From: an uncultured Clostridia bacterium | GTDB taxonomy: Bacteria; Bacillota; Clostridia; Christensenellales; UBA1242 | Assembly (NCBI GenBank): GCA_944384465.1 | Contig: CALWTK010000007.1 | Coordinates: 1 to 43,586, forward strand | Reading direction: 5' to 3' | Length of the DNA stretch: 43,586 nucleotides | Shown here: piece after piece, positions 1-43,586 of the stretch | Position numbering within the stretch: the stretch's first letter is position 1 | Layout of the letters: each line of letters opens with the position of its first letter | Notes under the pieces: model-generated | What the model saw: the letters and a program-made list of their open reading frames with translations, nothing else | What the model was told of the DNA's origin: nothing | Database searches by the model: none | Made by a program: the position numbers and the translations under genes

Positions 1-22
1 GATTTCTTGTGGGCTACGAGAG

Positions 23-80
23 GAGGGTTTTACCCTCAAATGAAAAACCACCAGGTTCACTGGTGGATTTTTATTTTAAT
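23..80 (+). terminator. Two hairpins, the second a likely terminator of an upstream transcript
   Basis: A GAGGG/CCCTC hairpin (23-27 with 33-37) is followed by a 7-bp stem CCACCAG/CTGGTGG (48-54 with 60-66, loop 55-59) and a T-rich tail. The second has the form of an intrinsic terminator for something ending upstream of the window. No tRNA or known RNA fold could be completed from the first 40 bases. Confidence 0.6.
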
Positions 81-157
81 GTGGTTGATAAATTCATCAT
101 TTAGAAATACGATAAGTCAAATATTTTTTATTTTTTCTTAAATCAATATGAATTTTG

Positions 158-192
158 TTTATTAATATTTGTAAATTTGATAAAATATAATT
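158..192 (+). promoter_or_regulatory. Promoter of rnr giving a leaderless start
   Basis: An extended -10 element, TGA followed by TAAAAT (181-186), ends 6 bp before the ATG at 193. A weak -35 (TTTATT, 158-163) lies 17 bp upstream of it. There is no purine-rich ribosome binding site. The transcript would start at or next to the A of the ATG. Confidence 0.45.
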
Positions 193-2391
193 ATGGATAT
201 TGTAAAAATTATTAGAGAAAAAAAATTAATTTACCTGACTATTGATAAACTCAGTCAACAGCTAGCAACAATTTTAAATGAAAATAAGTTAGAGTTAAAA
301 CAGCAGATAGTGAGTTTAATTCATGATGGGACATTGTTTTTGGATGAGAATAAAAAAGTGTCAATAAGTGCGGACAAAGGTTATTTCAAAGCAAAATTGA
401 CCCTAAACAAAAAAGGCTACGGATTTGCTAGAGTGGAAGGCTACAATGATTTTTTTATTCCAGCATATGCGATCAATGGAGCATTTGATGGAGATGATTG
501 TTTGGTAGAGATCATCAATCAAAAGACTCCAGAAGATATAGAAGGGCGTGTGGTCTCCATTTTAAAACGTAACACCACTCATATCGTGGGTACCTATATT
601 GTGGGGAAATCAAAGAATGTAGTTTTTCCAGACGATGAACGTCTGCCACAAATACGCATTTTTAAAAATGATGCCCTGAACGCAAACAACAATGAAAAAG
701 TTTGGGTAGAGATTGATATGGATACCATATCAGACTCTAGCATGCGGGGTAAGATCATTGAAGTGTTAGGTCAGGCAAATACGCCAAAGGCAGAACAATT
801 ATCAATCATTCGTTCATATAATTTGAAAGAAAGATTTGATGAAAAGACTTTGCAGGACGCTAAAAAGATCAATCAAAATATCGAGATATCTAATTTTAAA
901 AATAGGCAAGATTTCACCAAACAAAAAGTGATAACTATAGACGGCGAAGATGCTAGAGACTTTGATGATGCTATATCTGTCGAGCGCCAGGAAAACGGGG
1001 GATATAAGTTATATGTGCATATTGCGGACGTCTCAAATTATGTCGTGGAGAATTCGGCTCTAGACAAAGAAGCGTACTTTAGGGGAACGAGCGTGTACTT
1101 TCCTAACCAAGTCATCCCAATGCTACCAAAAGAGTTGTCAAATGGAATATGCTCTTTGAGCGAAGGGCAGAACAGGCTAGTGCTCACTGTGATAATTGAT
1201 TTGGACAAAGATTGTAATGTGCTATCATCAAAGATTGTGGAAGGTATTATCAAGAGTGCACATAGAATGACCTACACAGAGATAAAAAACATCCTTTTAG
1301 GGGACGCACTTTTGATAGAAAAATATCAAGATGTGTATGGTGATATACTAGCTTATCAAGAGATCTCACAAAAACTTTTGAAGATTAGAAAAACTCGCGG
1401 TGAGATACGCATGAATTTGCCCGAACCATTTATTTTGGAAAATGAAGCGGGAGAGATTGTCAGCATTGAAAAACGATTTCAAGACGAAGCGCATGAAATC
1501 ATCGAAAGTTTGATGATATTGACCAACGAGTGTGTGGCTAAAAAATTCTATGATTTAGGCATTCCTTTCGTATATCGCATCCACGAAAAACCGGATGAAG
1601 AAAAAGTCAGTAGACTATCAAATATTTTAACAAATATGGGTATTTCTAATCAACTGTTGATAGATGGGGACAAACCTATCACTTATCAAAAATTGCTAGA
1701 GAGATTGAAGGGCACGTCAAAAGAGACGACTCTTACCAAGATGGTATTGCGCAGTATGATGAAAGCGAAATACAGTCCAAATTGTTTAGGGCATTTTGGG
1801 TTAGCTAGCGAATATTATTGTCATTTTACAAGTCCAATTAGAAGGTATCCTGATCTACTTATCCACAGAATAATTAAGGGCTATATTAATGGTGTGCCAA
1901 AAAACGATTTGGTATTAAAATTTAAAAATTTTGTAGCGAAAGCAAGTGATCAATCTAGCGAAACAGAGCGGGTGGCTGACGAAGCAGAGCGTGAAGTAGA
2001 TGATTATAAAAAGGCTCTGTATATGACTAAATTTTTGGGACAAGAGTTCACGGGAACTGTATCAGGAGTGCAAGAATTTGGTATATTTGTTGAGTTAGAT
2101 AACAGTGTGGAAGGTTTAATTAGACTGGAGAGTTTACCACAGGATGAATATGTGTATGATGATCTATCCTTGACTTTAAAAGGTAAAAATTACACTTTCA
2201 CAATAGGAGATGAATTAAATGTAATTGTCGCCAATGCGAATACAAGATTGAGGCAAGTGGATTTTGACTTGGCAGGTATAGAAAGAACCTTAAAAAATTG
2301 TATTGTAAAAAAGAAAAATACAAATAAAATTTCAAAAAATAAAAAATATCAAAATAAAAATAAAAAAACTAACAGAAAAAAGAGAAAATAA
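193..2391 (+). CDS. rnr: Ribonuclease R (RNB-family 3'-5' exoribonuclease)
   Basis: A 732-residue processive 3'-5' exoribonuclease that degrades structured RNA and takes part in tmRNA quality control. In order: a short N-terminal winged-helix-like part, cold-shock-type OB segments (KGYGFARVEGYNDFFIP near residue 75), the RNB catalytic domain with the conserved acidic motif GEDARDFDDAISV (near residue 252), the HFTSPIRRYPDLLIHR motif, a C-terminal S1 domain (FTGTVSGVQEFGIFVELD), and a Lys/Asn-rich basic tail of about 30 residues typical of RNase R. It is followed closely by smpB and then ssrA, a common arrangement since all three work in trans-translation. The ATG at 193 is the only sensible start and has no ribosome binding site; it lies 6 bp after a -10 hexamer, so the mRNA is probably leaderless. 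Confidence 0.95.
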   Translation: MDIVKIIREKKLIYLTIDKLSQQLATILNENKLELKQQIVSLIHDGTLFLDENKKVSISADKGYFKAKLTLNKKGYGFARVEGYNDFFIPAYAINGAFDGDDCLVEIINQKTPEDIEGRVVSILKRNTTHIVGTYIVGKSKNVVFPDDERLPQIRIFKNDALNANNNEKVWVEIDMDTISDSSMRGKIIEVLGQANTPKAEQLSIIRSYNLKERFDEKTLQDAKKINQNIEISNFKNRQDFTKQKVITIDGEDARDFDDAISVERQENGGYKLYVHIADVSNYVVENSALDKEAYFRGTSVYFPNQVIPMLPKELSNGICSLSEGQNRLVLTVIIDLDKDCNVLSSKIVEGIIKSAHRMTYTEIKNILLGDALLIEKYQDVYGDILAYQEISQKLLKIRKTRGEIRMNLPEPFILENEAGEIVSIEKRFQDEAHEIIESLMILTNECVAKKFYDLGIPFVYRIHEKPDEEKVSRLSNILTNMGISNQLLIDGDKPITYQKLLERLKGTSKETTLTKMVLRSMMKAKYSPNCLGHFGLASEYYCHFTSPIRRYPDLLIHRIIKGYINGVPKNDLVLKFKNFVAKASDQSSETERVADEAEREVDDYKKALYMTKFLGQEFTGTVSGVQEFGIFVELDNSVEGLIRLESLPQDEYVYDDLSLTLKGKNYTFTIGDELNVIVANANTRLRQVDFDLAGIERTLKNCIVKKKNTNKISKNKKYQNKNKKTNRKKRK

Positions 2392-2444
2392 TTAAATAAA
2401 TATTGATTTTAATTATTTTTAGAATAAAAAATAAATGGTGGAAA

Positions 2445-2885
2445 ATGAAATTGATTGCTGAGAATAGGAGAGCACGTTTTGAATATGAGTTGCTAGACAA
2501 ATTCGAAGCGGGCATTGTTTTGACAGGTGATGAAATCAAGTCAATCAGACTTGGGCATTTTTCAATTTCAGACTGCTATGGTTATATAAAAAATGGCGAA
2601 TGTTTTTTAAGAAATAGTTATATCAAAGAATATGAAAATTCGTTCGATGGCGTGCGCAAATCATACGACAGCAAACGGGATAGAAAGTTACTTTTGCACA
2701 AGCAAGAAATTTTGAAGATAAAAAAGAAACTGGATACAGAACATCTCACATTAGTGCCCACAAAAGCATATTTTAGCGGTAACAATGTAAAAATTGAACT
2801 TGCCATCGCGCGCGGGAAAAAGTTGTATGACAAAAGAGAGAGTTTGAAGCAAAAAGCTATCACGAAAAAATTAAGACAAAATTAG
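2445..2885 (+). CDS. smpB: SsrA-binding protein SmpB
   Basis: A protein of 146 residues that binds tmRNA and brings it to stalled ribosomes. The sequence has the family pattern: AENRRARFEYELLDKFEAGI at the start, LTGDEIKSIR, then FLRNSYIKEYENS, RDRKLLLHKQEI, LVPTKAYF, KIELAIARGKKLYDKRES and a basic C-terminal tail. The frame is open further upstream to 2403, but the ATG at 2445 is preceded by GGTGG at 2437-2441 and gives the normal SmpB N-terminus. It lies about 50 bp after rnr and is probably cotranscribed with it. Its RNA partner is on the opposite strand at 4291-4644. Confidence 0.96.
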   Translation: MKLIAENRRARFEYELLDKFEAGIVLTGDEIKSIRLGHFSISDCYGYIKNGECFLRNSYIKEYENSFDGVRKSYDSKRDRKLLLHKQEILKIKKKLDTEHLTLVPTKAYFSGNNVKIELAIARGKKLYDKRESLKQKAITKKLRQN

Positions 2886-2888
2886 GTA

Positions 2889-2917
2889 TTGAAATTTGCT
2901 GATTGGTCTGATATAAT
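2889..2917 (+). promoter_or_regulatory. Promoter upstream of the 2933 gene
   Basis: TTGAAA (2889-2894), 17 bp, TATAAT (2912-2917). It begins 3 bp after the smpB stop codon, so the two small downstream genes can be transcribed separately from rnr-smpB. Confidence 0.7.
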
Positions 2918-2932
2918 CATTGTGGAGTGAAT

Positions 2933-3277
2933 ATGGCGGAAAATAATTTTGATTTGACAAAAAGGTTTGATTGTATCGAATATGATTTTTTTTCAGATGG
3001 CATACATTTGGTTGGTAAGAAGGTGGGTGAGACTATAAGATACGGCATCTATTCATCTAATATAAATGAAATGTTGTTTGAATGTATATATAATTATTTC
3101 AAAGAGATTGAGAGAAAGGGCTACAAGCAAGCTATGGATTTGTATCATGATTATCCAGAAAAATGTATCTTGATGTGCCGCGGCGTTCACCAAACTGTAG
3201 TGAACAAAGAGCAGTTCATTAGTCTTTTGAAACAGTTTGAATATAGACATGTTCCAGATGATGCAATCAAATTGTAA
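2933..3277 (+). CDS. Small hypothetical protein
   Basis: A 114-residue protein I do not recognise. It is mixed alpha/beta in appearance with no signal peptide or membrane segment; there is a Cys near the N-terminus (FDCIEYDFF) and two more in the C-terminal half (EKCILMCRGVHQ). The ATG at 2933 is preferred over an in-frame GTG at 2927 because GGAG (2924-2927) is well placed for it. It has its own good promoter and is followed 15 bp later by another small gene, so the two form a likely pair. Their place between smpB and ssrA is suggestive but does not show a role in ribosome rescue. Confidence 0.7.
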   Translation: MAENNFDLTKRFDCIEYDFFSDGIHLVGKKVGETIRYGIYSSNINEMLFECIYNYFKEIERKGYKQAMDLYHDYPEKCILMCRGVHQTVVNKEQFISLLKQFEYRHVPDDAIKL

Positions 3278-3292
3278 AAGTGTAAGGTGACT

Positions 3293-3655
3293 ATGGAAAG
3301 AGAATTAGAAAAGAAATATCGCGATAGATTGAAACAATCTATTAAGGCAATTGAAAAAGAATATGCTGATAAAACGGACGAAACAGTTTTAGAGTATGAA
3401 AATATAGTTGAAAGTGAATATAAAATTGCTAGAAGAATTGCCAACTTTATATTGGCGCATCCAGATTTTACCGACAAAGATATTCAAGATATAATAGGTA
3501 AAAGGTTAGAACGTTTTAAGTTTATCAAAGAGATGTTTAAGGCCGAGCCAAATTTAGTGAATGAGATAAAACAAAACGGGGTTGAATCTGTCCTGAAAAA
3601 AATTGATATTATGAGAGAAAAGATGCATGAAAGCACAGAAAATAAAAATATTTAA
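3293..3655 (+). CDS. Small helical charged protein
   Basis: A 120-residue, almost entirely helical and highly charged protein, with a coiled-coil-like first half (ELEKKYRDRLKQSIKAIEKEY) and a second helical half ending in KIDIMREKMHES. No family recognised. The ATG at 3293 is chosen over the in-frame GTG at 3287 because AAGGTG sits in the ribosome-binding position. It lies 15 bp after the preceding small gene and is probably in the same transcript. Confidence 0.65.
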   Translation: MERELEKKYRDRLKQSIKAIEKEYADKTDETVLEYENIVESEYKIARRIANFILAHPDFTDKDIQDIIGKRLERFKFIKEMFKAEPNLVNEIKQNGVESVLKKIDIMREKMHESTENKNI

Positions 3656-3905
3656 TTAGTTTTTTACATTTTTAAATAAATAATTGAATAATTTTGCTAG
3701 ATATAAAAAATTTATTTAAATAAATATTTTAAATAAAAATATATTAAAAATTTAATTTCATATAATGATATAAAATTTATATTAAAATAATATGAAAATA
3801 ATAAAAAAATAAAATTTAATATATAAATATCACTTTATAAATCAAGCTATATGATTTTCCCAAATGGTAAATTAAAAAATAATACACCGATAGCGAGGAA
3901 GTGGA
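3656..3905. other. AT-rich intergenic spacer
   Basis: About 250 bases made almost only of A and T, with no open frame, no clear promoter and no hairpin with a T tract. It separates the small gene pair from the decayed gene at 3906. Confidence 0.5.
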
Positions 3906-4244
3906 ATGAAAATTTATGATAATGTTAAATTGATAAAAGAAAGAGAAGAATATTTAAAAAAGCATTTAAATTTAGGGAAAATTGGAACTATAATTTAACC
4001 AGAAATTAGAGATAATAGATTTTACGTGGCTTTTGATAATCCAAAAATAGAAGATGACTACATATATTGAGAGGTAAAAATTCAAGATATAGAATTAGTC
4101 GAAGATGGTCAAGCAACAGATGAAATGGTTTATGCGGAACTTCCAAGTCAAGATAAAAGATGGTGGTGTAAAGTCGAAGATGGATATATATTAAATCTTT
4201 TAGGTGAAAGGAAAAATAAAGAAGCATATAAATATAATTCGTAA
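3906..4244 (+). pseudogene. Decayed small gene with two in-frame stop codons
   Basis: One frame stays readable over 113 codons from an ATG with a good ribosome binding site (AGGAAGTGG at 3896-3904) to TAA at 4242, but is broken by TAA at 3996-3998 (codon 31) and TGA at 4068-4070 (codon 55). The readable pieces include KLIKEREEYLKKHLNLGKIG, PEIRDNRFYVAFDNPKIEDD, ATDEMVYAELPSQDKRWWCK and LNLLGERKNKEAYKYNS, which look like one ordinary soluble protein of about 110 residues. TGA cannot be read as Trp here, since other genes use TGA as a stop, and the TAA would remain. No frameshift is needed, so the loss looks recent. Family not named with confidence. Confidence 0.75.
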
Positions 4245-4276
4245 AAAAGTAGTTAGAATTGCCTAACTACTTTTTT
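4243..4276. terminator. Bidirectional terminator at the 3' end of ssrA
   Basis: Stem GTAGTTAG/CTAACTAC (4249-4256 with 4263-4270), loop of 6, flanked by six A and six T. It terminates the minus-strand tmRNA and can also act on plus-strand transcripts from the decayed gene. Confidence 0.85.
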
Positions 4277-4290
4277 CATATTTTGATATC

Positions 4291-4644
4291 TGGTGGAGAT
4301 GATGGGAGTCGCACCCATGTCCTAACATAAATTGAAATCATACACTACATGCTTAGTCAATGAGTATATTCGCCCTTAAAAATTAACATTGACACTTTTT
4401 ATGGACTATCCTAAATTTTCATCACAATACGCAAGGATTCATATCATGACGTTCACCAACATTTGACGTCAAATCTCGTTGTGTTGGTGCCAACAAGTTG
4501 ACGGCCACGCAATTAAGCAGCGTAAGCTAATTTATTATTGTCTGCGTTTATTTTTATTCGTCGAGAACGAACCATGTTTTTAACGTGCCACCGCACGACA
4601 TGCGTATAACTCCAATGTATGCCAGTCGAGACTAATTCATCCCC
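4291..4644 (-). ncRNA. ssrA: Transfer-messenger RNA (tmRNA)
   Basis: A 354-nt tmRNA on the minus strand. The 5' end GGGGATGA (4644 down to 4637) pairs with UCAUCUCC just before the 3' ACCA (4291-4294), giving the acceptor stem. The tRNA-like T arm GGGTGCGACTCCC is at the 3' end, and TAGTCTCGACTGGC marks the conserved 5' part. The tag reading frame is GCA GAC AAT AAT AAA TTA GCT TAC GCT GCT TAA, giving the peptide ADNNKLAYAA, with the usual hydrophobic LAYAA-like protease signal. It works with SmpB and RNase R, both encoded just upstream on the other strand. Confidence 0.95.
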
Positions 4645-4750
4645 ATATATAATATTATAATATATTATTTAAAAATTTTCAATACTTTTCTAAAAATAGC
4701 TAATTTTAATTATTTTAGATTTTTGTTTTATTTAAAAGATTTAAATATAT

Positions 4751-4779
4751 TTGTTAAAATATAAATTGTTTGTTATAAT
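4751..4779 (+). promoter_or_regulatory. Promoter of pyk
   Basis: TTGTTA (4751-4756), 17 bp, TATAAT (4774-4779). The leader before the ATG at 4808 contains an AAAGGA ribosome binding site. Confidence 0.65.
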
Positions 4780-4807
4780 ATCAAGTGTAAGAATAAAAGG
4801 AAATTAT

Positions 4808-6217
4808 ATGAGAAAAACAAAAATAATTGGGACCATAGGTCCAGCGAGTAATGAATACAGCGTGCTGAAGAAGTTGGTGTTGGCGGGGTTGAATGTAGTT
4901 AGGATCAACCTGTCACACGCCACAATTCAGGATCTAGAAAAGATAAAAAAGAATGTCAAAAGATTGAGAAAAGAATTGAAAATACCTCTACCAATCATGA
5001 TTGATACCAGGGGACCAGAAATTAGAGTGAAAACCTTTGAAAAAGGTTCGGTTGAGATCAAGAAAGGGCAACAGTTCATCTTCACAGGTAGAGATGTCGT
5101 AGGAGATGAAAGCATGGTCAGTTTCAATATTCCGGACATAGTTAAATGCATAAAGGCGGGGAATAAAATTTTGGCAGTGAATGGGTTGCTGACCTTCAAA
5201 GTCGTCAAAGTGGACGGCAAAGACGTTGTGACAAAGGCGATGAATTCGGGCGTGCTTTCAAATAGAAAAAGTTTGAGCATACCTAACGTAAAATACAACA
5301 CTCCATATCTAAATGAAGCGGATGAAAAAGACATCGTTTGGGCTATAGAAAATGATGTGGAACTCATAGCAGCAAGTTTCGTCAATTGTAAAGAAGATGT
5401 GCTATGCTTAAGGAAATTTATAACTAGCCATAATGGGAATATGAAAATTATCTCTAAAATCGAGTCTCAATGTGGGGTGTCAAATCTAGATGAAATCATC
5501 AAGGCGAGTGACGGCATAATGGTGGCACGTGGAGACCTCGGGGTAGAAGTCCCTGTAGAGAGACTGCCTGACCTTCAGAAGACAATTATTAAAAAAGCAA
5601 AAGACAATGGTAGAGTAGTTATCACAGCTACCGAGATGTTAGAGAGCATGATAACCAACAACCGCCCGACTAGAGCGGAAGTGAGCGATGTAGCCAATGC
5701 GGTATATGATGGAACAAGTGCAGTGATGTTGTCTGGAGAGACTGCTGCTGGGCGTTTCCCGGTAGAAGCGGTAAAGACAATGGCAAAAATAGCTAGCGAG
5801 ACCGAAAGACATATCAATTATTCAAAGAGATTTTCAGCCAACAGTTATAATCTTATCAACACGACCGACGTCGTATCGCATAGTGCGGTGAATGCCAGTT
5901 TTATGCAAAGCACAAAGGCGATAGTGGTGTTCACTGGGGCGGGACTCAGTGCTGCAATGATAAGTAGATTTCGTCCAGATGTGACTATTATCGGCGCCAC
6001 ACCGAACGAAAAAGTGTATAGACAATTAGAAATATTATGGGGAGTGACACCAGTGTTGACTCCTGTATACAATACGACCGACGAGATGTTCAAAATTGCA
6101 AATGAAATTGTGAAAAAATTGAAAATAGCTAAACCAAAAGATAGGATAGTCATAACCTGTGGGACCCCTAAACAGACGGGCGGGACCAATCTAATAAAAA
6201 TAGATGAAATTATTTAA
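4808..6217 (+). CDS. pyk: Pyruvate kinase
   Basis: A 469-residue enzyme of the last step of glycolysis, converting phosphoenolpyruvate and ADP to pyruvate and ATP. The start MRKTKIIGTIGPASNEYS is typical, followed by NVVRINLSHA, MIDTRGPEIRV, the B domain, KIISKIESQCGVSNLDEII with the catalytic Lys region, DGIMVARGDLGVEVP, and the signature TATEMLESMITNNRPTRAEV and DGTSAVMLSGETAAGRFPVE. The C-terminal allosteric-type domain ends with CGTPKQTGGTNLIKIDEI. The length fits the short form without the extra PEP-utilising domain of Bacillus enzymes. The ATG at 4808 has AAAGGA upstream; an open extension to 4751 overlaps the promoter and is rejected. It appears monocistronic. Confidence 0.97.
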   Translation: MRKTKIIGTIGPASNEYSVLKKLVLAGLNVVRINLSHATIQDLEKIKKNVKRLRKELKIPLPIMIDTRGPEIRVKTFEKGSVEIKKGQQFIFTGRDVVGDESMVSFNIPDIVKCIKAGNKILAVNGLLTFKVVKVDGKDVVTKAMNSGVLSNRKSLSIPNVKYNTPYLNEADEKDIVWAIENDVELIAASFVNCKEDVLCLRKFITSHNGNMKIISKIESQCGVSNLDEIIKASDGIMVARGDLGVEVPVERLPDLQKTIIKKAKDNGRVVITATEMLESMITNNRPTRAEVSDVANAVYDGTSAVMLSGETAAGRFPVEAVKTMAKIASETERHINYSKRFSANSYNLINTTDVVSHSAVNASFMQSTKAIVVFTGAGLSAAMISRFRPDVTIIGATPNEKVYRQLEILWGVTPVLTPVYNTTDEMFKIANEIVKKLKIAKPKDRIVITCGTPKQTGGTNLIKIDEII

Positions 6218-6239
6218 TACAGAGAGAGCTGTATTTTTT
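6218..6239 (+). terminator. Terminator of pyk
   Basis: TACAG/CTGTA stem (6218-6222 with 6229-6233) followed by six T, starting right after the pyk stop codon. Confidence 0.7.
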
Positions 6240-6513
6240 GATTTTTAAATTTGCCTAGTGCGTGTTCAATTCTATTGCTATTATTTACACATGTACAACT
6301 AATGAAAAATTTGCAATAAATCTATACATATGTCGGTGTGTGTCATGTATAAGTAGAAATATAAAAATTTTCTAAATTACTTTTCACTTCTTACGTTTGT
6401 TTTATGAAAGGAAAGAATATCCTAAAAATAGACAAAACTCGTCAAAAAATTCGAACCAATTTATTTTGTGTAAAGCTTCTATTGTAGTATGCTTGACCAT
6501 GTGGGGGTTGAAT
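6240..6513. other. Intergenic region without a recognised gene
   Basis: About 270 bases. The frame of the following gene is open from 6397, but the region has no convincing initiation site before the ATG at 6514. No clear promoter with correct spacing was found. Confidence 0.4.
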
Positions 6514-6855
6514 ATGAGAAGAAAAATAAAAGGGAAATTGTATTTCATGGCGAAAGATGCCAAGACGAGAATGAAAAATTACAACAGAGAGAAATCTATT
6601 TTTGAACAAATTCCTTACGCGAAAGCCTGCTTTGGTGTGCATGAGCAGGAATTGTATGATAGAGTGTGCAAGATTTTATCTAGTGATGAAATTATTATTA
6701 ACCCTATCAAAGAATTGATTGACAACAAATATTATAATACGCTGTCCTTGGAAGGAAAACAACGCTACATATTTGATTTGACAGAAAAGTATAAAGAGAT
6801 GAAGTCACGTTACGAAAGAGAGCATCAAGAATACGCAAAAGTTTCAAATATTTAA
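6514..6855 (+). CDS. Small hypothetical protein
   Basis: A 113-residue protein with a very basic start (MRRKIKGKLYFMAKDAKTRM) and a helical, charged C-terminal half ending in EKYKEMKSRYEREHQEY. No family recognised. The start at 6514 is chosen because GGGGG at 6503-6507 is in position; an ATG at 6547 (MAKDAKTRMK) is a possible alternative. It is followed by the palindrome pair and promoter of the next gene. Confidence 0.6.
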   Translation: MRRKIKGKLYFMAKDAKTRMKNYNREKSIFEQIPYAKACFGVHEQELYDRVCKILSSDEIIINPIKELIDNKYYNTLSLEGKQRYIFDLTEKYKEMKSRYEREHQEYAKVSNI

Positions 6856-6858
6856 TAT

Positions 6859-6890
6859 TTTTGTACAAAATATTTGACTTTTGTACAAAA
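6859..6890 (+). promoter_or_regulatory. Pair of TTTTGTACAAAA palindromes at a promoter
   Basis: Two identical 12-bp palindromes at 6859-6870 and 6879-6890, with centres exactly 20 bp apart. TTGACT (6874-6879) lies between them, 3 bp after the first. The same pair with the same 20-bp period stands upstream of the Spo0A-C-like gene at 37453. The -10 is uncertain: TTATAC at 6897-6902 has 17-bp spacing, and TATAAT lies at 6903-6908. This is most likely a regulator binding site controlling the 6909 gene. Confidence 0.7.
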
Positions 6891-6908
6891 ATGTATTATA
6901 CCTATAAT

Positions 6909-7334
6909 ATGAATAATTTAAATATGAAAGTGAGTGGGGCTAACTCATTTGAAGAGAAGAAAATAATTGATAGAGTTTGCGAATATTTACATATGCAGAG
7001 TCCAGATCTCTTTGATACATCTATTGAAGACGAGATCAAGGATTTGTGCTCTGCCAAGTTGTGTGACGTGATCGGAATTAGGTGCGCTTACAATCCTAAA
7101 AATGATTTTTTCAACTTTTTTTCAACGATAATGGGTGAAGCCGTATGTATAAAATTGCACTTGAATATGAATATAGCGCCTAACGCTTTGCGACTTGTGA
7201 GATATGATGGAATCAATTTCGTCAATAGTACATATCAATTGTTGAACAGCGAAGATGTTGATGAGGCGTTTATTGATGCTTATAATTTAGTCGATAGATA
7301 TAAGCATTTGATAGAAAGGATAAAAAAAGTTTAG
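6909..7334 (+). CDS. Hypothetical protein under the TTTTGTACAAAA sites
   Basis: A 141-residue soluble protein that I do not recognise. It contains SFEEKKIIDRVCEYLHMQSP near the N-terminus, several Cys (DRVCEYL, DLCSAKLCDVIG) and a helical C-terminus. The start is uncertain: ATGs at 6909 and 6924 have no ribosome binding site, and both lie just after a TATAAT (6903-6908), so translation may be leaderless. A TTG further upstream would place the operators inside the gene and is rejected. Its regulation is its most informative property, since the operator pair is shared with a Spo0A-C-like gene 30 kb away. Confidence 0.65.
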   Translation: MNNLNMKVSGANSFEEKKIIDRVCEYLHMQSPDLFDTSIEDEIKDLCSAKLCDVIGIRCAYNPKNDFFNFFSTIMGEAVCIKLHLNMNIAPNALRLVRYDGINFVNSTYQLLNSEDVDEAFIDAYNLVDRYKHLIERIKKV

Positions 7335-7354
7335 CAGTTCGCTAAACTTTTTTT
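7322..7354. terminator. Bidirectional terminator between convergent genes
   Basis: Stem AAGTTTAGC/GCTAAACTT (7327-7335 with 7341-7349) with A and T runs on both sides. It overlaps the end of both converging genes. Confidence 0.85.
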
Positions 7355-8028
7355 GCTACAATTTCGCCATTAGAGGCGTTGATCAAAATGCCGAGTGTGT
7401 CGCCGTTCGTTGATACTATACCTATGTACCAATAGTAGTTTTTCACATCTCCATTTGAATAATCTTTCAATATCTTCATCAAAACTTCGATTTTGTTGTT
7501 TTTGTCGCTTGTGATGTTGTTCAAGTCTTCTTTCAATTCGCTGTTGGCGATCTCAAGAGCTGCGTCTTTGTCTACGCTAAAGTTGTTAGATAGATTGCTC
7601 ATCTCTTGGTTGAAACTATATCCCGTGAAAGTGATCTGTATGCTGACGGTAGCGTCATTTGGGGCAGAAGTCTCGGTGTCTATAGAGTAAGTGTTGTCAT
7701 AGTCGCTTTTCTCCAAAAATCCAGTATAAGTTTGATCGTTGATTTTGATAGTATAAGTGTAGTTGTCATCAGTTAGCGGATTGTTGTCCAATCTAGCTAG
7801 GGTGATGACGCCAAAATCTACCATCTCATTGATGGTTCCGTCTAGTTCATAGTTTTGTTCACGTCGTCCGGTGGAGAATGTCACAGAATACAGATCGTCT
7901 TCCGCATAAAAGAGATTATTGCGCTCTTCAATCAAGTAATCTTTTAAATTTATGTCAGCGTTACCGCAGGCTGAGAAAGACAACAAGCAAACAGCTAACA
8001 TCATAAAAATTAGAATTTTCTTTTTCAT
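7342..8028 (-). CDS. Lipoprotein with PepSY-like C-terminus
   Basis: A 228-residue secreted lipoprotein. The signal sequence MKKKILIFMMLAVCLLSFSACGN ends in a lipobox (FSAC), so Cys21 would be lipidated at the outer face of the membrane. The mature part has two apparent regions: an all-beta one (residues about 40-135) and a C-terminal one (about 150-228) ending in YYWYIGIVSTNGDTLGILIN, ASNGEIVAKK, which resembles the end of PepSY-type repeats. Function unknown. The start has GAGGTATT as ribosome binding site. It is divergent from the radical SAM gene and convergent with the 6909 gene. Confidence 0.8.
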   Translation of the reverse strand: MKKKILIFMMLAVCLLSFSACGNADINLKDYLIEERNNLFYAEDDLYSVTFSTGRREQNYELDGTINEMVDFGVITLARLDNNPLTDDNYTYTIKINDQTYTGFLEKSDYDNTYSIDTETSAPNDATVSIQITFTGYSFNQEMSNLSNNFSVDKDAALEIANSELKEDLNNITSDKNNKIEVLMKILKDYSNGDVKNYYWYIGIVSTNGDTLGILINASNGEIVAKKV

Positions 8029-8081
8029 AATAATACCTCACAATTATTTTATTTGCTTGTCCGCGAGTTTAGAACATCTCA

Positions 8082-8110
8082 TTGACAAAAATGTGATAAA
8101 TAAATACAAT
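8082..8110 (+). promoter_or_regulatory. Consensus promoter of the PflX-like gene, leaderless
   Basis: A perfect -35 TTGACA (8082-8087), 17 bp, and TACAAT (8105-8110), 9 bp before the ATG at 8120. A normal start point would leave only 2-3 untranslated bases and no room for a ribosome binding site. This is among the strongest single cases for leaderless transcription in the window. Confidence 0.8.
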
Positions 8111-8119
8111 GTCTATATT

Positions 8120-8983
8120 ATGATATGTGATATTTGTCCTCGCAGTTGTAGAGTGGATAGAGCAAAGGCGGCGGGGTTTTGTCAAGAGACGGAAGAGATT
8201 AGGATAAGCAAAGTGATGCTCCATAAGTACGAAGAGCCACTTATCAGTGGTGGAGAAAAAGATAAGGGTAGCGGAGCAATATTTTTCGCTGGGTGTAATC
8301 TAAAATGCGTCTATTGCCAAAATTTCCCCATCAGTCATAAAAATAAGGGCAAAAATATTTCGGTAGATGAATTGGCAAATATTTTCAAAGATTTGGAAAG
8401 AAAAGGCGCCCTAAATATCAATTTGGTCACTCCTACTCATTTCACTGTAAAGATAATTGAAGCACTGAAAGTATACAAACCAAATATCCCTATAGTGTGG
8501 AATTCTAGTGGATACGAGAGCGTGGAGACAATAGAAAAATTGAAAGGATATGTGGATATCTTTTTAGTGGATTTGAAATATATGTCAGACGAGTTGTCAA
8601 CAAAATATAGTGGCGCTATAAATTATGTGGAAGCAGCTACCAAATCGATTTTAAAGATGCGTGAGTTGCAACCAAAAGACGTGATAGAAAAAGGACAAAT
8701 GAAAAAAGGTGTGATAGTTCGACATCTTGTCCTGCCGACACATACGGACGATAGTATAAAATGCCTAGATTTTATCCTAAAGAATTTAGGTAAGGATACA
8801 ATAGTCAGCATCATGAGTCAATATGAACCTAGATATGATGCAAAAAAATTTCCTGAAATAGACAGGAAAATCACACCTATTGAATATAAAAGAGTGGTAA
8901 ATTTTGCTATTAAAAATGACATGAAAAACTGTTTTGTCCAGGACCTATCCAGTGCGGATTCAAAATACACGCCAAAATTTTAG
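8120..8983 (+). CDS. Radical SAM protein, PflX family
   Basis: A 287-residue radical SAM enzyme homologous to pyruvate formate-lyase activating enzymes (the PflX group, whose substrate is not known). It starts with MICDICPRSCRVDR, a Cys pair typical of this group, followed by the radical SAM cluster motif CNLKCVYCQN (CxxxCxxC) and a TIM-barrel pattern including FLVDLKYMSDEL and IVRHLVLPTHTDDSI. It would bind a 4Fe-4S cluster and S-adenosylmethionine in the cytoplasm. The frame is open upstream to 7952, but that stretch overlaps the divergent lipoprotein gene and the promoter; ATG 8120 gives the normal N-terminus. No glycyl radical enzyme is adjacent. Confidence 0.88.
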   Translation: MICDICPRSCRVDRAKAAGFCQETEEIRISKVMLHKYEEPLISGGEKDKGSGAIFFAGCNLKCVYCQNFPISHKNKGKNISVDELANIFKDLERKGALNINLVTPTHFTVKIIEALKVYKPNIPIVWNSSGYESVETIEKLKGYVDIFLVDLKYMSDELSTKYSGAINYVEAATKSILKMRELQPKDVIEKGQMKKGVIVRHLVLPTHTDDSIKCLDFILKNLGKDTIVSIMSQYEPRYDAKKFPEIDRKITPIEYKRVVNFAIKNDMKNCFVQDLSSADSKYTPKF

Positions 8984-9011
8984 TTAAATAATTGATGTAA
9001 ATGAAAGGACT

Positions 9012-9860
9012 TTAATTGATATTATTAGATATAATATTTGACGCTTGCATATTTCTCACCAAACTTCCAAAAGGACTATTGACAACATAATTATCATCTA
9101 AACCATCCAATGTCAGTGAAAAATCTTGAGATATAAAGTTTTTTTGTTTTGGGAAGATTTTTTCTTCGATGATGAAATATTGCTCTTCTATGTCTGGACT
9201 AACTTTTTCGTACTCTTTCAATATGTGAGCGATTTTGAATTTGTTGGCTCCAGGAACTCTTGTAGCGAACAAAGAAGCATAATAAGGATTGAAAGGAATG
9301 TACGACAAAATTTCTTTTTCCAAAGCTTTGACATCACATCCTTTGACATCAATTGCGAAATAATACATCAGTTCGGCGTCACCATATGTTGTGACGTTAA
9401 ATTGGTGCTCTAAAATGTCCGCATTGGCAACATTTTTAGCAAAAAGGTAAGATAGCTCTGGGCTTTGACTGTTCAGGATGACTTCTTCATGCTTTTTAAT
9501 GTCGCTGCCTGGCAAAAGTGCCATCTGATAATTGTCATAAGGATTATTGGAATTGTAAACGACGTCGCCATGTTTTTGAACATCAAAATTGGTAAATCTT
9601 GCAAACATCAAACTAAATTTAGGATTATTTGCTTGCAGGATGATCTTGCTGTGTTTTTTCAAATTGGCGTCTGCATTGCAATTAATTGATAGGTACAAAC
9701 TGAATTGCGCATTTCTTGCCGAAATAAGTTTGTCTTCAAGTTCTAGGAAATGTTTGGATTTCCCATTTTTTTTGTATTCATCTATCAATTGAAAAAATAG
9801 ATGTAGATTGTTTTCTTTGGATAAATTTTTATTGAAAATATATTTTTGTATAATACTCAT
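9012..9860 (-). CDS. Hypothetical protein with about six tandem helical repeats
   Basis: A 282-residue cytoplasmic protein. From about residue 45 to 210 it has five or six repeats of 27-30 residues with the pattern h..h-(I/V)(I/L)..(S/A).(N/D)P.(F/Y)..(L/M)(F/Y)A.....(A/C)D(I/V), for example KIILQANNPKFSLMFARF, EEVILNSQSPELSYLFAKNV and LMYYFAIDVKGCDVKALEKE. This suggests an alpha-solenoid binding surface. The ends are not repetitive. No family named. The gene has its own promoter with a built-in inverted repeat, no ribosome binding site and the ATG 6 bp after the -10, so it is probably leaderless and regulated. Confidence 0.75.
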   Translation of the reverse strand: MSIIQKYIFNKNLSKENNLHLFFQLIDEYKKNGKSKHFLELEDKLISARNAQFSLYLSINCNADANLKKHSKIILQANNPKFSLMFARFTNFDVQKHGDVVYNSNNPYDNYQMALLPGSDIKKHEEVILNSQSPELSYLFAKNVANADILEHQFNVTTYGDAELMYYFAIDVKGCDVKALEKEILSYIPFNPYYASLFATRVPGANKFKIAHILKEYEKVSPDIEEQYFIIEEKIFPKQKNFISQDFSLTLDGLDDNYVVNSPFGSLVRNMQASNIISNNIN

Positions 9861-9866
9861 AAAAAA

Positions 9867-9895
9867 ATATTACCACTAGATAGTGGCAATGTCAA
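9867..9895 (-). promoter_or_regulatory. Consensus promoter with an inverted repeat in its spacer
   Basis: Read on the minus strand: TTGACA (9895-9890), 17 bp, TAATAT (9872-9867), 6 bp, ATG at 9860. The spacer holds CCACTA-GA-TAGTGG (9873-9886), which extends to 9-bp arms with one mismatch. The position suggests a repressor operator. It starts 8 bp after the rpiB stop codon. Confidence 0.75.
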
Positions 9896-9902
9896 TAGTG
9901 AA

Positions 9903-10325
9903 TTAATATTTTGATATTCTTCTTAAATGCCTTCCGCCTTCAAATTCGCTGGTCAAAAAGACTTTTATAATTTTCAAAGCAGTACGGAAACTGATGAGTC
10001 TACTGCCCATAGTTAGGACATTGGCGTCTTCATCCTTTCGTGCGAGAAACGCGGTGGTATAGTCTAGCGCGCACACAGCACGAATACCTTTGTATCTGTT
10101 CGCTACGATATTTGCGCCGACCCCGCTCCCACAGATAAAAATTCCACAATTGTCTTCATTTTTCAATACTTCTTGGCTTGCTGGGGCGATGAAATCTGGA
10201 TAATCATCATTTGGGTCATAACTTTGTGGACCCATGTATTTGTATTCCACATTTTTTTTGTCAAAATATTGCATCAATTTTTGGATATAATCGTAACCAG
10301 CATGGTCACAAGATAAAATAATCAT
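9903..10325 (-). CDS. rpiB: RpiB/LacA/LacB-family sugar-phosphate isomerase
   Basis: A 140-residue aldose-ketose isomerase, most likely ribose-5-phosphate isomerase B of the pentose phosphate pathway. Motifs: SCDHAGYDY at the start (DHAG binding loop), NDDYPDFI, then CGIFICGSGVGANIVANRYK with the GSG phosphate loop, IRAVCALDY with the active-site Cys, and TTAFLARKDEDANVLTMGSR. The length is normal. AGGAG is well placed upstream of the ATG. It fits with the transketolase gene at 24628 in the same pathway. LacAB-type specificity cannot be excluded, but no lactose genes are near. Confidence 0.88.
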   Translation of the reverse strand: MIILSCDHAGYDYIQKLMQYFDKKNVEYKYMGPQSYDPNDDYPDFIAPASQEVLKNEDNCGIFICGSGVGANIVANRYKGIRAVCALDYTTAFLARKDEDANVLTMGSRLISFRTALKIIKVFLTSEFEGGRHLRRISKY

Positions 10326-10551
10326 ATAAACTCCTATATTATTTTGATTGTACGTATTAATTGAAATCGGTAAATCAATTTAATTATTTAATTTTTTATA
10401 AATTTTCATATTAATTATTCGTATAAAGTAAACTTTGTATTCATCTTAAAACACATATTATATTTTATATTAAATTAAATAAAAAATCTAGCAAATCAGA
10501 AAATTATTTTAAACTATATACAAATTGTGATTTTCATGTTATAATACTAAT
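10326..10551. other. AT-rich divergent intergenic region
   Basis: About 225 bases between rpiB (minus) and the TM2 gene (plus). The only clear element is the extended -10 TGT-TATAAT (TATAAT at 10540-10545), 6 bp before the ATG at 10552, giving a likely leaderless start. Nothing else is recognised. Confidence 0.5.
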
Positions 10552-11028
10552 ATGGAATTATTCAAAAACAAGCGATGTCCAAGGTGTAACACCAAAGTGC
10601 CGAAAGAGTTAAATATCTGCCCAACCTGTCAGTTAAATTACGACAAATTCAATCGCGCGACTAACAGTGAAGCCAAACTTGCCATCCATATGGATGAACG
10701 TGAGCGAGTACTGTATAGAAAAGGTTGTCCTAGCGACGTGAGTAAGATTAAATTATTGTTGTTGACGATATTTTTAGGTTTTATAGGGGTACATCATTAT
10801 TATGTTGGGCGAACGGGAAAAGGAGTTTTTTATTCCATATTTTTTGTAATAGGGGTGGTCAATGCAATATTCACTTATGTCTTGCAATCTACTCCGCAGG
10901 GCGAGTTGTGGGAGATTTTCACATTATTAGTGCTGATATGGGGCGTTGTGATAATAATGTGGCTGTTTGACATAATCAATGTTGCGTGCAATAGATACAA
11001 GATACCGGTAAGTTTACCAAAAAAATGA
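10552..11028 (+). CDS. Zinc-ribbon TM2-domain membrane protein
   Basis: A 158-residue membrane protein. An N-terminal zinc ribbon, KRCPRCNTKVPKELNICPTC (two CxxC pairs near residues 8-27), is followed by a TM2 domain (LLLLTIFLGFIGVHHYYVGR, then GKGVFYSIFF) and one more hydrophobic segment (LVLIWGVVIIMWLFDIINV). The function of such proteins is not known. The ATG lies 6 bp after an extended -10 element and has no ribosome binding site. The TGA stop is 7 bp before the mnmA start, so the two genes are probably cotranscribed. Confidence 0.85.
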   Translation: MELFKNKRCPRCNTKVPKELNICPTCQLNYDKFNRATNSEAKLAIHMDERERVLYRKGCPSDVSKIKLLLLTIFLGFIGVHHYYVGRTGKGVFYSIFFVIGVVNAIFTYVLQSTPQGELWEIFTLLVLIWGVVIIMWLFDIINVACNRYKIPVSLPKK

Positions 11029-11035
11029 GGTTAAA

Positions 11036-12112
11036 ATGAAGACAGTTGTTGTAGGATTAAGTGGAGGAGTGGACTCATCAGTAGCGGCATATTTGCTGAA
11101 GAAGCAAGGATATAATGTCGTAGGTCTTTTCATGCTTAATTGGGAAGAGCAGGACGACGGCGGACATTGCAGTGCGGAGCAGGATTTTGAAGACGTGAAA
11201 CGTGTCGCCAACAAAATAGGCATACCATATTATACTGTAAATTATTCCAAAGAATACAAGGACAGGGTTTTCAGTTATTTTCTTGACGAATACAAAAAAG
11301 GTTACACGCCCAATCCGGACGTTTTGTGCAACAAGGAGATTAAGTTCGGACCATTTTTGAAGCACGCACTAGAGTTGGGCGCGGACTATATAGCGACAGG
11401 GCACTATTGCAAGCGTGTGGATAGGGACGGAAAAGTCTATTTGTACAAATCTCATGACAAGAGCAAGGACCAGACCTATTTCTTAAATCAACTCAGCCAA
11501 GACCAATTGAAATATACCTTATTCCCGCTAGCTGACATAGACAAGACGGAAGTCAGACGCATAGCAAAAGAACTCGGACTTGTCACAGCTGAGAAAAAGG
11601 ACAGCACGGGCATATGCTTCATAGGGGAGCGAAATTTTAGGAAATTTTTAAAATCTTATCTTCCAGCGCAAAAAGGACTTATAAAAGACTTGTCCGGCAA
11701 TGTGCTAGGTGAACATGACGGCGTCATGTACTATACAATAGGGCAAAGGCGTGGACTGAATATCGGTGGGAAAGATGGCTATGACAATGATAGGTGGTTC
11801 GTAGTCAAAAAGGATGTCGCTACAAATACGCTATATGTGAATTGTGGTGAGTGTGAAGAGATGTATTCGCGCGGTTGCATAGTGAAGGAATTTAATTGGA
11901 TTACAGACGAGATGAAGAGTGATTTCTCAGCATTCGTCAAATTAAGGTACCGTCAGCCGGACCAGAAGGTGCATGTCAAAATCATGGACGACCACACCAT
12001 TCAATTGGATTTTGACGAGAAGCAACGCGCTGTGACCATTGGACAGTTTGCAGTTTTATATGCAGAAGACGGCATGTGCTATGGTGGCGGTAGGATAGAT
12101 AGTTTACTATAA
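11036..12112 (+). CDS. mnmA: tRNA-specific 2-thiouridylase MnmA
   Basis: A 358-residue enzyme that thiolates U34 of Lys, Glu and Gln tRNAs. The ATP pyrophosphatase motif GLSGGVDSSVAAYLL is at the N-terminus. NPDVLCNKEIKFG carries the first catalytic Cys and DSTGICFIGERNF the second. YIATGHYC, MYYTIGQRRGLNIGG and the C-terminal beta-barrel RYRQPDQKVHV follow, ending in FAVLYAEDGMCYGGGRI. Length and motifs are normal. GAGG lies upstream of the ATG. Confidence 0.96.
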   Translation: MKTVVVGLSGGVDSSVAAYLLKKQGYNVVGLFMLNWEEQDDGGHCSAEQDFEDVKRVANKIGIPYYTVNYSKEYKDRVFSYFLDEYKKGYTPNPDVLCNKEIKFGPFLKHALELGADYIATGHYCKRVDRDGKVYLYKSHDKSKDQTYFLNQLSQDQLKYTLFPLADIDKTEVRRIAKELGLVTAEKKDSTGICFIGERNFRKFLKSYLPAQKGLIKDLSGNVLGEHDGVMYYTIGQRRGLNIGGKDGYDNDRWFVVKKDVATNTLYVNCGECEEMYSRGCIVKEFNWITDEMKSDFSAFVKLRYRQPDQKVHVKIMDDHTIQLDFDEKQRAVTIGQFAVLYAEDGMCYGGGRIDSLL

Positions 12113-12126
12113 TTTCAACTATTCTA

Positions 12127-12154
12127 TTGTATTTTGAAAAATATGTGTTACAAT
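12127..12154 (+). promoter_or_regulatory. Promoter upstream of the 12200 gene
   Basis: TTGTAT (12127-12132), 16 bp, TACAAT (12149-12154) with TGT just before the -10 (extended -10). It lies directly after the mnmA stop. Confidence 0.5.
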
Positions 12155-12199
12155 AACTATAACTTCTATGGGACACCAATCACTTAAAGGAGAAGAGAT

Positions 12200-13372
12200 A
12201 TGGGCAATGCTTATTATAGTAGTGGCGAGCGAGATGAAGAGACGGGCGAATATATTAGGCCAAAAGTTTGGGACGACAAGATTGTACATAACAACGAAAA
12301 CGCGCCTGCTCAACCAGTTGAGCCAAAGGCCTTTGATTCAAAGACAAAATCGTATATTCCAAAAGAGTTTGATAACGGATATTATATAGATCACAAGGAA
12401 AAATATTATAAGCATGCCACTCAATATTGGGATTGGGAATATTTTAGGAGATACGCCAATGCCGTCTATGATGCTTACAAAAATATGGCAGAGTACTTTT
12501 TTACGAATCTGAAACCTATTGAGCCTAATGATATACCATATTTTGTAAATTTGGCAGAAACGCCGCATCAGGATATAAATATAAACAATTTAATAGCAGC
12601 AGAGAACCAACTGGTAAAACAATTCTCTAGGTCAAACAGGACCATACAAGCGAAAATAAACAAACATTCCGCACTTTCACGCTTGCAGATGTATGGCGCT
12701 AAAACTTGGGTAATGTTCTTTGCCTTGACAGATAAAATACCAGTAAAAGACAACATCTCTTTGAAAAAAAATTATTCCAACATGGACAAAAACAATATAG
12801 AACACGTCATGAAAGTATTTAGAAGTGCAAAATTATTGAATTTTCATATCAAAAGTAATGTGTCTAAAGCAATCTTGGGGAAATATAAAGGAATAGCTAA
12901 TGAAGTTTATAACATTCTCAAGTTCAGTGCCGTTTATGATGATGTGGTCAAAAGTGTCGATGGCGTGACAATAGAGGAGTGTTCAGCGATAGGAAATGAG
13001 TTGACACCTAAATTGGCTATAGCTGCTGAGACAAATGATAGAATTAAAAGTTTATTCAAATTTTATAATTTATATTCAAATATAAAACATGTGATACAAA
13101 AAACGAACACCAAAACTTACATGTGGAAAAATGGTTCGTCAGAATGGTTCATCTATTCTGGTGATGAAAAAGAAGATATTGGCAAAGATTATTATCAAGA
13201 GTGCAAGAGATATTTTTCTGCTTGTGAAAAATTGAAAGCAAAATTGAGTGAAGACGATACGCCGTTTTATAAAGATGTAGATAAAATTTACCATGAATTA
13301 CATGAAGCGATATTAAATGCTACCGATTCTTATAACGCTAGTCACTTAGCAAAATACCATGAGTCGAACTAA
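12200..13372 (+). CDS. Hypothetical protein, 390 residues
   Basis: I do not recognise this protein. The first 70 residues are polar and probably disordered (SSGERDEETGEYIRPKVWDD and onward). The rest is helical, with aromatic-rich stretches such as ATQYWDWEYFRRYANAVYDA, and LNFHIKSNVSKAILGKYKGI. There is no signal peptide or membrane segment. It has a strong ribosome binding site (AAAGGAGAAG) and its own promoter, and its 3' end overlaps a terminator, so it looks like a single-gene unit between mnmA and the TasA-like island. Confidence 0.75.
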   Translation: MGNAYYSSGERDEETGEYIRPKVWDDKIVHNNENAPAQPVEPKAFDSKTKSYIPKEFDNGYYIDHKEKYYKHATQYWDWEYFRRYANAVYDAYKNMAEYFFTNLKPIEPNDIPYFVNLAETPHQDININNLIAAENQLVKQFSRSNRTIQAKINKHSALSRLQMYGAKTWVMFFALTDKIPVKDNISLKKNYSNMDKNNIEHVMKVFRSAKLLNFHIKSNVSKAILGKYKGIANEVYNILKFSAVYDDVVKSVDGVTIEECSAIGNELTPKLAIAAETNDRIKSLFKFYNLYSNIKHVIQKTNTKTYMWKNGSSEWFIYSGDEKEDIGKDYYQECKRYFSACEKLKAKLSEDDTPFYKDVDKIYHELHEAILNATDSYNASHLAKYHESN

Positions 13373-13388
13373 AATCGACTCATTTTTT
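13361..13388 (+). terminator. Terminator of the 12200 gene
   Basis: GAGTCGA/TCGACTC stem (13361-13367 with 13375-13381), loop of 7, then ATTTTTT. The stem includes the last codons. Confidence 0.85.
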
Positions 13389-13470
13389 GTAAGGAAAAAT
13401 TAAAATAATTTTTTTAGCAATTGAAAAAAATGATGTTTGCTAAAAAAATAAAAAAAATTACAAAAAACAT

Positions 13471-13499
13471 TTGACTTAAAAATTTATATGCACTAAAAT
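13471..13499 (+). promoter_or_regulatory. Promoter of the first TasA-like gene
   Basis: TTGACT (13471-13476), 17 bp, TAAAAT (13494-13499). Transcription from here would give a leader of more than 200 nt before the ATG at 13730. Confidence 0.75.
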
Positions 13500-13503
13500 C
13501 ATA

Positions 13504-13729
13504 ATAAGTAATCGAGGTCGATGTAGATTGCTTACGTACATATTTGTACAAATAAATTTGCAAATTTGTTTGTTATTGCAAACAATCTGAGATAGTATAT
13601 GCATTACTTATTTCAGAGGATCGATTTCGTAAGTGGGTGAAACCATTTAGGGGAAATCAAGAGTCTATTGTTAGAATAGACATGGTTAGTCGAAAAACCA
13701 TTAAATTAATTTAAAAGGGGAAAAATAAG
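13504..13729 (+). promoter_or_regulatory. Structured 5' leader of the first TasA-like gene
   Basis: A long untranslated leader with several nested pairings. ATAAGTAAT (13504-13512) pairs with ATTACTTAT (13603-13611). Inside it, AGATTG (13525-13530) pairs with CAATCT (13583-13588), and the palindromes ATTTGTACAAAT (13542-13553) and AAATTTGCAAATTT (13554-13567) lie in the loop. Further on are a GTCTATT/AATAGAC hairpin (13663-13681) and ATGGTT (13682-13687), which can pair with AACCAT at either 13641-13646 or 13696-13701. The two choices exclude each other. It matches no riboswitch class that I can recognise. A ribosome binding site AAAAGGGGA precedes the ATG. Confidence 0.55.
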
Positions 13730-14449
13730 ATGACAAAAACAAAATCTAAAAAAATGACTAAATCAACCTTTGCCATCATTATAATGGCGGTGGTTATGGT
13801 CGCTATGCTCGCCTTCGGCGGCACTTATGCTTATTTTACGGCTAGTACATCTGCTAAATCAACCAGCTTTACAACAGGTAAAGTAGTATTGACAAACAGT
13901 GGTGCAAATATAACTGTAATCAGTGATAAAGTAGTTCCAGGTGATACTATTATTAACGATGTTATTAGTTACACTAATGGATCAGATGTTAATACTTATA
14001 TTGCAGTTGTTATGACTGTTAAAAAAGGAACTAATGCTGGTGACGCAGAAGAAGTTACTGATCTATCAGAAATCAGTAGCGCTATCAACTTGGGCGTTAC
14101 TACTTCTTGGCAACAATGTGAAACTAGCACTAATGTTTACATTGCAAAAGGTACAGACTTTGCAGTATCTCCAAGTGGTGATCCTATTAACTTCACAACT
14201 GGTGCTGTAACATTCAATGTTGACGAACACTATACTGATGGAACAAGTGAACTTGGTGCAGGCACTTGGGAAGGTGTATACATTGAAATCAGTTTCAAAG
14301 CATATCAAGTACAAGCTGAATATGCAAAAACAGATGCAAACACTACATTGAGTGTGTCGGCAGAAGATGCAACTAATGCAGAAAAAGTTTGGACAGCAAT
14401 AAAATATATGCTAGGTGACAATTATACTCCAGCTACTCCAGCTCCATAA
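13730..14449 (+). CDS. TasA/camelysin-like secreted protein (copy 1)
   Basis: A 239-residue secreted protein of the TasA/camelysin type (SipW-dependent surface or biofilm fibre proteins). It has a basic start with several Lys, a hydrophobic signal segment (FAIIIMAVVMVAMLAFGG) and the family hallmark GTYAYFTA just after it. KSTSFTTGKVVLT, ISDKVVPGDTIINDVISYTN and DVNTYIAVVMTV belong to the beta-sandwich core. Cleavage is expected near the TYAYFTA segment. The gene has a promoter, a structured leader, a strong ribosome binding site and a terminator. Bases 13779-13844 are identical to an inverted copy in the convergent gene at 14721-15425, although the mature parts differ greatly. No dedicated SipW peptidase gene is in the window. 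Confidence 0.85.
   Translation: MTKTKSKKMTKSTFAIIIMAVVMVAMLAFGGTYAYFTASTSAKSTSFTTGKVVLTNSGANITVISDKVVPGDTIINDVISYTNGSDVNTYIAVVMTVKKGTNAGDAEEVTDLSEISSAINLGVTTSWQQCETSTNVYIAKGTDFAVSPSGDPINFTTGAVTFNVDEHYTDGTSELGAGTWEGVYIEISFKAYQVQAEYAKTDANTTLSVSAEDATNAEKVWTAIKYMLGDNYTPATPAP
13779..13844 (+). repeat. 66-bp inverted repeat, left copy
   Basis: Exact reverse complement of 15251-15316 over all 66 bases; identity stops abruptly at both ends. It encodes the signal hydrophobic segment and GTYAYFTA in the same frame in both genes, and is more GC-rich than its surroundings. The two copies face each other and enclose about 1.4 kb containing both mature domains. Confidence 0.95.
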
Positions 14450-14451
14450 TT

Positions 14452-14478
14452 AAAAATCTCGCAACAGCGAGATTTTTT
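14452..14478 (+). terminator. Terminator of TasA-like copy 1
   Basis: AAATCTCGC/GCGAGATTT stem (14454-14462 with 14467-14475) followed by a T run. Nearly the same stem ends the convergent gene at 14682-14707. Confidence 0.85.
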
Positions 14479-14525
14479 ATGTCAAATTAGTTTGAGTTAC
14501 ACCATTCTATAATATATTTATTAAT

Positions 14526-14551
14526 AGTAAAGCAAAGTACTTTGCTTTACT
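14526..14551. repeat. 26-bp perfect palindrome
   Basis: AGTAAAGCAAAGT is followed directly by its reverse complement, and AT-rich flanks extend the pairing imperfectly on both sides. It lies about 10 bp from the midpoint between the two 66-bp repeat copies and could form a cruciform. Confidence 0.8.
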
Positions 14552-14625
14552 TTATTATAAATATATGATTGTAAAATTTGTAGCGTTATATATTTTTCTA
14601 CCAAAATAAATTTAAATTTAGATGA

Positions 14626-14672
14626 GAAAATTCTTATAATTAAGAATTTTCCCTTTTTTTTTTGGGGGGGGG
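14626..14672 (+). terminator. Hairpin with T10 tract followed by a G9 run
   Basis: GAAAATTCTT/AAGAATTTTC (14626-14635 with 14642-14651), then CC, ten T (14654-14663) and nine G (14664-14672). The hairpin and T run form a backup terminator. The G run has no evident role and is striking in such AT-rich DNA; it may be a slippage site or a sequencing artefact. Confidence 0.6.
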
Positions 14673-14681
14673 TAAAAAAGA

Positions 14682-14707
14682 AAAAATCTCGCTGTAGCGA
14701 GATTTTT
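14682..14707 (-). terminator. Terminator of TasA-like copy 2
   Basis: Stem AAAAATCTCGC with GCGAGATTTTT around a TGTA loop, just after the stop of the minus-strand gene. It shares the stem sequence of the terminator at 14452-14478. Confidence 0.85.
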
Positions 14708-14720
14708 AAAACAATTTAAA

Positions 14721-15425
14721 TTAGGCACCAGTATGTAAAGCATTCCAAGCAGCATCAACACTAGCGTAATTTGTTTCCCCGTCCCCATCTTCATCTATAG
14801 CCTGTATTGCTTCAGATGAAATGGTTATAGTAATTGTTTTTTCCATCAAAGTACCTGTTGTGGTTTCAGTACTTTTGCTGTAACCATAGAATCTAATACC
14901 TGTACATACATCAATCGGTGTATTTGCTTCAGCCGCTGTAACTTTACGTCCATATACGTTAGTTTCATCGCTTACAGCAGTCCAACCAGCAGCTTGAGTA
15001 ACATCAAGGAAATAATCTCCTTCAGTTGTACATTCTGCTGCTGATTTTTTTTGATTACCTGCACCATCGAATGTAACTGAGAATGTTACGAATACATAAG
15101 TATCAACATTTGATGCACTTGTAACTTGTACAGAACCAGTGTCAATCAAACTTGAACCAGATACAACTTTATCACTTACAAGTGTAGCCATTGTATTTGC
15201 GTTCAATTTTACTGTACCAGTAGTAACACTACCTTCTACTTCACTAGCAGTAGCCGTAAAATAAGCATAAGTGCCGCCGAAGGCGAGCATAGCGACCATA
15301 ACCACCGCCATTATAAGCGGAACAATTCTCCCTATTGCCAGATTGCACACTTTGTGTGCAATCGTTGGCCTTTTGGTCGATTGTTCCGCTCTATGAAGGA
15401 ACACCTTGAGAAGGTTTTCCTTCAT
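14721..15425 (-). CDS. TasA/camelysin-like secreted protein (copy 2) with repeat-derived N-terminus
   Basis: A 234-residue protein of the same type as copy 1: from residue 38 it has LIMAVVMVAMLAFGGTYAYF, TA, then EGSVTTGTVKLNAN and VSDKVVSGSSLIDTGSVQVT. The mature domain differs clearly from copy 1. The first 37 residues are unusual: their DNA (15317-15425) consists of three nested palindromes, so this N-terminus is derived from a MITE-like element and may not be a working signal n-region. The initiation region (GAAAAGAAGTAATG) also resembles the nearby repeat. The gene may be a poorly expressed partner of copy 1, or may start at an internal ATG. Confidence 0.7.
   Translation of the reverse strand: MKENLLKVFLHRAEQSTKRPTIAHKVCNLAIGRIVPLIMAVVMVAMLAFGGTYAYFTATASEVEGSVTTGTVKLNANTMATLVSDKVVSGSSLIDTGSVQVTSASNVDTYVFVTFSVTFDGAGNQKKSAAECTTEGDYFLDVTQAAGWTAVSDETNVYGRKVTAAEANTPIDVCTGIRFYGYSKSTETTTGTLMEKTITITISSEAIQAIDEDGDGETNYASVDAAWNALHTGA
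15251..15316 (-). repeat. 66-bp inverted repeat, right copy
   Basis: Exact reverse complement of 13779-13844, in the same reading frame of the minus-strand gene. On its outer side it directly abuts the palindromic insert that starts at 15317. Confidence 0.95.
15317..15424 (-). mobile_element. MITE-like nested palindromes inside the gene start
   Basis: GCGGAACAAT (15317-15326) and ATTGTTCCGC (15380-15389) are 10-bp terminal inverted repeats. Between them is the perfect hairpin GATTGCACAC-TTT-GTGTGCAATC (15341-15363). Next to them is TGAAGGAACACCTT-GAG-AAGGTTTTCCTTCA (15394-15424; 14-bp arms, one mismatch). No transposase is present. The arrangement fits a small non-autonomous element that has become coding sequence. 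Confidence 0.65.
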
Positions 15426-15680
15426 TACTTCTTTTCCAACAATAGGATGATATTATAAAAGTTATTTGGACGTATAACTAGATTGCTCGTTGGCTCGCAA
15501 TCGTAAGTCTTAGTCCAATTAGTTTACTTAAATTAAGAGACACTATTTTGTGTCTCTTAATTTGTATTATATAATATAAAGACAATTCTCTCTATTTGAT
15601 ATGAGGGGACACCTGTATGGTGTTTCCCCTCATCGCTCCCCTTCCAATAGGTAAAATTTTATAAGAGCGGGGAAGTAATG
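15426..15680. repeat. Hairpin-rich spacer upstream of TasA-like copy 2
   Basis: It contains GATTGC/GCAATC (about 15482-15503), a perfect 14-bp-arm hairpin AAATTAAGAGACAC/GTGTCTCTTAATTT (about 15531-15564), and a GAGGGG...CCCCTC hairpin (about 15603-15631). A TATAAT-like sequence on the minus strand near 15570-15590 may be the promoter of copy 2. No open reading frame is convincing. Confidence 0.5.
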
Positions 15681-15750
15681 AAGGGGAGCGAAGGCGTAAA
15701 AGAGAAGTTTTTTGCTAGTCAAAAAACGATAAAAGAACGCCATTCGCTCC
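15681..15750. repeat. 70-bp direct repeat, copy 1
   Basis: It matches 15924-15993 with one mismatch (C at 15689, T at 15932). Each copy is itself an imperfect inverted repeat (GGAGCGAAGGCGT against ACGCCATTCGCTCC) with an inner TTTTTTGCTAGTCAAAAAA hairpin. It is preceded by GGGGAAGTAATGAAGGGG (15669-15686). Confidence 0.9.
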
Positions 15751-15884
15751 AAAAATCTTTTCATAATAAAATAGATAACATTATTTCATTAAGTTAAAGA
15801 ATTTCAATAGTTAAATTTATAAAACAAATAATATGGAGATTTAAATAGTAAAAGATAGATTTGCTTTAATTGCGAGATTACAAA

Positions 15885-15993
15885 GGGGAAGTAATGAAGG
15901 GGAAAGTAGTTGCCCCTTCATAAAAGGGGAGTGAAGGCGTAAAAGAGAAGTTTTTTGCTAGTCAAAAAACGATAAAAGAACGCCATTCGCTCC
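15885..15993. repeat. 70-bp direct repeat, copy 2, with shared flank
   Basis: GGGGAAGTAATGAAGGGG recurs at 15885-15902, followed by a short extra hairpin and the 70-bp unit (15924-15993). The unit ends 1 bp before the stop codon of the minus-strand gene at 15995, so it also forms that gene's 3' hairpin. Two copies 243 bp apart do not make a CRISPR array; an interspersed palindromic repeat family is more likely. Confidence 0.9.
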
Positions 15994-15994
15994 C

Positions 15995-16885
15995 CTACAC
16001 TTCTATAATTTTCAAATCCTCCGCATCTTGATACACAATATAATATCCTTCGCTCAGCGGATCTTCGCTATCGATAGGTACCCATTGATAGTATTTACCC
16101 AACTCTTCAGGGGCGGGGGTGTTGTAATTGCATTTGACAGCATAACAGATATATCTGATGCTATCATCTTGGTATATAGCGCCAAGGGAATATTGTTCGG
16201 TATTTTCATTTATTTTGACAAACTTGCCATGCTCAATCAGTCTATTCAACTCTTCGTCTGCTGGATAATTTTCGAAGATATAATTAAATTGTGGCAATAT
16301 GGATTTTATGATGCTAGGACTCTCTTTGATTTCTCGTGGTTCTTCTGTGCTATCAGGTGAGTCAGTCGGAGCGGGAGTGGTCGCGTCTTCTTCAGTGGAT
16401 TTTGTTGAAATAAATTCTTTGCTGGGCTCGTTGTAAAAATATTCTTTATATTTACATCTAGCACACTTGTCACATTCTTCATCTTGACTGTCCTTTATAT
16501 TTAAGTCCGCTTCGTCTGAAGTGTTTATGGTTGATATAGGTTCACTAAACACAGATGTGTCATCAAAATAATATCCGGCATATGTGCCGCCTGCTAGCAA
16601 GACATTATTATTTTTATCTACATCGATTAGAGCGGTGTAAAAATCTTTGTTCATATCAAAATCGCCCACAAAAGAACTCTCATAAAATCCGCCCCTATCA
16701 ATTAAATTGGCGGAAAAGACTTCTTCGTTGTGGTATATGCCGAGTTTGCAGTTTCTATTTAGTTTTGGGAAATTGTATAGACGCAGTTTGCATTTCAACA
16801 AATCGTCCTCTTGATAGATGGTTAAAATTCCGCGTCCATTAGAGTTTTCGTCTTGTGAAGATATGATTATAGTTTTGCTTTTCAT
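15995..16885 (-). CDS. Hypothetical two-part protein with a Cys-rich linker
   Basis: A 296-residue protein without signal peptide. The N-terminal part (1-95) is beta-rich, including GRGILTIYQEDDLLKCKLRL. A polar linker contains CDKCARCKYKEYF (possible metal site) and an acidic, Pro/Thr-rich stretch. The C-terminal part (about 195-296) contains LPQFNYIFENYPADEELNRL, KFVKINENTEQYSLGAIYQD, YICYAVKCNYNTPAPEELGK and a YYIVYQDA end. This two-part layout is one I associate with uncharacterised clostridial proteins, but I cannot name the family surely. It starts 6 bp after an extended -10 (TATAAT at 16892-16897, minus strand) without a ribosome binding site. Confidence 0.75.
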   Translation of the reverse strand: MKSKTIIISSQDENSNGRGILTIYQEDDLLKCKLRLYNFPKLNRNCKLGIYHNEEVFSANLIDRGGFYESSFVGDFDMNKDFYTALIDVDKNNNVLLAGGTYAGYYFDDTSVFSEPISTINTSDEADLNIKDSQDEECDKCARCKYKEYFYNEPSKEFISTKSTEEDATTPAPTDSPDSTEEPREIKESPSIIKSILPQFNYIFENYPADEELNRLIEHGKFVKINENTEQYSLGAIYQDDSIRYICYAVKCNYNTPAPEELGKYYQWVPIDSEDPLSEGYYIVYQDAEDLKIIEV

Positions 16886-16891
16886 ATTAGT

Positions 16892-16897
16892 ATTATA
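16892..16897 (-). promoter_or_regulatory. -10 element for a leaderless start at 16885
   Basis: On the minus strand TGA-TATAAT is followed by ACTAAT and ATG. The same TATAATACTAATATG string precedes the TM2 gene at 10552. Confidence 0.6.
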
Positions 16898-17042
16898 TCA
16901 ACCTAAAATTTATTGTATGACAAGAAATTTGTAGATATTATAGAGAAAAATCATTATTTTTGCGAAAAAAATAAAATATGATTAACAAATAATAGAATAG
17001 GATAGAATATATAAAATTTAATTAAACTATATAATAAAGCAA

Positions 17043-17071
17043 TTGACTTAAAATCGTAAATATGTTATTAT
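17043..17071 (+). promoter_or_regulatory. Promoter of the 17107 lipoprotein gene
   Basis: TTGACT (17043-17048), 17 bp, TATTAT (17066-17071), with a leader containing GGGG before the ATG. Confidence 0.7.
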
Positions 17072-17106
17072 TACACTGATTATTTGGTAGTACTTGCGGG
17101 GTAGAA

Positions 17107-18480
17107 ATGAAAAAATTTACAAGAATATTAATCTGTTTAATTTTATGTGTATTTACTATTGGACTGGCAGCATGTGGTGATGATCAAGATAATTTTGTTT
17201 ATCCTACTTCCAGTGTGCAGACATATAGCAATGGTGGCTTGGCAGTCCAAAAAGGTGATTATCTATATTTTGTCAATGGTTATCAATCAGCAGACAACAT
17301 GACTGAGAAAGATGCCAGTTATCATGTAGGCGCATTGATGATAGCTAAGTTAGATGGTAATGGGAATTTGATTCTAAACGACGAAGGACTTTTGGGCGAT
17401 GATTATTATAGAGTGATGAGCGACAAGTTGTGCGGTTTTGAAGCAACTGGGCTGTACATTTTTGGTGATTATTTGTATTTCACTAGTCCTTGTCAAGAGA
17501 ACGAAGCGGGCACAGATGGCGAATGGGCAAAAGGTAGAGTGGATTTCTATAGAATTAGGTTAAATAGATCTGGCAGTGTTGAGAGGTTGTATACTTCTGG
17601 TGTGGAAAATGAAAATTTGCAATACGAATATTATTTTGACGGCAACAATACCTTTATCTTAGTGTATGAGGGCGGAGACACGTTGAATAGTTCGGGCGGA
17701 ACAAATATTTTGAAGAGGATAGATGCGAACGATGCTAGTTCTACTGAGATATCTCGTGACGTGCCCAGCGTCGTGATGGCAGAAGATAGTGATAAAATAT
17801 TCTATGTAACGACTGACGACGATGACAAATATGTTTTGAATAAATATGATATTGTAAATAATAATTCTAGTCAATATTTAGGCAAGTTTACGAATGAAAT
17901 CACAGTTGAATTTGTTGTGAACGGGTATGTGTATATCACAGAAGCACATGGAAGCAATACAGATTTGAAACGCTCAAGAATTAGCACGAATGGTGCATTT
18001 ACAGATCCCATTCCTGCAATCAGCAATTATACAACTTATGAGGTCACTCCTAACGGAGAGATGGTCGTGGCTATAACTGGCAACACTATAGATTTCTATC
18101 TATATGGCAACAGTTCACCTGCTTTGAACTACCTAGAAGATACTGATATTGAGACTATCAACTTTATAGGTTTTGCCAATGGTTCAATAGTGTATTATGA
18201 TGACAACAATGCAATCAAAATGGTAAGTTATGCTAATTATCTTATAAATCATACTCCAGAGATTATTACTGTAGCTACACTCAGTGACGTCAACACCGAT
18301 TATTTTGATTTGGACGACAATTATCTGTATTTCTACAAGACGGTAGGTAGCAATTCTTATCTCCACAGATTGAGCGTGAACAACAATAACGGCGAGACTG
18401 AAGAGATGGTGGGCGTATATCTTGAAGCAGACATCCCAGACGAAGAAGAGACTGAAGAAAGCGAAGATTCAGCAAACTAA
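17107..18480 (+). CDS. Secreted lipoprotein, probable beta-propeller
   Basis: A 457-residue lipoprotein. The signal sequence MKKFTRILICLILCVFTIGL runs into the lipobox LAACG, which would anchor it outside the membrane. The mature part has repeated short motifs of the kind KGDYLYFVNGY, FGDYLYFTSP, NGYVYITEAH and DDNYLYFYKT. This pattern occurs in surface proteins with WD40-like or DUF5050-like propeller blades, so a propeller is inferred. The C-terminus is very acidic (EEETEESEDS). Function unknown. A single-gene unit with its own promoter and terminator. Confidence 0.8.
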   Translation: MKKFTRILICLILCVFTIGLAACGDDQDNFVYPTSSVQTYSNGGLAVQKGDYLYFVNGYQSADNMTEKDASYHVGALMIAKLDGNGNLILNDEGLLGDDYYRVMSDKLCGFEATGLYIFGDYLYFTSPCQENEAGTDGEWAKGRVDFYRIRLNRSGSVERLYTSGVENENLQYEYYFDGNNTFILVYEGGDTLNSSGGTNILKRIDANDASSTEISRDVPSVVMAEDSDKIFYVTTDDDDKYVLNKYDIVNNNSSQYLGKFTNEITVEFVVNGYVYITEAHGSNTDLKRSRISTNGAFTDPIPAISNYTTYEVTPNGEMVVAITGNTIDFYLYGNSSPALNYLEDTDIETINFIGFANGSIVYYDDNNAIKMVSYANYLINHTPEIITVATLSDVNTDYFDLDDNYLYFYKTVGSNSYLHRLSVNNNNGETEEMVGVYLEADIPDEEETEESEDSAN

Positions 18481-18483
18481 TTT

Positions 18484-18513
18484 AAAAATAGGATAATTAT
18501 ATCCTATTTTTTT
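18484..18513 (+). terminator. Terminator of the 17107 gene
   Basis: AAATAGGAT(A) pairs with (T)ATCCTATTT, followed by a T run, 4 bp after the stop codon. Confidence 0.8.
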
Positions 18514-18544
18514 AGGATTCAAATGATTTGAAATTCAAAAATAA

Positions 18545-18575
18545 AAAAAGGATAGATGCGATTCTATCCTTTTAT
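18545..18575 (-). terminator. Terminator of the 18616 gene
   Basis: AAAAGGATAGA with TCTATCCTTTT around a short loop; in position to end the minus-strand gene. Confidence 0.7.
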
Positions 18576-18615
18576 ATTTAAAAAAGTTAGTAAAATTTTT
18601 AGCGAGAATTTGATT

Positions 18616-19365
18616 TTATTTTTTCTTCTTTTTAATTTTCTTTTTCATTGCGTCTAGCTTTTCTTTTGTAATAGGTTCGGCTTTGGTCGCAGTCAAACGC
18701 CTTGCAATCATGATTTTAGTTTCAGTCGTTGGGGTCAACTCTTTTAAATATCTTGTCAATTTGCTGATCAAATCATCAAAATCCTCATCAGTTTTTGGTG
18801 AACTATGTTGATAAATTGTCAAAATGTTACCGGATGCTTTTTGATTGTTGAACATGTTTGTATAATTATCTTTATCAAAAGAATATGTTATCTTTAGTCC
18901 TGTCACATTGGCACTTCTGTATTCAACGCTGGTCGTTTCAATCACATATGCCACTTGCAGTTTTTGCATCAAAAACTCTGGGTCAAAATTTATAGACGAC
19001 ATAAACATTGCTTTGAAATTATCAATCAAAAAATCTTTATGTTTCAATATTTTGTCGTGTGGTTTTATAAGTTTTGTAAAATGTTTATAGTTGGTCCTTA
19101 CAGTGTATCTAAAAGTTGTGTTTATTTTTTCGGTTGACATATTTAGTTCGGTGAATTTGCCGATCTGTGTTTTGTACAAAACAATATTTGATTTTTGCAA
19201 ATCGCAGTTTGGCGTGTCATAATAAGTAAAGACTTTTTTAATCTTTTCTTCAAAATGCATATTGTATTTGCCAAAAAAAGAATTTAGTTCTAGGACCTTT
19301 TCTTTAGTCTTTTCGCTAAACATTTCAAATCTACGTTTTTGCCTAATTGTATCTAATGAACGCAT
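18616..19365 (-). CDS. Hypothetical protein with CYTH-like features
   Basis: A 249-residue soluble basic protein with a Lys-only tail (KLDAMKKKIKKKKK). The segment VFTYYDTPNCDLQKSNIVLY resembles the YxDTP..L...G(I/V) start of CYTH/triphosphate-tunnel proteins, and later strands (TFRYTVRTNYKHF, VAYVIETTSVEYRS, GLKITYSFDKDNY) would suit a beta-tunnel. The Lys/Arg/Glu pattern of active enzymes is not obvious, so a polyphosphate- or nucleotide-binding role is only a suggestion. GAAGGGG is well placed before the ATG. Confidence 0.7.
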   Translation of the reverse strand: MRSLDTIRQKRRFEMFSEKTKEKVLELNSFFGKYNMHFEEKIKKVFTYYDTPNCDLQKSNIVLYKTQIGKFTELNMSTEKINTTFRYTVRTNYKHFTKLIKPHDKILKHKDFLIDNFKAMFMSSINFDPEFLMQKLQVAYVIETTSVEYRSANVTGLKITYSFDKDNYTNMFNNQKASGNILTIYQHSSPKTDEDFDDLISKLTRYLKELTPTTETKIMIARRLTATKAEPITKEKLDAMKKKIKKKKK

Positions 19366-19445
19366 ACTACCCCTTCTATATAATATAGTTTAGATAAAAT
19401 GATAAAAAAAATCAAGAAAATGTAGTATTTTTTTTAAACATTTGT

Positions 19446-19451
19446 TATAAT
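19446..19451 (+). promoter_or_regulatory. -10 element for a leaderless start at 19458
   Basis: TGT-TATAAT (extended -10) ends 6 bp before the ATG; no ribosome binding site and no clear -35. Confidence 0.55.
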
Positions 19452-19457
19452 TCTAAA

Positions 19458-20771
19458 ATGATTGATTTAAGTGAAGATTTTGTATCGAGGATGAAAGCCC
19501 TTTTAAAGGACGACTTTGCTAAATTTTTTTCAAGTCTGCAGGATGATGCGGTGAAAGCGTTGTATGTCAATGAAAACAAAATTTCAGTAAAAGCTTTTGA
19601 AAAAATCATTGATTTTCCCGTTTCACCCATTGGATACGAAAGAGCAGGCTTTTATATTGATACTGATAAAAAAGGGCGCCACCCACTTCATCATGCGGGA
19701 GCATTTTATCTTCAAGAGCCGAGCGCTATGTTTACAGTCAACGCATATAATTTTCGTGGGGATGAATATGTGTTAGATCTGTGTGCCGCTCCGGGTGGGA
19801 AAACTATCCAAATTGCGAACAGAATTCCTAATGGTGTAATTGTCAGTAATGAAATAGACTTTTCTAGAAGCAAAGTCCTTTTTTCAAACGTTGAGAGGAT
19901 GGGACTAAAAAATGTCGTTGTGACAAACGACACCACTGAAAATGTAACAAAAGCATATGCGAATTGTTTTGATGTTTGTTTGGTCGATGCTCCGTGCAGT
20001 GGAGAAGGTATGTTGAGAAAAGGAGCAGATATCTCATTCAATGTAAAAAATAATTCCATTGAAAAGTGCGCCGCTAGACAATTGGAAATATTAGAAGATG
20101 CGAATATAGCTTTGAAAAATGGCGGCTACTTAATCTATTCTACATGTACCTACAATTTAGAAGAGAATGAAAATGTGATAAAAAAATTTTTATCTGAGCA
20201 CAATTACAAACTTGTCCACATTGATTGTCCAAGGAATTTTGCTAGGGGGATAGATATGCCAGAAGCTGTCAGACTATACCCACACCTTGTGCGTGGAGAG
20301 GGCCAGTTCGTGGCATTGCTGAAAAAATGCGAAGAAAATTTAATGGAAGGGAATAAAGTTTTAAAATTGAGACAAAACAAAAAAGCAGATGAATTTTTTA
20401 AAATTTTCATGAATTTTGATGAAAAAACATATGAATATAATAAAAAATTGTATATTGTGAAAGATTTGTCTATGCTAAAGGTGGGATTAAATTATATATC
20501 TATTGGGGTAGAAGCGGGACAATTGAAGGACAATAGAATCGAACCAGCTCACAATTTATTCACAAGTTTTGGCCTAGAATGCGAACAAAAAATTAATTTA
20601 GATTATCATGACAAAGGTATTCTTTCATATCTAAAAGGGGAAGAGATTGATGCTAATCTAAAGGATGGATATGGTTGTGTGTTAGTTAATGGCATAACTT
20701 TAGGCGGTTTTAAAATCAGTGCGGGCAAATTTAAGAACCATTATCCTAAAGGACTTAGGAACTTTAGATAA
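19458..20771 (+). CDS. RsmF/NOL1-type RNA (cytosine-5)-methyltransferase
   Basis: A 437-residue SAM-dependent methyltransferase making m5C, most probably in 16S rRNA. An N-terminal part with PIGYERAGFYI precedes LQEPSAM, the SAM site YVLDLCAAPGGKTIQIAN, then VDAPCSGEGMLRK with the PC motif and YSTCTYNLEENE with the TC motif, the two catalytic cysteines of this family. The C-terminal 150 residues form the PUA-like part seen in the Gram-positive RsmF/YebU group (ending ISAGKFKNHYPKGLR). The length is right for that group. The ATG lies 6 bp after an extended -10, so translation is probably leaderless. Confidence 0.92.
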   Translation: MIDLSEDFVSRMKALLKDDFAKFFSSLQDDAVKALYVNENKISVKAFEKIIDFPVSPIGYERAGFYIDTDKKGRHPLHHAGAFYLQEPSAMFTVNAYNFRGDEYVLDLCAAPGGKTIQIANRIPNGVIVSNEIDFSRSKVLFSNVERMGLKNVVVTNDTTENVTKAYANCFDVCLVDAPCSGEGMLRKGADISFNVKNNSIEKCAARQLEILEDANIALKNGGYLIYSTCTYNLEENENVIKKFLSEHNYKLVHIDCPRNFARGIDMPEAVRLYPHLVRGEGQFVALLKKCEENLMEGNKVLKLRQNKKADEFFKIFMNFDEKTYEYNKKLYIVKDLSMLKVGLNYISIGVEAGQLKDNRIEPAHNLFTSFGLECEQKINLDYHDKGILSYLKGEEIDANLKDGYGCVLVNGITLGGFKISAGKFKNHYPKGLRNFR

Positions 20772-20852
20772 TTTACATGCAGAAAAATTAAGCGTTTTTT
20801 GTGTTTTTTTGATGGTTTTTATAAAAAAATAAAAAAATTTTTAAAAAAGGTA

Positions 20853-20881
20853 TTGAAAATTTATTCTTCATGCTGTATAAT
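20853..20881 (+). promoter_or_regulatory. Promoter of the 20915 gene
   Basis: TTGAAA (20853-20858), 17 bp, TATAAT (20876-20881); the ATG at 20915 has a strong AAAGGAG site. Confidence 0.8.
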
Positions 20882-20914
20882 GATTAAAACTTTTAGAAAT
20901 AAAGGAGAAAAAAT

Positions 20915-22168
20915 ATGGGATGGATGGCTTTTGTTAGTATCATCGCTATAATCGCTATTGTTTTAGTTGCTGCTGGTATTATTGCTTTTTTGGGGCATAT
21001 GATTATAGGTCTGTTTGATAGTGATAGAAAAATTAACAACACTTCTAAAAAAGAGGTTTTAGATTATAATCAGTATAAACAATTGGAAGATGCTAAAACG
21101 GTTGAAAATAATAAGGAATATGATTTTGAGACTATCAATCTTGCCAAAGCTGAGAAAGAAAAAGAATTGGCTGAAAATGATAAATCATCTGAAGATGAAG
21201 TGTTCGACCTTATTGAACAAGATAAGGATGATGAGTTGGAAGAAATCGAAAATCGTCTAAAGAATGAACAAAGTGAGCAGAACGAGAGTGAGACTGAAGA
21301 AGAGACTGTTGAAAATGAACCTGAAGCTGAAACTGAAGTTGAAGATGATGATTTTGCAAGTTTGTTTGACGAAATATCTAATGATGTGGTTGAAGAAGAG
21401 AAAGAGAAAATCAGAGAGCAAGATGCGACTCCTACACAAGTGTCTAGTGAATTAGATAATTACAGTATTGATGATATTTTGAATTCTAAAGAAGATGAGC
21501 AAGAAGAAGCAGACGATCAAGAGACTGGCGAGCAGGATGAAGAGACTGAGGAGATCACTGAGAACGATGAGTCTGCAGCTGAAGATGCTGAGACTAGTGA
21601 TGAAAATTCACAGTTAGATCAAGCTAATCAAGAGATTGCAGATTTGAAAGCGCAGCTTGAAGAGATGAACAAAAAGCTTGCAGAAGCTAGGACTCAAAAA
21701 ACGGAAATGTCTATTGATATGACTGAAGAAGAGTGCTTGAATAGACTAAATACTCTTGAAGAGAGATTGAAGAATGCAAAGCGCGAATATAAAGTAAATA
21801 TGAAAGAATATCGTCCTTTGAAAAAAGTGATGAAAGATTTGGAAAAATATCAAACAAAATTGAGAAGAAAAGATGCCATCCTTGTAAAAAAGAAAGTGGC
21901 ATTATATGGCGTAAACAATTATGTTGATATAGACAAAGAAAAAGCGCAAAAATTAGCTGACGAGATTGAACTATTGGACGGACTTCGTTTGAGTGTGAGC
22001 CAGTGTGAAGAGATTATAAACGCCAACAAAGATAGATATCCAATTTTGGAACACACAAATAAAATCTTGGAAGAACAGATCGCAAATATCGAAGCGGATA
22101 TAGAGACGACTAAACAAACTCTTCAAAAGATTAGAGATAAAAAAGGCGAAGGAAACGATGAAGAATAA
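20915..22168 (+). CDS. Membrane-anchored acidic coiled-coil protein
   Basis: A 417-residue protein with one N-terminal membrane segment (FVSIIAIIAIVLVAAGIIAF), a Glu/Asp-rich low-complexity middle (about residues 60-235) and a long coiled coil from about 235 to the end (NQEIADLKAQLEEMNKKLAE and ERLKNAKREYKVNMKEYRPL). With the anchor at the N-terminus and no signal cleavage site, the rest is probably cytoplasmic. A structural or scaffolding role, perhaps in division or envelope organisation, is possible but not shown. It has its own strong promoter and terminator. Confidence 0.75.
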   Translation: MGWMAFVSIIAIIAIVLVAAGIIAFLGHMIIGLFDSDRKINNTSKKEVLDYNQYKQLEDAKTVENNKEYDFETINLAKAEKEKELAENDKSSEDEVFDLIEQDKDDELEEIENRLKNEQSEQNESETEEETVENEPEAETEVEDDDFASLFDEISNDVVEEEKEKIREQDATPTQVSSELDNYSIDDILNSKEDEQEEADDQETGEQDEETEEITENDESAAEDAETSDENSQLDQANQEIADLKAQLEEMNKKLAEARTQKTEMSIDMTEEECLNRLNTLEERLKNAKREYKVNMKEYRPLKKVMKDLEKYQTKLRRKDAILVKKKVALYGVNNYVDIDKEKAQKLADEIELLDGLRLSVSQCEEIINANKDRYPILEHTNKILEEQIANIEADIETTKQTLQKIRDKKGEGNDEE

Positions 22169-22172
22169 TAAG

Positions 22173-22197
22173 AAAACCCTGAAATTCAGGGTTTTTT
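22173..22197 (+). terminator. Terminator of the 20915 gene
   Basis: AAAACCCTG/CAGGGTTTT stem (22173-22181 with 22187-22195) and a T run. Confidence 0.85.
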
Positions 22198-22282
22198 CTT
22201 TATTTTCATCAGATTTTATATATATTTTTATATTTTTTTGATGTTTTAATATGAAAATAAAATTTTTGCTAATACTAACTTT

Positions 22283-23107
22283 ATGATAAAATTCATAGAA
22301 AGAAGGCGGAAAAAGAAATTTAAGCGTAAATTCAAGGTCGGACTATGTTTAAGTGGAGGTGGCACGCGTGGCTTTGCTCATTTGGGCGCTTTTAAAGCTT
22401 TTGAGGAATTTGATATAAAATTTGATGCAGTCGCGGGAACGAGTGTAGGGAGCATTTTTGGTGCATTATATGCTAGCGGATTGTCATATGAAGATATGTT
22501 CAAATTGACAGACAATATTAAAAATAGCGATTTCAAAAGACAAAAATTCGGTTTTTTGCCGTCAAAAATGGAAGGACTGCAAAATTTAATTAAAAAAGTT
22601 TTGCCTGTACAAAAAATTGAAGATCTAAAAATTCCATACTATGCTGTAGCTGTAGATTTAAAGACGGGTAAAGAGATACATTTTTCCTCAGGAGATATTA
22701 AGCATGTAGTGTCTGGCAGTTGCGCTATCCCAGGAGTATTTTTACCCGTGAAATATAAAGGGATGACCTTGATTGATGGTGGGGTGAGCAACAATATCCC
22801 TGCAGATGTTTTGAAGATGAACGGATGTGATTTTGTGATAACAGTTGATTGCAATTGTACTCGTGGCGGGGGAACAAATAGTGAAAAATTTTTCACACAG
22901 TTTACTACCAGTATAGGTATCATGATGGTAAATAATTCAAAACGGGGAATAAAATGTAGCGATATTATCATTTGTCCCAATATGAAACGCTTCAGTTCGT
23001 TGAAAATTATTAGAAAAAATGATATGATATTAGAAGGATATAATGCTACAAAGGAATGTATGCCCGAAATAATCAAATTGTTCTCTGGCAAATATAAAAA
23101 GAAATAA
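22283..23107 (+). CDS. Patatin-like phospholipase family protein
   Basis: A 274-residue acyl hydrolase of the patatin/RssA type. The oxyanion motif is LCLSGGGTRGFAHLGAF, the nucleophile serine is in AGTSVGSIFGALYASG (GxSxG), and the catalytic Asp is in LIDGGVSNNIPAD, so the Ser-Asp dyad is intact. A basic N-terminus (RRRKKKFKRKFK) may bind phospholipid surfaces. The ATG follows a TGC-TAATAC -10-like element by 7 bp with no ribosome binding site. The stop codon is directly followed by the ATG of the next gene, so the two are surely one operon. Confidence 0.88.
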   Translation: MIKFIERRRKKKFKRKFKVGLCLSGGGTRGFAHLGAFKAFEEFDIKFDAVAGTSVGSIFGALYASGLSYEDMFKLTDNIKNSDFKRQKFGFLPSKMEGLQNLIKKVLPVQKIEDLKIPYYAVAVDLKTGKEIHFSSGDIKHVVSGSCAIPGVFLPVKYKGMTLIDGGVSNNIPADVLKMNGCDFVITVDCNCTRGGGTNSEKFFTQFTTSIGIMMVNNSKRGIKCSDIIICPNMKRFSSLKIIRKNDMILEGYNATKECMPEIIKLFSGKYKKK

Positions 23108-24136
23108 ATGAACCTTAAACAAAAGAAAAAATCTATCATCATATTAGTATCGATCATGTTAGCGTTGGCGCTGACATGTGTGTTTTACAATCAAATCAAT
23201 GTTTGGATGATAGATACAGTTGCGCTAAAATTTAACATAGTTATACGCAACAACAACAACTTAATGGTGCATTTTATATCCGTTGGACAGGGAGATGCGA
23301 TAGCAATAAATTTGCCTGATGATAAAGTCATGTTAATTGATACAGGTCCACAAAACACTGCTGCCACATTGACGAATTATCTAAATGAAAAGGTTTTGAA
23401 TACTTCTAGGGATGACGTCATAGATTATTTGATTTTGACTCATGCGGATTCTGATCATATAGGTGGTGCCTTGCGCGTGTTGCAAAACTTTGATGTTGAA
23501 AATATTTATATGCCTGTCTTTGAAAGCGATAGTCTACAATTTAATAGTTTAATTTCATATGTAGAAGAAAACAACTACAATGTCATTGAAAATCTTGAAG
23601 AAATTGAGTGCTCCAGAGAGTATTCTATAGAGGTGTTTGGACCTTTTGAATATACTACCAGCAACGATAGTTGTCCAATAATAAAAGTGAGTTATATGGA
23701 TGCTAGTTTCCTATTTACTGGGGACATCTCATCATCCATTGAAGAAGAATTGATCTTAAACTTTGGTGATGAAATCGATTGCGATGTGCTCAAAGTCGCA
23801 CACCATGGCAGCAAATATTCTACAAGTTTAGAATTCCTTGAAATGGTCACGCCGCAATACGCCGTGATATCCTGCGGGCGGAATAGTTATGGACATCCTA
23901 CTGATGTGGTAATAAACAACATATATGATGTTGGGGCGGCTTTACTCAGGACAGATCAACAGGGGAACATATTGTTCGTTGAGGGTGAAGACTATGATTT
24001 GGTAGAGTTGAATGGTGATTATATGATCAATGATTTTATACTAGATTATAGGTTTATTATTCTCGTGATTGATGTTATAATATTTGTCTATTTGATAATA
24101 TTAATAATAAAAAAGCCAAAAAAACGATTTAAATAA
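23108..24136 (+). CDS. ComEC-like metallo-beta-lactamase-fold hydrolase, membrane-anchored
   Basis: A 342-residue protein with the metal-dependent hydrolase domain found at the C-terminus of ComEC/Rec2, here alone and between two membrane segments (IIILVSIMLALALTCVFYN at the start, FIILVIDVIIFVYLIILII at the end). Motifs: VHFISVGQGDAIAINL, LIDTGPQ, the metal motif LTHADSDHIGGA, FTGDISSSIEEEL, VLKVAHHGSKYSTS and CGRNSYGHPT. The domain probably lies outside the cell and cleaves nucleic acid or a phosphodiester. Its ATG directly follows the stop of the patatin gene with no separate ribosome binding site, so translation is coupled. Confidence 0.88.
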   Translation: MNLKQKKKSIIILVSIMLALALTCVFYNQINVWMIDTVALKFNIVIRNNNNLMVHFISVGQGDAIAINLPDDKVMLIDTGPQNTAATLTNYLNEKVLNTSRDDVIDYLILTHADSDHIGGALRVLQNFDVENIYMPVFESDSLQFNSLISYVEENNYNVIENLEEIECSREYSIEVFGPFEYTTSNDSCPIIKVSYMDASFLFTGDISSSIEEELILNFGDEIDCDVLKVAHHGSKYSTSLEFLEMVTPQYAVISCGRNSYGHPTDVVINNIYDVGAALLRTDQQGNILFVEGEDYDLVELNGDYMINDFILDYRFIILVIDVIIFVYLIILIIKKPKKRFK

Positions 24137-24199
24137 GCAAATAGTTGAATTCTAGATTGTGTTTTGTTAAAATCAATATAACAAACTATGGAGGATGAA

Positions 24200-24616
24200 A
24201 TGAATAATATTGCCATAGTGGGTGCGGACAATGATAAAATAAAAGATTTTGCCCACTTGATCGCGAATAAAGTAGGTTATGAATTTATAGATATGAATGA
24301 ATGTTTTGAAAATTATTTGCTAATAAATTATAATTTACCGATTGATTTGGTTAACGAGGTTTTAGAGTTGAAAGAAACTCAACTTGTAAAAAAAATGGCA
24401 AAAAAAAATAATGTTTTATTATTTATTTCAGATGATATGTTTTTATCTAATCAAAATTATCTTATTTTAAAAGATTGCTTAAAAATTTTAATATACGATA
24501 AAAACAAAAAAGAAATTGATCACGCCATACAAGAGACAATCAAAAAGTATTGTGATTTATCTATGGAACAAGAAAAAATAGACATCAATGAAATCATTAA
24601 AAAGATCAGTATTTAG
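24200..24616 (+). CDS. Shikimate-kinase-like protein lacking a P-loop
   Basis: A 138-residue protein. Its start, MNNIAIVGADNDKIKDFAHL then IANKVGYEFIDMNECFENYL, follows the pattern of small P-loop kinases such as shikimate kinase (hydrophobic strand, loop, helix, LGYEFIDTDE). However, the loop is GADNDKIK rather than GxxGxGKS, so ATP binding is unlikely. Later segments (KKNNVLLFISDD, LKILIYDKN) fit the remaining strands. The ATG at 24200 is preferred over one at 24188 because GGAGG (24190-24194) lies between them. It ends 11 bp before transketolase and is cotranscribed with it. Confidence 0.6.
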   Translation: MNNIAIVGADNDKIKDFAHLIANKVGYEFIDMNECFENYLLINYNLPIDLVNEVLELKETQLVKKMAKKNNVLLFISDDMFLSNQNYLILKDCLKILIYDKNKKEIDHAIQETIKKYCDLSMEQEKIDINEIIKKISI

Positions 24617-24627
24617 GGGGTAATAAG

Positions 24628-26538
24628 ATGAAAGAGCAGGATGTTGCAAATGAGCTAAAAATTTTAGCTCTGGAAAGTATCAATCATGCGGGTAGTGGGC
24701 ATTCAGGTTCGGTGCTGTCCTGTGGGGACATTTTATATACACTATATACAAGACATTTGCTGTCTTCAACGTTAAAAAATAGATTGAGAGATAGATTTGT
24801 GTTGAGCAATGGGCATGCCTGCGCTATGCTATATGCGATATTGGCAGGATTGAATTATTTTGATATAAAAGAGATGAAAAACTTTATAAAATATGGCGGG
24901 ATGCTTACTGGGCATCCGGAGATAGATATCAACGGGATCGATGCTGATACTGGTCCGCTGGGACAAGGGGTTGCCAATGCTGTTGGAATGGCTATAGCTG
25001 AGACAATTATGTATGCTAGATTTAAGGTCGATAACTACACTTATTGTATGACTGGAGATGGCTGTCTTGAAGAGGGGGTCGCGCTGGAAGCATTGTCAAT
25101 AGCCGGATTGTATCGACTAAATAAATTCATCTTATTGTATGATAAAAACGACGTAACATTAGATGGCAAATTGACTCTGTCCAGTGCTGATGATATGGCA
25201 ATGAAATTTAGGTCAATGAATTTTAATGTCATCGAATGTGACGGGCATGATATAGAAAAAATTGATAACGCTATAACTCAAGCAAAGAAATCGGTAGATA
25301 AACCTACTGTCATAATATTTCATACAATTATAGGGAAAGATACAGCTCTTGCTGGCAGTAATCTAAGTCATGGTAAAGTCTTTGATATAAAAGAGATTGA
25401 TGAGCTAAAAAAGAGATATAATATCAATAAACCATACATGGATTTATCTATTGAAGCAAAAGCAGTGTTGAATCAAAAACATCTAAAAATTATCAAAATG
25501 TTAGATAAACGAGTCGATAAATTTGAAAATTACATGCAAAATAATGATAAAATCAAAAAAAATTATCAAAAATTTATAAATAACAAATTTTCTTTTAACA
25601 TAAAACACCGAGATGAAATAATGTCAACTAGAGAGGCGAATGGTGTTGTCTTGAATGAAATCGGTAAAACAGTTGAAAATTTAATTGTGTTATCTGCGGA
25701 CCTTTCCTCCAGCACTAAAGTAAAGATAAATGACGGCGGACAATACTCTTGCACAAATAGATTTGGTAAGAATATTGCTTTGGGCGTGCGCGAGCACGCT
25801 ATGGGAGCAATAGCGAATGGCCTTGCGCTGTATGGTGGGCTCAATGTCATCACATCCACGTTTTTGACTTTCAGCAACTATATGCTCCCAGCGATCAGGA
25901 TGTCCGCTATTATGAATTTACCAATACTGTTCGTCTTCACCCATTCTAGTATTTTTGATACTCCAGACGGAATAACTCACATACCGGTAGAGCAGTTGGA
26001 TCAATTGAGGTTGATACCGCATATGATTGTGTCTAGACCGTGCGATATAGAGGAGTGCGTTGAGACGTATAAATGGTGGTTCACTTTAAGACGTCCAATA
26101 TGTATGAGTTTATCGCGTTGCAATTTGCCTAGTTTCCCAAGATATGAAAATATGGACAAAGGTGCATATGTCTTAAATCCATATAAAGCGGATATAAATA
26201 TAATGGCAAGTGGTAGTGAAGTCTGTATAGCGAATGAAGTGAAGAATGTGCTAAAAGATAAAGTGAAAGTAAATGTTATCAGTGTGCCAAGTATAGAGAT
26301 ATTTGAGATGCAAGATAGGGTATATAAAAATAAATTGTTAAAAAATCCGCTCTTTGTCATAGAGAGTAGCACTTGTGCAAAATATCTAAAATATGCACCT
26401 GAAGAGCAAATTTTTAGTGTCAAGGATTTTGGGCGGACAGGAGATGAAGCGAGTTTGAAAAAGCATTATGGTTATACAGCCGAAGCGATTTCAAAAAAAA
26501 TCTTTAAAATATTAAAAAAATTGAAAATTTTTGAATAA
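24628..26538 (+). CDS. tkt: Transketolase
   Basis: A 636-residue thiamine-diphosphate enzyme of the pentose phosphate pathway that moves two-carbon units between sugar phosphates. The N-terminal part has ESINHAGSGHSGSVLSCGDI, DRFVLSNGHACAMLYA, TGPLGQGVANAVGMA and the cofactor motif TGDGCLEEGVALEALS. The pyrimidine-binding part has LGVREHAMGAIANGLALYGG and FVFTHSSIFDTPDGITHIP; the C-terminal part contains FGRTGDEASLKKHYG. It is slightly shorter than the usual 660-670 residues. GGGGG lies before the ATG. With the RpiB gene it supplies the non-oxidative pentose phosphate branch. Confidence 0.95.
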   Translation: MKEQDVANELKILALESINHAGSGHSGSVLSCGDILYTLYTRHLLSSTLKNRLRDRFVLSNGHACAMLYAILAGLNYFDIKEMKNFIKYGGMLTGHPEIDINGIDADTGPLGQGVANAVGMAIAETIMYARFKVDNYTYCMTGDGCLEEGVALEALSIAGLYRLNKFILLYDKNDVTLDGKLTLSSADDMAMKFRSMNFNVIECDGHDIEKIDNAITQAKKSVDKPTVIIFHTIIGKDTALAGSNLSHGKVFDIKEIDELKKRYNINKPYMDLSIEAKAVLNQKHLKIIKMLDKRVDKFENYMQNNDKIKKNYQKFINNKFSFNIKHRDEIMSTREANGVVLNEIGKTVENLIVLSADLSSSTKVKINDGGQYSCTNRFGKNIALGVREHAMGAIANGLALYGGLNVITSTFLTFSNYMLPAIRMSAIMNLPILFVFTHSSIFDTPDGITHIPVEQLDQLRLIPHMIVSRPCDIEECVETYKWWFTLRRPICMSLSRCNLPSFPRYENMDKGAYVLNPYKADINIMASGSEVCIANEVKNVLKDKVKVNVISVPSIEIFEMQDRVYKNKLLKNPLFVIESSTCAKYLKYAPEEQIFSVKDFGRTGDEASLKKHYGYTAEAISKKIFKILKKLKIFE

Positions 26539-26567
26539 ATTATCTATTTTTTCACAATATACAATTG

Positions 26568-26584
26568 TAAGGTGTGTCCTTACA
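26568..26584. other. Small hairpin in the tkt-rpsI spacer
   Basis: GTAAGG-TGTGT-CCTTAC without a T tract. The rest of the roughly 200-bp spacer shows nothing recognisable. Confidence 0.35.
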
Positions 26585-26731
26585 TATAGAGAGATAGTTC
26601 TATGCTCTAAAAAAATTGTAATATTTGTTTTATGAAATTGGTGAATTAATATTAATTCTTAAAACTTAGATGATTTGCAATTTCGAGTGTAAAAAACGTC
26701 TCTCTTTTTTATTGAAAGCCGTAGACAAAAT

Positions 26732-26762
26732 AAAAAAATAGGTGCTAAAACACCTATTTTTT
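26732..26762. terminator. Terminator of rplM-rpsI
   Basis: AAATAGGTG/CACCTATTT (26736-26744 with 26751-26759), loop of 6, A and T runs on both sides; it acts on the minus-strand operon and could also stop readthrough from tkt. Confidence 0.85.
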
Positions 26763-26767
26763 GAATA

Positions 26768-27271
26768 TTAACGTTTGCTAAATTGTGGTGCACGACGTGC
26801 TTTCTTCAAGCCGTATTTTTTACGTTCTTTCTTTCTAGCATCACGAGTCACGAAACCAGCTTTCTTAAGTTCAGGTCTAAGTTCAGGTCTAAATTCAATC
26901 AAAGCGCGAGTGATACCGTGACGCAAAGCGCCAGCCTGACCGGTTTTCCCGCCACCATAGATGTTGGCAACGATGTCAACGCTTGTAAGCGTGTCGGTCA
27001 ATACTAAAGGTTGTTTTGCAATAGTTGTCAATGTGTCCATTTCGAAATATTTATCCAATGGAAGTCCGTTGACCACGATATTGCCTGTACCAGTAGTGAT
27101 ACGAACGCGTGCTACTGAACATTTCCTTCTACCCGTTCCCAAAAATTCTTGAGCTTTTGCTTTGACTGCTTTTGATTTAGTTGTCTTAGTGGTAGTTTTA
27201 GTAGTTTTTGCTGTAGCAGTTTTAGTCGTCGTCTTTTTAGTTGTCTTTGTTTCTTTTATTTCTTCAGCCAT
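26768..27271 (-). CDS. rpsI: Ribosomal protein S9 with a Lys/Thr-rich N-terminal extension
   Basis: A 167-residue S9 of the small subunit. The normal domain starts at about residue 42 ([18 protein letters not shown]) and contains [39 protein letters not shown] and the C-terminal [21 protein letters not shown] tail that reaches the P-site tRNA. Before it is a 40-residue low-complexity extension made mostly of Thr and Lys, not found in standard S9. The start ATG overlaps the rplM stop (TAATG), and GGAGG lies at the end of rplM, so both the start and the extension are well supported. Confidence 0.95.
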
Positions 27272-27708
27272 TAGTTGTTACCTCCGTTCCAGATTTCAGG
27301 TTTTTGTGCTTGGTTGTTATGCTCTGAACCTTTGTAGATATGAACATGTTTTGCCATAGTCCTTCCCAAGCTATTTTTAGGAAGCATCCCTTTTATAGCA
27401 CGAAGTAGAGCAACATCACTATGTTCTTTCATCATAGTCTTGTACTGAGTAAGGTGAAGGCCAGATGGATATCCTGAATAACGTTTGAAATATTTTTGTT
27501 CTTCTTTTTTGCCTGTCAAAATTAATTTGTCACTATTTAATATAATTACATTGTCCCCACAGTCTACGTTAGGTGTAAAAGTAGGTTTGTGCTTGCCACG
27601 AAGGATTTTAGCAGCCTCGCTTGCAACTCTACCTAAGACTTTTCCATCGGCGTCTATTATATACCATTTCTTTTCAACTGTGGCAGGTTTTGCCATAATT
27701 GTTTTCAT
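27271..27708 (-). CDS. rplM: Ribosomal protein L13
   Basis: A 145-residue large-subunit protein. Typical segments are [79 protein letters not shown] and [14 protein letters not shown]-like ending ([18 protein letters not shown]). AAGGAG lies before the ATG. The rplM-rpsI pairing is universal in bacteria, and the leader upstream has the form of an L13 autoregulatory element. Confidence 0.97.
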
Positions 27709-27728
27709 AATATTCTCCTTATAATCAA

Positions 27729-27815
27729 TAGTCCTTATTCGCGTTCGGACTCAATTGTTAGGTAAACTATCCCGTGTGGCAAGATAGCTCCCTAACCAGC
27801 AATACTCGTCTAGTA
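27729..27815 (-). ncRNA. Probable ribosomal protein L13 leader
   Basis: The minus-strand leader of rplM has an outer hairpin GTTAGG/CCTAAC (27757-27762 with 27791-27796) with an inner ACTATC/GATAG pairing, then AGTCC/GGACT (27730-27734 with 27747-27751). It lies in the place and has the shape of the L13 leader known in Firmicutes, where the ribosomal protein limits its own synthesis. The assignment rests on position and general shape only. Confidence 0.6.
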
Positions 27816-27819
27816 TATA

Positions 27820-27866
27820 AAAAAACAAAAAGAATGTCAATAGATTTTATCAACTTTGACATCCTT
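27820..27866 (-). terminator. Terminator of the 27874 gene
   Basis: On the minus strand GGATGTCAA pairs with TTGACATTC (one G-U pair) around a 16-nt loop, followed by a T-rich tract. Confidence 0.65.
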
Positions 27867-27873
27867 TTTATTG

Positions 27874-28590
27874 TTATTTCAAGACTTTTTCTATTACACG
27901 AAGGGTGTTCTTATCGTCTTCGCTAATGTCGGGCTTCAATAGTTCTTCTTTGATTTTCAGTTTGAACTGTTCTTTTTCGATGAGTGAATTGTTCGCGTGG
28001 AATGAGTCAGTGAGCTTTTGAAGACTTGATTGAAATTTTTCTTTGTCTTTGTCAGTCTTATAGGTGTCTATGAGGATTTGGAATGAAGATAAGGTGAGTT
28101 TGAATTTTTCATCAAAATTCAGTTCAGGCTTGTTTTCTAGATTGGGAGCGATATACTTTTGCTGTTTGACTTGGTTGCGGATAACAATAATCTCAGCTAC
28201 CGCACCTAGGACGCTAAATACTATGTTCCAAACAGTGTTGCTGATAAATATAGTTCGGGCATCTACGTCGGTAGAGATCAAATTGCAAAATTCTCTAAAG
28301 GCGTCCCCAAAGTCACAATTTAGCAACGTCATTGCGGCGATACTTTCAGCGATCAGCATAGCTATCTCGTTGAAGATGACGAGCCAAACACACGTCCATA
28401 CATATGCAATCCAATTAAGTTTGTAGAATTTTTTATATAAATTCAATGCACAAAAAGCGGACACAGCCGCAATAATTGTGGATAAAAATCCTAGTTGATA
28501 TAACAGTCCCCAAATCACACTCCCCACTAGGCAAACTGCCAGTGATACCAAAAGTGCCAGTGCTAACGAATTAATTTTTTTCTTTTCCAT
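27874..28590 (-). CDS. Hypothetical four-helix membrane protein
   Basis: A 238-residue protein with about four membrane segments in the first 140 residues (LALALLVSLAVCLVGSVIWG, FLSTIIAAVSAFCAL, WIAYVWTCVWLVIFNEIAML, ISNTVWNIVFSVLGAVAEII) and a charged helical cytoplasmic tail (about 165-238). The start used here is the ATG at 28590 with GGAG upstream; the frame is open 22 codons further but lacks an initiation site. Function unknown. Confidence 0.7.
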   Translation of the reverse strand: MEKKKINSLALALLVSLAVCLVGSVIWGLLYQLGFLSTIIAAVSAFCALNLYKKFYKLNWIAYVWTCVWLVIFNEIAMLIAESIAAMTLLNCDFGDAFREFCNLISTDVDARTIFISNTVWNIVFSVLGAVAEIIVIRNQVKQQKYIAPNLENKPELNFDEKFKLTLSSFQILIDTYKTDKDKEKFQSSLQKLTDSFHANNSLIEKEQFKLKIKEELLKPDISEDDKNTLRVIEKVLK

Positions 28591-28783
28591 ATATTCTCCA
28601 TTTTTAATAATAACAATAAAATTAAATATTGTAAAGTATGTAAAATTTATATCCAAATATAAATTATTTAATTTATTTAATATTAAAATTAAAATTGTAT
28701 TTTAGTTTGTTAGTAATATAGTATGTAGAAATTATTATATTATTTTTTATTGTGAATTTATTTATAAATTGTGTGTAAACTAA

Positions 28784-29503
28784 TTATCTATATTCGACAT
28801 TAAGTAAGTAAAGGAAATCCGGCTTTGCAGTGAAAGTGGATTTATAATCGTCGAATAGATGTTGCTTTAAATAATTAAAATCAATCTTTTTTTCGCCTAC
28901 ATTTATCATTGTGCCAACAATGTTTCTTACCATTTTGTACAAGAACCCGTTGCCCGTGATGTAAAACATTAAATACAGTCCATTTTTTACGAGTTTAACC
29001 TTATAAATCGTGCGCACATTTGTTTCAACTTCGCTACCACTTGCTTTAAATCCTGAAAAGTCATGAGTGCCATTTAACATTTTTATAAATTTTTTCATCA
29101 ACTTAATATCAATATTTGGTGAGATCTTCAAAGCGTCTTTCAAGAGCGGTAAATCTATATTAGACATATACATCTTATATAGATAAGTTTTCTTTTTAGT
29201 TGAGAAACGTGCGTGCAAATTTGTTTCAACTACATCTAAGACTTTTATATCTTGTGGAAGTATGCCATTTAATGAATGTTTCAATTTTTTCGTGTCAATC
29301 ATCTTTGTCGTGTTAAAATGTACAGGTTGAAGATAGGCAGACACTTTTGCATCCGTTCTGCCACTTGCCACACAGTTTATATCTTCCTTCAATATTATTT
29401 TCAGCGCCTGCTCAAGAGCACCTTGTATGGTTGAAGCATTTTCTTGCTTTTGCCAGCCAGAAAAATTTGCCCCATCATATGTTATATTCATCATGTATCT
29501 CAT
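28784..29503 (-). CDS. truA: tRNA pseudouridine(38-40) synthase TruA
   Basis: A 239-residue enzyme that makes pseudouridine at positions 38-40 of the anticodon arm. It shows ITYDGANFSGWQKQENASTI, the catalytic CVASGRTDAKVSAYLQPVHF with the active Asp, LNGILPQDIKVLDV, FSTKKKTYLYKM, GTHDFSGFKASGS and NGFLYKMVRNIVGTMINVG. The catalytic loop reads GRTDAKVSA where GRTDAGVHA is usual, a tolerated-looking change. No ribosome binding site is present; TATTAT ends 6 bp before the ATG with TTGCAA 17 bp further upstream, so it is probably leaderless. Confidence 0.92.
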   Translation of the reverse strand: MRYMMNITYDGANFSGWQKQENASTIQGALEQALKIILKEDINCVASGRTDAKVSAYLQPVHFNTTKMIDTKKLKHSLNGILPQDIKVLDVVETNLHARFSTKKKTYLYKMYMSNIDLPLLKDALKISPNIDIKLMKKFIKMLNGTHDFSGFKASGSEVETNVRTIYKVKLVKNGLYLMFYITGNGFLYKMVRNIVGTMINVGEKKIDFNYLKQHLFDDYKSTFTAKPDFLYLLNVEYR

Positions 29504-29542
29504 AAATTAATAATAACTTATTTCAAATTTATTTGCAAATGT

Positions 29543-29571
29543 TTGCTTTAATTTGAGACTTGTTTTATACT
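29543..29571 (+). promoter_or_regulatory. Promoter of the oxidoreductase gene
   Basis: TTGCTT (29543-29548), 17 bp, TATACT (29566-29571), back to back with the truA promoter in an 87-bp divergent region. Confidence 0.55.
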
Positions 29572-29590
29572 TGACTTGAAAGGGGAATAT

Positions 29591-32500
29591 ATGAAAAAAG
29601 TTACAATAGACGGAAACTATGCAGCGGCGAATATTGCATATATGTTCAATGATGTTGCCGTTATATATCCAATCACTCCAAGTAGTCCTATGGCAGAAAA
29701 TTGCGACCAATTCGCTTTTGACGGGAAGAAAAATATTTTTGGCAATAAACTACTGATAACCCAGATGCAGAGCGAAGCAGGCGTTGCAGGCGCAGTGCAT
29801 GGCAGTTTGGTGGCGGGGGCCAAGACTACGACCTTTACTTCCAGTCAGGGCTTGATGTTGATGATCCCCAATATGTACAAGATTGCAGGGGAAGGTTTGC
29901 CCACTGTTTTTTATGTAGCAGCAAGGACGGTGGCAACCCATGCGTTGTCTATATTCTGTGATTATAGTGATATTTACGCTTGTATGAAGACGGGATTTAA
30001 TATTATAAATTGCTCTAGCGTGCAGGAAGTAAACGACATAGCAATTGCAGCAGAACTTGCCAGCATGAAATCAAAGACGCCTTATATTTGTTTCTTTGAC
30101 GGATTTAGGACCAGCCATGAATTGAATACAATTTATCAGACTGAACTAGACGATTTGATGAAAGTCGTGGATTTCGATGACATTGTAGAGTTTAGAAATA
30201 ACGCTGTGTCAAATCATAATCCGTATACTGCGGGAACGAATCAAAATCCAGATGTGTTCATGCAAAATAGGGTTAGGAGTCTAGAAAAATATCAGACTGT
30301 TCTAGACGATTTAAAATACGCCTTGAAAAAGCAAAGTGAGATTACGAAAAGAGAATATGACACGATAGAATACTATGGAGACCCAAACGCAAAAGATGTG
30401 GTGGTGGCAATTGGTACATGCGCAGATGTATTGACACTTGCGTCTAGTCAATACAAAGATAAGGTAGGGATCATCAAGGTAAGAGTCTTAAAACCTTTCG
30501 ATGAAGAAAATTTTATCAAAAAACTACCTAAAAATGTAAAAAATATCACCATTTTGGAACGTAACCTTGACGTAAATGGCATGGACACATTGACAAGTAT
30601 GGTCATGGCGACTTTGCAGAAACATAACATCCATGCAAAATGTTATTCTGGCTCATATGGTCTAGGTGGTAAAGAGTTTACTCCAGATATGGCACTCGCT
30701 ATTTTTGATAACATGAAGGGGAGAAAGAAGGGATTCTTTACAGTCGGGGTGTATGATGATGTCAGTCAAACGAGTTTGGAAGTAAAAGAGCGTTTTGTGG
30801 ACAAAACATCCGATTTCAGTATGCGTGTATACGGGTTAGGGAGTGATGGTAGTGTCAGTTCGGTGAAGAATACAATCAAAATTCTAGGCGAAGAGACCAC
30901 GAGTTTCATGCAAGGGTATTTTGATTATGACTCAAAAAAATCTGGCAGTTTGACCATATCTCACATGCGTTCAAGTTTCTTGCCTATCACCGCACCATTT
31001 AATCCTACCAAAGTGGATCTCATGATGTGCAACAATATTGGTTATATTGAAAAATATGACTTGACGGATTGCTTGAAAGAAAATGGCATTATGCTGCTCA
31101 ATTCTCAATATGATTTCGAGACACTGAATAGAAGAATGCCGAATAAGATGAAAAAAGATTTGCTTGACAAGAAAATTAAACTTTATTCCATTGACGCTAA
31201 CGATATAGCAAAACAAAATGGGCTAGGAGGCAAGATTAATACCATAATGCAGACCGCACTTTTCTATGTCACAAAACTTTTGCCGATTGATGTAGCTATG
31301 GAAAATATCAAGAAGAGTATCATCAAGTCGTATTCAAGAAAGGGGCAGAAGTTAGTGGATAGCAATCTAAGAGCGATTGAGAATATACAAGACAAGATAC
31401 AGACGATTGACACGACTAAATTAGAGCTAAAAGACACACCAGTATGCAAAGTGAACCAGAGCGAGTATTATGAAGAGATAATTGTGCCTACCAGCAATCA
31501 GGAAGGGAACGATATCCCTGTCAGCAAATTTGACGCGAGTGGGCATATGCCGACTGATACTGCCAAGTTCGAGAAGCGTGCTTTGGCAACCGAACTGCCT
31601 GATTGGATCAGTGAAAAATGTATCCAGTGCGGTAGATGTACGTTGATGTGCCCACATGCAGCGATTAGACCAGTCATATTTGACAGCAATAGGAAAGTGC
31701 CAAAGACCTTCACGAGCAAAAAGGCGTTCATTTGCGATGGAAATTATAGGATGCAGGTCAACACTTTAGATTGCACAGGATGTGGAGTGTGTAGCGAAGT
31801 CTGCCCTGTGAAAGCACTCATCATGACCGAGAGCGAAAAGATTAGGGACAAAGAGATTGCCAATGAAGAATTTTTGCTGACCCTTCCAATCAATACACCA
31901 TTTACACCGAACACGGTGAAAGGTGTTCAATTCAAGAAGCCATATTTTGAATTTAGTGGGGCGTGCGCGGGTTGCGGTGAGACGCCGTATATCAAACTTG
32001 CGACTCAACTTTTTGGGGATAGAATGTTGATTGCCAACGCGACGGGCTGTTCGTCAATTTATGGCGGGACATATCCTACCTGCCCATACAGCAAAGACAA
32101 AGACGGCTTTGGTCCAAGTTGGGCAAATTCGCTATTCGAAGACAACGCAGAATTTGGCTACGGAATTGCCGTAGCGAAGAAAAATCTGCGCAAAAATTTT
32201 CTAGAAAAGATAAAAACACTGAATTTTAGCAAGAAAATTAGTGAATTAATGGCACCTTTCCTAAAAAATTCAGAAAATCATGATTATAACAAACAGTTGA
32301 TTTTGAAGTTGAAAGATTACAAAAAGGGACATCTCATCAAGGGTGACGACATCTATTTGTATGACAATTTGTCACTTATCACAAGCCCTAGCATATGGAT
32401 TTTCGGCGGAGACGGCTGGGCGTATGATATTGGTTTTGGCGGGCTTGATCATGTGGTCGCTAGTGGGGAGAATGTGAACATTTTGGTCCTTGATACAGAA

Positions 32501-33025
32501 GTCTATTCGAATACTGGCGGGCAGACGAGCAAAGCGACCCCTAGAGGGGCAACAGCGAAATTTAACATGGCGGGCAAGACGACCAAGAAGAAAGATTTGG
32601 CAAGTATGCTCATGACCTACAAAGATGTATATGTTGCGACCGTTGCCATGGGGGCGAACCCAGATCAGTGTGTGTCGGCATTCGTTGAGGCAGAGCAATA
32701 TGACGGACCTAGCGTCATCATTGCGTATGCACCATGTATCAATCATGGATATAATATGCGCTATAGTGAAAACCATGTGTTCAACTCAGTAAAGAGCGGA
32801 TACAATACCTTGTTTAGATATAACCCAGCGAATGCCGAACCTATGCATGTAGATAGTTTTGAGCCAACGATGAATTATAGAGACTTTGTAGATAGTGAAA
32901 ATAGATTTTCCATTCTCGACACGGTCAACAAAAAGAATAAAAATAAGCTTCTAAAAGAGAGCGAACAAGACGCCATCAATAGACGCAAAGCATACAAAAA
33001 TCAAGAAAAATTTGATAATAAATAA
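29591..33025 (+). CDS. nifJ: Pyruvate:ferredoxin (flavodoxin) oxidoreductase
   Basis: A single-chain 1144-residue enzyme that oxidises pyruvate to acetyl-CoA and CO2 and reduces ferredoxin, central to anaerobic energy metabolism. Domain I begins MKKVTIDGNYAAANIAYMFN with AVIYPITPSSPMAE. Two ferredoxin-type clusters are bound by CIQCGRCTLMCPHAA and CTGCGVCSEVCPVKA (near residues 680-745). The thiamine domain has the Cys-rich FSGACAGCGETPYIKLATQL, ANATGCSSIYGG and WIFGGDGWAYDIGFGGLDHV with YSNTGGQTSKATPRGA. GGGG precedes the ATG at 29591; an in-frame TTG at 29576 is rejected. The length is that of the classical NifJ/PFOR. With Pyk upstream in metabolism it suggests fermentative growth. Confidence 0.97.
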   Translation: MKKVTIDGNYAAANIAYMFNDVAVIYPITPSSPMAENCDQFAFDGKKNIFGNKLLITQMQSEAGVAGAVHGSLVAGAKTTTFTSSQGLMLMIPNMYKIAGEGLPTVFYVAARTVATHALSIFCDYSDIYACMKTGFNIINCSSVQEVNDIAIAAELASMKSKTPYICFFDGFRTSHELNTIYQTELDDLMKVVDFDDIVEFRNNAVSNHNPYTAGTNQNPDVFMQNRVRSLEKYQTVLDDLKYALKKQSEITKREYDTIEYYGDPNAKDVVVAIGTCADVLTLASSQYKDKVGIIKVRVLKPFDEENFIKKLPKNVKNITILERNLDVNGMDTLTSMVMATLQKHNIHAKCYSGSYGLGGKEFTPDMALAIFDNMKGRKKGFFTVGVYDDVSQTSLEVKERFVDKTSDFSMRVYGLGSDGSVSSVKNTIKILGEETTSFMQGYFDYDSKKSGSLTISHMRSSFLPITAPFNPTKVDLMMCNNIGYIEKYDLTDCLKENGIMLLNSQYDFETLNRRMPNKMKKDLLDKKIKLYSIDANDIAKQNGLGGKINTIMQTALFYVTKLLPIDVAMENIKKSIIKSYSRKGQKLVDSNLRAIENIQDKIQTIDTTKLELKDTPVCKVNQSEYYEEIIVPTSNQEGNDIPVSKFDASGHMPTDTAKFEKRALATELPDWISEKCIQCGRCTLMCPHAAIRPVIFDSNRKVPKTFTSKKAFICDGNYRMQVNTLDCTGCGVCSEVCPVKALIMTESEKIRDKEIANEEFLLTLPINTPFTPNTVKGVQFKKPYFEFSGACAGCGETPYIKLATQLFGDRMLIANATGCSSIYGGTYPTCPYSKDKDGFGPSWANSLFEDNAEFGYGIAVAKKNLRKNFLEKIKTLNFSKKISELMAPFLKNSENHDYNKQLILKLKDYKKGHLIKGDDIYLYDNLSLITSPSIWIFGGDGWAYDIGFGGLDHVVASGENVNILVLDTEVYSNTGGQTSKATPRGATAKFNMAGKTTKKKDLASMLMTYKDVYVATVAMGANPDQCVSAFVEAEQYDGPSVIIAYAPCINHGYNMRYSENHVFNSVKSGYNTLFRYNPANAEPMHVDSFEPTMNYRDFVDSENRFSILDTVNKKNKNKLLKESEQDAINRRKAYKNQEKFDNK

Positions 33026-33203
33026 AAAATTATATAAAAAATTAAAAAATTCATATAATTTATTATGATTTTTTAAAAATTTTAAAAAATTTAAATTATT
33101 TTATATCAAAAATTTTATATCAACTCTATATTATAAAGGATTTATATATTTAATATAAAAAAATAGGCAAATATAAATTTTTGTCTATTTTTTATAAAAC
33201 ATA
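33026..33203. other. AT-rich spacer with a weak terminator
   Basis: Almost all A and T. A weak hairpin AAATAG(G)CAAA/TTTTG(T)CTATTT with a T run near 33158-33194 may end the oxidoreductase transcript. Confidence 0.45.
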
Positions 33204-33232
33204 TTGACACAAATATTGAATTATAGTATATT
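33204..33232 (+). promoter_or_regulatory. Consensus promoter of the ABC exporter, leaderless
   Basis: Perfect TTGACA (33204-33209), 17 bp, TATATT (33227-33232), then 7 bp and the ATG at 33240. No ribosome binding site fits. Confidence 0.8.
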
Positions 33233-33239
33233 TTTATCA

Positions 33240-35090
33240 ATGAAAAATGTTGAGAAAAAACAAAATAAAGGTATAAATTTATTCAGTTATTTTAAGCCCT
33301 ATAGTTTTTTAATTATTTGTACATTTTTACTACTTGTTTTAAATATTGTTTTGACCACTATCTCCACGATTTATGGCGCGGATTTTTTGACATTAGTGAC
33401 AGAGAGAAATTTCCGTGAAGCGGTGGATATTTTGTGGATTCTAGTTGTACTGTTTATTTTGACAACGGGTTTTGAGTTTTTGCTTTACATTATCTTTCTA
33501 CTATTGAATACTTGGGTTTCTAGTGCAATCAAAATAGATCTTGCTAGTCGCTGTTTTGAATTGTCTTCCAAGACGTTTTCTGACCACAATTTAGGTAGTT
33601 TGACATTACGAATTTTGCGCGATCCAGATACACTTGTATATTGCGTCACGCAGATTGAAAGGCAGATCACTGCCTTGATTCAAAGTGTGGTAATAGTTGT
33701 TTATATTAGTTTTTTGAATTTGTTCATAGGGTTACTTTCTATTGCAATAATTTTAGTATCATTTATATTCATCGCTGTAAGGAAAAGATTGCGTGAACGA
33801 GATACGAAAGTATTGAACAATGCTTTGGAGAAAAACAACTCACTTATTATTGAATCTATCAAGGGTGAAAGAGATGTGAAATCACTCTACATGGAAGCTT
33901 CTATCAAAGAACAGTTCACAGTAAATTATGGAATATTAAACAAGAAAAAAATCAAATACAACAGCACGCAAAATTCTTTAGGTTCTTTAAGGGGTTTCTC
34001 TTCGCGAATATTGATGTATGTAAGTTTGTTTTTAGGAATTGTTTTTGTGGAGAGAAGTTTGCTCGCAATGTCGTCCTTTTTGTTTTTCTATTCCAACCAG
34101 AACAAGTCTGCAGACTTGGCATTCAATATATCTGCAATCATTGATGATGCTACAGACTTCAAAATTTCATATAAGCGAATTAAAGAATTGTACGAAAATG
34201 ATGAATATGAGATGGAAAGTTTCGGTTCTCGCCACCTTAAAAATGTGAAAGGGAAAATTGAGTTTAAAAACGTTGGGTTTTCTTATCTTACATACAAAGA
34301 TATTCCAATAGAAGAACAACTCAAAATTGAAAAGTATAATAAAAAGCACAAGATCAAAGAGCCAGTCTCTACTCGTAAAATTACGGGCAAGAATCAGGTG
34401 TTTAAAAACCTCAATTTTGTCATTGAGCCTAATACCACTGTGGCGTTTGTTGGCAAGTCTGGCTCTGGGAAAACGACTATTGCCAATCTGGTTTCAAAGA
34501 TTTATACGGTTGATAAGGGAAGAGTGCTGATAGATGGCATAAATATTAATTCGCTAGATAAAGATACGGTTAGAAATTCAATAGCACTTGTCAATCAAAG
34601 CCCGTACATCTTCGATATGACAATCAAGGAAAACTTGCTTCTAGCAAGGCCGAATGCCACAGATGAAGAGATAAAAGACGTGCTAGAAAGTAGTGCGCTT
34701 GATGAATTTGTAGCCAGTTTACCCGAAGGGGTTGATACTCGCGTAGGAGAAGGTGGCATTAAATTATCTGGTGGACAAAAACAGCGCCTAGCGATTGCCC
34801 GCACAATGTTGAAGAGATCGTCTATAATCATATTTGATGAAAGTACAAGCTCGCTAGACAACTTGGCGCAAAGCAAGATAAAAGAAAGTTTAGACAACTT
34901 GAAAGGTAAAAGTACTATCATAATCATTGCACACAGATTGTCGACAATAAGGAATGCAGATAAAATCTTTTTCCTACAAAAAGGTGAAATTGTATCCAGC
35001 GGCACTTTTGATGAATTGTATAAAAATGACGAAGCTTTTAGGACAATGTTCTTGGCGGAAAATTTGATAGGGAATGATGAAGAAAAATAA
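33240..35090 (+). CDS. ABC exporter, fused membrane and ATPase domains
   Basis: A 616-residue half-transporter. The N-terminal part carries about six membrane segments (SFLIICTFLLLVLNIVLTTI first), and the C-terminal part is the nucleotide-binding domain with Walker A FVGKSGSGKTTIANLV, the Q loop ALVNQSPYIFD, signature LSGGQKQRLAIARTML, Walker B SSIIIFDESTSSLD and the switch His IIIAHRLSTIRN. Before Walker A there is an extra basic segment of about 35 residues (from LTYKDIPIEEQLKIEKYNKK), absent from standard exporters. It should work as a dimer; the substrate is unknown. A start at 33204 would translate the promoter, so ATG 33240 is used. Confidence 0.92.
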   Translation: MKNVEKKQNKGINLFSYFKPYSFLIICTFLLLVLNIVLTTISTIYGADFLTLVTERNFREAVDILWILVVLFILTTGFEFLLYIIFLLLNTWVSSAIKIDLASRCFELSSKTFSDHNLGSLTLRILRDPDTLVYCVTQIERQITALIQSVVIVVYISFLNLFIGLLSIAIILVSFIFIAVRKRLRERDTKVLNNALEKNNSLIIESIKGERDVKSLYMEASIKEQFTVNYGILNKKKIKYNSTQNSLGSLRGFSSRILMYVSLFLGIVFVERSLLAMSSFLFFYSNQNKSADLAFNISAIIDDATDFKISYKRIKELYENDEYEMESFGSRHLKNVKGKIEFKNVGFSYLTYKDIPIEEQLKIEKYNKKHKIKEPVSTRKITGKNQVFKNLNFVIEPNTTVAFVGKSGSGKTTIANLVSKIYTVDKGRVLIDGININSLDKDTVRNSIALVNQSPYIFDMTIKENLLLARPNATDEEIKDVLESSALDEFVASLPEGVDTRVGEGGIKLSGGQKQRLAIARTMLKRSSIIIFDESTSSLDNLAQSKIKESLDNLKGKSTIIIIAHRLSTIRNADKIFFLQKGEIVSSGTFDELYKNDEAFRTMFLAENLIGNDEEK

Positions 35091-35112
35091 GATCACCACT
35101 TGGTGATTTTTT
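35091..35112 (+). terminator. Terminator of the ABC exporter gene
   Basis: ATCACC/GGTGAT hairpin followed by six T, right after the stop codon. Confidence 0.8.
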
Positions 35113-35208
35113 CTATTTTATAAGCAATTCAGCTAAAAAATATTTGGAAAATAAAAAACATTTTGGTATACTTATATTGTTTACTTGTTTAACTTAAAAG
35201 GAAATATT

Positions 35209-37362
35209 ATGGAATTACAAAAACAATTGGCTTATGAGTTTAATCTAAAAGAAATTTATGCAGAAAACATCATCAATTTGATAGACGAAGGCAACACTAT
35301 ACCATTCATCGCTCGATATAGAAAAGAGATGCATGGCGCGTGTGATGACCAAGTGTTAAGAGACTTTGCGGACAGATTGAACTATCTAAGGAATCTCAAC
35401 AAAGAGAAAGAAAAGGTAGAGAAAGTCATCCGTGAGCAGGACAAATGGACGGACGAGATTGCAAAAGCTTTGGACGAAGCATTGACCCTGACCGAAGTGG
35501 AAGATATATATAGACCATACAAACCAAAGAGAAAAACAAGGGCAACAGTCGCTATTGCTAAGGGATTGGAACCTTTGGCAGATATCATTTTGGCACAAGA
35601 TTTGACAAAACCTGTAGAAGAATATGCCCGTGACTTTGTGTCTGAAGAAAAGGGCGTGAAAGACGTAGATGAGGCCATTGGCGGAGCAAAGGACATTATC
35701 GCCGAGCGTATTAGTGATGATGCGAATTTGAGAAAAGTTTTGCGTGAAATCATAGCGAAAAAGGCAGTCATAAAATCCACTTGGGACGAAGAAGCGGACG
35801 AACACAAGACATATGAAAATTACAAAGATTTTTCAGGCGATGTTGCCAAGATTCCTAGCCATAGAATTTTGGCGCTAAACCGTGGGGAGAAAGAAAAATG
35901 TTTGAAGGTGTCTGTTGAAATAAATCCAAAATTGACTATCACAGAGATAGAAAAAGCGTACAAAAAAGATTGTGAATTTACTGATCAAATCATGCTAGAT
36001 ACAATTCAAGATAGTTATGATAGGCTTTTGTTTCCGTCCCTTGAGCGTGAATGTAGGACGAGTCTTACAGATAGAGCGAATGAGCAAGCTATCAAGATGT
36101 TTGAAGTCAATTTGAAGCCTCTCCTTCTTCAAGCACCATTGAAAAATAACATCATCATGGGATATGATCCGGGATATTATAATGGTTGTAAAATCGCAGT
36201 GATTGACAAAAAGGGTGATGTCTTGGATACGGCGGTAGTTTATCCTACTCCACCACAAAACAAGGTCGAAGAAGCGAAGAAAAAGCTCACTGACATGATA
36301 GTGAAAAACAATGTTGACATTATAGCGATTGGTAATGGTACAGCGAGCAAAGAGAGCGAAATCTTGGTGGCGGACCTTATCAAGACATGTCCGAGAAAAG
36401 TGAGTTACGCTATGGTGAACGAAGCGGGAGCATCAGTATACAGTGCTTCAAAATTGGCAGCAAAAGAGTTCCCAGATTATGACGTAAATTTGCGTAGTGC
36501 GGTGTCCATTGCGCGTAGACTTCAAGATCCACTAGCTGAATTGATTAAAATAGATGTGAAATCTATTGGCGTCGGGCAATATCAACACGACATGCCACAA
36601 AATAGGTTGACTGAAGTGTTGAACAACACGGTCGAAGATTGCGTAAACAGTGTCGGCGTGGATTTGAACACTGCATCAGTGAGTCTATTGAGCTATGTAT
36701 CTGGAATATCATCTAGCCTTGCTGAAAATATAGTTGACTATCGTAGCCAAGTAAAGCACATCAATGATAGAAATGAACTGATGAATGTCAAGAAAATGGG
36801 ACCAAAAGCGTACGAACAATGCGCCGGTTTCTTGAGAATTACAGATGGGAATAATATTTTAGATAATACCGCTGTTCACCCTGAGAGTTATGAAGCGGTA
36901 GAAAAACTTTTGAAGTTGTTTAACTTGACTGAAGAACAGATCAAGAATGGTGAATTGACCATGCTACCAAGTTTGATTGACAACAAAGGTATCAACAAAG
37001 TGGCAGAAGAGATAGGTCTGGGTGTGCCGACCCTTGAAGATATTGTGAAAGAGTTGATGAAGCCGGGTAGAGATGTACGTGAAGATATGCCGCTGCCAGA
37101 ATTGAGAAGTGACATCCTGTCTATGGAAGATTTGAAGCCGGACATGGTTCTAGACGGGGTGGTGAGAAACGTCATAGATTTTGGTGCATTTGTAGATATT
37201 GGCGTGCATCAAGATGGTTTAGTCCATATATCACAAATCAGCAATAGTTACATATCTCATCCAAGTGATGTTTTGAAGGTGGGGGACAAGGTAAAAGTGA
37301 AAATCTTGTCCGTTGATTTGGAGAAAAAACGTATTTCCTTGACCATGAAAAACATAGATTAG
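35209..37362 (+). CDS. tex: Tex-like S1 RNA-binding protein
   Basis: A 717-residue protein of the Tex/Spt6-like family, thought to act in transcription and RNA metabolism. In order: the helical Tex N-terminus (NTIPFIARYRKEMHGACDDQ, LTEVEDIYRPYKPKRKTRAT), a YqgF-like RNase H fold (IIMGYDPGYYNGCKIAVIDK), helix-hairpin-helix segments (TASVSLLSYVSGISSSLAEN) and a C-terminal S1 domain (LDGVVRNVIDFGAFVDIGVH QDGLVHIS). AAAGGA precedes the ATG at 35209. The length is normal. It ends just before the operator pair of the next gene. Confidence 0.95.
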   Translation: MELQKQLAYEFNLKEIYAENIINLIDEGNTIPFIARYRKEMHGACDDQVLRDFADRLNYLRNLNKEKEKVEKVIREQDKWTDEIAKALDEALTLTEVEDIYRPYKPKRKTRATVAIAKGLEPLADIILAQDLTKPVEEYARDFVSEEKGVKDVDEAIGGAKDIIAERISDDANLRKVLREIIAKKAVIKSTWDEEADEHKTYENYKDFSGDVAKIPSHRILALNRGEKEKCLKVSVEINPKLTITEIEKAYKKDCEFTDQIMLDTIQDSYDRLLFPSLERECRTSLTDRANEQAIKMFEVNLKPLLLQAPLKNNIIMGYDPGYYNGCKIAVIDKKGDVLDTAVVYPTPPQNKVEEAKKKLTDMIVKNNVDIIAIGNGTASKESEILVADLIKTCPRKVSYAMVNEAGASVYSASKLAAKEFPDYDVNLRSAVSIARRLQDPLAELIKIDVKSIGVGQYQHDMPQNRLTEVLNNTVEDCVNSVGVDLNTASVSLLSYVSGISSSLAENIVDYRSQVKHINDRNELMNVKKMGPKAYEQCAGFLRITDGNNILDNTAVHPESYEAVEKLLKLFNLTEEQIKNGELTMLPSLIDNKGINKVAEEIGLGVPTLEDIVKELMKPGRDVREDMPLPELRSDILSMEDLKPDMVLDGVVRNVIDFGAFVDIGVHQDGLVHISQISNSYISHPSDVLKVGDKVKVKILSVDLEKKRISLTMKNID

Positions 37363-37366
37363 ACAT

Positions 37367-37431
37367 TTTTGTACAAAAATATATAATTTTGTACAAAAAT
37401 ATTTGACTTATTGAAAAAATCATGTTATTTT
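37367..37431 (+). promoter_or_regulatory. TTTTGTACAAAA pair and promoter of the Spo0A-C-like gene
   Basis: Two 12-bp palindromes at 37367-37378 and 37387-37398, again exactly 20 bp apart. Four bp later is TTGACT (37403-37408), then 17 bp and TATTTT (37426-37431). The second site is therefore centred about 45 bp before the expected start point, the usual place for an activator touching the -35-bound sigma factor. Confidence 0.75.
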
Positions 37432-37452
37432 TGTGCTATAAGGAGTAATATT

Positions 37453-37818
37453 ATGGGCGTTAAAGCACAAAAATATGGCGGACCTGTCTCAAAGAATTAT
37501 TTTATTATGAAAAAAATGAATGAGCTCGGGATAACTCAAAAATATAATGGTTATTATTTTTTGATAGACATATTGGATATGCTGATGAATGAGTATCCCG
37601 TCATACGTTCGTTTTCGCGCGAAATTTATCCAGTGATTGCGAAAAAATACAATATCAATCAGGCGATAATCGAACGAGATATTCGCAATGTGATAAAAAG
37701 ACTTTGGGAGCCTGTATTAAAAAATAAATTTAAACAATTTTGGACAAAAGATACATTGCCTAGTTGTTGTAAATTTATCTATTTAATTAAAAATTATTTA
37801 ATTATGGAAATTGCTTAG
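37453..37818 (+). CDS. Stand-alone Spo0A DNA-binding-domain-like protein (A)
   Basis: A 121-residue protein matching the C-terminal effector domain of Spo0A without a receiver domain. The pattern MNELGITQKYNGYYFLIDIL, IYPVIAKKYNINQAIIERDI, RNVIKRLWE corresponds to the Spo0A order: ...IGVPAHIKGYLYLREAI..., LYPDIAKKF..., VERAIRHAIEVAW. The second helix-turn-helix (recognition) helix is therefore well matched. Without a receiver it cannot be controlled by phosphorelay directly. AGGAG precedes the ATG at 37453. It has the duplicated palindrome at its promoter and overlaps the convergent paralogue by 21 bp. Confidence 0.75.
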   Translation: MGVKAQKYGGPVSKNYFIMKKMNELGITQKYNGYYFLIDILDMLMNEYPVIRSFSREIYPVIAKKYNINQAIIERDIRNVIKRLWEPVLKNKFKQFWTKDTLPSCCKFIYLIKNYLIMEIA

Positions 37819-38157
37819 AGTGCTTAAAACATAGTTTTTAATCACTCTTATTTTATTTACGACACTGTTGTTGAGCCTGTATTGAGTCTTTGATTTCAAA
37901 ATAGGATTGTCACATTTATGTAGAAGAGTAGCTATGCCTGATGAAATAGATTTCGGTGCTATATCAAAACGCATTCTCAAAAAACCGCACGCGTCATGAT
38001 AAGATTTCGTGCTGTCATCGTGAAGCAGCATGTAAACTATTATAAATGATAAATATTCAAATGAATGATATTTTTCATTCATCCCCAATTTTGACAGTGC
38101 GACTTTTACTTTATTTGTTAATAATTCGTTAGAAATACTTGTTATACTCGTAAGCAT
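37798..38157 (-). CDS. Stand-alone Spo0A DNA-binding-domain-like protein (B), divergent
   Basis: A 119-residue paralogue of the convergent neighbour. Shared landmarks are LSKLGMNEKYHSFEYLSFII against the LGITQKYNGYYFLIDIL block, PILKSK against PVLKNK, and VIKNYVL against LIKNYLI near the ends. The recognition-helix region (FDIAPKSISSGIATLLHK) is diverged. The frame is open to an ATG at 38175, but that codon lies upstream of the -10 hexamer (38169-38164), so the second ATG at 38157, 6 bp after the -10, is taken as a leaderless start. A near-match to the palindrome lies 4 bp upstream of its -35. Confidence 0.65.
   Translation of the reverse strand: MLTSITSISNELLTNKVKVALSKLGMNEKYHSFEYLSFIIVYMLLHDDSTKSYHDACGFLRMRFDIAPKSISSGIATLLHKCDNPILKSKTQYRLNNSVVNKIRVIKNYVLSTLSNFHN
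37817..37856 (+). terminator. Possible terminator of gene (A)
   Basis: AGAGTG/CACTCT (37817-37822 with 37843-37848) with an inner AAAAC/GTTTT pairing and a T-rich tail. It lies inside the 3' part of the convergent gene. Confidence 0.5.
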
Positions 38158-38163
38158 GGAAAA

Positions 38164-38208
38164 ATTATAATCCATTGATTTTCAAAAATCAAATATTTTT
38201 TTACAAAA
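38164..38208 (-). promoter_or_regulatory. Promoter of gene (B) with a palindrome near-match
   Basis: On the minus strand: TTTTGTAAAAAA (38208-38197, one change from the palindrome), 4 bp, TTGATT (38192-38187), 17 bp, TATAAT (38169-38164), 6 bp, ATG 38157. The layout is the same as at the 37453 gene. Confidence 0.7.
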
Positions 38209-38303
38209 ATATCCATTAATTTCCAAAAAGCAAAAATGCTAAAAAAATAATATGTTAAAATATATTATAATTTATAATTTTTCTTTTTTATACTGGATTT
38301 TGT

Positions 38304-38332
38304 TTGACAAATGCATCCTAATTTTTTAGAAT
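38304..38332 (+). promoter_or_regulatory. Promoter of the third TasA-like gene
   Basis: TTGACA (38304-38309), 17 bp, TAGAAT (38327-38332); the ATG at 38355 follows an AGGGG site. Confidence 0.8.
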
Positions 38333-38354
38333 AAAATCAAAGTTAGGGGTAAAA

Positions 38355-39065
38355 ATGGGGAAAAAGAAAGTATCAGGGCAAACTGTTGCTATTATTGTAC
38401 TTGCAATTTTATTGTTGTTGACTGCCTGTTTTGGCGGTGTATTTGCCTATTATAGTACTGCCTCTAATAGAGTGCATGGTAGTGTCACTATGGCGAACCT
38501 TAGGATTGAATTTCAGATAGGAGATAATCCGGTAGAGAGCGGTCAAAGTAACGTTTTTGTTTCGGACGGTATATATGTTCCTGGACAATATTTAGAAAAC
38601 TCACCGTTGACAGTAATTAATGAATCAAATACTCCAATATATTTAGCTGTAGTGTATAAAGTGAATGTCTTTGAAGGTGATATAGATATAACGGATGCAT
38701 TGACACAAGGTAATCCACTTACAATAGATGTTGGAGCGGGGACAGATGGCAGTATATGGACAGACTATCTATTCACAGGCACTAATTCACAGGATGAGGA
38801 AGTGTCCTTTAGATGTCTCATCACAACGACTCCTCAACCTTCTAGCCAGAGGGATATAACAGTTATAGCAGAAAATGCATTGAAATTACCATCTAGTTGG
38901 GGCGATGAATTGCAAAGCAAAAAGATAAGTTTTTCGTTCCAAGCGTATGCAATTGGTTCTAATTCACTTGCAGATCTTATCGATGCTTCAGATTCAGACA
39001 CAGTAAAGTGCCAAAAAATTATGGGTGCAATTTTTGAGGCATTTGATTATAATATATCTATATAA
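38355..39065 (+). CDS. TasA/camelysin-like secreted protein (copy 3)
   Basis: A 236-residue protein of the same type as the two at 13.7-15.4 kb but with no close DNA similarity. It has a basic start (MGKKKVSG), a hydrophobic signal segment (TVAIIVLAILLLLTACFGG), the hallmark VFAYYSTAS, then VHGSVTMANLRIEFQIG, YVPGQYLENSPLTVINESNT and PIYLAVVYKVNV as beta strands. It is probably exported and assembled outside the cell. It has its own consensus promoter, ribosome binding site and terminator and sits between a Spo0A-C-like gene and spmA-spmB. Confidence 0.8.
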   Translation: MGKKKVSGQTVAIIVLAILLLLTACFGGVFAYYSTASNRVHGSVTMANLRIEFQIGDNPVESGQSNVFVSDGIYVPGQYLENSPLTVINESNTPIYLAVVYKVNVFEGDIDITDALTQGNPLTIDVGAGTDGSIWTDYLFTGTNSQDEEVSFRCLITTTPQPSSQRDITVIAENALKLPSSWGDELQSKKISFSFQAYAIGSNSLADLIDASDSDTVKCQKIMGAIFEAFDYNISI

Positions 39066-39092
39066 TTCAAAATCTATGACTAATCAAATTGA

Positions 39093-39121
39093 GATATCCA
39101 CAACTCTGTGGATATTTTTTT
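39093..39121 (+). terminator. Terminator of TasA-like copy 3
   Basis: ATATCCACA/TGTGGATAT (39094-39102 with 39107-39115) and a T run. Confidence 0.85.
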
Positions 39122-39259
39122 ATTTGATATGTGTAGATATTTATATGTGATATATTGTGATACATATGGATATTTGTTAATGCTATATAAGCATAATTTA
39201 AATATGTACAAGTTTTCATATATTTAGAATATCACCTAAATTTTGGCATAAATTTAAAT

Positions 39260-39823
39260 ATGAGCAAAATTTGGATTGTGATGATAATATCTAGCCTTGT
39301 AATGATGGCTATAGTCGCACCTTCATCAGTGGTGGGGACTATGATGGAAGCAGCGAAAATGGGCATTACAATGTGTATAGAATTCATTGGAATATATGCC
39401 GTATGGATGGGGATCATGCAGGTTATGGACGATTGTAAATTGAGTCATAAGTTGTCTAAAATCTTGTCTAGACCGGTGCAATATATTTTCGGTAAAACTG
39501 ATGCAGAGACAGAGAAAAATATTTGCTTAAATATTGCTTCAAATATCATTGGGATAGGTAGCGCCGCTACTCCTTACGGCATCAAAGCGATGCAGGGATT
39601 GGACAAAGGGGACAAGCGTGCCACCCGTGCAATGATCATGCTTGTCGTCATAAATTCTACAGGTATTCAGTTGTTGCCGACCACAGTCATAGGTATGCGC
39701 GCCATGGCGGGTAGCATTAGTCCAAGTTGTATTCTTTGGCCCACTGTTGTAGCGACATTTTTGCCCACTATTCTAGGGATTTTATTAGTGGCTGTAATTT
39801 ATAGAAGGAAGAAACATGGCTGA
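39260..39823 (+). CDS. spmA: Spore maturation protein A (nucleoside recognition domain)
   Basis: A 187-residue membrane protein with several hydrophobic segments. The SpmA pattern includes AAKMGITMCIEFIGIYAVWM, GKTDAETEKNICLNIASNII, GIGSAATPYGIKAM and LVVINSTGIQLLPTTVI. In Bacillus, SpmA and SpmB are needed for full dehydration of the spore core. Its TGA stop overlaps the spmB start (ATGGCTGA), a sign of coupled translation. The ATG has no clear ribosome binding site, and no good promoter was placed. Confidence 0.88.
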   Translation: MSKIWIVMIISSLVMMAIVAPSSVVGTMMEAAKMGITMCIEFIGIYAVWMGIMQVMDDCKLSHKLSKILSRPVQYIFGKTDAETEKNICLNIASNIIGIGSAATPYGIKAMQGLDKGDKRATRAMIMLVVINSTGIQLLPTTVIGMRAMAGSISPSCILWPTVVATFLPTILGILLVAVIYRRKKHG

Positions 39824-40322
39824 TCTATTTATCCCGATTTTGATTGCGTTTATCATGATTTATGCACTGATAAAAGGTGTGGATGCCTACACTGCTTTTG
39901 TGAACGGAGCGAAGGGAGCGTTGCCGTTGATGGCGTCACTGATGCCGTTTATAATTGCCATGTTTGTGGCGGTAGAATTGTTTAGAAATAGTGGACTCAG
40001 TACATATCTATGTGATTTTTTGTCCCCACTTTTTAGAGTGCTAGGCATACCCACAGAATTGTGTGAATTGACACTCATCCGCCCGTTTAGTTCAAATGCG
40101 GCATATGTGTTGCTGAGAGACATATTTTCCACATATGGAGTGGACAGTTATGTTGGCAAATGCGCCAGTGTGATCATGGGGAGCAGTGATACGATATTTT
40201 ACGTGAGTAGCATATATTTTGCGTCTACCAATGTGAAAAAGACGCTTTTGACTATACCTATTGCATTGATTTGTAATGTTGCGTGTGCTATTATAGCGTG
40301 TTTTTGTTGCAGATTTATCTAA
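39816..40322 (+). CDS. spmB: Spore maturation protein B
   Basis: A 168-residue membrane partner of SpmA with the Gate/nucleoside-recognition fold. It has GVDAYTAFVNGAKGALPLMA, a RNSGLSTYLCDFLSPLF segment, IPTELCELTLIRPFSSNAAY, and KCASVIMGSSDTIFYVSSIY, matching the family's P-x-E..x-RP and GSSDT-FY motifs. The start overlaps spmA by 8 bp, and AGGAAGAA is upstream. The pair supports an endospore-forming ancestry. Confidence 0.9.
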   Translation: MADLFIPILIAFIMIYALIKGVDAYTAFVNGAKGALPLMASLMPFIIAMFVAVELFRNSGLSTYLCDFLSPLFRVLGIPTELCELTLIRPFSSNAAYVLLRDIFSTYGVDSYVGKCASVIMGSSDTIFYVSSIYFASTNVKKTLLTIPIALICNVACAIIACFCCRFI

Positions 40323-40327
40323 ATGGA

Positions 40328-40356
40328 TTGATTTTTTTGCTAGATTGTGATAATAT
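40328..40356 (+). promoter_or_regulatory. Promoter of the small ORF and permease gene
   Basis: TTGATT (40328-40333), 17 bp, TAATAT (40351-40356) with TGA just upstream (extended -10). It ends 6 bp before the ATG at 40363. Confidence 0.65.
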
Positions 40357-40362
40357 CCGAAA

Positions 40363-40446
40363 ATGAAAGTATTAAAGTATATCCTTTTATTTATAATATT
40401 GGTAGTTGTGTTCAGTGTGTGCTACCAATGCGGATGGATAGGTTAG
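40363..40446 (+). CDS. 27-residue membrane peptide, leaderless
   Basis: The frame encodes MKVLKYILLFIILVVVFSVC followed by YQCGWIG. It is a short peptide with a basic start, one hydrophobic helix and two Cys. The ATG lies 6 bp after a promoter with correct spacing and has no ribosome binding site, like other leaderless genes here. It ends 22 bp before the TTG start of the permease and may be a leader peptide, a small membrane partner, or a chance frame. Confidence 0.5.
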   Translation: MKVLKYILLFIILVVVFSVCYQCGWIG

Positions 40447-40468
40447 TTTATTTTAGGAGTCAATCGAA

Positions 40469-41419
40469 TTGGAAGAGTACGGTCATGTCTTATTGGAAGC
40501 GCTAATAGATACGGCAAAGATTTTGCCGCTACTTTTTATTGTCTATTATTTGATTGAACTGTTAGAATTCAAATATGCTATAAAGTTCAAAAACAACCGA
40601 CTCCTAAAAGGTAAAGCTAGTCCAGTGATTGGTTCGCTGATAGGGTGTATTCCACAATGTGGGTTCTCTGTCATAACGACTGATCTGTATGCGCAGAGAG
40701 CAGTGTCAGTCGGTGCGCTGATTGCCGTGTATATAGCTACCAACGACGAGGCAATTCCGCTCATGATTGCCAATCCTTCAAGTATTCCTTGGCTACTAGG
40801 GTTGATAGCAGTAAAAATAGTGATGGGAATAGGCGTGGGCTACCTTTCAATTGTTTTGTATAATGCGATTTTCAAAAAGAAAAAATTAGCAAATAAATCA
40901 GAAACTGTCGTGGAAAATGTAGAAGACAGTGCTTTAGTCGATGAACATACAAATGAAGAAAATGCGGATGAGCATCCAGAAATAAAAATAGAGACTCATG
41001 ACGGCTGCTGTCATCATCATGTAGAGAGCAAAAGTTTTGATTGGTTGCATCCGCTGTTGCATTGCTTGAAAATCAGTGCCTTTATATTGATCATAAATAT
41101 TTTGTTCGGATGTATCACTCACATATGGATAGGTGAAGAGAATTTGACCAATTTCTTGTCACGTAGCATATATCTTCAGCCATTGCTAACTATCCTAATA
41201 GGTTTGATACCAAATTGTGCATCCAGTGTCGTACTGACGCAACTATTCATAATGGGGGGATTGTCTTTCGGGGCGTTGGTCGCAGGTTTGAGCGTGAATG
41301 CAGGACTAGGATTGATAATTTTGTTCAAGCAAAATAAGAATATCAAAGAAAATATTTTCATATTGTTGATGCTTATTATTCCAAGTTTAATTGTAGGCTA
41401 TGCACTCAATTTTATTTAG
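40469..41419 (+). CDS. Ten-TM permease of the ArsP_2 (putative metal exporter) family
   Basis: A 316-residue membrane protein. Two similar halves carry the repeated Pro-Gln/Asn-Cys motifs IGSLIGCIPQCGFSVITTDL and ILIGLIPNCASSVVLTQLF, with AVYIATNDEAIPLMIA after the first. This fits the ArsP_2-type permeases, suggested to export heavy metals or manganese. Between the halves is a soluble acidic, His-rich loop (ETHDGCCHHHVESKSFDW), a likely metal-sensing or metal-binding site. The start is TTG at 40469, with AGGAG 9 bp upstream. A terminator follows directly. Confidence 0.82.
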   Translation: MEEYGHVLLEALIDTAKILPLLFIVYYLIELLEFKYAIKFKNNRLLKGKASPVIGSLIGCIPQCGFSVITTDLYAQRAVSVGALIAVYIATNDEAIPLMIANPSSIPWLLGLIAVKIVMGIGVGYLSIVLYNAIFKKKKLANKSETVVENVEDSALVDEHTNEENADEHPEIKIETHDGCCHHHVESKSFDWLHPLLHCLKISAFILIINILFGCITHIWIGEENLTNFLSRSIYLQPLLTILIGLIPNCASSVVLTQLFIMGGLSFGALVAGLSVNAGLGLIILFKQNKNIKENIFILLMLIIPSLIVGYALNFI

Positions 41420-41438
41420 CGTTTATAACGCTTTTTTT
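41418..41438 (+). terminator. Terminator of the permease gene
   Basis: AGCGTT/AACGCT hairpin (41418-41423 with 41427-41432) with a T run, overlapping the stop codon. Confidence 0.8.
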
Positions 41439-41535
41439 TATTTTAAAAATATCCATAATTTTTTATTCTTTTTTTAATAATTTTTCATCTTTTATGCAAA
41501 ATAATTAAAAATAAATTTTTTTATTGGGGGAAAAC

Positions 41536-41976
41536 ATGGAAAAAAATGAATTAAAATTATTAAACAGGATCTATCAAGATGCGCAGATTGGCATGCAATC
41601 TATTGATAAAGTGTTGAAAAAATTAGAAGACGAGAACATGAAAAAATTGTTCAAAAAACAGTTCGAATCTTATAACAATTTTTCTCAAAAGTGTGAAGAG
41701 ATAGCGATCAATGAGAATGTAGAGTTAAAAGACAATAGTATGTTCAAAAAATTAAAACAGACAGCTATGATATATATTTCACTTTGGACGAACAAGATGC
41801 CTAGACATATCGTTGAGATGATGATAACAGGGACAGTGATGGGTGTCATTGACGCCATCAAAGCTGAAAAAGATTTGGCATCCAATCACGAAGGAGTGAA
41901 TGCTTTAGTTGTTGAATTTAAGAAGATGCAAGAAGATTTTTACGAAAAATTGAAAAAATTACTTTCCAAGGTTTAA
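41536..41976 (+). CDS. Hypothetical four-helix-bundle-like protein
   Basis: A 146-residue all-helical protein (ELKLLNRIYQDAQIGMQSID, KKLFKKQFESYNNFSQKCEE, TGTVMGVIDAIKAEKDLASN). The helix lengths and charge pattern resemble ferritin-like DUF bundles such as the DUF2383 type, but metal ligands are not evident. GGGGG precedes the ATG at 41536. It is followed after 22 bp by the candidate antitoxin gene and may share its transcript. Confidence 0.65.
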   Translation: MEKNELKLLNRIYQDAQIGMQSIDKVLKKLEDENMKKLFKKQFESYNNFSQKCEEIAINENVELKDNSMFKKLKQTAMIYISLWTNKMPRHIVEMMITGTVMGVIDAIKAEKDLASNHEGVNALVVEFKKMQEDFYEKLKKLLSKV

Positions 41977-41998
41977 GTTTGAAATTTAAGGAGAATAT

Positions 41999-42190
41999 AT
42001 GAACGATGAGGTTAGGGAATATATTGAATATATCAGCAGATTGAAAGAGATACAAAAACCCAAAATGCCAACTTTTTCAATTTCTGCATATACTGACAAT
42101 GAATACATTAAAGCGATAGATGCGGTTATGAAAGATTATGAAAATATTGATGATTTTTATCTAACCCTTCAACATTTAAAAGGAGACTGA
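41999..42190 (+). CDS. Small protein before mazF, candidate antitoxin
   Basis: A 63-residue acidic protein ([40 protein letters not shown]). The TGA stop overlaps the mazF start by one base (TGATG), the usual arrangement of toxin-antitoxin pairs. It is not clearly a ribbon-helix-helix protein like EndoAI and does not look like an AbrB-type MazE, so an antitoxin role rests on position and size. AAGGAG is well placed. Confidence 0.6.
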
Positions 42191-42537
42191 TGGAAGTTAA
42201 TCGTGGCGATATATATTATGCTGATTTGAGTCCGGTTGTGGGGAGCGAACAGGGAGGCGTTCGTCCAGTTTTGGTCGTGCAAAACGATGTCGGCAACAAA
42301 TACAGCCCCACTGTTATTATAGCTGCGATCACTAGTCAATTGTCGAAAGCGAAACTGCCTACGCACATAGAACTAAATAAGGATAAATACAATCTAGCAA
42401 AAGACAGCGTGGTATTACTAGAGCAGATCAGGACGCTAGATAAACGTAGGTTAAAAGAAAAGATAGGTGTCATAGACAATCTAACCATGCAAAAAGTCGA
42501 TGTCGCAATCATGATCAGCCTAGGGATCTCTGCGTAA
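42190..42537 (+). CDS. MazF/NdoA-type endoribonuclease toxin
   Basis: A 115-residue mRNA interferase of the PemK/MazF family. It starts [20 protein letters not shown] then [20 protein letters not shown], with [20 protein letters not shown] and [20 protein letters not shown]. These include the RP loop and the T-Q/S strand of the active site and closely follow the Bacillus NdoA pattern. Length is normal. It overlaps the preceding small gene by one base. Confidence 0.93.
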
Positions 42538-42655
42538 ATTGCGTAATTTTGAATAATCACATTTGAAAAATATAGAACACGAACAAACAAAACTAGAAAA
42601 TGGATAATTTGACATCAATATTCTGTCGTTTGTATGTGTGGGGTAAATATAATTA

Positions 42656-42798
42656 TGTCGAAAATCATATCCATTTTTGACATTCATTATCTAAAAGCTG
42701 ACATATTTTTAAAATTTATTTGGCGTTTTATGGAGAAATTTAGATTTTTTTTGTCGAAAATAAATAATGAGTTGTCATAAAGTGTCGAATTTGTCGAA
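42656..42798 (+). promoter_or_regulatory. Cluster of four TGTCGAA (0A-box) sequences
   Basis: TGTCGAA occurs at 42656-42662, 42752-42758, 42783-42789 and 42792-42798, all in the same orientation. It is the core of the Spo0A binding site of Bacillus and Clostridium (TTTTGTCGAAA). The copy at 42752 reads TTTTTGTCGAAAA, close to the full site. The last two are tandem, 9 bp apart, just upstream of the -35. The rest of this 339-bp region has no gene. Confidence 0.7.
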
Positions 42799-42804
42799 AA
42801 ATCC

Positions 42805-42833
42805 TTTACTTTAAATAATTATTATGTTATCAT
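42805..42833 (+). promoter_or_regulatory. Promoter of the Rho-like gene
   Basis: TTTACT (42805-42810), 17 bp, TATCAT (42828-42833). The nearest 0A-box lies 6 bp upstream of the -35. AAAGGAAAAG is the ribosome binding site for ATG 42877. Confidence 0.6.
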
Positions 42834-42876
42834 CTAAAATGTAAATTAATAAAATTTAATTTGCTAAAAGGAAAAG

Positions 42877-43586
42877 ATGACTGAAGATCAGTTGAACGAG
42901 CTTAGTATATTTGCCTTGAGAGAGTTGGCACGACAGACTGGCGTCTACGCACCAACCAGCAAGAAAAAGGGCGAATTGATTAAGGAAATTATTGAGATTA
43001 GCGAGGGGAGAAAGAAGCCATATGTCGCCAAGACGAAGCAGGGGCGACCACCAAAAGGGTTAGGCTATCCGCTCGTCAATGTTTTGATGTCAAATAACAA
43101 TTCGTACACGAATTTTCCAAAATTTTCTAATACGATCACATTAAATCAAGAAAAAACAGCATTTAATTATGATGATATTAAAACTTTGCTCGGTTATGTG
43201 GAGATATTAGGTAACAATACAGCATATCTTTGGACGATTGAAAACTATAATTATTATACCTTTTATCTACCAATCAACCTGGTCAATGAGTATAATTTAA
43301 AATATGGTGACAAAGTTTTGGCAGAGGTTGAGAATGTGGACAACCAAATAGTCGTCAAGAGCATTTTCAATATCAATGATTGTCCTATATTAAAATACGA
43401 TAAGGACAAACGAAAAGATTTTTATGAAGTAAAAAATATCTTACCAAAACACAATTTGGAATTCGTTGATGAAAAATTTAATCAATTTGATTTTAAATTG
43501 GGTGAAAATATTTATCTTTATGGGTCAAATAACAATCAAAATACTTTAACGATAATAGAACTTTTAAATAGTTGTAAAATTAAAAG
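42877..43586 (+). CDS. Rho-like protein, partial, ATP site apparently degenerate
   Basis: The first 236 residues of a protein that runs off the window. It follows the order of transcription terminator Rho: a helical N-terminal domain (LNELSIFALRELARQTGVYA, SKKKGELIKEIIEI), a basic linker (KTKQGRPPKGLGYP), an RNA-binding OB-like part (GYVEILGNNTAYLWTIENYN, YNLKYGDKVLAEVENVDNQI) and the start of the ATPase part. Where Rho has GLIVAPPKAGKT, this frame reads IYLYGSNNNQNTLTIIELLN, so the P-loop Lys is missing. It may be a Rho paralogue with another role. The end, and so the full fold, cannot be seen. Confidence 0.65.
   Translation, partial: MTEDQLNELSIFALRELARQTGVYAPTSKKKGELIKEIIEISEGRKKPYVAKTKQGRPPKGLGYPLVNVLMSNNNSYTNFPKFSNTITLNQEKTAFNYDDIKTLLGYVEILGNNTAYLWTIENYNYYTFYLPINLVNEYNLKYGDKVLAEVENVDNQIVVKSIFNINDCPILKYDKDKRKDFYEVKNILPKHNLEFVDEKFNQFDFKLGENIYLYGSNNNQNTLTIIELLNSCKIK

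Follow-up and report, generated by a model that had tools for sequence, protein, structure and literature searches.

A candidate DNA-inversion switch between two SipW-dependent TasA/camelysin-like proteins in gut Clostridia

The window analysed here is a 43,586-nt stretch of DNA from an uncultured Clostridia bacterium (genome G000), in which two convergent genes for TasA/camelysin-like proteins share one exact inverted repeat over their signal segments. This arrangement raises the question of whether the DNA between the two arms inverts, so that one expression site serves either of two mature domains, or whether the likeness of the two genes has some other cause. We favor a reversible DNA-inversion switch in which one expression site is paired with a silent cassette, to which we assign a probability of roughly 0.85. 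What could be observed is how the locus is built, that eight species have it, that its arms evolve in concert, that the silent copy is under purifying selection and that cassette types occur on either side.

Anatomy of the repeat and its two genes

The two arms are 66 nt long, 100% complementary and spaced 1406 nt apart (Table 1), and a whole-genome scan found the repeat in just two copies in the 1.07-Mb genome; the next-longest exact inverted repeat within 11–19 kb measures 26 nt and is formed by the gene terminators (one arm masked). The left gene (+) and the right open reading frame (ORF; 14721–15425, −) converge, and the reading frame through the repeat is the same in both, IMAVVMVAMLAFGGTYAYFTA. 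An earlier, sequence-only reading of this DNA had claimed exactly such a 66-bp repeat, shared in frame by convergent genes, and is borne out on both counts. It had also described the flanking sequences as unrelated, which is correct beyond the outer repeat edge; on the inner side, however, similarity falls off gradually.

Table 1. Features of the putative switch in the window
Feature	Position	Strand	Remarks
Promoter of the predicted expression site, TTGACT-17-TAAAAT	13471..13499	+	TTGACT and -10 aligned in most sister leaders
24-nt near-perfect dyad in leader, CAAATAAATTTGCAAATTTGTTTG	13549..13572	+	Conserved in sister species whether or not they have the repeat
Ribosome binding site AAGGGG	13715..13720	+	Precedes ATG 13730
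Left gene, predicted to be expressed, SipW-dependent, TasA/camelysin-like	13730..14449	+	239 aa
Left arm of inverted repeat	13779..13844	+	Signal segment and first mature residues
Segment predicted to invert	13845..15250	.	1406 nt, 1538 including arms; predicted from the arms
Terminator hairpin of left gene	14452..14477	+	
Terminator hairpin of right gene	14682..14707	-	
Putatively silent right cassette (arm and mature domain, own start site absent)	14721..15316	-	Open; dN/dS compared with sister G011
Right arm of inverted repeat	15251..15316	-	Outer edge TTATAATGG, common to all eight species
Hairpin abutting the repeat edge, with an 11-bp outer stem (AGCGGAACAAT/ATTGTTCCGCT) and an inner one	15316..15390	-	z -8.8, p 0.003
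Terminator-like hairpins between upstream gene (15995-16885, -) and right cassette	15734..15998	-	

Both proteins had been called TasA/camelysin-like. The left one exceeds the cut-offs for the SipW-dependent signal (TIGR04088) and for Peptidase_M73 (camelysin, PF12389), whereas the right one exceeds that of TIGR04088 and stays just under that of PF12389 (20.0 against 22.5), so that the description holds for the signal of both and for the M73 family of the left protein only. When the left protein was modelled, with modest confidence, and compared with the PDB, the solved B. subtilis TasA structures 5of1 and 5of2 came out on top, with a modest Z of 5.7 and an rmsd of 4.3 over 132–140 residues. 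A fold search with a low-confidence model of the right type gave no clear match, and a search of solved structures by sequence gave no significant one. A SipW-like signal peptidase (TIGR02228) is over the cut-off in 19 of the 34 genus genomes, with none in G000 at E 0.001. The proteins would make up surface fibres. At 38355–39065 the window encodes a third, distant member of this type, which matches the left protein at 31% identity over its start; further copies are found on other contigs of G000.

The two sides differ in what precedes the coding sequence. In nearly all species compared, AAGGGG or AAAGGGG stands ahead of the left gene. The leader dyad, which occurs once in the window, is possibly an operator or a hairpin, and an Rfam search with the left-gene leader returned no match. 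On the right side, 12 promoter-like matches were found against 11.1 expected by chance, and a good ribosome binding site for the right gene is absent from the window and from all eight species that carry the repeat. In each of these species the right copy starts inside the signal segment, without the lysine-rich N-terminus, while the left gene has both. The sequence-only reading had seen a good promoter and ribosome binding site on the left only and a repeat-derived 5′ end on the right, and our comparison agrees with it on the promoter and the ribosome binding site.

The same data bear on the simplest alternative, that these are two ordinary genes with their own promoters whose common signal segment reflects a recent duplication. 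G000 does have an in-frame ATG (15425) upstream of the right arm, with promoter-like hexamers ahead of it; however, the N-terminal extension so created (15317–15425) lies within a hairpin, is not conserved and runs into stops in most other species. With promoter-like matches at chance level, every right copy devoid of a ribosome binding site, and eight separate recent duplications sharing one edge being implausible, we consider this account very improbable.

The hairpin abutting the outer edge of the right arm reaches p 0.003 in G000, G011 and G020 and 0.007 in G040, about 0.06–0.09 in G018 and G045, and is absent in G004 and G006. Such edge hairpins have little sequence conservation between species, and those in the right flanks of loci L019, L021, L051, L022 and L052 differ in sequence; some have a common inner GATTGC...GCAATC stem and further partial matches elsewhere in the genome. 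The edge hairpin may serve as an insulator of the silent cassette or as a break marker, both of which are guesses. Insulation is the likely role of the terminator-like hairpins farther upstream. An intergenic hairpin element with two 70-nt copies, 99% identical, lies beside the silent cassette at 15681–15993, and similar repeat arrays adjoin the silent cassette in L020. The gene at 15995–16885, on the strand of the silent cassette, is conserved downstream of the switch in the relatives compared, and its product had no Pfam or NCBIfam match.

The locus across the genus

The window's genome belongs to Candidatus Onthoplasma, which, judged by matching contigs, includes the species faecigallinarum and faecipullorum and consists of gut Clostridia with reduced genomes of about 1 Mb (PMC12306168). 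Our comparison set comprises 34 genus genomes. In relatives the order is mnmA, a conserved gene, the pair, and then a conserved gene whose product starts MKSKTII. Eight species have the convergent pair at this locus, each with its own exact inverted repeat, 54–79 bp long (66 bp in G000, G018 and G045, 64 in G004, 79 in G006, 54 in G011, 60 in G020 and 67 in G040), and about ten have the left gene alone, with no right-cassette remnants detectable. Presence of the repeat is scattered on the mnmA tree, with at least four changes, which implies that it was lost or gained repeatedly. The repeat motif was not found in viral contigs. The relatives identified are all metagenome assemblies, which might invite the suspicion of an assembly artefact; yet the same layout recurs in eight species whose genomes come from independent projects (the BRZ, SIG and CHK MAG sets among them) with species-specific repeat sequences, which leaves this explanation a negligible weight.

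The arms evolve in concert. Within a core of 54 nt, the two arms show 0 differences in each of the eight species, against 1–10 differences (mean 6.3) between species, and the nearest arm of every arm is its own partner within the species. Since arms that are identical within species diverge between species, recombination between them must be continual, as the sequence-only reading had supposed when it spoke of recent or ongoing exchange. The outer edge falls on the same base, plus or minus one, in all eight species, at TATAATGG, which is invariant in every right arm, and the bases just outside it vary. The inner end is variable and lies 17–41 nt beyond where the GG codons begin.

Taken by itself, the identity of the arms is also what gene conversion without inversion would produce, with the left gene always expressed and the right copy a donor or relic, and in G000 the gene terminators are alike too, providing a second stretch of homology. 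A right copy that is never expressed should decay, however, and conversion should erase one of the two cassettes. Neither is seen. The right cassette is open in all eight species, and between the right copies of G000 and G011 dN is 0.113 and dS 0.478 (dN/dS about 0.24), so that, judged from its substitutions, this cassette is under purifying selection; with such a ratio and open frames, it does not look as a copy that is never expressed would be expected to look. The two domains of each pair are also clearly different in all eight species, with identities of, for example, 30% in G000, 36% in G018 and 55% in G006. Because both cassettes remain distinct and intact, gene conversion alone fails, and we regard it as an unlikely explanation.

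Gene conversion is further opposed by the presence of cassette types on both sides. In a tree of the mature domains the right copies form no clade, and well-supported branches force at least four changes of side. A single clade of right copies is rejected (p-AU 9.8e-7), also after removal of the within-species pairs G018 and G006 (p 5.1e-4), although the test becomes non-significant when either G004 or G020 is dropped (p 0.27 and 0.22, respectively). The right domain of G004 groups with the left domain of G011, and the left domain of G020 with the right copies of G000, G011 and G045. With moderate confidence, then, cassettes appear to have swapped sides, a reading that draws mainly on G004 and G020 together. 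A search for the inverted order in related genomes, as the sequence-only reading had suggested, found cassette types on both sides, but no pair of assemblies with both cassettes cleanly swapped. In single-gene relatives this same expression site is occupied by a cassette of one type or another, and these species may have lost the silent cassette after one orientation became fixed. Outright replacement of cassettes also occurs, as the left domains of G000 and G011 are 25% identical.

Inversion and the enzyme behind it

We envision the left side, with its promoter, leader, ribosome binding site and lysine-rich signal-peptide start, as the sole expression site. A crossover between the 66-bp arms would flip the 1.4 kb between them and join the other mature domain to the constant start, so that at any one time a cell would make a single surface or matrix protein, and a single crossover would exchange the cassettes without loss. 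Inversion as the route, and a high frequency for it, are our reading of the locus; the eight-species layout, the arm identity, the selection, the side swaps and a branch in the G045 assembly, described below, all accord with the one expression site and one alternative cassette first proposed from the sequence.

A possible trace of both orientations is preserved in G045, a SPAdes-style MAG. Its contig C32 stops precisely where the right arm has its outer edge; contig C6 opens with the same 77 nt and continues past this overlap into the right flank. Most contig overlaps in this assembly are 77 nt, i.e. the k-mer size. Of the shared 77-mer, 66 bp are the arm and the other 11 bases occur in the right cassette only; given these cassette-specific bases, a branch would not be expected from the repeat by itself. 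The reads of G045 therefore probably held a second continuation that starts exactly at the repeat edge. Inversion would be the simplest cause of this branch, which belongs to a sister genome rather than to the window's own, and a second strain whose right flank differs could in principle produce it too. Most other assemblies run through both arms, from which it follows that one orientation may dominate.

As to the enzyme, we lean somewhat toward general homologous recombination across the arm over a dedicated recombinase. General recombination explains the identity across the whole arm, and in Mycoplasma agalactiae a vpma promoter was inverted by recombination at a 38-bp homologous stretch without Xer1 (PMC5634654), so that arms of 54–79 bp can suffice. 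The hairpin beside the right arm would perhaps stimulate the process.

The fixed outer edge nevertheless suggests something more specific than general recombination. Site-specific inversion by a recombinase recognising the outer-edge core (TATAATGG and beyond) differs from our preferred reading in the enzyme only. It would account for an edge fixed in all eight species and a motif invariant in the right arms, and an Xer-like 346-aa tyrosine recombinase, encoded beside lexA in nearly all genomes, is present in all eight repeat species, where it is the only site-specific recombinase found throughout (G006 and G040 yielded no other PF00589 protein). Against this, species without the repeat carry the Xer-like protein too, and no recombinase adjoins the switch, none being found among the window ORFs. 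The core also lacks a clear dyad, the identity far exceeds a plausible 30-bp core and co-varies within species, and the edge could descend from one original truncated duplication. We hold site-specific inversion to be possible, though the less likely route. A more particular version, in which the housekeeping Xer-like recombinase crosses over at the conserved outer-edge core without a dedicated invertase, and the hairpin caps the silent cassette as insulator or landmark, seems to us more doubtful still.

In G000 the Xer-like gene (C2:119548-120084, L061) adjoins lexA and serS. Other candidates were discarded: a serine recombinase was ruled out as the common agent, as it was not found in G004; IS110/Piv elements occur in none of the 34 genomes; and a dif-like site sought in the repeat by eye misfits in spacing, with a second arm that is not conserved.

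Relation to known surface-protein switches

If true, a DNA-inversion switch at this locus would add SipW-dependent TasA/camelysin-type proteins, here of gut Clostridia with small genomes, to the surface proteins known to vary by inversion. Its retention in at least eight species despite genome shrinkage to about 1 Mb would point to strong selection for alternating surface proteins. A literature search combining TasA, phase variation and inversion found no inversion switch of a TasA/SipW-type gene, a weak sign of novelty.

A close parallel in logic is the S-layer switch of Lactobacillus acidophilus slpA/slpB, which operates by inversion of a chromosomal segment according to the account of Boot et al. 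1996 given in PMC6015585. As outlined there, inversion exchanges a silent, promoterless surface-protein gene with the one at the single expression site, as we propose for Candidatus Onthoplasma; in contrast, it concerns an S-layer protein and a 6-kb segment, where the present locus has TasA/camelysin-like proteins, 1.5 kb and a signal-peptide segment as the repeat. In mycoplasma vsa loci, a silent gene is supplied by inversion with a promoter and the DNA that encodes the N-terminus (PMC4534519), and such a gain of promoter and N-terminal DNA is common to M. pulmonis vsa and M. agalactiae vpma (PMC4534519, PMC5634654). Those are, however, multi-gene lipoprotein families, and vpma uses the dedicated Xer1, whereas the Onthoplasma locus has two cassettes and no linked recombinase. 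The sap S-layer proteins of Campylobacter fetus form a large sapA family with a common 5′ coding region. They are unrelated to the TasA/camelysin type. Their variation likewise proceeds by DNA inversion, reported also without RecA (Ray et al. 2000, as recounted in PMC5634654). To the Bacillus matrix proteins TasA and CalY (camelysin), finally, the Onthoplasma proteins are linked by the SipW-type signal segment and by a predicted left-protein fold that ranks TasA first. Where the sequence-only reading had spoken of a new kind of switch, slpA/slpB and vsa/vpma already embody this logic, and the novelty lies only in the cargo and the taxon.
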